This document shows, one piece after another, positions 1-36,542 of a stretch of DNA of 36,542 nucleotides. The DNA is from a virus. The position numbers were made by a program, and so were the translations under genes. Where the stretch lies: the IMG/VR virus record IMGVR_UViG_3300047472_000088, positions 1 through 36,542 of that record, one strand, 5' to 3'. Each line of letters starts with the position of its first letter. Positions within the stretch are counted from its first letter, which is position 1. The notes beneath the pieces are model-generated. The model ran no database searches, was not told the DNA's origin, and worked only from the letters and a program-made list of their open reading frames with translations.

Positions 1-37
1 GACGCCTTGGGGTGGGTGGGGGCTCCCTGGGTGGGGG
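1..37. other. Probable cos/packaging region, left half (G-rich direct repeats)
   Basis: The left terminus lies between the stop of the HNH gene and the window end. It holds two exact copies of GGGTGGGGG (14-22 and 29-37), 15 bp apart, inside a run of five G-tracts that could form a G-quadruplex. If the ends are joined, the last eight bases (AAGGCGCA) and first eight (GACGCCTT) form a dyad AAGGCG-CAGA-CGCCTT centred on the junction. HK97-type phages carry an HNH gene and terS on opposite sides of cos, and this layout matches. The exact cut site and overhang cannot be read from the sequence. Confidence 0.55.
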
Positions 38-334
38 TCACCACTCTCGGACGCGTTTGAGTTCGGCGGCTGGTCCTGCTTGGCGTCTGACTCGGGTGCC
101 GTTGCCTCGGCGTTCGTTGCAGATGCGGTGGCTGAGTCGGCAGTTGGTCCGGTCGATGGGTGAGCCGCCGAGGCTGACGGGCAGGATCTCGTCGACCTCG
201 GGGCTGCCGGGGTCTGGTGTGCGGAGTGTCTTGTCGACTGGTAGTCCGCATAGCCAGCACGTTGTTTCTTCGGCGAGCACTTGCCGTCGCACTTGTCGGC
301 GTCGGTGTCCGTTGGCGTACCGGTTCTTGGACAC
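38..334 (-). CDS. HNH endonuclease (terminase-associated)
   Basis: A 98-residue ββα-metal nuclease. It shows a CxxC zinc pair (CWLC), then VDEILPVSLGG, a central N and SHRICNERRG, the usual HNH core with a second zinc pair (NC and IC). The residue normally written DHI/EHI is DEI here, so the first metal-site His is replaced by Glu; the later His is kept. The GTG start at 334 follows directly on the stop of the upstream short ORF; an in-frame extension to 463 is possible but reads through other genes. In HK97-like phages such a nuclease lies next to cos and helps terminase cut concatemers; on the joined genome it sits just upstream of terS. Confidence 0.85.
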   Translation of the reverse strand: MSKNRYANGHRRRQVRRQVLAEETTCWLCGLPVDKTLRTPDPGSPEVDEILPVSLGGSPIDRTNCRLSHRICNERRGNGTRVRRQAGPAAELKRVREW

Positions 335-335
335 G

Positions 336-404
336 TCAGACCTCGCATCCACAGTGACGCTCGAGGCAGATGGGGCAGGCGTCGTCAGGTAGTGGCGGGA
401 GCAT
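336..404 (-). CDS. Possible 22-residue cysteine-rich peptide
   Basis: A very short ORF (ATG at 404, TGA at 336-338) whose sequence holds DACPICLERHCGCEV, giving a CxxC, a His and a CxC that could bind one zinc ion. It overlaps the end of the preceding Cys-rich ORF by 20 bp and ends one base upstream of the HNH GTG. Its length makes chance coding likely; the clustered Cys/His and the tight packing are the only support. Confidence 0.3.
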   Translation of the reverse strand: MLPPLPDDACPICLERHCGCEV

Positions 405-531
405 GTGTGCAGGCTGAGCAGCAGCCGCTGTTGGCATCGCACGCAACCTTGGACCAGCCGCACACGCAGCGCTTGGTGGCGTCACATGTGCAGTCGGGTC
501 GCCCTGGGCAGATGGTCCTCACGGCCACCAT
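385..531 (-). CDS. Small cysteine-rich protein
   Basis: A 48-residue ORF from ATG 531 with eight cysteines in repeated pairs (TICPGRPDCTC, RCVCG, ACDANSGCCSAC), likely to bind two zinc ions. The start is chosen because it overlaps the end of the upstream ORF by 13 bp; an ATG at 603 in the same frame would run deep into that gene. The function is not recognised. It lies in the leftmost early cluster with the HNH nuclease and the metallophosphoesterase. Confidence 0.5.
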   Translation of the reverse strand: MVAVRTICPGRPDCTCDATKRCVCGWSKVACDANSGCCSACTHAPATT

Positions 532-668
532 GGCCAGTGACGGTACGCGTAGTTGATGGCTTCGGCCTGCGTCTCGCACCAGATGATGACGCGGCCGGGA
601 CACATCTCAAGCGTCCAGCCAGCCCCATCGCGAACAACGCGGAATGGGGCTGGCTTCCGGGCACTCAC
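519..668 (-). CDS. Small hypothetical phage protein
   Basis: A 49-residue protein from GTG 668, whose start overlaps the stop of the metallophosphoesterase gene (GTGA). It has alternating hydrophobic stretches (FRVVRDGAGWTLEM, RVIIWCETQAEAINYAYRHW) that look like a short β-strand followed by a helix. This pattern is common in tiny conserved actinophage proteins, but no function is known. Translational coupling to the upstream gene is the strongest evidence that it is real. Confidence 0.6.
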   Translation of the reverse strand: MSARKPAPFRVVRDGAGWTLEMCPGRVIIWCETQAEAINYAYRHWPWWP

Positions 669-1894
669 AGGAACGCCCAGTCGGAGACGCCGAGGCGGTC
701 GTGTTCGCCGACGATGTAGGCGAGGATGCCCGACCGCGAGTAGCGGCCGGTGATGTCGGTGAGCCACTTGCTGCCACCGTCGAGGCTGGGCGCCTGGTGT
801 ACGAAGCAGGAGCCGAGGTCGAACGTCTGGTAGTTGTGGCGGTGGGCGGTCTGCCACACCTTGACCCGGTGTGCTTGGTTGTCGCCTCGGACCTGGCCGT
901 TGAGCCACTTCTCGAAGCCGGCGGCGTCTGAGCCTGGGATCTTGTGGCCGTGGTTGAAGCCCATCGGTACGCCAGCGACGTCGGCGTAGACGTTCATCTC
1001 GTCGTGCGGGATGGTCCATTCGACGTGACCGAACTCGGGCCGATCGAGGACGCGGCGCAGGGTCTCGGCGAGGAATCCGCCTGCGTTGTCGCTGTCGCTG
1101 GTCTGGTTCTTCCCGCCGCCCATGCGTCCGAACTCGCCGTGGTTGCAGAGGACGGACACGAACCGGGCCTTGTCGAAGCCGGGGAACAGGGCCTTGGCGT
1201 ACTGCTCCCACACATCGAGGACGAAGTTCATCTGTCCGCGGTGGTTGAGCTCGACGGTGAACATCTGGGCGGCGTAGTTGCCGGCGCAGTTCTCCATCGG
1301 GTCGCCGTTGTTGACGAGGACGATCTCGTCCACGTTGTAGACGTCGTGCATCCGGTCGAGCCAGTGGCGGATGTTCTCGAGGCCGTCGTGGAGCCGCTGC
1401 TGGGTAGCGGCGACGCCTCCGCCTTCGGACTTGCCGCCTTGGATGTCGGCGAGGTTGATGACCGCCGCGACGGGCGTTTCGGTCTGCGGACGTGGGGTGC
1501 GTCGCTTGGCGGTGTAGGTGCGGCCCTTGATCTTCCAGGCGCGGACCTCGGCCCGGCGCGCCTCGATCTCAGCGTCGGAGAGACGCTGCTGGGGCTTGCG
1601 CTTGAAGCGGGCCGAGTACGAGTAGAGCTGGACGAGGTCGCGGGTGCCGTCGTCGGTGGCCTTGGACTGCTGCCACGTCGACATGCGGACGGTGTCGTCG
1701 ACGATCTCGAAGTTCTCGGGGTCCTGGTTGAAGATGCGGAACACGCGCGAGAAGTCCGAGTCGACGACCGGGGCGTCGAGGGTGACGTCCTCGAAGTTGC
1801 CGCCGTCGGACTGGATCGTGAACTTGCCCTTGTTGGCGAGGTGTTCGCGCTCGATGGTCCCGACTGCGCGGTTGGCGATGTCGGTGATGCTCAT
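665..1894 (-). CDS. Calcineurin-like metallophosphoesterase
   Basis: A 409-residue protein from ATG 1894, overlapping the upstream stop (ATGA). The C-terminal half shows the metallophosphatase motifs in order: LADIQ (D150; Gln where most members have His), NNGDPMEN (D198), CNHGE (N251, H252), NHGHK (H315, H317) and TAHRHNY (H351, H353). These are the ligands of a dinuclear metal centre as in Mre11/SbcD-type nucleases and other calcineurin-like enzymes. Residues 1-130 form a separate phage-specific N-terminal region. It could be a DNA nuclease/phosphatase in replication or late DNA processing; the substrate is not evident. Confidence 0.75.
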   Translation of the reverse strand: MSITDIANRAVGTIEREHLANKGKFTIQSDGGNFEDVTLDAPVVDSDFSRVFRIFNQDPENFEIVDDTVRMSTWQQSKATDDGTRDLVQLYSYSARFKRKPQQRLSDAEIEARRAEVRAWKIKGRTYTAKRRTPRPQTETPVAAVINLADIQGGKSEGGGVAATQQRLHDGLENIRHWLDRMHDVYNVDEIVLVNNGDPMENCAGNYAAQMFTVELNHRGQMNFVLDVWEQYAKALFPGFDKARFVSVLCNHGEFGRMGGGKNQTSDSDNAGGFLAETLRRVLDRPEFGHVEWTIPHDEMNVYADVAGVPMGFNHGHKIPGSDAAGFEKWLNGQVRGDNQAHRVKVWQTAHRHNYQTFDLGSCFVHQAPSLDGGSKWLTDITGRYSRSGILAYIVGEHDRLGVSDWAFL

Positions 1895-2160
1895 CGGGTC
1901 ACCGCCGCACGGAGCATCGTGCGGGCGGCGCATCGGCCGCGTGCGTGGCGGCGGAGTACCTCGTAGTGGAGGTCGAGGGGGTAGTCCTTGTCGGCTGCGA
2001 GCTCTTCGGAGAGTGCGACGTAGCGGACGGCGGGGTTGGCGAGGAGCGACAGGAGCGCCTTGGACTCCTTGGCGGGGAGGCTGTCGAGGGCGTTGCAGAC
2101 GCCGCATCGGGCGGGCCGGCGCGGGGTGTCTGCTGTTGCTGCGATGTCGCTGATTGCCAC
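1891..2160 (-). CDS. Small helix-rich protein, possible DNA-binding
   Basis: An 89-residue protein from GTG 2160, preceded by AAGGGG at good spacing; the in-frame upstream extension to 2340 has no such signal and looks non-coding. It contains a CGVC pair and the stretch LPAKESKALLSLL...VALSEELAADKDY, which looks like two helices of a helix-turn-helix. It ends in an Arg-rich tail (RRHARGRCAART). Its stop overlaps the start of the metallophosphoesterase. Similar small proteins occur in actinophage early regions. The role is unknown, perhaps regulatory. Confidence 0.65.
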   Translation of the reverse strand: MAISDIAATADTPRRPARCGVCNALDSLPAKESKALLSLLANPAVRYVALSEELAADKDYPLDLHYEVLRRHARGRCAARTMLRAAVTR

Positions 2161-2400
2161 GTGTTCCCCTTGTGTCGGCGGGAGGCGTGGGCGTCCCGCG
2201 GATCGAGAATTTCCTGCAGCGGCCGGGATGAAGTCCACAGCCTTGTCTTGGTCGGTTGCGCTGAGCTGCCTCGCGTTAGGTGGTGGGCCTTGGTTCGGCC
2301 CCCTTGGTGGAGGTGACGCAGTTGAGCGGCGGGTGACCAAAGTTGTGCCCCCGCGCGGCGGCTGCGTGAGCCGGTCGTCGCGCGGGGAGTTCGTGGGCGG
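2161..2400. other. Intergenic segment with GC hairpin
   Basis: A 240-bp stretch without a convincing gene. The main structure is a 9-bp perfect stem (CCCCGCGCG / CGCGCGGGG, 2349-2357 with 2379-2387) just downstream of the 55-residue ORF that ends at 2401. No T-tract follows on either strand, so it may be a weak terminator, an RNA stabiliser or a processing site. The AAGGGG ribosome-binding site of the next gene is at its left edge. Confidence 0.4.
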
Positions 2401-2568
2401 CTACTCAGAGCCTCTGATGATGTGTGCGTCAGTGCCGGTGAGGTACACGGCGGACTGTGGTCCTTCGCAGACCCGCAGGCACTCGGCGGGGCAGCAGGAC
2501 CGCTCGTCCCAAGCGCGCGGCTCGGGCGACCAGTCGGGCGTCTCGGGGACGCCGTTCTCGCCGTGCAT
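2401..2568 (-). CDS. Small cysteine-containing protein
   Basis: A 55-residue ORF from ATG 2568 to TAG 2401-2403. The start overlaps the stop of the preceding gene (ATGA), as at most junctions here. The protein begins MHGENGVPETPDW and has four clustered cysteines (CCPAEC..VC) followed by a short hydrophobic strand (SAVYLTG). The cysteines suggest zinc binding. No known family is recognised. Coupling and codon use that matches the neighbours support it as a real gene. Confidence 0.6.
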   Translation of the reverse strand: MHGENGVPETPDWSPEPRAWDERSCCPAECLRVCEGPQSAVYLTGTDAHIIRGSE

Positions 2569-2741
2569 CACGTCGCCTCCAGGGAGGTGAGTAGCCGGTG
2601 TTCGTCGAGGTGGAAGTCGACCTCGATGTGCAGCTCGGCCCGTTCGCGGATCGAGTCGAAGCCGCGGGGCTGGATCGCTGCGTGGGCTGCCATGGCGCGG
2701 CGCGCGTCGGCTTCGGCGTCTTCGGGTGTCCGTGCCCTCAC
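2568..2741 (-). CDS. Small acidic helical protein
   Basis: A 57-residue protein from GTG 2741 (GTGA overlap with the preceding zinc-ribbon ORF). It is almost fully helical by composition, with an Ala/Glu/Arg-rich region (EDAEADARRAMAAHAA) followed by RERAELHIEVDFHLDEH. No cysteines and no recognised family. The tandem arrangement with two other tiny genes at 2401-2842 suggests a short transcript starting from the candidate promoter at 2925-2953. Confidence 0.55.
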   Translation of the reverse strand: MRARTPEDAEADARRAMAAHAAIQPRGFDSIRERAELHIEVDFHLDEHRLLTSLEAT

Positions 2742-2842
2742 GACGCCTCCCGTTGGGTGCATCCGCAGGTTCGGCAGGTGGTGCCGAGTGGTGGGTGGCC
2801 GCAGGTGCCGCAGAGGTGTGGGCGGGGGTCGCAGGTCGCCAT
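2738..2842 (-). CDS. Minimal zinc-ribbon protein
   Basis: A 34-residue protein made of little more than one zinc ribbon: a Cys near the start, then LCGTCG and TCRTCG knuckles separated by HPPLGT. ATG 2842 is preferred; an in-frame GTG at 2851 would add three residues. The stop overlaps the next start (GTGA). Such ribbons act in protein-protein or nucleic-acid contacts, but the partner is unknown. It is the first gene after the candidate promoter and hairpin at 2866-2953. Confidence 0.55.
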   Translation of the reverse strand: MATCDPRPHLCGTCGHPPLGTTCRTCGCTQREAS

Positions 2843-2865
2843 CGGCGTCACCGCCCAGAGATGCC

Positions 2866-2900
2866 AACACCCCGGGATCAGTGATCTCCGGGGTGTTTTT
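2866..2900 (+). terminator. Rho-independent terminator, plus-strand orientation
   Basis: A 10-bp perfect stem AACACCCCGG / CCGGGGTGTT (2866-2875 with 2888-2897), extended inside by GATC/GATC, is followed by a five-T tract. The T-tract lies only on the plus-strand side, so it stops rightward transcription although the flanking genes read leftward. On the minus strand the same hairpin would lie at the start of a transcript from the promoter just to its right. Confidence 0.7.
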
Positions 2901-2924
2901 GGGATGGCTGTATCGCCGGTTCCC

Positions 2925-2953
2925 AGTGTGACGGCATGGTCTAGACCTGTCAA
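2925..2953 (-). promoter_or_regulatory. Candidate leftward promoter with palindromic operator
   Basis: On the minus strand a perfect -35 box TTGACA (2953-2948) is followed after 17 bp by CACACT (2930-2925), a weak -10 that keeps A2 and T6. Directly next to the -35 box lies a perfect 10-bp palindrome GGTCTAGACC (2938-2947), well placed for a repressor. It would drive the tiny genes 2842-2401 and those beyond. The -10 match is modest. Confidence 0.45.
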
Positions 2954-3004
2954 GTCAAGACTGGATTTCTGCGTGTCGAAGGCGCATCATCGCGCGCGCG
3001 AGGC

Positions 3005-3223
3005 TCAGGCGTGGCCCTTTCTGGCTGGCATCGGGCGCCCGTACTGCGCCCAGTGGGTCGCGCAGAGCTTGAGCACCCAGGGCCGGGTGCCGGTGTTGAT
3101 GTCGCCGTCTGGGAACGCGACGGAGCGGACGTAGGTCTCGCCCGGCTCGATCCGGTGGTTGTCGGCGTACTCCTCGCACCAGTGGCGCTTGCGGGCGACA
3201 ACCGAGGTCTCCACGACAGCCAT
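3005..3223 (-). CDS. Small conserved phage protein with zinc-like C/H pattern
   Basis: A 72-residue protein from ATG 3223, which overlaps the upstream stop (ATGA). It has HWCEEYADNHRIEPGETYVRSVAFPDGD followed by LKLCATHW: one Cys/His pair at each end around a β-rich PGETYVRSVAFP segment. This resembles small actinophage proteins that carry a split zinc site. The function is unknown. It follows the 286-residue DNA-binding protein and probably shares its mRNA. Confidence 0.7.
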   Translation of the reverse strand: MAVVETSVVARKRHWCEEYADNHRIEPGETYVRSVAFPDGDINTGTRPWVLKLCATHWAQYGRPMPARKGHA

Positions 3224-4083
3224 CAGCTTGCCTCCTTGGCGAGTAGGTCGATGGCGTCCCCGATGCGGTACAGCGGCTTCGTGCCCTCGTGCTCCATGGC
3301 GACGATGCGTCCACGCTCAGCCCACTTCCGCACCCGGGCGGCGTTGAGCGGCTTCGACCCGAGCCACGACACGGACCGGGCAAGGGTCGCCGCGTCCGCG
3401 AGCCGCTCCTGGGCTGCACCGAGCAGCCACGTCCGGCGCGCGGCGACGTCGTAGGTGGCGGCGCAGGTCGAGCACGTCACGTCGCCGGATGCGGCCTTGG
3501 CGTACAGGTCGACCCCGCACTCGATGTCGTTGGTCTCGGCGTTGCAGGGGCCGGCGTACCACTTGTCGGGGCGGACGTCGATGAGCCGCTTGCACTTGGC
3601 GATCGCGTCCGTGATCTCCTCGACCGCGTCGGGGCCGATTTCGTGGAGCAGTAGACCGTCGACCCGCCACATCAGCCACCGCGACATCGCCGGGACGTTG
3701 TCGGCGGGCAGGTCGCCGCGCGAGATCCGGTCGCACGTCCGGTGATCGCAGGTCTGGCACGTCGGCCCGGCGATCGGCGGGGGCTGCTGGTTCCGGACCC
3801 GCTCGTCGTGACAGAACCGCACCCACGCCACCAGCAGCGCCTTCAGGTCCGACCGTGCGTCACTCGCCGACCACACCACCGGGGACGGACGCTCCGACGG
3901 CTTCTTGCCGCCGCTGGACCCTCCGACGCTGCGGTAGTCGACACCCTTCTGCCGCGTCACCGTCACCTCGAGCTCGTCCGTCACCCACGGGACCTCACCG
4001 AGAGCGCGGGCGAGCTTGTCGCCGCAGTCCTCGCACACGTAGGCGGCGTCCTTCGTCGTCTTGCCGCACCTGCACTCGCTCAC
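3223..4083 (-). CDS. Zinc-finger and helix-turn-helix DNA-binding protein
   Basis: A 286-residue protein from ATG 4083. It begins with a zinc site (CRCG near residue 4 and CEDCG near 17). A second Cys cluster (CQTCDHRTCD) lies near residue 110 and a third (CNAE, CGVD, CSTC) in the 180-210 region. The C-terminal 60 residues look like a winged or MerR-like HTH (SWLGSKPLNAARVRKWAERG, then LYRIGDAIDLL). Such proteins sit in actinophage replication regions and may be origin- or operator-binding factors. It overlaps the methyltransferase gene upstream by 4 bp. Confidence 0.7.
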   Translation of the reverse strand: MSECRCGKTTKDAAYVCEDCGDKLARALGEVPWVTDELEVTVTRQKGVDYRSVGGSSGGKKPSERPSPVVWSASDARSDLKALLVAWVRFCHDERVRNQQPPPIAGPTCQTCDHRTCDRISRGDLPADNVPAMSRWLMWRVDGLLLHEIGPDAVEEITDAIAKCKRLIDVRPDKWYAGPCNAETNDIECGVDLYAKAASGDVTCSTCAATYDVAARRTWLLGAAQERLADAATLARSVSWLGSKPLNAARVRKWAERGRIVAMEHEGTKPLYRIGDAIDLLAKEAS

Positions 4084-4826
4084 GCGCTCTCCTCGATGTC
4101 AGTGGTGGTGATCCGTCCGGGCGGACTGGTCACCAACGCGCGCAGCGAAAGCTGGTCCAGTACCTGCTCTCCGAGGTACGCCGTGTAAGCCGGCGGGATC
4201 GCCTCACTGATCTCGTGCCGCGACGCGATCCAAGGCACGCCCATAAGTCGGCGGACCTCGCTGCTGCGGATGTGATGGCGGGTCTCGCCGATCGACTTCC
4301 TGCGGTCCTCGCCGGAGTGGCCGTAGACGCTGATGGTGTCCCCAACTGGGCAGAGACAGCCAGGCGACATCAGCGGCAGGTTGCTCTCGAATAGCCGGTG
4401 CCGCTTGATGTGGCGTAGGCCCATCGCCCACCCGCAGATCAACACTGGGTGGTCCATCGGAGCGCCGGGGACGTTCTCAATGAGGTAGGGGCCACCCCAC
4501 GCGCGCAGCAGCTCACGGACGGCCGGCACGAGGTCAGGGTGCTCGGCGCCGCGGCCCGTCGCGCTGGCGCTGGCGCTGTAGCGCTGGCACGGCGGCGAGG
4601 CATGGATCACGTCGAATTGGTCGAGGAAGTCGCGATCCCGCAGCACATCGATCGCATCCGCCTCGATGAACTCGAACGGGTACGAGAGACGCTGCTCGAT
4701 GTCCACGCCGACGACCTCGAAGCCTGCATCCCAGTAGCCGACAGAGCAGCCCCCCGAGCAGCAGAAAAGGTCAAGTAGCCGCGGTCGGCGCTGCGTAATC
4801 TCGGCCGTAGGTAGTGAGTCAGGCAT
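4080..4826 (-). CDS. DNA (cytosine-5) methyltransferase, orphan
   Basis: A compact 248-residue C5-methyltransferase. Motif I is LLDLFCCSGGCSVGY (18-31), motif II ends VVGVDIE (38-44), motif IV is ASPPCQ with catalytic C80, motif VI is IENVPGAP (117-123), motif VIII is KRHRLF (141-146), and motif X is EAIPPAYTAYLG (208-219). The target-recognition segment between VIII and X is short and contains CLC (157-159). No restriction enzyme lies nearby, so the likely role is protection of phage DNA from host restriction or epigenetic control. Its recognition site cannot be read here. It overlaps the loader gene upstream by 8 bp. Confidence 0.88.
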   Translation of the reverse strand: MPDSLPTAEITQRRPRLLDLFCCSGGCSVGYWDAGFEVVGVDIEQRLSYPFEFIEADAIDVLRDRDFLDQFDVIHASPPCQRYSASASATGRGAEHPDLVPAVRELLRAWGGPYLIENVPGAPMDHPVLICGWAMGLRHIKRHRLFESNLPLMSPGCLCPVGDTISVYGHSGEDRRKSIGETRHHIRSSEVRRLMGVPWIASRHEISEAIPPAYTAYLGEQVLDQLSLRALVTSPPGRITTTDIEESA

Positions 4827-5235
4827 GGTCGGTCTCCTCGCTAGGTGCGGGCATCAACGCCCGAAGTTCCGGTAGGCGGCGGGGCTTCAGGACGCCGTAG
4901 GCCGCGTCTGAGTCGATGAGTTCGCCGTCCCCGATGCGGCCGTGCATCTCCTTGATCCACGCGATCGTCTGGAGCGGCGTGAGGTCGGGCGGCGGGGTCA
5001 GTGGCGGGTGCTCGTCGCGGCGCTTGGCCCGGATGCGCTTCACTTCGGCGATGATCTCGGCCGGCGCGATGAACGGCTGCCGCATCAGTACCGACTTCAC
5101 AGCCAACTGCGCATCCTCGAACCGGACCGCACAGAGAAGGTCCGCCCACACGGTCGGCGTGAACTCGTCCATCTTCTGCTGCGGACAACACGCCGCCACG
5201 TAGCGGCACAGCTTCAGCGCTTCCTCGGCGTTCAC
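4819..5235 (-). CDS. Replicative helicase loader/inhibitor-like protein (G39P type)
   Basis: A 138-residue protein from GTG 5235 (GTGA overlap with the initiator gene). Its N-terminal 75 residues (EEALKLCRYVAACCPQQ, then VWADLLCAVRFEDAQLAV, then PFIAPAEIIAEVKRIR) follow the pattern of the SPP1 G39P N-terminal domain: helix, aromatic/proline break, and a final P-A-E-I helix. G39P-type proteins deliver the replicative helicase to the initiator at the origin. The C-terminal half is Pro-rich and then mixed. Position directly after the initiator fits the role; the family call is from pattern only. Confidence 0.65.
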   Translation of the reverse strand: MNAEEALKLCRYVAACCPQQKMDEFTPTVWADLLCAVRFEDAQLAVKSVLMRQPFIAPAEIIAEVKRIRAKRRDEHPPLTPPPDLTPLQTIAWIKEMHGRIGDGELIDSDAAYGVLKPRRLPELRALMPAPSEETDHA

Positions 5236-6086
5236 TGGTCCGCCCCCCGCAGTGCATCCAGAGCGCGGGCGCGGTCGGCGGCTGCGTCCCAGTCGATGCC
5301 ACCAGGACGCGGCACGCTCTTCTGTCGCTGCGCCTGAAGCCGCAGGGTGTCGAACTTCTCCCGGAGCTTCGGAAGCGACAAGATCACGCCACGCCAGAAG
5401 GGGTCGGCCTGGCACCAGTCGATCGCGCCGTGGATCTCCTGCTCGGTGCGCTTGTCCTTGTCGAGCATCAGCCGCGCTGAGGTGTGCCACGACTTCCCGA
5501 TGTTCGGCCGCTTGCTGCCATTGGTCTCGATGGCGTCTGCGAGGTGGTTGCAGATGCGCTCTACGTCGGGGGCGGTGGTGACGATGTCGAGAGATGCCCC
5601 GGTAGTCGGCGCTGCGGCGTCAGCCGCGTTGATCTTCTCTCTCTCTTCTCTCTCTCTCTTCTCTCTAGGCATCGCTGACTCGGATGCATCGGGCATTGCA
5701 TCGGGCATGCTCGATGCATTGCTAACCGCATTGCTAGATGCATCCCAGCGGCGGGATGCGGCCCGCTTCGCCTTCTCCGACGCGCCCTTGACCTCGGTGC
5801 TGCTGCGCTGGTGCTCGAGGTAGTCGTGGACCTCGGCCTTGCCTCCCGTTGGCCCGTCGACCCAGAGGCCGGCGGCGAGGAGCAGTTCGGCGTCGACCTC
5901 TGTTGCGCCGGTCGACCTGAGCAGCGCCTTGATGGGCACGATGCCGTCGGTGAGGTGCTGGGCGGCGTACCCGATGGAGCCGATGTGGAGCAGTACGGCG
6001 GTTGGGGACTCGTCGAGGATGGACAGCACCTTGGGGTTGGTGAGGTAGCCGACGTCGAGCTTGAAGTACGCGCGCTTGTCGGCCAT
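5232..6086 (-). CDS. Phage replication initiator protein (lambda O-like architecture)
   Basis: A 284-residue protein from ATG 6086. Residues 1-95 look like a winged-helix domain (YFKLDVGYLTNPKVLSIL, then LLLAAGLWV and VHDYLEHQ). A low-complexity linker follows (115-155) with the repeats PDAMPDASESAMP and a charged REKREREEREK run, then a helical C-terminal domain (180-284) with WHTSARLMLDKD and WCQADPFWRGVILSLPKLREKF. This two-domain form with an encoded linker is typical of phage origin-binding proteins. The linker DNA carries iteron-like repeats, as in the lambda O gene. Helicase-loader and HNH/resolvase neighbours support a replication role. Confidence 0.75.
   Translation of the reverse strand: MADKRAYFKLDVGYLTNPKVLSILDESPTAVLLHIGSIGYAAQHLTDGIVPIKALLRSTGATEVDAELLLAAGLWVDGPTGGKAEVHDYLEHQRSSTEVKGASEKAKRAASRRWDASSNAVSNASSMPDAMPDASESAMPREKREREEREKINAADAAAPTTGASLDIVTTAPDVERICNHLADAIETNGSKRPNIGKSWHTSARLMLDKDKRTEQEIHGAIDWCQADPFWRGVILSLPKLREKFDTLRLQAQRQKSVPRPGGIDWDAAADRARALDALRGADQ
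5633..5745. other. Putative replication origin inside the initiator gene
   Basis: Within the initiator linker lie three GATGCAT copies (5683, 5713, 5737), each centred on the palindrome ATGCAT, and three GCATTGC copies (5693, 5716, 5728), two of them inside GCATTGCTA. Directly beside them is an uninterrupted 34-base pyrimidine run (5633-5666). Iterons next to a strand-asymmetric tract inside the initiator gene are the hallmark of lambda-type origins. Function is inferred from layout. Confidence 0.6.
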
Positions 6087-6229
6087 CAGCGCTTCCCTCC
6101 CTTGCATTTGGTCTCGTGTTCGCGTTGGCGGTCTCGGGCGGCGTTCGGGCCGGCCTCGTAGCGCAGCCATCCGCATGTGCCGCAGGTGATGACGTGGCCG
6201 CCGCGTTCGTAGGTGATCGTGATGGTCAC
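6086..6229 (-). CDS. Small C2HC zinc-finger protein
   Basis: A 47-residue protein from GTG 6229, starting directly after the upstream stop at 6230. It has a short β-strand (VTITITYERGGHVITC), a knuckle TCGTCGW, and a helix ending REHETKC, giving a CxxC...HxxxC zinc site. A comparable one-finger protein (ITCGTCGW...H..C) is common in actinophages. The stop TGA shares its A with the ATG of the initiator gene, so the two are coupled. The role is unknown; a replication accessory is possible. Confidence 0.6.
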   Translation of the reverse strand: MTITITYERGGHVITCGTCGWLRYEAGPNAARDRQREHETKCKGGKR

Positions 6230-6880
6230 TCAGGCCACCTCCTTCGTGTAGCGGTCGGTCTTGAACCCGTAGTGGTCTTCGATGTGGGTGGTGGAGTGTC
6301 CGCGGGCGATGAGGGTGTGGACGATCTCGGTTGCTTCGGCGCGGGTGAGTTGCCGCGGCCGGGTGCCGCTGTCGAGGACGCGACGGACGACGGCATGGTC
6401 GACCTGGTCTTCCCAGGGGCCTTCGGGTTCGGCGGTGGGCGGCTCGGGGTCGGTGTCGATGTCGTCCCACCCGAGAGGCGGAACCGCGCCGCGACGCAGG
6501 GCGTTGTTCCGCGTCTTCGTGATGCCCGTCCGTTGCCCCAGGGTCTCGGCGACGGGAAGTCGCATCGACAAGTCCCGGTAGACCGCGTCGAGTTTCTCGA
6601 AGGTTTCCGCGTAGACGCGGGGGTGGCTGCCGATCGCGTAGATCTGGCACTTGTGCTTGACGCCCATCGCCGCGGCCACCGCTCCGCGCGACCATCCGAG
6701 GCACGCCAGGGCGTCGAGGCGACGGACAGCCCGCCACGATTCGACGGTGCGGCGCCGGCCTTGGAGGTGTTCGTACTTCAAGCGTTTGCTGTAGCGGGAG
6801 GAAGGGGTGCGGCAGCACTCCTTTCGGCAGCCGGCGATGTACCCGGCGTTGGTCCCATGCCGGGGGTCGTCGGGGCTCAT
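6230..6880 (-). CDS. Actinophage HTH regulator with HGT-GY zinc motif
   Basis: A 216-residue protein from ATG 6880 (ATGA overlap). The N-terminus carries HGTNAGYIAGCRKECCR followed by a basic helix (SRYSKRLKYEH), a short His/Cys motif found in several actinobacterial and phage proteins. The middle holds an HTH-like region (RRLDALACLGWSRGAVAAAMGVKHKCQIYAIG) resembling a Lambda-repressor-like or sigma-4 fold. The C-terminus has a second HTH-like segment (RAEATEIVHTLIARGHSTTHIEDHYGFKTDRY). Two possible DNA-binding units suggest a transcription or replication regulator; the exact target is unknown. Confidence 0.65.
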   Translation of the reverse strand: MSPDDPRHGTNAGYIAGCRKECCRTPSSRYSKRLKYEHLQGRRRTVESWRAVRRLDALACLGWSRGAVAAAMGVKHKCQIYAIGSHPRVYAETFEKLDAVYRDLSMRLPVAETLGQRTGITKTRNNALRRGAVPPLGWDDIDTDPEPPTAEPEGPWEDQVDHAVVRRVLDSGTRPRQLTRAEATEIVHTLIARGHSTTHIEDHYGFKTDRYTKEVA

Positions 6881-7224
6881 GCGGCGACCAACTTCCGCTT
6901 GTAGGCGTGCCTCTGCTGACGTGCCCGTTCGTCGCGGCAGTCGTCACAGAGCTGCCGCTTGTGTCCGAGTTCGACACCGCAGCCACAGACGCGGGGCTTG
7001 CGGCCTTTGTGGTCTGGTACGCGGCCCCCGGTCTTGCTGCGGCAGGTCTCGGTGACGGTGGCGCCGCAACGGCAACCGATCGCGTCGGCGTCGAACCCAG
7101 CCGGCTCCTCGACGACGAGGGTCGGCGCGCTGGGTGCGGGGTGCCACTCGAGGACGCGGGTTCTGATGTTGATGACCCAGGCGCCGTCCGTGAGGCCGAT
7201 GGGCTCGTCTTCGTCGGGGGTCAC
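6877..7224 (-). CDS. Zinc-binding protein with paired Cys clusters
   Basis: A 115-residue protein from GTG 7224 (GTGA overlap with rusA). The first half is acidic with β-strands (GAWVINIRTRVLEW). The second half has a first Cys group (GCRCGATVTETC) and a second (VCGCGVELGHKRQLCDDC) that would bind one or two zinc ions, followed by a basic helix (RDERARQQRHAYKRKL) suited to DNA or RNA. No defined family is recognised. It stands between the resolvase and the HTH regulator in the replication/recombination cluster. Confidence 0.65.
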   Translation of the reverse strand: MTPDEDEPIGLTDGAWVINIRTRVLEWHPAPSAPTLVVEEPAGFDADAIGCRCGATVTETCRSKTGGRVPDHKGRKPRVCGCGVELGHKRQLCDDCRDERARQQRHAYKRKLVAA

Positions 7225-7601
7225 GCGATGCCCTCCTCGTAGTAGGTGATGTCGGTCAGCTCGAGCCACATGGCGGCGGGCTGTCCGTTGGGTGGGTGGA
7301 TCTCGCACGACGCGCGGGGGATGTGCACCCAGGAGTCGTCGGGGAGGATTTCCTCGAGGACGAGGGCGTCCTGGCATTCCTTGAGGGTCGGGCCGAGGTT
7401 GTCGGAGTCGCGGCGGTGCTTGGTGGGGATGAGCCAGTGGAGGGTGACGTTGGCGCCGACGATGGGTTGCAGGTCGGCCTCGAACACGGCGCGTCGGGCT
7501 TCGGCGAGGGTCTGCTTCACGAGCGGCGACCGGAACCGTGTGTGGCCCCGGTCGTTGCCGGTGAGCGGTGGCTTGGTCCACGGGAGGTCGATGCGGATCA
7601 C
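7221..7601 (-). CDS. rusA: RusA-like Holliday junction resolvase
   Basis: A 126-residue protein with the RusA fold signature: an N-terminal strand (MIRIDLPWTKPPLTGNDRGH), then HRRDSDNLGPTLKECQDALV and EEILPDDSWVHIPRASCEIH. The Asp residues in DSDN and in ILPDDS are the metal-binding positions used by RusA to cut four-way junctions. The length matches the family (about 120 residues). Phages use such enzymes to resolve recombination intermediates before packaging. It lies in the recombination cluster with the PD-(D/E)XK nuclease. Confidence 0.88.
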   Translation of the reverse strand: MIRIDLPWTKPPLTGNDRGHTRFRSPLVKQTLAEARRAVFEADLQPIVGANVTLHWLIPTKHRRDSDNLGPTLKECQDALVLEEILPDDSWVHIPRASCEIHPPNGQPAAMWLELTDITYYEEGIA

Positions 7602-7753
7602 GTCGCACCGCCGTCCCGACCAACGGGCGAAGTGATCGGCTTTTCGTCGCCTCGGATAACTGCCTTGGCGGCAGGGCTGAGGTCCTGGTCTGCGAGCAGT
7701 CGGGCGTAGACGGCGCGGACGTACTGGGTGGCCTCTTCGGCGTTCAGACTCAC
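7598..7753 (-). CDS. Small helical protein
   Basis: A 51-residue protein from GTG 7753, linked by GTGA to the PAPS-reductase-like gene upstream and by ATGA to rusA downstream. It has one amphipathic region (NAEEATQYVRAVYARLLADQDLSP) and a Gly/Pro-rich tail. No family is recognised. The double coupling suggests it is translated with its neighbours. Confidence 0.55.
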   Translation of the reverse strand: MSLNAEEATQYVRAVYARLLADQDLSPAAKAVIRGDEKPITSPVGRDGGAT

Positions 7754-8688
7754 GAGACCGCCTCCAATCCAGGGATGAACCGGTCGTCGCACGACGAGCA
7801 GAGCGCGCCGACCTTCGACTTCTTGGTCCGGGTGGCGGCGAGCACGGCAGGGTCAGCGCCCCAGCCCCACGTCCTGCGGTGCAGCGGGATGTCCTCGCGG
7901 TCGGCGATCTCGGCCTCCAGGGCGGCGATCTCCTCGAAGACCTCCGGGAACCACGACGACACCTCGGCGCGCTCGCCGGCCGACGCGAACGAGCCGCACA
8001 GGCACTCGCCGGACATGTGGATCAGGTCGGACACCTGGTTGACCGGGACGTCGCCCCGCATGAGGCGGTAGGTGTTCAGGTCGAGCTTGGTCCAGTTGAC
8101 CAGCGGCGACACCCACACGGTGGACCGGTTGCGCTCAGACTCGGGGATCTGCGCTCGACGCTGCGACTCGGAGCGCCTGCGCCCCGCGAGGAACACGACG
8201 CGCTGCTTGTAGGGATGGGTCACCAGCTCGCGGCGCACCTGTTGCAGGGCGCGCTCCTTGAGGCGCTGGAACATCTTGAAGTGGTGGCCGGGGCCGGGGA
8301 ACCCCTGGTCGAGCACAAGAGCCCGGTAGTGGTCGGACTCGCGCGGCGGGGTCCGCTCTAGCAGGGGCAGCCCCCACTCCTCGCAGGTGTTGCGCACGAA
8401 GTCGCGGGTCTGCTCGATCCCGATGGTGGTGTTGGCGTGGGCGGCGTGGGTTGCGACGTCCTTGAAGAGGTGCGCGAGGACGGTGGAGTCGTTGCCCCCG
8501 GAGAACAGGATCACGATGCCCGCGGTGGTGCGCTTCCCCATCGGGATGTGCTCCTCGATTGCGCGGTCGAGGATGCCGTAGGACTCGGCGATCAGGTGGG
8601 TCACGCGGGCCTCGCGCTGGGGTCGCGTCAGGCGTGCGACGTCCTCCGCGGAAAGCCGATCACTTTCGGCCTTGCTCTCGGCGTTCAT
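7750..8688 (-). CDS. PAPS reductase-family PP-loop protein
   Basis: A 312-residue adenine-nucleotide α-hydrolase. The PP-loop FSGGNDSTV lies at 62-70, where ATP or adenylyl-sulfate binds. Downstream are an Arg-rich segment (AGRRRSESQRRAQIPES, 168-184) and four cysteines: ECLCG (229, 231) and CSSC (297, 300), able to hold a metal or Fe-S cluster. CysH, DndC and related phage proteins share this arrangement. It has no CysH-type ECGLH tail, so sulfate assimilation is unlikely; sulfur transfer to DNA or RNA, or a role against host defence, is possible. It overlaps the upstream ORF by 4 bp (ATGA). Confidence 0.75.
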   Translation of the reverse strand: MNAESKAESDRLSAEDVARLTRPQREARVTHLIAESYGILDRAIEEHIPMGKRTTAGIVILFSGGNDSTVLAHLFKDVATHAAHANTTIGIEQTRDFVRNTCEEWGLPLLERTPPRESDHYRALVLDQGFPGPGHHFKMFQRLKERALQQVRRELVTHPYKQRVVFLAGRRRSESQRRAQIPESERNRSTVWVSPLVNWTKLDLNTYRLMRGDVPVNQVSDLIHMSGECLCGSFASAGERAEVSSWFPEVFEEIAALEAEIADREDIPLHRRTWGWGADPAVLAATRTKKSKVGALCSSCDDRFIPGLEAVS

Positions 8689-9188
8689 GCGCCGGCCCCG
8701 GTCTCGAGCGCGGCGACCTCGGCGCGGATTTGTGTCTGGCGTTCGGGGGTTGCGGTGTGCCATTCGACGGCGAGTTGCTCCTTGCGCGTCAGCTCGGGCA
8801 GCGGGTCGACGGTGTGCTTCTTCCGCTTGCCGCGGGTCTCGGTGAGCATCACGGACAGCGGCTTGCCGTCGGGGAGGTCGCTCAGGTGGGACACTCTGAT
8901 TCCGCCGACCTTGTCGCGGCCGAAGGTGACGTCGGGGTCGCCGTAGAGGGTTGCCCGTCGGCCGACCCATTCCTTGGCGTTGTCGCCCCACGCCTCGACC
9001 ATCAGCTTGAGGACGGTGACGGCCGGACGCCAGACCCGCGAGTCACCTTCGATGGCGATGTCGTACTGCTGCTCGCGGGTGCCCTTGGTGACGCCTGCGA
9101 TGGTGATGGTGCGGGTGACGCCGCCGAGGAAGTCCTCGAAGTTGAGTTGGTCGGTCTTCTTTTCGATGGTGACCTTCAGGTCGCTCAC
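8685..9188 (-). CDS. Conserved phage protein, partner of the PD-(D/E)XK nuclease
   Basis: A 167-residue protein from GTG 9188. It is β-rich over residues 1-115 (VTIEKKTDQLNFEDF, RTITIAGVTKG, RRATLYGDPDVTFGRDKVGGIRVSHLSDLP), which would fit an OB-like or other DNA-binding sandwich, followed by a helical tail. Similar proteins often sit beside RecE/Cas4-like nucleases in actinophages, and a single-strand binding or recombination role is possible. I do not recognise a catalytic site. It overlaps the nuclease gene by 4 bp (GTGA). Confidence 0.6.
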   Translation of the reverse strand: MSDLKVTIEKKTDQLNFEDFLGGVTRTITIAGVTKGTREQQYDIAIEGDSRVWRPAVTVLKLMVEAWGDNAKEWVGRRATLYGDPDVTFGRDKVGGIRVSHLSDLPDGKPLSVMLTETRGKRKKHTVDPLPELTRKEQLAVEWHTATPERQTQIRAEVAALETGAGA

Positions 9189-10045
9189 AGCTTGAGCTCC
9201 ACTTCGGTAGGCGTGTCGAGTTGGTCGGCGTGGTCGAAGAAGTAGTAGTTGGGGAGGTGGGTGGGCTCGGCGAAGAGTTCGTCGTAGCCAGCCCAGGTGC
9301 CGGACGCTGTGGACTCGGCGTAGATGCGGATGGCGCGGTCGTTGAGCTCGGCGGCGACGCTCATGGCTTCTTCGTCGGGCGTGTGGATCTGCACCAGGTA
9401 GGGGGCGCTGGTCTCCTGGCAGATGAACTGCACCGGCTGGTCGCCTGCCCGGTGGCCGAGCGCCCGGAGTCCGCGCCCGTAGAGGTCGGCCTGCTGGTGG
9501 TAGCCGTAGGACGCCATCGCCTTCTGGAATCCGCGGCGGCTGGAGTCTTCGCAGGTCTTGTAGTCCCAGGCGCGGTAGTCGCCGAGGAGGTCGTAGCGGG
9601 CGCGGAGCCAGATGCCACCTTCTTGCCAGAACCCGGAGACCTCGGAGGCGCAGTCGGCGAGGATCGCGGCGACCCTGGGCTCGGCCTGGAGCGCTGCGAC
9701 CATGCCGAGGATCTGGTTGCGCTCGGCTGCGGTGACACCGACGGCGGCTTCGGTGGCGATGAGGTCGGCCATCGCGGCACGTTCGTCTTTGCCTGCCTTG
9801 GTGCGTCCGTCGTGCTGCCAGACGATGAGCTCGGGGCCGGCGCCGAGTGCGTGGGCGTGGGCTGCTTTGCCGAGGTTCATGGACTTGGTGGGCTTGCGGT
9901 CGCGGCGTTGGGCGACTGCCTTGGCGGGGACGTGGTTGGTGAGGAGCCGGGCGAAGGTGCTCGAGAGTGAGCCGCCGGGGATGGGGTCGGCGTGGTAGGT
10001 CTCGTCGGACATGTCGTGGACGAGGCCGGGCGTCGTGATGCTCAT
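9185..10045 (-). CDS. PD-(D/E)XK exonuclease (RecE/DUF3799-like)
   Basis: A 286-residue nuclease from ATG 10045. It has the family start (HDMSDETYHADPIPGGSLSSTFAR), a KSMNLGKAAHAHALG region, the nuclease core (WLRARYDLLGDYRAWDYKTC, with D in RYDLL and DYK as the metal/catalytic motif) and the helix with YGYHQQADLY. This matches phage RecE-like/Cas4-like exonucleases that resect DNA ends for single-strand annealing. The neighbouring 167-residue protein may be its partner; no RecT/Erf homologue is evident in the window. It overlaps the upstream membrane-protein gene by ATGA. Confidence 0.82.
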   Translation of the reverse strand: MSITTPGLVHDMSDETYHADPIPGGSLSSTFARLLTNHVPAKAVAQRRDRKPTKSMNLGKAAHAHALGAGPELIVWQHDGRTKAGKDERAAMADLIATEAAVGVTAAERNQILGMVAALQAEPRVAAILADCASEVSGFWQEGGIWLRARYDLLGDYRAWDYKTCEDSSRRGFQKAMASYGYHQQADLYGRGLRALGHRAGDQPVQFICQETSAPYLVQIHTPDEEAMSVAAELNDRAIRIYAESTASGTWAGYDELFAEPTHLPNYYFFDHADQLDTPTEVELKL

Positions 10046-10296
10046 GCGACGTCTCCTTCGACGCGCCAGTCGCGAAGTCCGTCGCGGATCTGGCGGTCGA
10101 GCTGGTCTTCCGTGCGGTCGTCGAGGGCGTCCCATTCGGAGTAGTAGCCGCCTGCGTGGGTCCAGTTGTTCCAGTAGGTGTCGGCGTCGATCTCGGTGGC
10201 CGTGGGTGTGGGTTGCTTCTCGGCTTTGGCGGTGATGGTGATGACGAGTGCGGCGAATCCGGCGACGCAGGCGATGGTGACGATGAGGCCGGTCAT
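10042..10296 (-). CDS. Small single-pass membrane protein
   Basis: An 84-residue protein with one N-terminal membrane helix (LIVTIACVAGFAALVITITA, residues 4-23), no signal-cleavage pattern, and an acidic cytoplasmic or exported tail (ADTYWNNW, DDRTEDQLDRQIRDGLRDW). The function is unknown. It is coupled on both sides by ATGA overlaps within the early operon. Such early membrane peptides often act in exclusion or host takeover, but nothing in the sequence proves this. Confidence 0.65.
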   Translation of the reverse strand: MTGLIVTIACVAGFAALVITITAKAEKQPTPTATEIDADTYWNNWTHAGGYYSEWDALDDRTEDQLDRQIRDGLRDWRVEGDVA

Positions 10297-10808
10297 GCGG
10301 TCACGCCCTCGTTGAGTACGCGGACGTCGGAGAGGCTGTCCCAGTCGTCGGCACCCCCGGTTCGCGGCTGCCAGTTACCGTCGTGGTCGCGGACCCATGT
10401 GCGGGGCACGGGGTTATGGACGCAGGCTGCCTCGACGACAGCACCGAGTCCGGTCGGCTCTTCGGGCTTCGGCGGCTCGATGAGGCTGTGGAGTGCGGCC
10501 TGCACTTTGTCGGCGATCCGGTCGAGGCTGTAGTCGTTGACCGAGACGCGCAGGACCGCTTCGATCCCACTGCGCAGAGCGGAGGCGAGGGCTTCGACCT
10601 GCTCGCGGTCCTCGGGGTCGATGACGACGAGAGGTCGAGGGGTCAGGTCTGCGCCGCCCGCGTCATGGATGGTCGTGATCGCCACGCCATCAGCCGCGTA
10701 GGACGTGGGGTGCGCGAACGTCCAGCCGTGGACCTCGCGCATGGCGAGGAAGTCGCCGCTCGTCGTCGTCACCATCGCGACGTCACCGGGCTTCCACTCG
10801 CGGCTCAT
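10293..10808 (-). CDS. Phage hypothetical protein
   Basis: A 171-residue protein from ATG 10808. The first 70 residues look β-rich (WKPGDVAMVTTTSGDFLAM, then GWTFAHPTSY), followed by a helical middle (REQVEALASALRSGIEAVLRV, DRIADKVQAALHSLIEPP) and a β C-terminus (RTWVRDHDGNWQP). Comparable modular early proteins occur in actinophages without known function. It overlaps both neighbours by ATGA, and both its junctions carry the CGCATGA sequence. Confidence 0.65.
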   Translation of the reverse strand: MSREWKPGDVAMVTTTSGDFLAMREVHGWTFAHPTSYAADGVAITTIHDAGGADLTPRPLVVIDPEDREQVEALASALRSGIEAVLRVSVNDYSLDRIADKVQAALHSLIEPPKPEEPTGLGAVVEAACVHNPVPRTWVRDHDGNWQPRTGGADDWDSLSDVRVLNEGVTA

Positions 10809-11125
10809 GCGGCCACCTCGTCGGCGAGCGGGGTGGGGACAGCGAACGTGACCCGCAGCCCATCAAGACCCAACGTCCCGGTGGCGCGGTGCCAGTGGCG
10901 GCCGTCGTGGTCGTACTCCTCGGCGGTGACGTCGGCGGCGTAGTCAGCCCACGCGTCGAAGTCGTCGACCGTGGCGAGGCTGAGCGCGAGGCCGTCCATG
11001 TTGTCGTGGCCGACGACGCTGACGGTCGCCGGGACAGCGAGGCCCATGCGTGCGGCCGACGCGAGCTCGTAGGCCGCGTGGTGGAGGCGGTGGACGAGTC
11101 GGTCTGTGGTGTCTGTGTCAGACAT
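10805..11125 (-). CDS. Phage hypothetical protein
   Basis: A 106-residue protein from ATG 11125, with a plausible AGAAAGCAGG leader upstream. It is helical at first (DRLVHRLHHAAYELASAARMG), then has a β-rich segment around DDFDAWADYAADVT and RHWHRATGTLGLDGLRVTFAV. No known domain is recognised. It is the first gene downstream (on the minus strand) of a 77-bp gap that contains the plus-strand terminator at 11158-11192. Confidence 0.6.
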   Translation of the reverse strand: MSDTDTTDRLVHRLHHAAYELASAARMGLAVPATVSVVGHDNMDGLALSLATVDDFDAWADYAADVTAEEYDHDGRHWHRATGTLGLDGLRVTFAVPTPLADEVAA

Positions 11126-11157
11126 GTGGCATCCTGCTTTCTGAGTTGCTTGCATTG

Positions 11158-11192
11158 GCCCCGTCGGTCGCACCCGGCGGGGCTTTCTCTTT
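11158..11192 (+). terminator. Rho-independent terminator, plus-strand orientation
   Basis: A 10-bp stem (11158-11167 with 11174-11183; one G·T pair), TCGCAC loop, and the tail TTTCTCTTT on the plus strand. As with the one at 2866-2900, the surrounding genes read leftward, so it would stop antisense transcription. On the minus strand it has only an upstream A-rich tract and would be a plain hairpin between two coupled blocks of early genes. Confidence 0.65.
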
Positions 11193-11202
11193 GGCTGGTG
11201 GA

Positions 11203-11298
11203 TCAGGTGGGTGGTTGTCGGCGCGCTTCCCACGTCAGAGCGACGGCCAGGAGCGCGACCGAGGCGAAGGCGATGACGGCCGCGAGAGTGCCCGTCAT
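11203..11298 (-). CDS. 31-residue membrane peptide
   Basis: A tiny ORF from ATG 11298 with one clear membrane helix (LAAVIAFASVALLAVALTW) and a short basic end (EARRQPPT). The start overlaps the stop of the 26-residue ORF before it (ATGA). The three ORFs at 11539-11203 are joined by overlaps of this kind, which makes them more credible than isolated short ORFs. The function is unknown. Confidence 0.5.
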   Translation of the reverse strand: MTGTLAAVIAFASVALLAVALTWEARRQPPT

Positions 11299-11375
11299 GC
11301 CGCAACCCAGGTGACGGGGATCGGCAGCCACACGCACACGAAGCGGCGGACAGTGGCGACCCAACGGCCGGTCAC
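11295..11375 (-). CDS. 26-residue hydrophobic peptide
   Basis: A tiny ORF from GTG 11375, locked by GTGA to the previous gene and by ATGA to the next. The sequence is Trp/Val-rich with three Arg residues near the N-terminus (GRWVATVRRFVCVWLPIPV), so it could sit in a membrane interface. Its size leaves real doubt, but both ends fit the coupling pattern exactly. Confidence 0.4.
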   Translation of the reverse strand: MTGRWVATVRRFVCVWLPIPVTWVAA

Positions 11376-11539
11376 TCGTCTGCCCCTGACGCGCAGCTCT
11401 TGTGAATCCAGCGGCCTTTCGCCTTCGTGGCTTGGCCCCAGTCCTCAATGTCGCGTCCGCAGCGGGGGCAGTCGTTGGCTGCGCTGTGGGACGCGAGGCC
11501 TGCGCCGCCGTAGGTGGTGTTTTTGCGTCCGCGGCTCAT
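11372..11539 (-). CDS. Small zinc-binding protein
   Basis: A 55-residue protein from ATG 11539 (ATGA overlap). It has a basic start (SRGRKNTTYGG), then a knuckle DCPRCGRDIEDWG and an end RWIHKSC, giving CxxC...HxxC as in a minimal zinc ribbon. No family assignment beyond that. It leads the block of three coupled mini-ORFs that ends at 11203. Confidence 0.6.
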   Translation of the reverse strand: MSRGRKNTTYGGAGLASHSAANDCPRCGRDIEDWGQATKAKGRWIHKSCASGADE

Positions 11540-12003
11540 GCGCCGGCCCCCGTGGTGCCGGGCGAAGTGCTCGACTTTTCGACGATGCCGTCGAGCGTGA
11601 ACGCCACATTCAGCGGCTTGTCGGGGAGGGTGTACGCGGCGTCTTGCGCGGACGAACCGTTCAGAACTGCGGCGATCGAGATCTCGGCCCCGTCATCCCA
11701 TTCAAGGTCGCCGCTGGCGTTGCGGTGGCGCCGGTCGTGGCCTTCGATGCGGGCGCACTTCATCCGGGCATCCTGCGAGGCGTCGGCGAGGCTCTCCACG
11801 ATGTATCGCCGCTGGCAGACGGGCGGTTCATGTCGCGCCAGCACCTCGCGAGCGATCCGCAGGGACTCGCTCACGAAGCACCCGTCGTGGTCGCTGTAGC
11901 ACTCTCCGGCAGGCGAGGCGCAGGACGCCTGGTCTGCGATCCGCTGAACCACTTCTCGCAGCCCGGCGATCGCATCATTCTCGGTCTTGCTCTCGGCGTT
12001 CAC
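11536..12003 (-). CDS. Phage hypothetical protein
   Basis: A 155-residue protein from GTG 12003 (GTGA overlap). The N-terminus MNAESKTENDA is nearly the same as that of the PAPS-reductase-like protein (MNAESKAESDR), and this similarity is present in the DNA too. The middle is helical with Cys residues (ASCASPAGECYSDHDGCF, then CQRRYIVE and MKCARIEGHDRRH); the C-terminal third is β-rich. No domain is recognised. Confidence 0.6.
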   Translation of the reverse strand: MNAESKTENDAIAGLREVVQRIADQASCASPAGECYSDHDGCFVSESLRIAREVLARHEPPVCQRRYIVESLADASQDARMKCARIEGHDRRHRNASGDLEWDDGAEISIAAVLNGSSAQDAAYTLPDKPLNVAFTLDGIVEKSSTSPGTTGAGA

Positions 12004-12314
12004 GCTGCACTCCGAGTAGCAGCAGCCTCAGACCCGAGCCAGACGGTCAGGGCCTTCGCGCGGGTGGAGGGCAGGTTCGACTTCACGTAGCCGACGGAGA
12101 CGACGAGGCCCCGGTTGCGGGCCGAGGTGAGGCGGCCTCCGATGAGCGGCTGTGCACTGTCGGGGAGCACCTTGCGGAGTTCGTTGGCGGAGAACTCGCG
12201 GGCCGAGGCTGCGAACTGTTCGATCTTGGTGTCGACGATCGCGATGAGGCGGGGGTCTGCGTGGTGTTCGCGGAGGGCGATGCCGGCGTCACGGAGCTGC
12301 TCAGGGGTGCTCAT
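12000..12314 (-). CDS. Winged-helix-like phage protein
   Basis: A 104-residue protein from ATG 12314. After a helical start (QLRDAGIALREHHADPRLIAIVDTKIEQFA) it has a region with the outline of a winged helix: EFSANELRKVLP, then LIGGRLTSARNRGLVVSVGYVKSNLPSTR, where the last part would be the wing. Similar proteins that act on DNA occur in replication regions of phages. A DNA-binding role is plausible but not shown. It is coupled on both sides. Confidence 0.55.
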   Translation of the reverse strand: MSTPEQLRDAGIALREHHADPRLIAIVDTKIEQFAASAREFSANELRKVLPDSAQPLIGGRLTSARNRGLVVSVGYVKSNLPSTRAKALTVWLGSEAAATRSAA

Positions 12315-12586
12315 GCGGTCGCCCCGAAGGTGCGGTCGTGGTCGTACCGGTTGCGGCTGACCTGACGGACCGCCTCCATGCAGCGATCGCACCTGCAGTT
12401 CCGGCTGTTGTAGCCACTGGGCGTCCCGTGGTGTGCCTGGTTCTTGACGTAGGGCCGGTCGGGGTGGGTCTTGTTCCACCCGGCGATGACGACCTTGGGG
12501 AGTTCGCCGCGCATAGAGACTGCGCCCGGGGTGACCGTCATGGCCCAGTCGCGAACCTCGGGGGTACTCGGGTACTGGCTGGTCAT
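12311..12586 (-). CDS. Lsr2-like DNA-binding domain fused to HGT-GY zinc motif
   Basis: A 91-residue protein from ATG 12586. Residues 8-45 (TPEVRDWAMTVTPGAVSMRG, then LPKVVIAGWN) match the outline of the Lsr2 C-terminal DNA-binding domain, in which an RG motif enters the minor groove of AT-rich DNA. Residues 53-80 carry HGTPSGYNSRNCRCDRCMEA and a basic end, the same motif seen at the start of the 216-residue regulator at 6230-6880. Lsr2 is the xenogeneic silencer of actinobacteria, so this might compete with it or coat phage DNA. The full Lsr2 dimerisation domain is missing. Confidence 0.6.
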   Translation of the reverse strand: MTSQYPSTPEVRDWAMTVTPGAVSMRGELPKVVIAGWNKTHPDRPYVKNQAHHGTPSGYNSRNCRCDRCMEAVRQVSRNRYDHDRTFGATA

Positions 12587-12816
12587 GCGATGCTCCTCTG
12601 GCGGCGGCGGCGCGAGGTGGCCGGGCGGGCGGTGGAGTTGCTGGCTGCGGCGACCATCTCGGCGACGGCCTCGGGGGAGACCCACCAGGCGCCGCCGATC
12701 TTCGAGCCGCGGAGCTTGCCGGTGCGCAGCTGCTGGCGGACCCAGTCGGCGTTGCCGGTGGGGGTGCGGGCGGCGACCTGTTCGGGTGTCAGCCAGTCGG
12801 GCTGCTCGGTGGTCAT
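12583..12816 (-). CDS. Excisionase-like HTH protein
   Basis: A 77-residue protein from ATG 12816. It has the typical HTH_17/MerR-like start (WLTPEQVAARTPTGNADWVRQQL), a β-wing (GKLRGSKIGGAWWVSPEAVAEMV), and a basic tail (ATSRRRRQRS). Xis proteins of actinophages have this form and bend DNA near attP. It follows the Cro-like gene in the first lytic operon, a suitable place for xis. An equally possible role is a small regulator. Confidence 0.65.
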   Translation of the reverse strand: MTTEQPDWLTPEQVAARTPTGNADWVRQQLRTGKLRGSKIGGAWWVSPEAVAEMVAAASNSTARPATSRRRRQRSIA

Positions 12817-13016
12817 GCGACGTCACCTCGGATGGCGTGCATGTTGTTGGCGAGTACGCGGGTGACGTCGCGCAGCCAACGGTCGGTGGGTGTGTTGACG
12901 CCGCGCTCGACGCGGGAGAGGTAGGAGAACGACGTCCCGGACCTCTCCGCGAGGTCGCGGAGGCTGAGCCCTTGCGCCTCTCGCGTGATGCGGATTGTGG
13001 TTCCTGCGTGTTCCAT
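12813..13016 (-). CDS. Cro-like repressor (XRE family)
   Basis: A 67-residue HTH protein from ATG 13016. The XRE/lambda-type HTH is clear: TTIRITREAQGLSLRDLAER, turn, GTSFSYLSRVERG, with a short C-terminal helix (DRWLRDVTRVLANN). It is the first gene of the leftward early run and faces the CI-type gene across 180 bp, as Cro faces CI. The first gene's product most likely blocks the repressor promoter during lytic growth. The gene is one domain only and has no oligomerisation part. Confidence 0.75.
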   Translation of the reverse strand: MEHAGTTIRITREAQGLSLRDLAERSGTSFSYLSRVERGVNTPTDRWLRDVTRVLANNMHAIRGDVA

Positions 13017-13054
13017 GGCGCAACTCAAACACAGGAGGCACGGAACCCGCAACC

Positions 13055-13095
13055 AGATACGTGGAATCCGAAGAGATACTTAATTTTGCGTATCT
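13055..13095. promoter_or_regulatory. Operator-like AGATAC repeats between Cro and CI genes
   Basis: The hexamer AGATAC occurs at 13055-13060 and 13074-13079, and its complement GTATCT at 13090-13095. The latter two form an inverted repeat around a 10-bp A/T-rich centre. They lie upstream of the Cro start and within the divergent regulatory gap, where operators for both repressors are expected. The adjacent A/T-rich segment (TTAATTTTG) stands out from the GC-rich surroundings and may be part of the leftward promoter. Confidence 0.55.
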
Positions 13096-13109
13096 TGCGG
13101 GTGCCGGTC

Positions 13110-13169
13110 TTGACCGCACCGCTCTACATCTGTGTAAATGTGTGACAGACGCAAGCCGATGGCTACGCT
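13110..13169 (+). promoter_or_regulatory. Candidate rightward promoters for the CI-type repressor
   Basis: Two candidates read toward the repressor gene. The first is TTGACC (13110-13115), 17 bp, TGTAAA (13133-13138). The second is GTGACA (13142-13147), 16 bp, TACGCT (13164-13169), whose -10 fits the actinobacterial TAnnnT form. The second would leave a leader of about 20 nt containing GGAGG at 13188-13192. Only a transcript map can separate them. Confidence 0.4.
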
Positions 13170-13196
13170 TCGTCGTACCAAACGAATGGAGGCGAC

Positions 13197-13523
13197 ATGC
13201 AGGACGCACAAGCACTCGGGGCGCAGATCCGGCAACACCGCAGGGCAAGGAAGATGACTCAGCAGCAGCTCGCGGACGCTGCGGGACTGTCTCTTCGGAT
13301 GATCCAGGACACTGAGGCCGGCAAGCACAAGCCCCAGCCTCAGAACCTGGTCGCGCTCCGTTCGGCCCTTGAGATCGAGGGCGACGCCAAGCAGACGGAG
13401 GACGACTTCCCGCCGGACGTCAAGACCTTCCTGTACGTCATCGGCGCCTTCCTCTCGTCCATGCCCGAGCGCGACCGAGGTGAAATGATCCGAGAAATCA
13501 CAACGCACATCGTGCGTAGGTGA
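13197..13523 (+). CDS. CI-type immunity repressor (XRE family)
   Basis: A 108-residue plus-strand HTH protein with GGAGG four bases before its ATG. The XRE domain is at residues 5-60 (LGAQIRQHRRARKMTQQQLADAAG, LSLRMIQDTEAGKHKPQPQNLVALRSAL). The tail (FPPDVKTFLYVIGAFLSSMPERDRGEMIREITTHIV) is helical and could dimerise; there is no LexA-like autoprotease domain. It is divergent from the Cro-like gene, so it is the likely lysogenic repressor. If so, induction is not by RecA-driven self-cleavage. Confidence 0.75.
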   Translation: MQDAQALGAQIRQHRRARKMTQQQLADAAGLSLRMIQDTEAGKHKPQPQNLVALRSALEIEGDAKQTEDDFPPDVKTFLYVIGAFLSSMPERDRGEMIREITTHIVRR

Positions 13524-13837
13524 TAGACACAGGGCCACATCAGGGGGTTGGATGCTCGCCCCCATGCCTAAGGGAGTCTCGGGCCAATGCTCGGTTGTGA
13601 AGTTCTGTTTGGGAAGACTCAGGGCGCACGCGTGCGCGCGATGGTCGAGGGGGCTGTTGGCGGCGCTTGTCCTTGCGTGCTTGACCAGCCCTGTCCGTTG
13701 ATCGTGCCGCCGACGTCAGATCAGACGACCACGGTCACGGCACTCATCGCTCAGGCCGTCACCAAGGCCGTGGACGCAAAACACGAGGGTGTGTTTGCGT
13801 CCTGCGGTGTATAACACCTGCCACTAGCGTCACGCTG
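13524..13837 (+). other. 314-bp stretch with no firm gene
   Basis: This lies between the repressor and the ribbon-helix-helix gene. Two plus-strand ORFs overlap here: 13552-13701 (49 residues, AGGGGG before ATG, ending in a hydrophobic LLAALVLAC run) and 13641-13814 (57 residues, CPCVLDQPCPLIVPP, then TVTALIAQAVTKAVDAKHEG). Neither has a clear ribosome-binding site with good coding quality. A short GGGGG/CCCCC stem is at 13544-13563. TATAAC at 13810-13815 is a -10-like box before the next gene, but no -35 box is seen at the proper distance. Confidence 0.3.
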
Positions 13838-13999
13838 GTGCCCAACCAGCCAGCGACTCCGCTGATCGCGTTCCGGGCACCGGACGAACTCCGGGATGAG
13901 TTGCAGCGCATCGCTGACGATCGCGGCGAGTCGCTCTCGGATGTTGTGCGGAGTGCGTGCTGGGAACTCGTGCGCCGCTACCCGATGGGCGAGTCCTGA
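13838..13999 (+). CDS. Ribbon-helix-helix (Arc/CopG-like) DNA-binding protein
   Basis: A 53-residue plus-strand protein from GTG 13838. It has the RHH outline: a β-strand (TPLIAFRAP), helix 1 (DELRDELQRIADDRG), turn, ESLSDVVRSACWELVRRY. The S-x-S-D-V-V-R start of helix 2 is characteristic. RHH proteins bind DNA as dimers through the strand. It converges on the integrase gene and overlaps its end by 22 bp, so it may be a regulator of integrase/lysogeny; a toxin-free antitoxin-like gene is less likely as there is no partner. A TATAAC box is 23 bp upstream. Confidence 0.65.
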   Translation: MPNQPATPLIAFRAPDELRDELQRIADDRGESLSDVVRSACWELVRRYPMGES

Positions 14000-15315
14000 G
14001 CGGCGGATAGGGCGAGCGGTGGACCGGCAGCCAGGCCAGTGGCTGCGAACGCCAGCGACGCCGCCGCACCGGCCTGCGCCTGCGCGTCGGGCATCAGGTG
14101 GCCGTAGAGCCGCTGCGTCGTGAGGTAGTCCTCGTGACCGAGCCGCTGCTGAATCACGTCGAGACGGATGCCCTGGGCGATCAGCCATGACGCGTGGGTA
14201 TGGCGGGCGTCGTGGATGCGCGGCCGGAAGTTCAGAGTCCCGGCGCAACCGCACGGCTCAGGCAGGATGGTATAGCCCTTCTCGTCCTTCTCCGGGTGGA
14301 CCAAGCAGAGCTGCGGCTTGCCCGCGAGGCATCGGCACTTCGGTGCGCGGTGGTCGGCGCAGATGGATGCCCGGAGCGTCGCTGGCTTCCAAACGCGGTT
14401 GAAGAAATTGCTGTGCGTGACGGGCTCGCCTGAGAAGGTGCGGAACAGGAACCCCTCCCGTGCGCCGGTCAGCAGCGGCTCGACGACGTCGACCACCTCG
14501 AGCGGGATCACGATCGTCCGCTTGCCCGCCTTCGACTTCGGGGGGCCGAGGTGCCGGGGCTTCTGCTTCCACGACCGGATGACGCGCATCGTGGGCTCGG
14601 GGAGCCAGAGGTCCCCGTCGTGGCGGCCGGCGTTGAGGTTGAGGTCGCGCTCCTGGGCGGCGGTGGTCTCTGAGAACCGGGTGCCCATGCCGAACATCCA
14701 CACGAGCATCGGGCGCCACCGTTCTGAGAACTCGCGGTAGAGGACGTCGAACTCGGAGTGCGTGAGGAACATCGGGTCGTCTTCGTCCTCCTCGCCTGCC
14801 CGGCCGATGCGCACACCGCGGGCGGGGTTCGCGCGGATCGCTTCGGGCCACTTGTCGACGGCGGTGTTCAGGGTGGCTGAGAGGACGGAGTGGGCGTTGG
14901 CGATCGTCTTCGGCTTCCCGGTTGCGCTGTTCACCCAGCGGGCGATGTCGGCGCGTTCGATCTCGTCGATGCGCAGCGTGCCGAGCTTGGGGAGCCAGGA
15001 GCGTTCGGAGATGGCGAGGTAGTCAGTGCGGGTCCGCTCCTCGACTCCGGTGATGTTCTCGACGTGGTAGATGAGCGCTTCGCGGACGGTGGGGACGTAG
15101 CCGTCGGAGCGGGTGTCTTCGCGGTCGCGGAGTTCGATGGCGCGCGCGGGGCCGATCGCGGGGTCGAGCATCCGGGAGATGAAGACGTTCGCGGCGATCT
15201 CGGTGGGGAAGGTCTCGGTGCTCTGCTTGCCGTTGACGCGGAGCCGGACGCGCCAGGTGGTGGTGCCGTCGGTCTTCTTGTAGGCCACGGCCTTCGGTGC
15301 GAGCTTGCGTCCCAT
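13978..15315 (-). CDS. int: Tyrosine integrase with six-cysteine insertion
   Basis: A 445-residue tyrosine recombinase from ATG 15315. It has an arm-binding N-terminal region (1-65), an SAM-like core-binding domain (75-165) and the catalytic domain with R213 (GTRFSE), Lys near 262-265, H368 and R371 (HDARHTH), H394 (RLGHED) and nucleophile Y404 (RLYGH). Residues 319-357, between the second strand group and HxxR, carry an unusual insertion with six Cys and nearby His (CADH, CRC, CLVH, CGC) that could bind zinc. The attP site is upstream at 15.7 kb. Its start shares the A of the preceding TGA. The C-terminal tail is Ala-rich. Confidence 0.92.
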   Translation of the reverse strand: MGRKLAPKAVAYKKTDGTTTWRVRLRVNGKQSTETFPTEIAANVFISRMLDPAIGPARAIELRDREDTRSDGYVPTVREALIYHVENITGVEERTRTDYLAISERSWLPKLGTLRIDEIERADIARWVNSATGKPKTIANAHSVLSATLNTAVDKWPEAIRANPARGVRIGRAGEEDEDDPMFLTHSEFDVLYREFSERWRPMLVWMFGMGTRFSETTAAQERDLNLNAGRHDGDLWLPEPTMRVIRSWKQKPRHLGPPKSKAGKRTIVIPLEVVDVVEPLLTGAREGFLFRTFSGEPVTHSNFFNRVWKPATLRASICADHRAPKCRCLAGKPQLCLVHPEKDEKGYTILPEPCGCAGTLNFRPRIHDARHTHASWLIAQGIRLDVIQQRLGHEDYLTTQRLYGHLMPDAQAQAGAAASLAFAATGLAAGPPLALSAAQDSPIG

Positions 15316-15629
15316 CAGGGCCGCCAGTTCTCGTCGTAGTCCGGGTGGTCGGCGTACACCGCGGCGAGAGGGTTGAGGACGCTCTCCCAGTACCACTCGC
15401 CGCTGGAGGTCTCGGCCCACTCGACAATCTTCCGCTTGGCCTCGCACTCGGCCAGCGCCCGGGAAGGCTCGATGCAGAGAAGGTCGTACTCGTCGTGCCA
15501 CGAGAGGAGCCACGGCTCGAACGGCTTCTGAGCGCCGATCTGTCGCGCCACGAACTGAGCGCGCTCCTCGTCCTCGGCAATGCGGGCCAGCAGGAAGGCG
15601 GTCAGCGTGAGCGTCGCGGTCTCGGTCAT
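15315..15629 (-). CDS. DUF6221-like protein
   Basis: A 104-residue protein from ATG 15629 that sits between attP and int. It matches the DUF6221 pattern seen in actinobacteria and their phages: TLTAFLLARIAEDEERAQFVA at the start, DEYDLLCIEPSRALAECEAKRKIVEW in the middle, and LAAVYADHPDYDENWRP at the end. The function is not known. GGAGGT lies immediately before the ATG, closer than usual. The gene's upstream region overlaps an arm-type site, so its expression, and that of int, may be affected when integrase binds. Confidence 0.7.
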   Translation of the reverse strand: MTETATLTLTAFLLARIAEDEERAQFVARQIGAQKPFEPWLLSWHDEYDLLCIEPSRALAECEAKRKIVEWAETSSGEWYWESVLNPLAAVYADHPDYDENWRP

Positions 15630-15665
15630 ACCTCCATTGTGCACACGAATGTGCGCGCGGTGTGC

Positions 15666-15711
15666 AAAAAGGCCCCCCGACTCGCGTTTCGCGAGGTCAG
15701 AGGGCCTTTTT
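15666..15711. terminator. Bidirectional terminator next to attP core
   Basis: A perfect 10-bp stem (AAAAAGGCCC at 15666-15675, GGGCCTTTTT at 15702-15711) is extended inside by CTCGCG / CGCGAG around a TTT loop. T-tracts are present in both directions. It lies three bases from the CCA end of the attP core and would become the terminator of the target tRNA after integration. Confidence 0.8.
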
Positions 15712-15713
15712 CT

Positions 15714-15736
15714 TGGGGTGAGTAACGGGACTCGAA
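15714..15736 (-). other. attP core matching the 3' end of a tRNA (likely tRNA-His)
   Basis: On the minus strand this reads as a T-loop TTCGAGT, T-stem CCCGT, acceptor TACTCAC, a C at position 73 and CCA. The sequence immediately upstream does not pair with the T-stem, so only the 3' part of a tRNA is present, as expected for an attP core. C73 with acceptor ...CACCCCA is typical of bacterial tRNA-His. After crossover this piece would rebuild the host tRNA 3' end. The tRNA identity is inferred. Confidence 0.65.
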
Positions 15737-15912
15737 TCCGAGACTCACTCCGAGGGGAGAAGGTAAACATGCAGGTCAGAGCCCCTTTTGGTGTGCGTCT
15801 ATACGTGCACAAGCCTGATCGCTAGTGGTCATAGGTGCAAACGTGCACATTGGGCGGAAGTGGCTCCCGGGGTGGTGTCCGCGATCCTCTGCGCGACCAC
15901 GTCCGGCGGGCG

Positions 15913-16272
15913 ATGATGGACGACATGACCGAGCGCACCGCGCCCCCGCCAGGCTGGTACCAACACCCAGGCGACCCGACCGTGATGCGCCACTGGGACG
16001 GCCGAGAGTGGACCGGACACACCGCGCCCACCGGAACAGTCGAGGCCGCGCGGCCGACAACCACCGGGGCGCCCGACGAAATCCCGCCGCTGCTGAACCC
16101 ACGCTCCGGGTCACACCTCGTCACCGTCGGCGTGGTCAGCGCGCTCCTCCTCCCCATCGTCGGGATCGTCATCGGGATCGTCCTGCTGTTCAAGGAACGC
16201 GTCGGGCCAGGGCTCGGCTGCATCCTGCTCGGTGTCCTCGCGACGTTCGTGACCTACGCGCTGCTCGCCTGA
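15913..16272 (+). CDS. DUF2510 membrane protein, possible superinfection immunity
   Basis: A 119-residue plus-strand protein; ATG 15913 is chosen, with 15916 and 15925 also possible. It starts with a DUF2510 motif (PPPGWYQHPGDP, then RHWDGREWTGHTAP), followed by a linker and two membrane helices (VVSALLLPIVGIVIGIVLLF and LGCILLGVLATFVTYALLA). DUF2510 membrane proteins are common in actinobacteria. A two-helix protein expressed from the lysogeny region right beside attP is a good candidate for a superinfection-immunity or lysogenic-conversion factor. Function is inferred. Its 3' end overlaps the convergent gene by 19 bp. Confidence 0.65.
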   Translation: MMDDMTERTAPPPGWYQHPGDPTVMRHWDGREWTGHTAPTGTVEAARPTTTGAPDEIPPLLNPRSGSHLVTVGVVSALLLPIVGIVIGIVLLFKERVGPGLGCILLGVLATFVTYALLA

Positions 16273-16607
16273 CGCCGCACGTCCTCGACCAGCACCCACA
16301 CGAACCGCTGCGCCAGGCGCTCATCAGCAAGCCCCGTCACCCAGACGTGCGTCCGAGTCCACCGCTGCGCCCTACCGGGCAGCCAGACCTCGCCGTCTGT
16401 CTCGAGCTCCAGTCGCACCTCGACGTCGACCGGCTCTGCCTGGTCGCGGATGCCCTCCGCGTGCCGGCGTCCGTCGGCGGCCATGAGCGGCCACCGCTCG
16501 TTGAGGACCCGTTGCTTGCGGCCCGGCTCGCCGTAGGTTGGCCGGTCGCCGGGCGCGCCGTCGGTGTACCTGCTCACGGACGTGACGGTAGACGGGCGGT
16601 CCGTCAC
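16254..16607 (-). CDS. Unknown phage protein
   Basis: A 117-residue minus-strand protein from GTG 16607 (a second GTG at 16574 is possible). It has good protein-like patterning: DGAPGDRPTYGEPG, RVLNERWPLMAADGRRH, then a β-rich part (VDVEVRLELETDGEVWLPGRAQRW) and a C-terminal helix (RLAQRFVWVLVEDVRR). It resembles a small β-sandwich. No family is recognised. It is divergent from the zinc-ribbon gene, with only 17 bp between the two start codons, and may be translated without a leader. Confidence 0.5.
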   Translation of the reverse strand: MTDRPSTVTSVSRYTDGAPGDRPTYGEPGRKQRVLNERWPLMAADGRRHAEGIRDQAEPVDVEVRLELETDGEVWLPGRAQRWTRTHVWVTGLADERLAQRFVWVLVEDVRRQASSA

Positions 16608-16624
16608 CCGCCAGAGTGGGCGGC

Positions 16625-16804
16625 GTGAGGTTGCCGTACTGGTTGGCGAGGGCGCTGGGTCGCGCTGACGGGCCGCGGATGGTCCGCTGTGGCCGGTGCG
16701 GTGCCTTCGTGGCGCGGGACTCGGCAGTCAGCGCCTCGACAGCGCGCGGGTTGTTCTGCTCGAGGGAGCACGCCGAGGAGTCCGAGCTCGACTCGCACTG
16801 GTGA
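16625..16804 (+). CDS. Small zinc-ribbon protein
   Basis: A 59-residue plus-strand protein from GTG 16625. It has a basic start (LPYWLARALGRADG), a knuckle RCGRCGAFVARDS and a second pair GLFCSREHAEES, forming the C-x2-C...C-S-x-x-H pattern of a TRASH/MYM-like zinc finger. It ends shortly before a bidirectional terminator. Its place among lysogeny genes suggests it may be made in the prophage state. The role is unknown. Confidence 0.5.
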   Translation: MRLPYWLARALGRADGPRMVRCGRCGAFVARDSAVSASTARGLFCSREHAEESELDSHW

Positions 16805-16823
16805 CCGTCGCCCGGACATGCAG

Positions 16824-16861
16824 AAACGGCCCGCCACCCCATGATGGGTGACGGGCCGTTT
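16824..16861. terminator. Bidirectional terminator between convergent units
   Basis: A perfect 10-bp stem AAACGGCCCG / CGGGCCGTTT (16824-16833, 16852-16861) continues inside with ACCC / GGGT. It lies between the plus-strand zinc gene (ends 16804) and the end of the leftward late operon (16913), so it can stop transcription from both sides. It marks the end of the late run. Confidence 0.75.
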
Positions 16862-16912
16862 GCATCTGCTCGGTCAGCGTACCTGCCGGTCCATCCCGGC
16901 CAATTGCTCGGA

Positions 16913-19510
16913 TCAGGCGGCGGCCAGCACGTCGCCGACGGGGAGGACCGGGATGCCGGACGCGGCGGCGTAATCGACCAGCGCAGTCCACTTCGAGAAG
17001 TCCCAACCGATGCTGCCATCGCCGTCGAACTTGTGGCCGTAGAAGTGCAGCCAGCCATCGTCACCAGCGACCAGCTTGTCGATCTTGCCGGTGGCGTTCG
17101 CGATGGTGCGACCGGAGTTCAGCGACACGGCGCGGAGCTGGTGCCGGTCGCCGGGGCGCGAGGACTCCATCACGGCGTTGAACGTGCCGCGCGCCGAGGA
17201 GGGGAAGTAGCTGCGCACGGCGTCGATCACCGCGGCGTTGTACTTGCCGGCCGGGTAGCAGAAGTGGTTGATGTCGAAGCCGTTGGCGTCGAGCCACGCC
17301 CGCAGGCCGCTGAGTTCGGTGTCGAGCGCGCCGCTGCTGATGTTCGGGTAGTAGAGGTTGTGGTTCGCCGCCGTGAAGGAGTGCCCGGCGACCTCGTGAC
17401 CCAGCACGTCGTGCATCTGTCGGAGCTGGCTCAGCGTGAGACACCCGGCAGTGCCGAGCACGTCCACGATCGTGTAGAGCGTGCCGCGCATCCCGTACTT
17501 CCCCAGGTACGCGAGCGCCTCGGCCTGGCTGCCGAACGAGTCATCGAACGAGAAGGAGATGGCCTTCGGGTAGGCCAGCGAGGGCGCCACGGCGTCAACG
17601 CGGCCGATGGTGAACCCGAACGGCGTGCCGGTGTTGTCGTCAGGCCAGAGCACCTGCTTGTCGCTGAGCGCGGACCGGTCCGGCGTCCCGACCACTGTGG
17701 CGTCGGCGAAGGTCAGGGTGAAGGTGGTGAACTGGCCGTCCACGAAGTACTCGGGTGCTGCACCAGGGGCGCTCAGGTCCCAGCGGTAGTAGTTCGCGAG
17801 AGCACCCCCGGAGCCGAGGTAGAGGGTGCACGGCCCGGCCTTGGCGAGCGCACTCGTGTAGATCGAGAAGCGCGGGTTCTTCCCGGTGAAATCGACCGTG
17901 GTCCCGCCAAGCTTGCGCAGGCGAGACACGCCGCCCGCTCCGTCCGAGAGGCGCGTCACGGCCTGAGTGCCGACCAGGAACCGGGACGTGTCGTTCAGGG
18001 TCGTGGTGCCACCAACCGACCCAGTGTCAACCCAGCCATGTCCCGCCTGCATGTTCTCCACGACGAGCGGGGCCGGGGACTTGAGGGCTGCGAGCGCTGC
18101 GGCGATGCGCTTCTCGACGTCGCTGCTGCGGTCGATCGCGTAGGTGTCCGACGCCTTGGTCAGCGTGAGCGCCGGCACCCGCAGCGAGGCCGTGCCCCGG
18201 ATCGCCCAGGGGTTCGCCACGCCACCGAGACCGCCTCGGCCGGAGAACCGCTCCTCGTCGGTGAAGTCGGCTGACGCGACGAGCGTGCCGCCGACTCCGC
18301 TGTAGAGCTCGAAGCCCTCGACGCTGCCCGTCACTGGGGAGGTGCCGCCGAGCGCGCTGCCCACCTCGACCGCGGCCGTGGTGGCGAACAGGTTCCCGGT
18401 CGCCGCGGTGGCCGAGGCGTACTGAGTCCACACGCCCGCGACCAGGGTGTACCACTTCACGGCGCCGGTCGAGGCGACACGGGTGATGCGGAGCCCGGCC
18501 AGCGACTGGCCGTCGACCACGCCTGGGGTCACGGTGGCGGTGTCGATCGCCGTAACGGCCGTGCCGTCGAGCGAGATGTTGAGCCGGATCGTGCCGCCGG
18601 TTCGCTGCTGGATGCTCCACGAGCGCTGGTTGCCGGTGCCGATGCCCTGCCCGGCGAGGTTGACGCTGGCTGCCGGGGTCCAGTCGGCCTGGGTGAGTCC
18701 GAGGAGTCGGACGTCCAGGTCGCCCGTGACCGGACTGACCGAGACGGTCGCGAACGCGCCGGCCGCGCCGGGGAGCAAGAGGAGCTGGCCAGTGAAGTCG
18801 GTGTCCGTGATCCCGTTCGCAGTGATGTAGTCGTCGACCGCAGTCTCGGCCGCAGCGGCAGCGGCGGCAGTCACGGTCGGGGAAGCGGCCACGGCGGCGT
18901 CGACCTGAGCCGGGATGTCGGCATCGACGATGCCCGCCACAACGCGACCGTCGACCGCCTCCTGCGGGGTCCCGTCGTACTCCTCGTCACCCGCGATGCT
19001 CCGAGCATTCGAGGCCGAAAGGGCGGCCCCGGTGAGGGGGCCGGTGGTGACGTTGGCAGCTGTCTGCGCGTCGTGCGTCGCGCCGACCGCGGCAGCCGCC
19101 TCGGCGGAAGCGGCAGCCGAGGCGGCGTTCTCCGCGACCGTGGCGCCGAAGTCGCTCGTGACCGCGATGAGGTCGACGTTCGTGATCTCGGCGATCGTGA
19201 AGTCACCCGTGATGGTGGTCTTCGCGAGGACCCACCGCTTCGGCAGAGACGAGTTCTCGAGGGGCTCGACGGTGAACCGCCAGATGACGTCGTCGCCCAT
19301 GTCGCTGTCGAGGGGGATCTTGAACGTGTCGGGCAGGACACCGTCGTCGTCGGTCTCGACGATCTGCGGCCCCCACGTGATGCGGTCCTCGGCGGGGAAG
19401 CGGAGGGCGCCGGACGTGGTCTCGGGTGACGCGATGAGGCGTGCGCGGATACCGGAGTCGCCGCCGGGCTCGGTGATGCGACCGCTTCCGGTCGCGTAGG
19501 TCATCGCCAC
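16913..19510 (-). CDS. Large tail protein with C-terminal polysaccharide deacetylase domain
   Basis: An 865-residue protein; GTG 19510 has AAGGAG six bases upstream (ATG 19504 is also possible). Residues 1-110 form an attachment-like domain; 115-220 are Ala-rich and helical or coiled (NAASAAASAEAAAAVG); 240-640 are β-rich with two repeated jelly-roll-like units (FELYSGVGG, RWDLSAPG). Residues 653-865 form a CE4/NodB-type domain: SFDDSFG (motif 1, D656/D657), GHEVAGHSFTAANH (motif 2, H710/H717), FCYPAGKY (motif 3) and WLHFYGH (late His motif). This would deacetylate host surface sugars during adsorption. Motif 2 has six residues, not three, between the two His residues. Confidence 0.75.
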   Translation of the reverse strand: MAMTYATGSGRITEPGGDSGIRARLIASPETTSGALRFPAEDRITWGPQIVETDDDGVLPDTFKIPLDSDMGDDVIWRFTVEPLENSSLPKRWVLAKTTITGDFTIAEITNVDLIAVTSDFGATVAENAASAAASAEAAAAVGATHDAQTAANVTTGPLTGAALSASNARSIAGDEEYDGTPQEAVDGRVVAGIVDADIPAQVDAAVAASPTVTAAAAAAAETAVDDYITANGITDTDFTGQLLLLPGAAGAFATVSVSPVTGDLDVRLLGLTQADWTPAASVNLAGQGIGTGNQRSWSIQQRTGGTIRLNISLDGTAVTAIDTATVTPGVVDGQSLAGLRITRVASTGAVKWYTLVAGVWTQYASATAATGNLFATTAAVEVGSALGGTSPVTGSVEGFELYSGVGGTLVASADFTDEERFSGRGGLGGVANPWAIRGTASLRVPALTLTKASDTYAIDRSSDVEKRIAAALAALKSPAPLVVENMQAGHGWVDTGSVGGTTTLNDTSRFLVGTQAVTRLSDGAGGVSRLRKLGGTTVDFTGKNPRFSIYTSALAKAGPCTLYLGSGGALANYYRWDLSAPGAAPEYFVDGQFTTFTLTFADATVVGTPDRSALSDKQVLWPDDNTGTPFGFTIGRVDAVAPSLAYPKAISFSFDDSFGSQAEALAYLGKYGMRGTLYTIVDVLGTAGCLTLSQLRQMHDVLGHEVAGHSFTAANHNLYYPNISSGALDTELSGLRAWLDANGFDINHFCYPAGKYNAAVIDAVRSYFPSSARGTFNAVMESSRPGDRHQLRAVSLNSGRTIANATGKIDKLVAGDDGWLHFYGHKFDGDGSIGWDFSKWTALVDYAAASGIPVLPVGDVLAAA

Positions 19511-19521
19511 GAGGGGCTCCT

Positions 19522-19671
19522 TCAGTCGAAGTCAGCGAGTGCGTCGTCGATGACGCGGGCTTTCGGCCAGAGGCGTCGGCCGAGGTGGAACAGTGCGCGG
19601 CTGATGAGTAGCCCGGTGGCGACGTTGAGCGCGACGGGCAGGTTGCTGGTCTCGTCAGGGCGCGCGGGCAT
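19522..19671 (-). CDS. Small membrane protein in lysis cassette
   Basis: A 49-residue protein from ATG 19671. It has one membrane-like segment (LPVALNVATGLLISRALFHLG) followed by a basic turn (RRLWPKARV) and an acidic end (DDALADFD). It lies two bases after the holin-like gene and just before the large tail gene. It may be a second holin or an antiholin, or a membrane-bound tail/lysis accessory; the sequence alone does not separate these. Confidence 0.55.
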   Translation of the reverse strand: MPARPDETSNLPVALNVATGLLISRALFHLGRRLWPKARVIDDALADFD

Positions 19672-19673
19672 GG

Positions 19674-19838
19674 CTACTCGTCGCCGACGTTGGCTCGCGC
19701 GACACCGACGACGGGGGCGAGGAGCAGCGCCCACGCCGCGGCCTGCTCGCCGTCGATGAGGCCGTAGACGACGGCGACGCCGATGGCGGCGAGGGCTGCT
19801 TCGTAGAGGCGCTTGCGGCGTGCGGGCGTGAGCTTCAT
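19674..19838 (-). CDS. Holin-like membrane protein
   Basis: A 54-residue protein from ATG 19838 (ATGA overlap with the EEP gene). It has a basic start (MKLTPARRKRLYE), a first hydrophobic helix (AALAAIGVAVVYGLI), a short DGEQ turn and a second helix (AAAWALLLAPVVGVARA). Two helices joined by a charged turn fit small class II holins. The lysis context supports the call. Confidence 0.6.
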   Translation of the reverse strand: MKLTPARRKRLYEAALAAIGVAVVYGLIDGEQAAAWALLLAPVVGVARANVGDE

Positions 19839-20503
19839 CGGGTCTCCTTGTGCTGGCGTGGGTGGTGGACGGTGATGCCGACTGCGTTGTGATCGCCGTC
19901 GACATCGACGACGCGCTTGTTCGTGACGCGCCAGGACTGGGGCACGAGGATGCCGATGAGGGCATCCATGAATGTCTGCTTGCCGGTGGCTGGTTGGACT
20001 GCGCGGGCGAGCTTGTTGAAGTCGCCGAGGTCTGCCCCCCGTGGGCCGAGGCGGCGCATCATGGGCTGCCAGATCGCCCAGAACCGTTTGGGGGGTAGGT
20101 GCGCGACACGGAACTTGCGGAACCGTCGGCCGTCGACCCTGCCGCGGATGACGAGGATGTGCCGGGTCCGCATCCCGATCCGCCGGCCGTTGATGAAGGG
20201 GCGGACTCCGGTGCGGTACTTGACAGTCACCTCGGTCAGCCGCTTCGTGTCGATGATCGCGGCGACCCCAGCCTTGTCGAGCGGGCCGCGTTGGATGAGT
20301 CGGAGGTCGCGGTCGTCGCCGACGAAGGGCGCCCATTCGATGGGCTTCACCTTCAGCAGCAGCGACGCCTCGACGACGCCGGTCACCACCGCGTTCGGGA
20401 ACGCGCGCAGGGTCTTGTGGACGATGCGCGCGGACCGTTCGGGCGCGACTCCGCTCCCCGCCATCGCGTTGCAGACGACGAGGTCGAACGATGTGTGGGT
20501 CAT
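19835..20503 (-). CDS. Endonuclease/exonuclease/phosphatase (EEP) superfamily protein
   Basis: A 222-residue protein from ATG 20503, preceded by GAGGAG. It has the DNase I-like motifs: N12 (VVCNAM), E45 (TGVVEAS), H135 (RVAHLP), GDFN (D161, N163) and DGDHNAV (D204, H205). These are the metal and catalytic positions of EEP enzymes that cut nucleic acids or phosphoesters. An enzyme of this kind inside a lysis cassette is unusual; degradation of host DNA or removal of phosphate groups from wall polymers or lipids are both possible. The N-terminal region has no signal peptide. It is coupled to the holin-like gene downstream. Confidence 0.7.
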   Translation of the reverse strand: MTHTSFDLVVCNAMAGSGVAPERSARIVHKTLRAFPNAVVTGVVEASLLLKVKPIEWAPFVGDDRDLRLIQRGPLDKAGVAAIIDTKRLTEVTVKYRTGVRPFINGRRIGMRTRHILVIRGRVDGRRFRKFRVAHLPPKRFWAIWQPMMRRLGPRGADLGDFNKLARAVQPATGKQTFMDALIGILVPQSWRVTNKRVVDVDGDHNAVGITVHHPRQHKETR

Positions 20504-20526
20504 CGCGGCTCCTCATGTTTAGTGCC

Positions 20527-20563
20527 GCTTGACATGAAGTGTCTAGCGATGCTTTAATTGGGC
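20527..20563 (+). promoter_or_regulatory. Near-consensus promoter and operator of the inserted plus-strand unit
   Basis: A perfect -35 box TTGACA (20529-20534), an 18-bp spacer and TTTAAT (20553-20558). The -10 box ends five bases before ATG 20564 and no ribosome-binding site is present, so the transcript should be leaderless. A 21-bp imperfect palindrome GCTtGACA-tgaag-TGTCtAGC (20527-20547) covers the -35 box and could be the operator for the HTH protein that follows. Confidence 0.7.
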
Positions 20564-20893
20564 ATGGCAAAGATGACGGTCCAGGAGTTCGCAGACGCCA
20601 ATGGCCTGGACGCAACAGTGATCGCGGACGGCATGGAGGTCGACGTCAGCGAACCGGTGGGAGCACCTCGCATCCGCCAGCACCTACGCGCAGTCGAGGC
20701 GAGCGTGGTGGCCGAGTTGACCGACGCACAGGAGCGCGTCGCCTACGCCCGGGAGGATCTGAAGAGCGCTGAGGCGATGCTTCAGGAGGAAGTCCGGAAC
20801 GCGTTACAGGACGGACTGTCGGCTATTCGAATCGGCGAGGTGCTCGGCGTCAGCCGGGCGCGCGTCTACCAACTGAGGGATGGAAAGCGATGA
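20564..20893 (+). CDS. HTH protein of the inserted unit
   Basis: A 109-residue plus-strand protein from ATG 20564, whose start coincides with the predicted transcript start. Residues 1-35 are mixed (MTVQEFADANGLDATVIAD), residues 40-82 look like a coiled coil (LRAVEASVVAELTDAQERVAYAREDLKSAEAMLQEEV), and the end is a compact HTH (ALQDGLSAIRIGEVLGVSRARVYQLRDGKR, 82-109). A coiled-coil dimer with an HTH fits autoregulation through the palindrome at the promoter. It is coupled by ATGA to the pyrophosphohydrolase. Plus-strand position within late genes marks it as a moron. Confidence 0.7.
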   Translation: MAKMTVQEFADANGLDATVIADGMEVDVSEPVGAPRIRQHLRAVEASVVAELTDAQERVAYAREDLKSAEAMLQEEVRNALQDGLSAIRIGEVLGVSRARVYQLRDGKR

Positions 20894-21294
20894 CCAACCA
20901 AGCGACCGAGATTGGGGCGATCGACGCAGCCCACCTCGCGAACCAGCGCGACTGGTCCGAGCGCACGTTCGGCCCAGGCTCGCGGCTGCTCGGAGTGCTC
21001 GACCACATCCGCAAGGAACTGGTCGAGATCGAGGACGATCCGACCGACGTCGAGGAGTGGGTGGACGTCATCATCCTTGCCTTCGATGGCGCGTGGCGGG
21101 CGGGCTGGGAGCCCCAGCAGATCATCGACGCGATCAAGGCCAAGCAGGCGAAGAACGAGGCCCGGACGTGGCCTGACTGGCGCGGCGTGCCTGCCGATCA
21201 GGCGATCGAGCACACGTCGTGCGGGTTCCACGCCTGGGGTGCCGATGACCGCTGCGTGACCTGCGGCGACCCTCGCGTCATAACGCCCGACTAG
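20890..21294 (+). CDS. DUF550 / MazG-like nucleotide pyrophosphohydrolase
   Basis: A 134-residue plus-strand protein. The core matches DUF550 dATP/dGTP pyrophosphohydrolase-like proteins: DWSERTFGPGSR, LDHIRKELVEIEDDPTDVEEWVDVIILA and KQAKNEARTWPDWR. The MazG-type metal residues are E43/E46 and E56/D59. The C-terminal 25 residues add a Cys/His-rich end (SCGFHAWG, RCVTCG) that may bind zinc. MazG-like enzymes hydrolyse (d)NTPs or alarmones and can shift host physiology or block other phages. The stop TAG overlaps the stop of the convergent endolysin gene (shared CTAG). Confidence 0.75.
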   Translation: MTNQATEIGAIDAAHLANQRDWSERTFGPGSRLLGVLDHIRKELVEIEDDPTDVEEWVDVIILAFDGAWRAGWEPQQIIDAIKAKQAKNEARTWPDWRGVPADQAIEHTSCGFHAWGADDRCVTCGDPRVITPD

Positions 21295-21812
21295 CGCTTC
21301 GGGATGGCCCGGAGTCGCTTGAGCCGGGCGTTGATCCGAGCCTTCCGCTCACGCAGCCGCACGATCGTCGCAGCGGCCCACGCAGGACGTGCGGGAGGCG
21401 GGTTGGGGATCGTGAGGCCGGTGATCGTCTCGGACCAGCCGGTGTACTTGACGCCCATGCTGCGCTCGATCTGCGCGATGGACGTGGTCCCGACGACGCC
21501 AGCCTTGTAGCCGCTGGCCGTCATGTCGGTCGAGCGGATCTTCCCGCCACCGAGCGACACCGCGCGATGACCGAAGCCCCTCGACCCACCAGAGAACGCG
21601 ACCGGCACACCACGCGGGGGGTTGCGGTCAGTGTGGCGTGCGCTGATCGGCTCCGACTTCCAACCATCCACCGCATCCGCGTCACCATCACGATCCTGGT
21701 CGCCGGCAGACGGCGCCCCGAACTGAGTCCGGGTCCAGAGCTGGCAGGTTCCGGGGACGTTGGTCCGCGCAGCCTCAGCGTTCCGTGCGGCCTGCTCGCG
21801 AGTGTTCACCAT
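21291..21812 (-). CDS. Endolysin-like cysteine peptidase/amidase
   Basis: A 173-residue protein from ATG 21812, preceded by AAGGAG. It has the CHAP/NlpC-P60-like outline: C23 in PGTCQLWTR, H82 in FGHRAVSLGGGKIRSTD, and D96 as the likely third residue. Between them lies a Ca-binding-like loop (DQDRDGDADAVDGW, 38-51) resembling a dockerin repeat, and a conserved DRNPPRGVPVAFSGG. The C-terminal 35 residues are basic (RLRERKARINARLKRLR) and may bind the wall. The adjacent XhlA-like gene supports a lysis role. It has no signal peptide, so export would rely on a holin. Confidence 0.7.
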   Translation of the reverse strand: MVNTREQAARNAEAARTNVPGTCQLWTRTQFGAPSAGDQDRDGDADAVDGWKSEPISARHTDRNPPRGVPVAFSGGSRGFGHRAVSLGGGKIRSTDMTASGYKAGVVGTTSIAQIERSMGVKYTGWSETITGLTIPNPPPARPAWAAATIVRLRERKARINARLKRLRAIPKR

Positions 21813-21873
21813 GACGGGCTCCTTCGGGTCGTGCGTGCGGGTGGGGGTCAGTTGCCGTCGTGCAGCGGGTGCA

Positions 21874-22140
21874 TCAACGAGTGCCGTAGATGACGCCGAA
21901 CAGGACCATCAGCACGCTCATCGCAGCCGCCATCGCAGACAGCGCAGGCCAGATCGGCTTCGGCTTGTTCGACTCGATCGCCGCCAACACATCGGTACGC
22001 ATCAGCCGCACCTCGTCACGGAGACCACCAAGCGCCGTCTCCGTCGCGGCCTGCTTGATCTCGACACCACGCACACGCGCGTCGAGGTTGAACTGCGACA
22101 ACATCTCGTCGCGGACCTGGCCCAGCGATGGCTCAGACAT
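21874..22140 (-). CDS. XhlA-like holin/membrane protein
   Basis: An 88-residue protein from ATG 22140. The first 58 residues are charged and helical (VRDEMLSQFNLDARVRGVE, ALGGLRDEVRLMRTDVLAAIES), consistent with a coiled coil, followed by one membrane helix (PALSAMAAAMSVLMVLFGVIY, 64-84) and a short tail. This is the architecture of XhlA-type proteins that work with a holin in lysis. It precedes the endolysin gene and overlaps the minor tail gene upstream by 8 bp. Confidence 0.65.
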   Translation of the reverse strand: MSEPSLGQVRDEMLSQFNLDARVRGVEIKQAATETALGGLRDEVRLMRTDVLAAIESNKPKPIWPALSAMAAAMSVLMVLFGVIYGTR

Positions 22141-23287
22141 TCGTGCCCTCCTGGGCCTCTAGTGCGTCAACGCGGGCCGAGAGGACACGGAAGCCAGCGA
22201 GCAACGCCGTCACCATCGCGCCCTGGTTGATCGAGAACGGAAGCCCCTCGACGTCGCGGTTCACGAGGTACTCAAGCCCCGTGTCCGCGACCTCCTCAGC
22301 GATCGTTCCGAGGAAGCGGCGGTCCATGTCGCCCTCGACCGTCGGGTCACCGTCGTTGCGGGTGTAGGTCTTCGTGACGATCTGGAGGAGCGCCGCCACG
22401 ATCCCCGCCTCGTCGGCGGGCTCGATGTTCTCCTTGAAGCGCCGCGACGACGAGTCGATGTGGATGCGCCCGTCGGCGCCCCGCATGACAACCGGGGACC
22501 CGCTGCCCGTGGGGAGGGTTGTGGAGAAGAACGCACCCGTCGTCTTAGCGACACCATCCACGTACACGTCGCCGACAAGGTCGATGGTCGCGGACCGGAG
22601 ACTGGTAGCACTCGCACCCGTCGCGCCGCCCGCCATGCTCAGGACACTGGACTCCGTCGCCGTCGGGAGCGTGCCCGACGCGAGCGTGATGCCCGGCATC
22701 CCGAAGAGCGCGAACGGGTTGACCCCACCGGGAGCCTCGCCGTCGATCCCGGAGTAAGCCTCCAAGATCCCACCGCTGCCGTCGTTGCGGAGCACGAGAC
22801 GCTCACCCTCGTCATCGTCGGCAGTCGCAATGTAGCCGCCGATGATCCTGCGAACAGGGAGGACACCAGGCACCGACTCGATGCGCTCGAGGTCGTCAGA
22901 CAACAGAACCTCGACAGGTTCGTCATACCCACCCTCAGGCCACGCGTCCCGATCGCCGAACGGGATGTCAACCTGGGCATCGTCGCCGAGACCCAGAGTC
23001 ACGAAGAGCGTGTAGTCCTTGAGAACCTGGCCGCTCGTGACCACATCGACACTGTCGCCATCCGTCGCAGCCACCGCGAGCGGGACCGACAAGGTCACGG
23101 TCTCCGCAACCCGGTCCACCCCGGAATACTCCAGGTCGACACCATTCAGACGCAGCGTGCCGCCCGTGTCAGCGAAGTCGCCAACCCAGTCGACCTCCAA
23201 CGCCGTCGCACCAACCGACGCAGCCGCAACGAGCTCGCTGCCCTGGTTGACGAGCTTGCAGCCCGTCGCCCAACCCCGAACAGACAT
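22133..23287 (-). CDS. Minor tail protein with S74 intramolecular chaperone
   Basis: A 384-residue protein from ATG 23287 (ATGA overlap; an alternative TTG is one codon earlier). Residues 1-150 are β-rich (ATALEVDWVGDFADTGGTLRL). The last 110 residues match the peptidase S74 intramolecular chaperone domain: SSSRRFKENIEP, the LLQIVTKTYT segment, DRRFLGTIAEEVADTGLEYLV and INQGAMVTALLAGFRVLSARVDALEAQ. This domain trimerises tail fibres and cuts itself off at the Ser before RRFKEN. The protein is therefore likely a trimeric fibre or tip component. Confidence 0.78.
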   Translation of the reverse strand: MSVRGWATGCKLVNQGSELVAAASVGATALEVDWVGDFADTGGTLRLNGVDLEYSGVDRVAETVTLSVPLAVAATDGDSVDVVTSGQVLKDYTLFVTLGLGDDAQVDIPFGDRDAWPEGGYDEPVEVLLSDDLERIESVPGVLPVRRIIGGYIATADDDEGERLVLRNDGSGGILEAYSGIDGEAPGGVNPFALFGMPGITLASGTLPTATESSVLSMAGGATGASATSLRSATIDLVGDVYVDGVAKTTGAFFSTTLPTGSGSPVVMRGADGRIHIDSSSRRFKENIEPADEAGIVAALLQIVTKTYTRNDGDPTVEGDMDRRFLGTIAEEVADTGLEYLVNRDVEGLPFSINQGAMVTALLAGFRVLSARVDALEAQEGTNV

Positions 23288-24435
23288 CAACGGCTCCTTC
23301 GTCGTGGCCGACTGACCCGCCGCACCGCACCGACCGTCTGGTCACCAGACAGCCCCAGCGGGATCGAGGCGGACGTGAACGGCAGATTGGCGTCACCGAA
23401 CTCGGTGCGGACCGCGATCAGATCGCCGTAGTCAAGGTGGAAGAACGGCACCGACGGAACCTCCATCGACACCTGCATCGGCAACGCGTCACGGAGCTCA
23501 CGGTTCGCGCGCGCCTTCGCGCCCTCGTCCTTGTGGATCGACGAGTCATCGACCAGCAACGGCAGGAACCGCGGGACACCATGCCGGCCAAGCCGAGCAG
23601 GCGCCATCGGGTGAGTGGGCTTCGCGGTCGCCGTCTCGGTGAACTTGACCTGCTTCTCACCCTTCTTCGGCTTCCGCTGACCCGTGACACGCACGTGGTT
23701 CTTCACGCCGGTCGCGTCGTAGTCCATCCGCGGGAACCCCGTCAGGCGACCATGCTCAGCGATCGACAACGACACCGCCCGCGGACGACGCCGCAACACC
23801 AGCGCCCCGTCACACGAGTAGATGAGCTGCATGTCGATCGAGGCCGCGATCTTCTGACAGACCCGCCACGGCGACGCCTCTTCCTTCCACCCAACCGAGT
23901 AGTTCCGCGACAGCCGGGCCTTGTGCGCCTGAGGGAACCGGAACCGGCGCTCCCCAGTGCAGTCGGCCATGATGTCGCGGATCGCGTCGACCGCGTTCTG
24001 CCCCTTCTGCACCGTCTTCGGCTGACAACCGTTGACCGCGAGAAGTGTCTTGTCCTGGCACTCGACGACCACCTCGTCGCCCTCGCGGCCGATGCGGATC
24101 ACCGGCCCCACGAACGGGGTAGCAACCACATCGGTGCCGTCGGAGAGCTCCACCTTGTGGCGGACCCGGATCATCCGGTCGGCGAACACCGCACCCGCGA
24201 ACGGGCTGTCGGTGTCGAGGTGCAACGAGTGATCGGGGTCGTACAGCGTGACCGTCGCCGTGCGCTTCACGAGACCGTCGCGCTGCAGGTTGACCTGGCC
24301 GTCCTTGAACGCGGCCATCCCGATCAACTTCTCCTCCATGTCGAGAACCGCGACACGGATCTCGAAGTCGTGAGGCTCCATCAGCAGCTCGTGGTACTCC
24401 GCCATCTGGCGGCGGTTCAGGCCGAGCGGCTGCAT
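23287..24435 (-). CDS. Minor tail protein (baseplate/tail hub-like)
   Basis: A 382-residue protein from ATG 24435, whose A is shared with the stop of the gene before. It has the outline of tail-tip hub proteins that follow the distal tail protein: LMEPHDFEIRVAVLDMEEKLIG, then QRDGLVKRTATVTLYDPDH, GPVIRIGREGDEVVVECQDK, a region with CQKIAASIDMQLIYSCDGALVL, and KNHVRVTGQRKPKKGEK. The end (HLDYGDLIAVRTEF) fits a hub domain. Its position between two other minor tail genes supports the call. No enzymatic motif is evident. Confidence 0.7.
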   Translation of the reverse strand: MQPLGLNRRQMAEYHELLMEPHDFEIRVAVLDMEEKLIGMAAFKDGQVNLQRDGLVKRTATVTLYDPDHSLHLDTDSPFAGAVFADRMIRVRHKVELSDGTDVVATPFVGPVIRIGREGDEVVVECQDKTLLAVNGCQPKTVQKGQNAVDAIRDIMADCTGERRFRFPQAHKARLSRNYSVGWKEEASPWRVCQKIAASIDMQLIYSCDGALVLRRRPRAVSLSIAEHGRLTGFPRMDYDATGVKNHVRVTGQRKPKKGEKQVKFTETATAKPTHPMAPARLGRHGVPRFLPLLVDDSSIHKDEGAKARANRELRDALPMQVSMEVPSVPFFHLDYGDLIAVRTEFGDANLPFTSASIPLGLSGDQTVGAVRRVSRPRRRSR

Positions 24436-26180
24436 CAGGACTCCCAGGGAAGCTCGTCGCGGGTCTGCCACCACTTGAACGAGATCTCGTAAGCGAGGGG
24501 CGAATCGGTGCCGTTGAGGGGCTCCACCATCAGGTCGCCGATCGTGACGGGGATGTTCCGGTCGCCATACGACATCCGGTACACCCGACCCTGACCGGAA
24601 CCCTTGAAGCCCATCGCGGTCGCCTTCATCCGCTCGGCCGTCAGCATCGGGTCCGTGCCGTCGATCAGGACACCCGACACCGCACCACGCGGCGGTGGCT
24701 GACCTGCACGGCGACGAACCGGAGGCGCGTCGCCGAGGATCTCGTGAACCACAGCACGCTCGTCCCACGAGACCTCGGTGAACTCGTGGTCCACCAGGAA
24801 CACAACCTGGGTCCCGACGAACAGCCACAGGCCCGGCGGACGGAGCAGCACAGACGCAGTCGGACCGTTCGGGCCAACACCACTGTCCACGACGGGCAGC
24901 ACCCGGTAGGCGTACTTCCGGCCCGGCTCGGCGTAGTAGTCACGCCACGCACGGAGGGAGCCGTCAACCCGGTCGATCCACACACCGTCGCGGACGATCT
25001 GCCACTCGTCAGCGTCCGCACCAGCAGACCAAGCGAGCCGCACATAGGGGTGGATGCCGGCGGACGCCGTCAACGTGTCGACACCCGGAGTCGCAGCGAG
25101 CGCCACAAGCTGCGTCGTCAGGGTGCCGCGAGAGAAGATCGCCTCGCCTGCCGTCGCCACCCGGTCCACGTTGTCCCACACGTCGACCACGATCCGCATC
25201 GACTGACCGACCCGCTTCATCCCCTTCGACGGGGTCCACTCCTGGTCGGCACCACCCTCGTACCCGGAGTCATCCAACAGCGCCCCGGAGGTCGCGTCGA
25301 ACACCCGGACACGCCAAGCAGCCTGGTCGGTAGCAGTCCACGTCACAGGCGGGGTCTTGTCGCCCGTGGTCGCATCCGGCGACGTGATGGTCACCGTCGG
25401 CTTCGCCAGCCACGAGAACACGGCAACGTCAGACCACGAAGACCACCCGTTCGCGTTCTTCGCCCGCGCAGCCCAGTAGTACGGGACGCCCTGGGTCGGC
25501 GTGAACAGCCCGGTCGTGTCGACCAGGCCAACCCCGGTGAAGATCTCCGCAGACGTGACAGCCCCAGTGAGCGCAGGGTTGGTGGCGATCTTGATCTGAA
25601 CCGACGTCGTGTCATCTGGGACCGCGAACGACATCGTCGGCGTCGGAGTCGACACCGCCGCACCATCCGGAGACAGGTCGACAGGGGCGTCACCGGGGAC
25701 GATGTACTCGAGGTCCAGGTAGGGCGGGTACACGCGGCCCTTGGAGCCGACGATCATGACCCGGCTGGTGTCGTTGGTGGTGATCCGCCAACCCCGGTTG
25801 ACCAGCGACCCCGCGACGATCGCCTGCACGTCGGCGATGATGTCGATCCGGAACTGGGTCCCCTCGGGGACGGCGCCAACCGTGACGCTGTGGGACGCGC
25901 CACCGAGAGCCGGACGGTTGTTCCACGTCGCCTTGCTGACCTTGAAGTTCGCCGCGTTGCGCTGGGCGCTGATCGACCGCGACCCACTGAGGCCAAACCG
26001 GACGGTACGGAAGACCAGATCGGCCTTCGTGATGACCGCGTTATCCGGGATGTCGGCCGGGACGGTGACATGGATCAGGCCACACTCAGACCCGGAGTCG
26101 AGGGCCAGCGACGCGACCTCGCCGTAGTTGTACTTGGGCTTCGCGTCGCGCGTGGACACGGTGGTGATGTTGAGTCTCAC
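24435..26180 (-). CDS. Minor tail protein with DNRLRE-like and fibronectin-like domains
   Basis: A 581-residue protein from GTG 26180 (GTGA overlap). Residues 1-165 match the DNRLRE/disaggregatase-like β-sandwich (NAVITKADLVFRTV, FKVSKATWNNRPALGG, WRITTNDTSRVMIVGSKG, YPPYLDLEYIV), often a carbohydrate-binding module. Residues 170-400 contain fibronectin type III-like units (PTPTMSFAVPDDTTSVQIKI, PYYWAARAKNANGWSSWSDV). The C-terminal region (RDGVWIDRVDGSLRAWRDYY, VVFLVDHEFTEVSWDE, VYRMSYGDRNIPVTIGDL) resembles a distal tail protein. Together these suggest a host-binding tail-tip protein. Confidence 0.7.
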   Translation of the reverse strand: MRLNITTVSTRDAKPKYNYGEVASLALDSGSECGLIHVTVPADIPDNAVITKADLVFRTVRFGLSGSRSISAQRNAANFKVSKATWNNRPALGGASHSVTVGAVPEGTQFRIDIIADVQAIVAGSLVNRGWRITTNDTSRVMIVGSKGRVYPPYLDLEYIVPGDAPVDLSPDGAAVSTPTPTMSFAVPDDTTSVQIKIATNPALTGAVTSAEIFTGVGLVDTTGLFTPTQGVPYYWAARAKNANGWSSWSDVAVFSWLAKPTVTITSPDATTGDKTPPVTWTATDQAAWRVRVFDATSGALLDDSGYEGGADQEWTPSKGMKRVGQSMRIVVDVWDNVDRVATAGEAIFSRGTLTTQLVALAATPGVDTLTASAGIHPYVRLAWSAGADADEWQIVRDGVWIDRVDGSLRAWRDYYAEPGRKYAYRVLPVVDSGVGPNGPTASVLLRPPGLWLFVGTQVVFLVDHEFTEVSWDERAVVHEILGDAPPVRRRAGQPPPRGAVSGVLIDGTDPMLTAERMKATAMGFKGSGQGRVYRMSYGDRNIPVTIGDLMVEPLNGTDSPLAYEISFKWWQTRDELPWES

Positions 26181-28144
26181 TGTCCCGCCCTCCGTGTCTC
26201 TTCCTCGAGATCGCGATCACTGCCGATCAGATCGCCCACGTAGCCGTTGAACTCCTGGTCGCCGACCATCAACTTCATGTGGCGCCGACCGCTCGGACCC
26301 TTGCCGCCGCTCTTCTTCGGAGCCGGCTTCGGGGCCGCAACGACGCCGAGGCCATTGCCGTAGGAACCGATCGCCGGCAGGTTCGCGATCGCCGCACGAA
26401 CAGCATTGATCTGCGCGAACGAGTCACCCGTGTCCACCGAGATCCGCGGACGGAACGACCGATCCAGCCCCGTCAACGTGGTCAGCAACTGCTGGGAAGA
26501 GTTCTTCGACTCCGGGAGACCCGGCGTGGTGAACCGTGGGGCGACCTTCTTCTGCCCCGTCCGCCCCAACGTGTTGCCGTAGTCCGCGACCTTGTCCTCA
26601 TTGCCAGTCACAACGACGCCGAGGTGCTGCTGTCCGCCGATCAGAGCCTTGGTCGCCTGGGTCAGATCCTTCGACTCATCGATCCACGCCTTGAAGCCAG
26701 CGGCCCTCCGTGGCGCCGTGGCGGCCATGAAGTCGGACTCGCTGCCGACGTGATCGAACGTGGCGTGATCGCCAGCGTGCGAGTCCTTGCTGCCATAGGT
26801 GACACCAGCAGCGAGACCGAGAGTCGTGAACAAGCCCGGGAACTTCGCGCCACCAGGCGCGCCACTGGGCAGGATCGGCGGGATGGCGCCCGGCTTGCCG
26901 CCGACACCAGGAACACCGGGGGCGCCGAAGCCGGGGTTGGTGACCACAACGGGCAGCGGCGCCGCCTTACTGATCGCACCCAGGAGGCCGCCCTTGGCGC
27001 CACCAGAACCGAGGAGCAGCGACGACGCACCGGTCTTCTGCGCTGCCAGCGCACCGAGGCCACCGACCGCGAGGCCCTTCTTCGCCCAGTCGGGCATGTC
27101 GTTGAACGCCTCGACGATGCCCTTCGCGTAGGGCAGCGCATCCTTCGCGACATCACGGACATCACCAAGAGCCGACGCCATCGCCGGCAGGAGCTCGTGA
27201 GCGAGCGGCTTCGTCTCGTCAACGAACGCGTGGATACCCGAGACGCCATCGTTCTGGAACCAGTCGACGAACTTCTCAGCAGCCGGCAGACCCTTGGTCA
27301 ACAGGGCGCCCTGGACGTCCTCGATCAGCGGGATCAGCGCCGTGCCGAACTTCTCCTCCAGGTTGCCCCAGGCGACGTCGACCTTCTCGCCCATCGTCGC
27401 CTGAGCCTCAGCGGCCCCACCGAACTCAGACTGCAGTTCGCGGAGGATGACCTTCTGGGCGTCAGAGACCTTGTTGTGCTCGAGCAGCGACTCGATGTTC
27501 TTCTTCTGCTGCTCGGTGAACGTGACACCAACCCGGGTGAGCGCCGTCAGGCCCTTCGCGGGGTCGTTCAGCGCCTTGCCGACGAGGATGCTCGACGACT
27601 TCAGGTCGAGCTTGTTGCCGCCCTGACCGCCAGCCATCGCAGCAGACATGTCCTCGGCGACCGCGACACCCTGACTGAAGATGTCGTTGTTCTTGCCGAC
27701 CTCGTTGCGGACGTTCTTGAACGTCAGCAACATGTTCGCGCCGCGCTGGATGACCTCGTCGTCCACGCCGGTCTTCAGCGACAGCTTCTCGGCGAGGCGG
27801 CCGACCTCGTTCGCGGTGACGCCCGCGGCCTGGCCGGTGGTCTTGATGACCTGCGCCGTCAGCGCCCCGACCTTCTGCGACTCCCGCGCCTCCGCAAGCG
27901 AGTCCTTGCCGATCTTGAAGATCGCCGCCGCGGACACGGTGAGAAGACCCGTGGTGAGCAGCGCAGCGCGCTTCGCGTGAGCGGTGAACGCCGACGCCAT
28001 CGACCGGCCAGCGGCGTCGCCGTACTTCCGGCCACCCGACGTGCCGGCAGCGACCAGGGCGCCAGACGAACCGTGCTCGAGCTTGCTCTGGAAGCCATCG
28101 AATGACGGGATGATCTGGAGGGCTGCGTACCCGGCGTCCTGCAT
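26177..28144 (-). CDS. Tape measure protein
   Basis: A 655-residue protein from ATG 28144. It has typical tape-measure features: long helical Ala-rich stretches (SMASAFTAHAKRAALLTTG), a conserved domain (SQKVGALTAQVIKTTGQAAG, VQALNDPAKGLTALTRVGV-like region, TFTEQQKKNIESLLEHNKVSDAQKVIL, GNLEEKFGTALIPLIEDVQG), a Gly/Pro-rich central segment and hydrophobic helices. At about 0.15 nm per residue the tail would be close to 100 nm. It follows the frameshifted chaperones, as in siphoviruses. The C-terminus is basic (KKSGGKGPSGRRHMKLM). Confidence 0.88.
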   Translation of the reverse strand: MQDAGYAALQIIPSFDGFQSKLEHGSSGALVAAGTSGGRKYGDAAGRSMASAFTAHAKRAALLTTGLLTVSAAAIFKIGKDSLAEARESQKVGALTAQVIKTTGQAAGVTANEVGRLAEKLSLKTGVDDEVIQRGANMLLTFKNVRNEVGKNNDIFSQGVAVAEDMSAAMAGGQGGNKLDLKSSSILVGKALNDPAKGLTALTRVGVTFTEQQKKNIESLLEHNKVSDAQKVILRELQSEFGGAAEAQATMGEKVDVAWGNLEEKFGTALIPLIEDVQGALLTKGLPAAEKFVDWFQNDGVSGIHAFVDETKPLAHELLPAMASALGDVRDVAKDALPYAKGIVEAFNDMPDWAKKGLAVGGLGALAAQKTGASSLLLGSGGAKGGLLGAISKAAPLPVVVTNPGFGAPGVPGVGGKPGAIPPILPSGAPGGAKFPGLFTTLGLAAGVTYGSKDSHAGDHATFDHVGSESDFMAATAPRRAAGFKAWIDESKDLTQATKALIGGQQHLGVVVTGNEDKVADYGNTLGRTGQKKVAPRFTTPGLPESKNSSQQLLTTLTGLDRSFRPRISVDTGDSFAQINAVRAAIANLPAIGSYGNGLGVVAAPKPAPKKSGGKGPSGRRHMKLMVGDQEFNGYVGDLIGSDRDLEEETRRAGQ

Positions 28145-28148
28145 CTGG

Positions 28149-28705
28149 TCACCCCCCGTTCGGTGGTCGCATGACGTTCGCGAGCGCGTCGTCGATGTCG
28201 GTGATCTGCTCGGTCTCGTCGGCCTCGGCCCGATCCCGGTCCAACGCGAGGTTCAGAAGCGACTGCGGATCAGACAGGACAACCTGCAGACGAACCCACA
28301 GTTGCCGCAGCGTCATCCGGTCCCGGTACAAGTCGGCCAAGTCGTGACCGAGCCGCCAGAACGAGCCCTCCAGGGCGTCCTCGTAGGTCAGGAGGACGGC
28401 GAGGAGGGCCCGGAGTTTCCCGAACTCCCCAGGCCCATCGCCTTCGCGATCGCAGTCACGAACTCGGACAGCTCGGACTCACTGGGGTCGATGTCGAAGA
28501 GGGCCTCGAACTGCTCGGCGCCAAGCATCACCTCAGCGACGACCACATCCGGGTCGGCCGCCGGCTGCCGGAACCCGTGCTGCAACCCCTTGAGGTGCGA
28601 CAGGTGGCGCTGCGTCGGAACCGACCAGGACCGACCGAAGTGGTCGAACGTGGTGGTCTCGTGGGTCGTCTCGGACTCGAGGGGGCTGGTGATGTCGTTG
28701 GACAT
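28149..28705 (-). CDS. Tail assembly chaperone GT fusion (-1 programmed frameshift)
   Basis: The long product of a -1 frameshift at GGGAAAC (minus strand 28421-28415; reading TCG GGA AAC in frame 0). After the slip, reading resumes at 28415 with LRALLAVLLTYEDALEGSFW and continues to RPPNGG at 28149, giving 97 + 88 residues. This matches the G/GT chaperone arrangement of lambda-like phages, which load the tape measure protein during tail assembly. The tape measure gene starts five bases after its stop. The frameshifted product is longer by its T domain. Confidence 0.88.
28388..28705 (-). CDS. Tail assembly chaperone G
   Basis: A 105-residue protein from ATG 28705 with an AAGGACC leader. It is acidic with a helical core (VVVAEVMLGAEQFEALFDID, then ELSEFVTAIAKAMGLG). 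Frame 0 ends in a Ser-rich tail (SSGNSGPSSPSS). It is the short product made by ribosomes that do not shift at GGGAAAC. The gene stands between the major tail protein region and the tape measure gene, the standard chaperone place. Confidence 0.85.
   Translation of the reverse strand: MSNDITSPLESETTHETTTFDHFGRSWSVPTQRHLSHLKGLQHGFRQPAADPDVVVAEVMLGAEQFEALFDIDPSESELSEFVTAIAKAMGLGSSGNSGPSSPSS
28415..28421 (-). promoter_or_regulatory. Slippery site for -1 frameshift
   Basis: GGGAAAC is a canonical XXXYYYZ heptamer placed in frame (G GGA AAC) nine codons before the frame-0 stop. The -1 frame is open from well before the site to 28149 and contains protein-like sequence, which confirms that it is used. 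Confidence 0.88.
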
Positions 28706-28752
28706 GCGGGGTCCTTCCGGGTTGCGGGATAGCGGGATGGGTGAAGAAAGCA

Positions 28753-28783
28753 GGGGCCGGCCTCCCGCATGAGGACCGGCCCC
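28753..28783 (-). terminator. Hairpin/terminator after the major tail region
   Basis: An 8-bp stem GGGGCCGG / CCGGCCCC (28753-28760 with 28776-28783) is extended by CCTC / GAGG inside. On the minus strand it is followed by TGCTTTCTTC. It lies between the 57-residue gene and tail chaperone G and may cut down transcription after the abundant capsid and tail-tube genes. Confidence 0.6.
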
Positions 28784-28798
28784 CGCCGTACTTGGGTG

Positions 28799-28972
28799 CT
28801 ACTCGGGGTAGCGGGCGAGGCGACGCTTCACGAGCGACGCAGCCTTCTCGGCCGGCAGGGTGCGGCGCTCACCGAGCCGGGCGCCGTGCGACGCCGACAG
28901 GAAGATGACCTCCCGCTCCTCGACCGAAGCCTCGACGGCCTCCGGGGACTCGGCAGACGAAGAGCGGCCCAT
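28799..28972 (-). CDS. Small protein after the major tail gene
   Basis: A 57-residue protein from ATG 28972, whose A is shared with the stop of the major tail gene. It has an acidic start (AESPEAVEASVEEREV), a β-strand (VIFLSASHG), then LGERRTLPAEKAASLVKRRLARYPE. The second half resembles small DUF7302-type phage proteins in which a short strand is followed by an LPxxxAxxLV helix. The function is unknown. Confidence 0.6.
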   Translation of the reverse strand: MGRSSSAESPEAVEASVEEREVIFLSASHGARLGERRTLPAEKAASLVKRRLARYPE

Positions 28973-29583
28973 CACGCCTTCTCCCCCAGGTAGTACGACC
29001 ACAGCTTCGGGCGACCATCCGCCGACAGATCCGTCGGGTCAGGCATGACCCGCAGCGTCACCGACCGCAGCGACTCCTTGTTGCCGAACGACCGACTGAT
29101 CGACTCGATCACCGCGTGGTTCTTCGTGATGTACCGCTCGCAGTCCACCGCGTTCTCACGGTGGAACCCCACGAGGTACTTCTTCGTGGGATCACGCTGC
29201 GCCAGGTCACCCGAGATCACACCGCTGGCGTCCGTCAGGTCGCTGACGTCATAGATGATCCCCAACGTCGTCAGGGTCGTCTCCTTCGCCGTGAACGTGA
29301 TCGTCTCCGACTGGTCGCTGAACGACAGCGCATAGATGCCGAACCCGGCCGCGCTGTGCGGAGTCGTGGTGATCGACTCCGAACCGTCGTCGAACGGGGT
29401 GTCGTCCGCCAGTGCGCCGACCGGGTCCCACTGGCCGGTCACGGGGGTGCCGGTGGGGTTGTTCAGGGTGAACGCCTCATTGCCGTCCGGTACGTCCGCC
29501 GTCAGCCCACCGAGCAGAACGGCGAACTGGCTCCAGACACGTGCCTTGGCGGTGGGGTCACCGAAGAAGGGCTGAGTGGCCAT
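28972..29583 (-). CDS. Major tail protein
   Basis: A 203-residue protein from ATG 29583, preceded by GAAGGAG. It is β-rich throughout (SITTTPHSAAGFGIYALSFSD, ETITFTAKETTLTTLG, RYITKNHAVIESISRS, SVTLRVMPDPTDLS), with the lengths and pattern of siphovirus tail-tube proteins. It is preceded by the tail terminator gene and followed by the chaperones, as expected. It forms the hollow tail tube around the tape measure protein. Confidence 0.82.
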   Translation of the reverse strand: MATQPFFGDPTAKARVWSQFAVLLGGLTADVPDGNEAFTLNNPTGTPVTGQWDPVGALADDTPFDDGSESITTTPHSAAGFGIYALSFSDQSETITFTAKETTLTTLGIIYDVSDLTDASGVISGDLAQRDPTKKYLVGFHRENAVDCERYITKNHAVIESISRSFGNKESLRSVTLRVMPDPTDLSADGRPKLWSYYLGEKA

Positions 29584-29622
29584 TCCGGGTCTCCTTCATG
29601 TGCTCGATGGGTTGCGGGAGGA

Positions 29623-30003
29623 TCAGGGAGCCACGGCATGTAGCGCGAGGCTGACGGTGAAAGTGCAGAACGGAAGCTTGGTCCCGGGGTCGACGCCGAT
29701 CATTCGGCCGGCGCCGCGGTCGACACGCCAGGTGTTCGGCGAGGACCAGCGCAGGAGACGAGCTCGCAGGCCGGCGGCGATGTCCTGTGCGTCCACGTCG
29801 TAGCCCTTGGGCGCCCAGACCGTGACGCGCATGACGGCGTCTTCGCGGTTGTCGGCGTCGGTAGGGGTGCCGTCCCAGGCGAACTGGACGTAGGGCAGTC
29901 GGATGGCGGCGATCGGCTCGGCGTTGCCCCACGTGGTGCGCGCCGGGAGGTTCGCGGCGTCGCCGTCGAGGAACGCCTTCATCTCAACCTGCGGGTTAGC
30001 CAT
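29623..30003 (-). CDS. Tail terminator protein
   Basis: A 126-residue protein from ATG 30003. Its pattern fits tail terminators (gpU-like): helical start (MKAFLDGDAANLPART), β-strands with PYVQFAWDGTPTDADNREDAVMRVTVWAPKG, a helix (QDIAAGLRARLLRW) and a final strand (FCTFTVSLALHAVAP). It caps the tube and joins it to the head. Its start shares the A of the preceding stop. Placement before the major tail gene supports the call. Confidence 0.75.
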   Translation of the reverse strand: MANPQVEMKAFLDGDAANLPARTTWGNAEPIAAIRLPYVQFAWDGTPTDADNREDAVMRVTVWAPKGYDVDAQDIAAGLRARLLRWSSPNTWRVDRGAGRMIGVDPGTKLPFCTFTVSLALHAVAP

Positions 30004-30311
30004 CAGGCACCGCCCTTCACGTTGAGCCCGGCGGCGGACGCTGCCCGGGTGAGCGCGCCGTGCTTGGCCTGGACGGCGATCCCCGCGGGGTGGGCGAGGA
30101 TGACGCTGGCGTGCGCGCGGTCCGTCACCGTGGTCGAGACCGTCACCGGGAGCGGGATCTGGCCGCTGCCCTTCAAGGGGCCGACCGTGAAGCCCTGGCC
30201 GCGAACGTTCTCCGCGATCTCGTCGGCCGCCTTCGCGACCAGCGCCTGCATCTCACCGGACTTGAGGATCGCGGCGATGCCCGCGCGGTTGAGCTTGACG
30301 TTGTTCGTCAC
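30003..30311 (-). CDS. Neck / head-tail joining protein (HK97 gp10-like)
   Basis: A 102-residue protein from GTG 30311 (GTGA overlap). It has the gp10-like outline: KLNRAGIAAILKSGEMQALVAKAADEIAENVR, two β-strands (VTVSTTVTDRAHASVILAHP) and an AVQAKHGALTRAASAAG end. Such proteins finish the neck between connector and tail terminator. The longer reading to 30377 would run into the connector gene. Confidence 0.75.
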   Translation of the reverse strand: MTNNVKLNRAGIAAILKSGEMQALVAKAADEIAENVRGQGFTVGPLKGSGQIPLPVTVSTTVTDRAHASVILAHPAGIAVQAKHGALTRAASAAGLNVKGGA

Positions 30312-30835
30312 AGCGCGATCGCTGGCTTCGGCAGCGCGTAGCGCGACAGGATCTCGCGGTCTGTCTTCGTCATCCATATCCGACCAGAGGACGCGACGAG
30401 CGGCTGAGCGAAGGGGCCTGCGATGTCCGCCGAGACACCCACGGGGGGCGCCTCGAGTGTGGCGGCGACCATGCCCGCCACTACCCGGACGACCGGGTCG
30501 GGGACCGCGGCCGTCACCGTGAAGTCGACAACCACCTCACACCCCGACAGGCCGTAGACGGTGGACCCGCGGACCGTGTAACCGGCGACCTCTGACTCCG
30601 AGCCGTCCGTGTTGATCGCACGGACAGCAGTGACCTCGGCGACCGCAGCGGGCAGGCGAACCCTCCCGCTGCGAACGACACGGGACATCGAGTAGGCGCC
30701 CGTCGCGAACTTCCGGCGCGTGAACGCCTCAACCTCCGCCGAGGCGAGGACGAGCAGACCAGCGGCCCGCTCGTCCTCACCCACGGCCAGGGGGCGGCCA
30801 AGCATGGCCTCGACATCAGATGTATCGGCAAGCAT
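30308..30835 (-). CDS. Head-tail connector protein (gp6-like)
   Basis: A 175-residue protein; ATG 30835 has AAGGGG at usable spacing, while ATG 30841 would have it one base away. It has the gp6-like start (TSDVEAMLGRPLAVGEDERAAGLLVLASAEVEAFTRR), β-strands (GRVRLPAAVAEVTAVRAI, YTVRGSTVYGLSG) and a C-terminal end (GRIWMTKTDREILSRY). It docks on the portal and starts the neck. Neighbours are the small H1-like gene and the neck gene. Confidence 0.78.
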   Translation of the reverse strand: MLADTSDVEAMLGRPLAVGEDERAAGLLVLASAEVEAFTRRKFATGAYSMSRVVRSGRVRLPAAVAEVTAVRAINTDGSESEVAGYTVRGSTVYGLSGCEVVVDFTVTAAVPDPVVRVVAGMVAATLEAPPVGVSADIAGPFAQPLVASSGRIWMTKTDREILSRYALPKPAIAL

Positions 30836-30865
30836 GGCCATCCCCTTTCCGTTGAGCCGGGTCGA

Positions 30866-31036
30866 TCAGGCGGTGGCGGCGGCCTTCTTGGCCGTGGTCT
30901 TCTTCGCGGGTGGCGTCTTCTTCGCGGGCTCGTCGTCGGGCGCAACGGTCCAGCCGTTCTGGAGCCACTTCTCGACGATCTCGTCCGGAACGTTCTTGCT
31001 CACGCCCGCGATGGACGGGTGGTTGACTCGGGGCAT
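30866..31036 (-). CDS. Small protein with histone H1-like tail
   Basis: A 56-residue protein from ATG 31036, with AGAAGG upstream. The first part (MPRVNHPSIAGVSKNVPDEIVEKWLQNGWTV) resembles small head proteins of the DUF7302 type. The last 18 residues are Lys/Ala/Thr/Pro-rich (AKKTPPAKKTTAKKAAA), as in H1 histone tails, and may touch DNA inside the head. It directly follows the capsid gene. The function is unknown. Confidence 0.6.
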   Translation of the reverse strand: MPRVNHPSIAGVSKNVPDEIVEKWLQNGWTVAPDDEPAKKTPPAKKTTAKKAAATA

Positions 31037-31057
31037 TGCGATTCCTTCTCTTGTGGG

Positions 31058-31090
31058 GAGGTGCGCCGCAGGAGCGCTGCGGCACACCTC
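31058..31090. other. Hairpin after the major capsid gene
   Basis: A 6-bp stem (GAGGTG / CACCTC) and a 7-bp stem (GCCGCAG / CTGCGGC) separated by one mismatch form a strong hairpin between the capsid stop and the next gene. No T-tract follows, so it is more likely to protect the capsid mRNA 3' end or set a processing point than to terminate. Confidence 0.5.
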
Positions 31091-31107
31091 CACGAAGCCA
31101 CCTACGA

Positions 31108-31971
31108 TCAGGGGGTGGCGTCGAACTCGACGGTCGCCAGGCAGGTCGCGCGGACCACCTTGGCGCCGTAGACGTGCAGACCCTTGACGCCCTCGGCGAA
31201 GCGGTTCTCGCGGTCGACGGCCTTGACCTTGAGGATCTGCTCCGCGAACGTGGTCGCCAGGCGGCTGCCCGCGATCACGGCGCCGCCAGTCGCGGCAGCG
31301 TCGGTCACGGTCGGCATGTTGTTGCTCTTGTAGAGCGACAGGCCGGCGATCTCGCCGACGAAGCCCTTCCCGCGAACCTCGGCACCCTGGACGTCGCCCG
31401 GAGCCACGAACTCGTCGAGCTTGAGCACGCGGCCGTACAGGGACGGCTTGAGGACGGCGAAGCGGTCCTCCTCGGGCACGTTGGCCTCGTCGAGCACGAC
31501 CGACAGGTCCACGAACCCGTCGTAGAGGTTGCGCTTCGTGGTGTGGATCGCGACCGTACCGAGGTCGTTTGCGGTCCCCTGAGCGGCGGCCGACATGAGA
31601 GACAGCAGGAAAGCGTCCGCGACATCGCGGAGCTGATACGCCGCGTTGTCGACGGCCTGGTCGAGAGCGGACTTGCCGCCCTTCTTCTCCTGCGCCGCCT
31701 CGATGTTGTCGAGCTCGACGGCGAAGTACTTCGCCTGGTCGATGAGCAGCGAGCGAGTCGCGTCGTCGATGTCCTCCCACGTGATGTCACTGTGGGCGGT
31801 GTAGGAGCCGATAGTGACGTCGTTGATCGAGGTGATCTTGACGGAGTCGCCCTCGCGCTGGATCTCGCCCTCGTAGTCGCGGTTCACGAGACCACCAGCG
31901 ACAGCGGCCTTGCGCAGCGCGACGAGGAGCTTGGCCGACCAGAGGTCGGGGACAAAGTTGGTGACAGCCAT
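31108..31971 (-). CDS. Major capsid protein
   Basis: A 287-residue protein from ATG 31971 with AAAGG upstream. It has the HK97-fold outline: an N-arm and start (VPDLWSAKLLVALRKAAVAGGLVNRDYEG), E-loop region (DSVKITSINDVTIGSYTAHSDIT), spine helix (SLLIDQAKYFAVELDNIEAAQEKK, then YQLRDVADAFLLSLMSAAA), and a P-domain with VVLDEANVPEEDRFAVLKPSLYGRVLK. Length is typical for a subunit with a separate scaffold, which is encoded just upstream. It forms the icosahedral shell. Confidence 0.88.
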   Translation of the reverse strand: MAVTNFVPDLWSAKLLVALRKAAVAGGLVNRDYEGEIQREGDSVKITSINDVTIGSYTAHSDITWEDIDDATRSLLIDQAKYFAVELDNIEAAQEKKGGKSALDQAVDNAAYQLRDVADAFLLSLMSAAAQGTANDLGTVAIHTTKRNLYDGFVDLSVVLDEANVPEEDRFAVLKPSLYGRVLKLDEFVAPGDVQGAEVRGKGFVGEIAGLSLYKSNNMPTVTDAAATGGAVIAGSRLATTFAEQILKVKAVDRENRFAEGVKGLHVYGAKVVRATCLATVEFDATP

Positions 31972-31999
31972 GATGGGCTACCTTTCGGTTCGGGAGTGG

Positions 32000-32575
32000 T
32001 TAGGAGCCCGAGACCAGATCGTTGAACTGCCCACGGTCGTGGGCGGCGACGATCTCCTCGGGGGTCATTCGCTTCATGTCCGCTTCGGTGAGCTGGCCGG
32101 CCTTCGCGCCGACGTCCTCACCTCTGTCGCCACCGCCGAAGTCGGGCTTTGGCTTGTTCGCCGCGGCCGTCTTGATGCGCGCGGACAGCCTCTCGGCGCG
32201 TGCATCAATCTCCTCGGGGGTGCCGTGCGTGCCGAGCAGCTCGAGGTCTTCCTCGGTCAGCCCGTGCTTGACGGCGGCCTTGACGCGGGCGAGTTCGGCG
32301 GCCGTCTCGGCGGCCTCCCGCTTCGCCTTGACCGCGTCATCCACGGCCTTCTGCGTCTCGGTCTTCTGAGACTCCTCGAACTCATCGAAGCGCTTCGCCT
32401 TGTCGGCGTTCGCCTTCGCTGCGTCCTCGTGCTTCCGCGCGAACGCCTTCCACTTCTCGGCCTCGCTCTGCCAGTTCTTCTCGCCACCCGTGTCGGGGGC
32501 GGGAGTCTCGGCGGGCGGGGTGTCAGCGGCGGGCGCCTCGGTTGCCGGCGTCTCGGGGGTGGTGGTGTCGGACAT
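32000..32575 (-). CDS. Scaffolding protein
   Basis: A 191-residue protein from ATG 32575, preceded by AGGGAG. It is highly charged and helical: a Pro/Thr-rich start (TPETPATEAPAADTPPAET), a long coiled coil (WQSEAEKWKAFARKHEDAAKANADKAKRFDEFEES, then VKAKREAAETAAELARVKAAV) and a C-terminal motif (TEADMKRMTPEEIVAAHDRGQFNDLV). It guides capsid assembly and then leaves. It lies directly before the capsid gene. Confidence 0.85.
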   Translation of the reverse strand: MSDTTTPETPATEAPAADTPPAETPAPDTGGEKNWQSEAEKWKAFARKHEDAAKANADKAKRFDEFEESQKTETQKAVDDAVKAKREAAETAAELARVKAAVKHGLTEEDLELLGTHGTPEEIDARAERLSARIKTAAANKPKPDFGGGDRGEDVGAKAGQLTEADMKRMTPEEIVAAHDRGQFNDLVSGS

Positions 32576-32637
32576 GTTCGCTCCCTGTCGGGTTCGTGGG
32601 TTGCCCATGCGGGCGGCCTCGCTGAATGCGAGGAAGA

Positions 32638-33396
32638 TCAGTTGTCCAGCACAGAGACGCCGGAGAAGTGCTGGCCGCGGACAGCCAGCACGGGGCCGAG
32701 CTCGCCGTGCTCCCGGACGATGAGCTGCTTGCGGTAGTCCGGGGCGCGACCGCCAGAGTCGGACTCGCCGAGCCGCTCCTCGACCGCCTCGTGAGTGGCC
32801 GTCAGTTGCTCGGAGCCATCGAAGTCGTCGGGTGCCGCTTCCACGCCGCAGTCGCAGCCGGGGTGGATCGGCATCAGGTCGTCGGTCGCGTAGGTCTGGG
32901 TCGACGCGATGTAGCAGAGAGCGCAGTTCAGCCCGCCAGACAGTGTCCGGATGTAGCGGGTGACGCCCGCGCCCCTGAATGACGCCTGCGCCGTGTGCGT
33001 CTTCGCCAACTGCAGGTCCGACAGAGTGATGTCGACCAGCCGAGCAGCACCAGCCGAAACCGCGGCGTCGTAGACCAGGCCCTCAGCGAGCTTCGTGCGG
33101 ACCGTGACAAACGGGCGAGCGTAGACCTCGGCGACCGGCACCCCACGGAGGGCATCTGTGTCGATCGGCCCCAATGGACGAGTGCCGAGCTTCCGGGCGA
33201 GGTAGGCGTCCGTCAGCGACGAGACCTGACGGCGCCCAGCCAGCACAACCGGGACAACCGACTTCAGGAACCGGGCCAGGTCGGCGTCCCGGTACTCCCC
33301 GGCCGCGTAACGAGCGGTGACGAACTGCTCCAGGCGAGCCCGAGTCGCCTTGACCTGCGCGACGTAAGCCGCGTCAAGCCGGGACGACGTCGCCAC
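32638..33396 (-). CDS. MuF-like minor capsid protein
   Basis: A 252-residue protein from GTG 33396 that overlaps the portal gene by 23 bp. The helical start (QVKATRARLEQFVTARYA) and the C-terminal CALCYIAS, LMPIHPGCDCG motif (a Cys/His zinc-like site) match phage Mu F-like head morphogenesis proteins. MuF proteins sit by the portal and may enter the cell with DNA. The following ORF end (LIVREHGELGPVLAV) is phage-specific. No other protease gene is visible, so any maturation protease could be this protein or absent. Confidence 0.75.
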   Translation of the reverse strand: MATSSRLDAAYVAQVKATRARLEQFVTARYAAGEYRDADLARFLKSVVPVVLAGRRQVSSLTDAYLARKLGTRPLGPIDTDALRGVPVAEVYARPFVTVRTKLAEGLVYDAAVSAGAARLVDITLSDLQLAKTHTAQASFRGAGVTRYIRTLSGGLNCALCYIASTQTYATDDLMPIHPGCDCGVEAAPDDFDGSEQLTATHEAVEERLGESDSGGRAPDYRKQLIVREHGELGPVLAVRGQHFSGVSVLDN

Positions 33397-34744
33397 TGGC
33401 CGGAGGAGTCTGCGGCACCTGGAACGGGTTCGCGAGCGACGCCGTCAGAGCGTCGGCGGCCCGGCTGGACTCCATCAGGTCGACACGCTCGTCGGAGTAG
33501 CCCCAGATGTCGGTCATTCGGTCGCGCCACGGCAGATCCTGAGCCTTCGTGGAGGCGTCCGCGCGCTCCTGCAGGCTCCGCCGCTCCACCGGCTGCCAAC
33601 GGGTCTCCACGCCATCCACGGGACGGCTCGCGCCGCGCTCGAGGGCGAGAGCGAGACCATTGACGACGTTCCACGATGCGCCGGCCCGCTCGATGCGGTC
33701 CTGCACCTTGAACGTCAGACCCTCACGCGCGCCCGTCGCACCCTCGGCCGTCTGGTTCGCACCATCAGGCAGAAGCATCGGCATCGGAGTCCGCGTCACA
33801 GCACCCAGGTCGCGAATGTCGTCCTTCGCGGCCATCAGAAGCGGCGTGATGTCAGACGGGGACGACTCCCACAGGTCGACACCCTCGGGGAGCTCCCACA
33901 GCGACCCAGGACCCGGCTTGAACATCTCGCCGTAGTCGATCTCGTTGCCGTCCTCGTCCTCGCGCGGGAGGCCGGCGCCGGTCGTCTTGAGCGCGCGCTG
34001 GCGGTACGCCTGCATGGCCGTGATGACGAGCCGCTGGAGGATGTCGAAGTTGATCCGGTCGAGAACGTCCGTGTGGGGCTCGAACTCGCCGACGCCGCCA
34101 CGGTTCAGGAACGGGACGAACGGCACAACCTCGAGCCCGGTCTCCTCTTCGCCAGCGCGCAGCCAGCCGCCAGAGATGGAGGTGATGGGCTTGTCGCTGC
34201 CCGACTTCCGCAGCTCACGGTAGAAGGTGGTCTTGACGCCGGGGGTGTGCAGGTAGGCGATGTCCACGGCGTCGACATGGTCGCGGTAGACCTTGACGCC
34301 CGCGCGCACCACGTCCGGCCGGTTCGGCGCCTGCTCCGTGATGACCTGCTCGGGACGCTCGCACGTCACGACCGCACCGTCGGCACCGTGGTCGACGATC
34401 ACGTAGCCAGCAGACAAGCCGACCATGTCGCGGTGAACGTCCGCGGACCCGATCTGCAGACGGTTCCGCTTCCACACCGCCCGCACAGCGTCGTCATCCT
34501 CGGCCGCCCCGTTCACGGAGAAGCCAGAGACGATCATCCGCTCACAGACAGCATCGACCACGAGCTCGCCGAAGTTCGTGCGCGCCTTCTTCTGGAAGAC
34601 CTGGTACGCCTCGCGGCAACCCTTCGCACCCTCGGGCAACGGAGCATTGCCGTCCATGTACGAACGCAACAGGCCCAACCGGCCCGCGCGCTCGTCCATG
34701 CGAGCGGTCAGCCGCGTAAGCCACTGATCGGATGACAGAGCCAC
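33374..34744 (-). CDS. Portal protein
   Basis: A 456-residue protein from ATG 34744. It has the SPP1-like portal outline: GLLRSYMDGNAPLPEGAKG, NFGELVVDAVCERMIVSGFSV, VCERPEQVITEQAPNRPDV, then a stem and wing region (DRINFDILQRLVITAMQAYRQRAL), and the late segment (DSITPLLMAAKDDIRDLGAVTRTPMPML). The portal forms the DNA entry ring at one capsid vertex. It follows terL by 37 bp and is followed by the MuF-like gene, which is the usual order. Confidence 0.88.
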   Translation of the reverse strand: MALSSDQWLTRLTARMDERAGRLGLLRSYMDGNAPLPEGAKGCREAYQVFQKKARTNFGELVVDAVCERMIVSGFSVNGAAEDDDAVRAVWKRNRLQIGSADVHRDMVGLSAGYVIVDHGADGAVVTCERPEQVITEQAPNRPDVVRAGVKVYRDHVDAVDIAYLHTPGVKTTFYRELRKSGSDKPITSISGGWLRAGEEETGLEVVPFVPFLNRGGVGEFEPHTDVLDRINFDILQRLVITAMQAYRQRALKTTGAGLPREDEDGNEIDYGEMFKPGPGSLWELPEGVDLWESSPSDITPLLMAAKDDIRDLGAVTRTPMPMLLPDGANQTAEGATGAREGLTFKVQDRIERAGASWNVVNGLALALERGASRPVDGVETRWQPVERRSLQERADASTKAQDLPWRDRMTDIWGYSDERVDLMESSRAADALTASLANPFQVPQTPPASGDVVPA

Positions 34745-34781
34745 TGTGCCTCCCTCATCTGATTCGGCGCGGGATGGATGG

Positions 34782-36239
34782 TCAACGGAGACGCCGGGGT
34801 GGCGCAGCCTTCGGGCGAGTGAAAGACAGCCCGTAGTGGGCCAGGGTCAGAGCGCGGAGAGCAGCAACCTCGGGCATCTGGTCCTCGAGCGCCCACTCCC
34901 ACAGGCCCGCCTTGCCGATGTCCTTCTTCTCGGCCGCAGCCAGCGCCGCACGGATCGCGGGCTGGTCGCAGTGCGAGACTCGGGACTCATCGACCGCGTC
35001 GACCAGGGCGCCGCACGCTCGGCCGGCATCGGAGGCGCTGGTCGCGTTCACCTGGACCCCGCGGGCGCGAAGTTCACTGATGAACGACGCGGCAGGGTCG
35101 CGTGAGTCGACCATCAGGGGAACGGTGCGACCGCAGCGCTTCACGATCCAGTCGAGCAGCTTGCGAGAGTCATCGACCCGGGCGAGCTCGGCGAGGTCGA
35201 GGTAGTCCACCTCGTCGCCCTTGATACCCACCGCGATCGAAGCCACCCGATCAGGCGACATCGTCAACGCGTACCGACTCGGGGCAGCAGACGGCACCTC
35301 GTCGTCAGGGATGGCAAGCTCGCCCCAACGCTCCGGGCGAATCGGACGGTCGAGCTCGTCGAACTCGTCCCAGATTCCCATCGCCTCACGCAGCCACGCC
35401 TCGTCGGTCACGAGGTTCTCGCGGAGACGAAGCATGGACTCGAGCGGCGTGCGGTCCGGAAACGAGAAGTTGGCCTGCGCCCACTGGTCGCGGTCGTCCG
35501 GGTCAGAACCACGATCTGCCGAACACTCCAGGTACAGGGTGTCCGGTGACTTGCGATCGATCGCCTTACGACGCTTCGCCGTGAACGCCTCACCAGGGTC
35601 CACCGGCCGCGGCGGCGTGCCCATGTAGAACAGCAGCGCCCCATGCGGATGCCGCGACTGGTTCGTCGCCGCCACCATGTCCTCAAGCGCCTTCTCCGTC
35701 AGGATCTGCGCCTCATCGAAGACCTCGACATCGACCTCGTCGAAGCCACGGCCAAAGCCCTGCTCCCGAGCGCCGAACATGATGACCGAGCCGTTACGGA
35801 ACGAGATCTCCTGCTCGCCGTTCGCAGTACGGATCGCCGCGACGTGAGGCCAGATCTTCTTCCGCTTCACCATGCTCTGCAGCGACCGGAACGTGTTCGT
35901 CGCGGTACGGGTGCGGTGCGCCGTCCACACAACCTTGTAGCCAGGCCAGATCAGGCACATCAGCACCAGGATCGCGCCCACGAAGTACGTCTTGCCGACC
36001 TGCCGCGGGATCGACATCACCACGCCACCGACAGTCGCCGCGTACTTGCCATCAGCGCGCTTGCCGAGAACCAGACGACCCAGCGACTGCTGCCACCAGT
36101 CGAAGCCGATCCCGACCTCGCGACCCTTCGCCTCGACCTGCGCCCAACCTGTCGTCACGATCCCGTCAGGGATGACGAGCTGGGCGGCGGCGTCAGACAG
36201 TAGCGGGGTCGAAGGGCTCGTCAGCACCTGCGTCGACAT
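34782..36239 (-). CDS. terL: Terminase large subunit
   Basis: A 485-residue packaging ATPase/nuclease from ATG 36239. The Walker A variant is SIPRQVGKTYF (77-86, K83), Walker B is VEVFDEAQ (171-178, D175/E176) and the C-terminal nuclease region includes MVDSRDPAASFISELRARG, with an Asp likely to bind metal. Its length and motifs match large terminases of siphoviruses. It overlaps terS by 47 bp. It cuts concatemers at cos and pumps DNA into the prohead. Confidence 0.93.
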   Translation of the reverse strand: MSTQVLTSPSTPLLSDAAAQLVIPDGIVTTGWAQVEAKGREVGIGFDWWQQSLGRLVLGKRADGKYAATVGGVVMSIPRQVGKTYFVGAILVLMCLIWPGYKVVWTAHRTRTATNTFRSLQSMVKRKKIWPHVAAIRTANGEQEISFRNGSVIMFGAREQGFGRGFDEVDVEVFDEAQILTEKALEDMVAATNQSRHPHGALLFYMGTPPRPVDPGEAFTAKRRKAIDRKSPDTLYLECSADRGSDPDDRDQWAQANFSFPDRTPLESMLRLRENLVTDEAWLREAMGIWDEFDELDRPIRPERWGELAIPDDEVPSAAPSRYALTMSPDRVASIAVGIKGDEVDYLDLAELARVDDSRKLLDWIVKRCGRTVPLMVDSRDPAASFISELRARGVQVNATSASDAGRACGALVDAVDESRVSHCDQPAIRAALAAAEKKDIGKAGLWEWALEDQMPEVAALRALTLAHYGLSFTRPKAAPPRRLR

Positions 36240-36492
36240 CGGCCGCCTCCTCGGCTGCCTCCTCGACCGCAGCGCGCTTCTCCTGCTCGGCAGCGATCAG
36301 GGCATGGAGCTTGTTGAGCTCGTTGTTGTACTGCGGGCGCGTGTTGTCCTGCGCCTCAATCAGCGCCCTCGCGATCAGCCGGCGCTGAGCAAGCAACATC
36401 TCGAGCACATCACCCGAAGCGATCGCGTCAAGCAACGACTGATCGGTCACTGCGGGCTCCACGTCGGGCACCGCGCGGAGAGGCTTGCCCAT
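36193..36492 (-). CDS. terS: Terminase small subunit
   Basis: A 99-residue protein from ATG 36492 with AAGGAG six bases upstream. It is helical (TDQSLLDAIASGDVLEMLLAQRRLIARALIEAQD, then YNNELNKLHALIAAEQEKRAAVEEAAEEAADV) and acidic at the end, like small terminases that bind the packaging site and form a ring. It lies at the right end of the window beside the putative cos region and directly before terL. Assignment rests on position and shape more than on a motif. Confidence 0.72.
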   Translation of the reverse strand: MGKPLRAVPDVEPAVTDQSLLDAIASGDVLEMLLAQRRLIARALIEAQDNTRPQYNNELNKLHALIAAEQEKRAAVEEAAEEAADVDAGADEPFDPATV

Positions 36493-36542
36493 GTCGGGCT
36501 CCTTCAGGGGGGAGGGGGACCGTAGAGAGAGATGAAGGCGCA
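36493..36542. other. Probable cos/packaging region, right half
   Basis: Fifty bases between the terS start and the window end. They hold the terS ribosome-binding site, a run of C on the minus strand (GGGGGGAGGGGG on plus), a TCTCTCTC tract and the right half (AAGGCGCA) of the dyad shared with the left end. No promoter-like boxes are evident. Confidence 0.5.

Follow-up and report, generated by a model that had tools for sequence, protein, structure and literature searches.

The DNA analysed here (the window) is a 36,542-base IMG/VR virus record of 67.5% GC, in which Pfam and PHROG searches identified integrase, exonuclease VIII-like, portal, tape-measure and terminase genes. Its minus strand carries a replication initiator gene, P0001, and the overlapping gene of a predicted helicase loader, P0002. 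An iteron array and a purine tract make up linker-coding DNA of the initiator gene; a predicted winged-helix N-domain is encoded on one side of it and a lambda-O-type C-domain on the other. The features of the locus are the following.

4819–5235, minus strand: P0002, 138 aa, predicted G39P-type helicase loader, with a GTG start overlapping the initiator stop (model match to 1NO1)
5232–6086, minus strand: replication initiator gene P0001, 284 aa plus stop (open frame and PHROG matches)
5316–5573, minus strand: lambda-O-type C-terminal domain of P0001, residues ~172–257 (BLASTP to lambda O and phrog_277)
5633–5666, minus strand: unbroken 34-nt run of coding-strand purines (plus-strand pyrimidines), proposed unwinding element (run search, stability, synonymous null)
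5667–5745, minus strand: iteron array of ~12-nt units, core GCAATGC / GATGCATC on the coding strand (word positions and synonymous nulls)
5683–5690, no strand assigned: GATGCATC palindrome (word search)
5693–5699, no strand assigned: GCATTGC (word search)
5713–5719, no strand assigned: GATGCAT (word search)
5716–5722, no strand assigned: GCATTGC (word search)
5728–5734, no strand assigned: GCATTGC (word search)
5737–5744, no strand assigned: GATGCATC palindrome (word search)
5745–6086, minus strand: N-terminal domain of P0001, residues 1–114, predicted winged helix and presumed iteron binder (AlphaFold model, conserved in relatives)

Domains of the initiator and the downstream gene

P0001 matches phrog_22834 (1.9e-36), the DnaD-like helicase loader phrog_2514 (3.6e-22), the replication initiation protein phrog_3926 (2.4e-21) and the O-like phrog_391 (7.4e-19). 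By BLASTP, its C-domain aligns with residues 212–277 of lambda O (31% over 67, E 6e-10), and the O-like phrog_277 matches P0001 residues 140–257; on sequence similarity we regard the C-domain as a true homologue of O. BLASTP detected the C-domain only and no homology between the N-domains of O and P0001. The AlphaFold model of the P0001 N-domain has a pLDDT of ~87–96 over residues 11–80. Structure comparison of the model gave VIA rows that are mostly winged-helix proteins, covering residues 10–93 with middling scores (Z ≤7.5), and the matches are generic winged-helix proteins only. PDB sequence searches returned no useful match.

The next gene had been proposed from its sequence to encode a G39P helicase loader, and the predicted structure agrees with this assignment. 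The AlphaFold model of P0002, built from a five-row alignment, has a pLDDT of 85–92 over residues 1–70, and its residues 1–63 superimpose on SPP1 G39P (1NO1) with Z 9.2 and an rmsd of 1.3 (63 of 67 residues aligned); the next unrelated structure scores Z 5.6. Foldseek also paired P0002 with 1NO1 (prob 0.89, TMt 0.80), but with a poor E of 1.9. P0002 matches no Pfam family. Its kin L176 matches the helicase loader phrog_2289 (2.8e-4), and both proteins share phrog_22143. Further kin of P0002 occur in Propionibacterium PFR1, the initiator of which has another N-terminal region, and in Arthrobacter Coral; scanning viral contigs for the loader turned up no relative. Among relatives of the initiator, the downstream gene encodes either a small G39P-like protein (this phage, L176–L179) or a DnaB-type helicase, sometimes after an intervening gene. 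The helicase calls were tested with Pfam in L171, L173, L175, L180 and L185 and made by eye in L046, L172, L174, L182, L184 and L186.

The early region also holds a PAPS-reductase-like gene on the minus strand at 7750–8991 (PF01507, 1.7e-13), and a gene that resembles it by eye adjoins the initiator in L172.

Repeats and purine tract in the linker-coding DNA

The first-pass annotation had described three GATGCAT and three GCATTGC repeats (5683–5743) next to an unbroken 34-nt pyrimidine tract, and these positions are exact, with GATGCAT starting at 5683, 5713 and 5737 and GCATTGC at 5693, 5716 and 5728. In coding-strand orientation, the array forms a ~12-nt periodic series, AGCAATGC.... / GATGCATC, which abuts AGAGAGAAGAGAG and continues gap-free into AGAGAGAAGAGAGAGAGAGAAGAGAGAGAGAAGA, and it holds few exact copies. 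In the whole record, 5633–5666 is the sole pyrimidine run of at least 14 nt on the plus strand, and a run of 34 was seen in 0/100 dinucleotide shuffles. The genome-wide excess of the two words is not significant (GATGCAT, 5 versus 2.65 expected; GCATTGC, 6 versus 3.41). Their clustering is unusual, as 5/5 GATGCAT and 3/6 GCATTGC matches fall inside 62 bp. When 84-nt windows were ranked by repeated 7-mers, the best 15 listed all overlapped the array site at 5633–5745, and no second array of GATGCAT/GCATTGC was seen in the 36,542-nt record. A GC-rich imperfect tandem repeat of another kind, with a 30-nt unit in 2.4 copies, lies at 32489–32559.

The MPDA-type peptide repeats of the linker had been taken for a by-product of the DNA repeats, a view that synonymous nulls, codon conservation and the occurrence of the words in other frames in relatives all bear out. 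In synonymous shuffles within the gene that kept the protein fixed, the 34-nt purine run, the combined word count of 8 and the 65 repeated-7-mer pairs were each reached in 0/2000, and with codons drawn from the usage of the phage each was reached in 0/20,000. The GCAATGC count alone was weaker (41/2000 within-gene shuffles; 3/20,000 phage-usage draws). For the 28 codons ahead of the tract, the observed 22 7-mer pairs were found in 0/2000 shuffles and in 5/5000 when codons were drawn from the remainder of the gene. Lambda O was used as a yardstick: its annotated iterons at codons 116–144 precede a pure purine run of 18 nt, and under the same null its 24 pairs (mean 0.67) were reached in 0/2000.

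The nearest relative, L046, on a contig of an Actinomycetes MAG, is 61% identical to P0001. At conserved residues, the two genes retain the same codon in 18/19 cases in the linker versus 79/139 elsewhere (Fisher p 0.0009), and their longest exact DNA match, 28 nt, lies at the junction of array and tract. The Arg codon of the tract, AGA, accounts for 0.8% of Arg codons in sampled ORFs of the record. Since any Arg codon within a purine tract must be AGR, simple AGA counts in the tract are partly circular; a fair test is provided by the synonymous nulls and by the comparisons of Glu and Lys codons and of AGA with AGG. The repeats and the tract exceed what the protein requires.

Searches with the N-domain gave 31 viral loci and later 16, two of them new. 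The close set comprises 17 rows: this phage, L046, Arthrobacter phage vB_ArS-ArV2 (L054), L172, L077, L079, L086 (truncated by a contig end), L080, L081–L085, L087, L090, L186 and L088; L078 and L089 were left out as duplicates of ArV2 and L088, respectively. An unbroken coding-strand purine run of 20–35 nt directly follows the array in 17/17 of these rows. GCAATGC/GCATTGC is present in 11/15 non-redundant arrays (the near-copies L083 and L084 left out), and across the relatives the array words occur in all three reading frames. In L081–L084, the words are spaced ~11 nt apart (10–12), and therefore the peptide repeat is lost while the DNA repeat is kept. The 7-mer repeat test was not significant in L080, L085, L186 and L088 and was borderline or mixed in several others, and the tract alone was weak against the synonymous null in L082–L084 (232–408/5000). 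A tract of at least 20 nt occurs in 0/17 more distant N-domain loci (L091–L107), 5/17 of which have 14–16 nt, and the longest purine runs are 8–17 in weaker N-domain matches (12 phage or plasmid loci, L055–L065 and L067, and L066). Searches of ~400 genomes each in the class and the phylum found no close N-domain relative besides L046, and a pattern scan returned 54 viral stretches with the three words in order. At least two of the distant relatives, L095 and L097, keep GATGCAT/GCAATGC-type words in the linker (codons ~131–184) and lack any purine run that reaches 14 nt.

These data bear on the alternative that the DNA pattern is itself a by-product of a low-complexity, charged and flexible linker (SNAS/MPDA repeats, then an RE/KE-rich part), arising by slippage or peptide selection. 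Charged linkers are common in phage initiators, K, R, E and G are spelled by purine-only codons, and similar peptide repeats occur in several relatives. We nevertheless consider this alternative very unlikely in view of the synonymous nulls, the linker codons conserved in L046, the words in differing frames, the 11-nt spacing that breaks the peptide periodicity, the choice of the rare AGA, and the lack of a tract in GC-rich initiators that share the C-domain, mostly without a P0001-type N-domain. A protein-only explanation was rejected, mainly on the synonymous nulls, the codon conservation and the reading frames.

Duplex stability and a candidate replication origin

According to nearest-neighbour energies, the least stable of the 36,492 50-bp windows in the record starts at 5628, at the tract. 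When separate stability minima were ranked in 16 relative loci, truncated ones among them, the tract came out weakest in 10 loci and second or third in 6; the corresponding tract is also the weakest in a 1.9-kb piece of lambda. After the tract, the next least stable 50-bp stretches of the record are 13047–13097 and 20509–20559. GC skew was uninformative. The purine tract has 44% GC, which is low for this record, and those of the relatives have 34–56%; the tracts are thus not A+T-rich as in lambda (22%). In 15 non-redundant genes, the codons in the tract show no shift to A for Glu (GAA 20/59 inside versus 64/175 outside, p 0.76) or for Lys (AAA 7/22 versus 55/235, p 0.43), and AGA is strongly favoured over AGG (43/46 versus 13/38, p 6e-9). 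Codon choice suggests that what is kept is a run of purines in one strand with a GA beat, the AGR codons of a purine tract being definitional.

We interpret 5633–5745 as very probably a replication origin in the linker of the initiator gene, at which the initiator would open the tract and the G39P-type loader would place the helicase. The best reading of this candidate is an intragenic origin of the oriLambda/SPP1-oriL type, and iteron binding, tract opening, helicase loading and the start of replication are assigned to 5633–5745 by analogy with lambda and SPP1. Several initiator molecules would bind the 11–12 bp iterons (5667–5745) through their N-terminal winged helices, and the nucleoprotein complex so formed would strain the adjoining 34-bp purine/pyrimidine tract (5633–5666) until it opens. 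The O-type C-domain may then hand over to the product of the next gene, the G39P-type loader, which would place a DnaB-type helicase, presumably that of the host, on the opened strand.

Iteron arrays are often also autoregulatory, and the repeats could serve as an operator bound by the initiator, or as a partition or centromere-like site, rather than as a start of replication. This possibility appears highly improbable, because the array lies ~340 nt into the gene, away from the promoter, and the adjacent strand-asymmetric weakest duplex and the neighbouring loader or helicase gene are features of an origin and not of an operator. That the purine tract acts at the RNA level, as an internal ribosome-binding site or an element of mRNA stability for example, is hardly credible even though ribosomes can be attracted by purine-rich coding-strand RNA, since the tract by eye contains no AGGAGG and is followed by no close start codon, and the flanking iterons would be left unexplained.

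The parallel with lambda O drawn in the first-pass annotation holds for the iterons beside a strand-biased tract within O and extends to the homologous C-domain, whereas the iteron type and the A+T-richness differ. The lambda origin and the candidate sit in the initiator gene at nearly the same place (lambda iterons at codons 116–144, P0001 array at ~114–140), weakly paired strand-biased DNA, the weakest of the locus, directly follows the iterons, and the loader gene comes next with an overlapping start. In contrast, lambda has four 18–19 bp dyads instead of 11–12 bp mostly direct units, a 41-bp region of 22% GC and 73% purine instead of 34 nt of pure purine with 44% GC, and the loader P instead of a predicted G39P-type protein. 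An excerpt of one paper locates the lambdoid origin, which comprises iterons and an AT-rich region, in mid O and notes that additional iterons lengthen the O protein by further residues (PMC7466680).

In SPP1, as outlined in part of a published account, gp38 binds the oriL repeats inside gene 38 next to a DUE, and the loader gp39 is the protein of structure 1NO1 (PMC6316719). The direct repeats and the proposed unwinding element inside the initiator gene have a counterpart there (PMC6316719), as does the P0002 model, which matches the G39P structure. SPP1 differs in that it encodes a DnaB-type helicase (gp40) of its own and has oriR as a second origin, according to the same part of that account (PMC6316719), whereas no second word array was seen in this record, the initiator C-domain of which is O-type.

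The closest described relative is ORF59 of ArV2, which has an N-domain 51% identical to that of P0001 and, at the same place, GATGCAT, GCATTGC and GCAATGC words with a 23-nt purine tract. Its C-domain, in contrast, is a different one, and the gene of a DnaB-type helicase lies two genes further on. The replication-related text of the ArV2 paper calls ORF59 weakly O-like and contains no origin proposal that we found (PMC4205034). For some mycobacterial prophages, a passage of another paper holds that a RepA-dependent origin may sit within repA, as in lambda (PMC7157519). That RepA differs in being a plasmid-type protein for prophage maintenance, and its authors detected no repeats in the regions named in that passage (PMC7157519).

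C-domain types and strand asymmetry

Directly after the tract, the C-domains of the close relatives diverge into at least three types, labelled by eye as follows.

O-type: this phage, L046, L077, L081–L084
YPRK...WLN-type: ArV2, L172, L079, L085, L090, L186, L088
PDDW-type: L080, L087

On the N-domain tree, where only few branches are well supported and the ends are long, 4 changes of the O-type label are required, and supported branches make at least 3 of them unavoidable; L081–L085, a supported group, contains two C-domain types. The O-type label is not significantly clustered on this tree (80/500 shuffles as low). Conversely, the longest purine run is only 7–15 nt in 12 GC-rich initiators found through a related C-domain (L002–L008, L043 and L047–L050), most of which have other N-terminal regions and two of which, L005 and L048, are alike; this indicates that the tract tracks the N-domain and the array and not the C-domain.

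An intragenic origin of the lambda type is a kind already known. As far as the literature searched shows, what is apparently new is a GC-rich variant with 11–12 bp iterons and a pure-purine rather than A+T-rich unwinding tract, the pairing of an O-type C-domain with a G39P-type loader, and the exchange of C-domains at the tract; we do not assert priority, because that literature includes little from subscription journals. The candidate gives a concrete origin prediction for a phage group that includes ArV2, for which no proposed lytic origin surfaced in the same literature.

In lambda, the A+T-rich region has almost all its purines in one strand, and part of a 2016 review calls the resulting stiffening paradoxical (PMC5043065). 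A+T content and purine asymmetry are confounded in lambda and separated in these GC-rich phages, in which synonymous variants of the tracts could directly test strand bias against ease of melting in origin opening. We put forward, as a tentative proposal that may well prove wrong, that the signal conserved in lambda-type unwinding elements is not A+T content but strand asymmetry, in the form of pure purine with a GA beat, which these GC-rich phages kept while they abandoned A+T-richness, and that the N-domain, together with the iterons and the purine tract, makes up a portable origin cassette among exchanged C-domains and helicase-recruitment genes. If this proposal were true, the initiator would capture the purine or the pyrimidine strand, or the tract would adopt a non-B form, e.g. 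a triplex.

Two further observations concern low-GC initiators. In L012, L013, L015, L018, L023, L026, L029–L031, L033 and L040, the tract consists of AAAAAG-type hexamers, and its unbroken length is highly variable (33 to 96 nt), resembling a microsatellite at the presumed unwinding site. In L025, L020, L027, L028 and L037, low-GC viral initiators with the same C-domain type, an in-frame insert of ~85–90 residues that by eye resembles an HNH endonuclease domain (CxxC...LDHLIP...N) separates the N-domain from the linker next to the presumed origin.

Follow-up and report, generated by a model that had tools for sequence, protein, structure and literature searches.

A probable self-regulated, leaderless operon on the counter-strand of the late region in a temperate phage, with a recurrent HTH regulator and a predicted dGTP pyrophosphohydrolase

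MazZ of cyanophage S-2L (7ody) is an enzyme of the DUF550/PF04447 family. The roles of its ligands and residues have been described; I56 and D60 are kept in all MazZ-1 enzymes, and E34 is not conserved in this group (PMC8342488). The DUF550 enzymes of Z-phages hydrolyse dGTP/dATP (PMC12884076), and for a cyanophage MazG, which neither binds nor cleaves (p)ppGpp, dGTP and dCTP are the preferred substrates (PMC6850273). In addition, defence genes that are expressed from mycobacteriophage prophages are known (PMC6426596, PMC7542560). Morons and DUF550 enzymes are already known; a description of a regulator family of HTH proteins with their own operator was not found. Here we describe a locus at which such an HTH gene and a DUF550 gene are joined.

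The window, i.e., the whole stretch of DNA that was analyzed, is the entire IMG/VR record IMGVR_UViG_3300047472_000088 (36,542 bp, 67% G+C). Besides an integrase and a Cro/C1-type regulator, PHROG matches were obtained for a RecE-like exonuclease, RusA, a methyltransferase, terminase, portal, protease, scaffold, capsid, tape measure and tail genes, and this gene set indicates a temperate siphophage. The relatives of the portal are from actinophages (best 41%). A DUF2510-domain gene adjoins the integrase (15835-16272, plus strand) and is another candidate for expression in the lysogen. The label "lysis cassette" refers to the holin and to the endolysin-like gene, the latter without a Pfam match. 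The features are as follows.

13197, plus strand: Cro/C1-type regulator, PHROG match
13978-15513, minus strand: integrase, PHROG match
19674-19850, minus strand: holin (phrog_6116, 7.9e-12)
19835-20503, minus strand: late gene, function not assigned, with its ribosome-binding site directly left of the operator
20526-20548: putative dyad operator CGCTTGACA-TGAAG-TGTCTAGCG, overlapping the -35 box, 8 of 9 arm pairs
20529-20558, plus strand: promoter TTGACA-18-TTTAAT (-35 at 20529-20534, -10 at 20553-20558, ATG at 20564)
20545-20553, plus strand: family-wide element AGCGATGCT (AGC-N3-GCT), abutting the -10 box, 10 nt before the ATG
20564-20893, plus strand: HTH protein, 109 aa, predicted leaderless start (phrog_686, 9.3e-13)
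20890-21294, plus strand: DUF550/PF04447 MazZ-like protein, 134 aa, predicted dGTP pyrophosphohydrolase, overlapping the HTH gene as ATGA
21215-21276, plus strand: portable C-x2-H-x7-C-x2-C tail module, 62 nt, 90% identity
21291-21294: CTAG, common to the stops of the DUF550 and endolysin-like genes
21291-21812, minus strand: endolysin-like protein, flanking late gene

An earlier note on this DNA had described two coupled plus-strand genes within a leftward late operon, and the sequence confirms this arrangement. The DUF550 gene is predicted to be translationally coupled to the HTH gene via the ATGA overlap. A Shine-Dalgarno motif of the GGAAAG type is present upstream of the DUF550 start, and none upstream of the HTH start. 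The TTTAAT hexamer ends five bases 5' of the HTH ATG, and the CTAG stop shared with the endolysin gene is also present, both in agreement with that note. The promoter is missing from a standard promoter scan, because its -10 box has T instead of the usual A at position 2; the aligned -10 boxes of relatives are TTGAAT, TACGAT, TACACT and TAGAAT. The palindrome that had been noticed over the -35 box is real and slightly longer than claimed. The window contains about 129 dyads of 9 bp (gaps of 0-12) of the same quality, and the palindrome was, thus, rejected as proof on its own; its meaning was tested by comparison with the promoters of homologous HTH genes. These promoters have the element TGTCWAGCGRTGC of the dyad region in common. 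A search for a second operator in the window yielded two-mismatch matches at chance level only.

The HTH protein matches the PHROG 686 profile (E 9.3e-13), and its predicted structure contains a 49-residue helix (residues 34-82) followed by a C-terminal HTH (residues 87-106). The long helix of the model would suit dimerisation. When phages were searched by tblastn with the HTH protein, 15 records were returned, all of them Mycobacterium phages, and the recognition helix of the relatives is RVYQIRDG. Relatives recur in actinophages, often on the counter-strand at the tail/lysis boundary. The homologue in Mycobacterium phage Ibhubesi, which we take to be an F1-type phage and whose record says Cheoctovirus, is gp25. 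In Ibhubesi and in Saroj the HTH gene is opposite to the late strand, flanked by a minor tail gene and the lysin block, and the stop of gp25 overlaps the stop of the tail gene by 4 bp. The Saroj gene is unannotated (L082:3001-3204, about 25353-25556 of the record, minus strand), and gp26 has been called opposite over it.

One full-length relative was detected among 393 genomes from the order to which Nocardioides sp. PD653-B2 belongs, and it is also present in IMG/VR (L127). In this Nocardioidaceae prophage (L123/L127) the homologue is 43-47% identical and has no DUF550 gene alongside. Its gene is again on the plus strand, within a late operon that runs leftward, inside the lysis cassette, one gene away from the slot in the window, and the endolysins of the two phages are 59% identical. 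The promoter of the prophage reads GTCTAGCGATGCTTGAATGAGTCC-ATG and that of the window GTCTAGCGATGCTTTAATTGGGC-ATG. The gene at 19835 is not homologous to its counterpart in the prophage, and relatives of this gene and of the tail gene at 23287 were not found for an empty-site comparison. The prophage also contains a second counter-strand set between endolysin and tail genes (L123:10829-11616, plus strand), which encodes a Cys-rich protein, a different HTH protein (PHROG 5497) and a 105-aa protein.

The family was enlarged to 36 HTH loci by an alignment-based scan, including Ibhubesi (L085), the Nocardioidaceae prophage and several mycobacterial contigs. Most of these loci contain AGCGCGCT or AGCGRTGCT near the HTH start, and the HTH promoters have TGTCWAGCRRTGCT in common, the final T of which opens the -10 hexamer. 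With 5-14 nt before an in-frame start as the counting range, an AGC-N2/3-GCT element is present in 18 of 26 HTH ORFs, where it ends 7-14 nt from the start, versus 54 of 1,751 control ORFs (3.1%); the controls were the other ORFs of the same loci, and the test chooses among possible start codons also for them. After merging of related loci, 8 of about 14 groups have the element (binomial 2e-9, an optimistic value, because the pattern was picked after inspection). The geometry is clearest in the window, L123, L085, L136, L138-L140, L152, L142 and L128, where the element is flush with the -10 box and the gap from the -10 box to the start is 5-8 nt, which indicates a leaderless or near-leaderless start. 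The window gene belongs to this group, with AGCGATGCT before its in-frame start. The 14-mer TGTCWAGCGRTGCT has a single perfect match in the window and a single one in the 49 kb of Ibhubesi, in both cases at the HTH promoter.

The element is absent from several distant HTH relatives. It is also not exclusive to the family, because similar elements precede unrelated TetR-type genes of Nocardioidaceae: in L171 and L174 (position 1501) host genes of this type have a leaderless start a few bases after GTCTAGCAGTGCTAGGAT, which resembles the operator element of the phages. In an exact promoter scan of viral contigs, the known prophage was accompanied by no more than two matches, both AT-rich and due to chance. 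A literature search for the string AGCGCGCT retrieved no description of the element in phages among the matches listed. The pairing of regulator and site recurs in many actinophages and has probably been overlooked until now.

The operator and the start spacing are conserved over the HTH family, and the Nocardioidaceae prophage has a lone HTH gene with a nearly identical promoter in its lysis cassette. For these reasons the leaderless start of the HTH gene, proposed in the earlier note, is strongly supported, and autoregulation by the HTH protein, also proposed there, is likely. The protein would dimerise by its long helix and occupy its own -35/-10 region by binding to the dyad and to the AGC-N3-GCT element, and when bound it would limit transcription of its own gene and of the coupled enzyme gene. 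We infer repression rather than activation; an HTH protein sited only at its own promoter could also activate. The promoter should have no need of a phage activator and would be active in the lysogen, with self-limited output.

The regulator may act beyond itself on late-strand genes, including lysis genes, because its site overlaps a divergent promoter or adjoins the ribosome-binding site of the late gene that follows. The divergent promoter that is overlapped by the element in mycobacteriophages belongs to a small secreted-protein gene; it has the form TTGACA-17/18-TANNNT in Ibhubesi, L136 and L142 and is weaker in others. The small secreted-type protein of about 88-107 aa is encoded divergently to the HTH gene in L085 (region 2321-2397, minus strand), L136, L138, L139, L140, L142 and L152. 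The leader of its gene contains a conserved hairpin of 13-14 bp between the promoter and the ribosome-binding site, in which a few pairs are compensatory.

It is, thus, conceivable, albeit doubtful, that the HTH protein is mainly a local late-strand switch, which either represses the divergent promoter or stops leftward late transcription ahead of the downstream lysis genes and keeps them silent in the lysogen, the enzyme being incidental. In the window, in the Nocardioidaceae prophage and in F1-type phages, the operator immediately precedes the following late-strand gene, within the lysis block or ahead of it, and the good divergent promoters of Ibhubesi, L136 and L142 fit such a switch. No plus-strand terminator was found at 21294-22411, and the transcript may therefore run antisense over the endolysin gene, which would help the switch. 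Against it, the divergent candidates are weak in the window (TAGACA-18-TAAACA) and in the prophage (TAGACG-17-TAGACA), where the divergent side directly adjoins the ribosome-binding site of the following late gene, and a far-upstream promoter probably drives the late genes. As a tentative, broader proposal, to which we give somewhat more credit, the loci may form an unrecognised class of small leaderless HTH switches with an AGC-N2/3-GCT operator at the tail/lysis boundary. In lysogeny they would control their own expression and that of the neighbouring late-strand gene (for a secreted protein, a holin or lysis), and they could gain passengers, e.g., the dGTP hydrolase predicted here.

The DUF550 protein matches PF04447, "dATP/dGTP pyrophosphohydrolase", with an E value of 1.5e-27 (96.1 bits, cut-off 23). 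S-2L MazZ (7ody) is its only sequence match in the PDB and the top fold match of its AlphaFold model (pLDDT 86; prob 1.00, TMt 0.72-0.79). As in the earlier note, E43, E46, E56 and D59 stand out: they are invariant in 34 aligned sequences, form an ExxE...ExxD metal site, and correspond by profile alignment to the S-2L ligands E35, E38, E50 and D53 (numbering of PMC8342488, from which the printed 7ody chain is offset by 6). Of the guanine determinants, I62 corresponds to I56 and D66 to D60, and both residues kept in MazZ-1, the guanine-specific group, are, thus, present. Further matches are K85=K76, N89=N80, R92=R83 and W94=W85, and the position of S-2L E34 is occupied by K42.

The guanine site of MazZ is kept, Z-phage DUF550 enzymes act on dGTP/dATP, and dGTP is among the preferred substrates of the cyanophage MazG. 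Therefore dGTP is the best prediction and the likely substrate, and the enzyme would very probably cleave dGTP (perhaps GTP) to the monophosphate and PPi. The earlier note had offered a dNTP or an alarmone hydrolase. The first part holds as likely, based on PF04447 and the MazZ fold; the second is unlikely, in view of the characterised phage MazG without (p)ppGpp activity (PMC6850273) and the conserved guanine site. The homology to MazZ might also suggest a role in the 2-aminoadenine (Z) DNA pathway, but neither a PurZ-type (PF00709) nor a DatZ-type (PF12917) gene was found in the record, which may be incomplete. This role was therefore rejected as highly improbable.

Relatives of the enzyme are carried by 202 phage records. 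Those examined have replication or nucleotide genes as neighbours, such as RecE/RecT or nucleoside deoxyribosyltransferase genes. This would fit an ordinary auxiliary metabolic gene for nucleotide house-cleaning or lytic dNTP-pool adjustment that has moved into the lysis block. We regard this reading as rather unlikely, as the gene lies outside the early operon, on the strand not used by the late genes, and has a promoter that is probably self-regulated. A prophage-expressed defence, in which the enzyme depletes dGTP and starves superinfecting phages while the HTH autoregulator restrains it, would agree with the leaderless promoter of constitutive type, the predicted activity and the defence genes of mycobacteriophage prophages (PMC6426596, PMC7542560). 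The PADLOC profiles gave only noise (E about 0.04), and the early or replication region of most relatives examined points to lytic nucleotide metabolism. The anti-phage action that the earlier note suggested is an unlikely reading.

This HTH gene is nearby in 0 of about 80 viral DUF550 loci, and it recurs without the enzyme; a conserved HTH-DUF550 pair was rejected. HTH protein and enzyme are separable: the conserved part is the regulator-operator unit, and the enzyme is a passenger, seen only here.

The Cys/His tail of the enzyme, also listed before, is C111-x2-H114-x7-C122-x2-C125. Its 62 nt (window 21215-21276), which encode SCGFHAWGADDRCVTCGDPR, are 90% identical to L117:5999-6060, the 3' part of an unrelated prophage-like gene of Nocardioides sp. 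PD653-B2. By this sequence comparison the tail is a separate module, apparently shuffled recently between two unrelated prophage-type genes. That it binds zinc is only a guess, because the model confidence of the tail is low. Both the best HTH relative and the tail module come from the Nocardioidaceae, and the phage host is therefore probably a member of this family or close to it.

Taken together, we assign a probability of about 0.6 to the explanation that the locus is an autoregulated, leaderless two-gene operon on the counter-strand, composed of a recurrent HTH-operator module and a passenger dGTP hydrolase. The comparisons establish the coding of both genes, the geometry of promoter and start, the common operator, and the fold and active site of the enzyme. 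The HTH-operator unit would be an old, recurrent actinophage module, and the DUF550 enzyme would have been gained in this phage. The benefit might be control of the dNTP pool, either against superinfecting phages or for house-cleaning; depletion of dGTP should burden the host, which counts against this explanation. Anonymous "hypothetical" wrong-strand genes of phage late operons, thus, become a regulator-operator family that can be tested, as its binding site, start codon and transcript are predicted. As Ibhubesi and Saroj grow on M. smegmatis, the regulator part is directly testable. The enzyme, predicted to destroy dGTP, belongs to the Z-DNA pathway family and is found here in a second setting, a phage without detected PurZ or DatZ.

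Compared with known systems, the enzyme resembles S-2L MazZ in fold, metal ligands, guanine-contact residues and size of the catalytic domain. In contrast to MazZ, it has no PurZ/DatZ partner, carries the extra Cys/His tail, and is encoded on the counter-strand in a lysis block, coupled to an HTH gene. The HTH protein resembles PHROG 686 and Ibhubesi gp25 in the C-terminal HTH (RVYQIRDG) and the counter-strand position between tail and lysin genes, and gp25 also in the stop overlapping a neighbouring late gene, the operator element and the (near-)leaderless start. Unlike it, gp25 has 67 aa and lacks the N-terminal extension; it is not accompanied by an enzyme gene, and a strong divergent promoter also overlaps its operator. 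The Nocardioidaceae prophage shares a full-length HTH homologue, a related lysis cassette and a near-identical promoter core, but it lacks a DUF550 gene, the HTH slot is displaced by one gene, its operator consists of two direct copies 23 bp apart, and further plus-strand genes are present elsewhere in the cassette. Like the defence genes of the mycobacteriophages Butters and Sbash, the pair would be an accessory of a temperate actinophage that is expressed in lysogeny; this likeness is a lead only, and no sequence relation between those genes and the pair was found.
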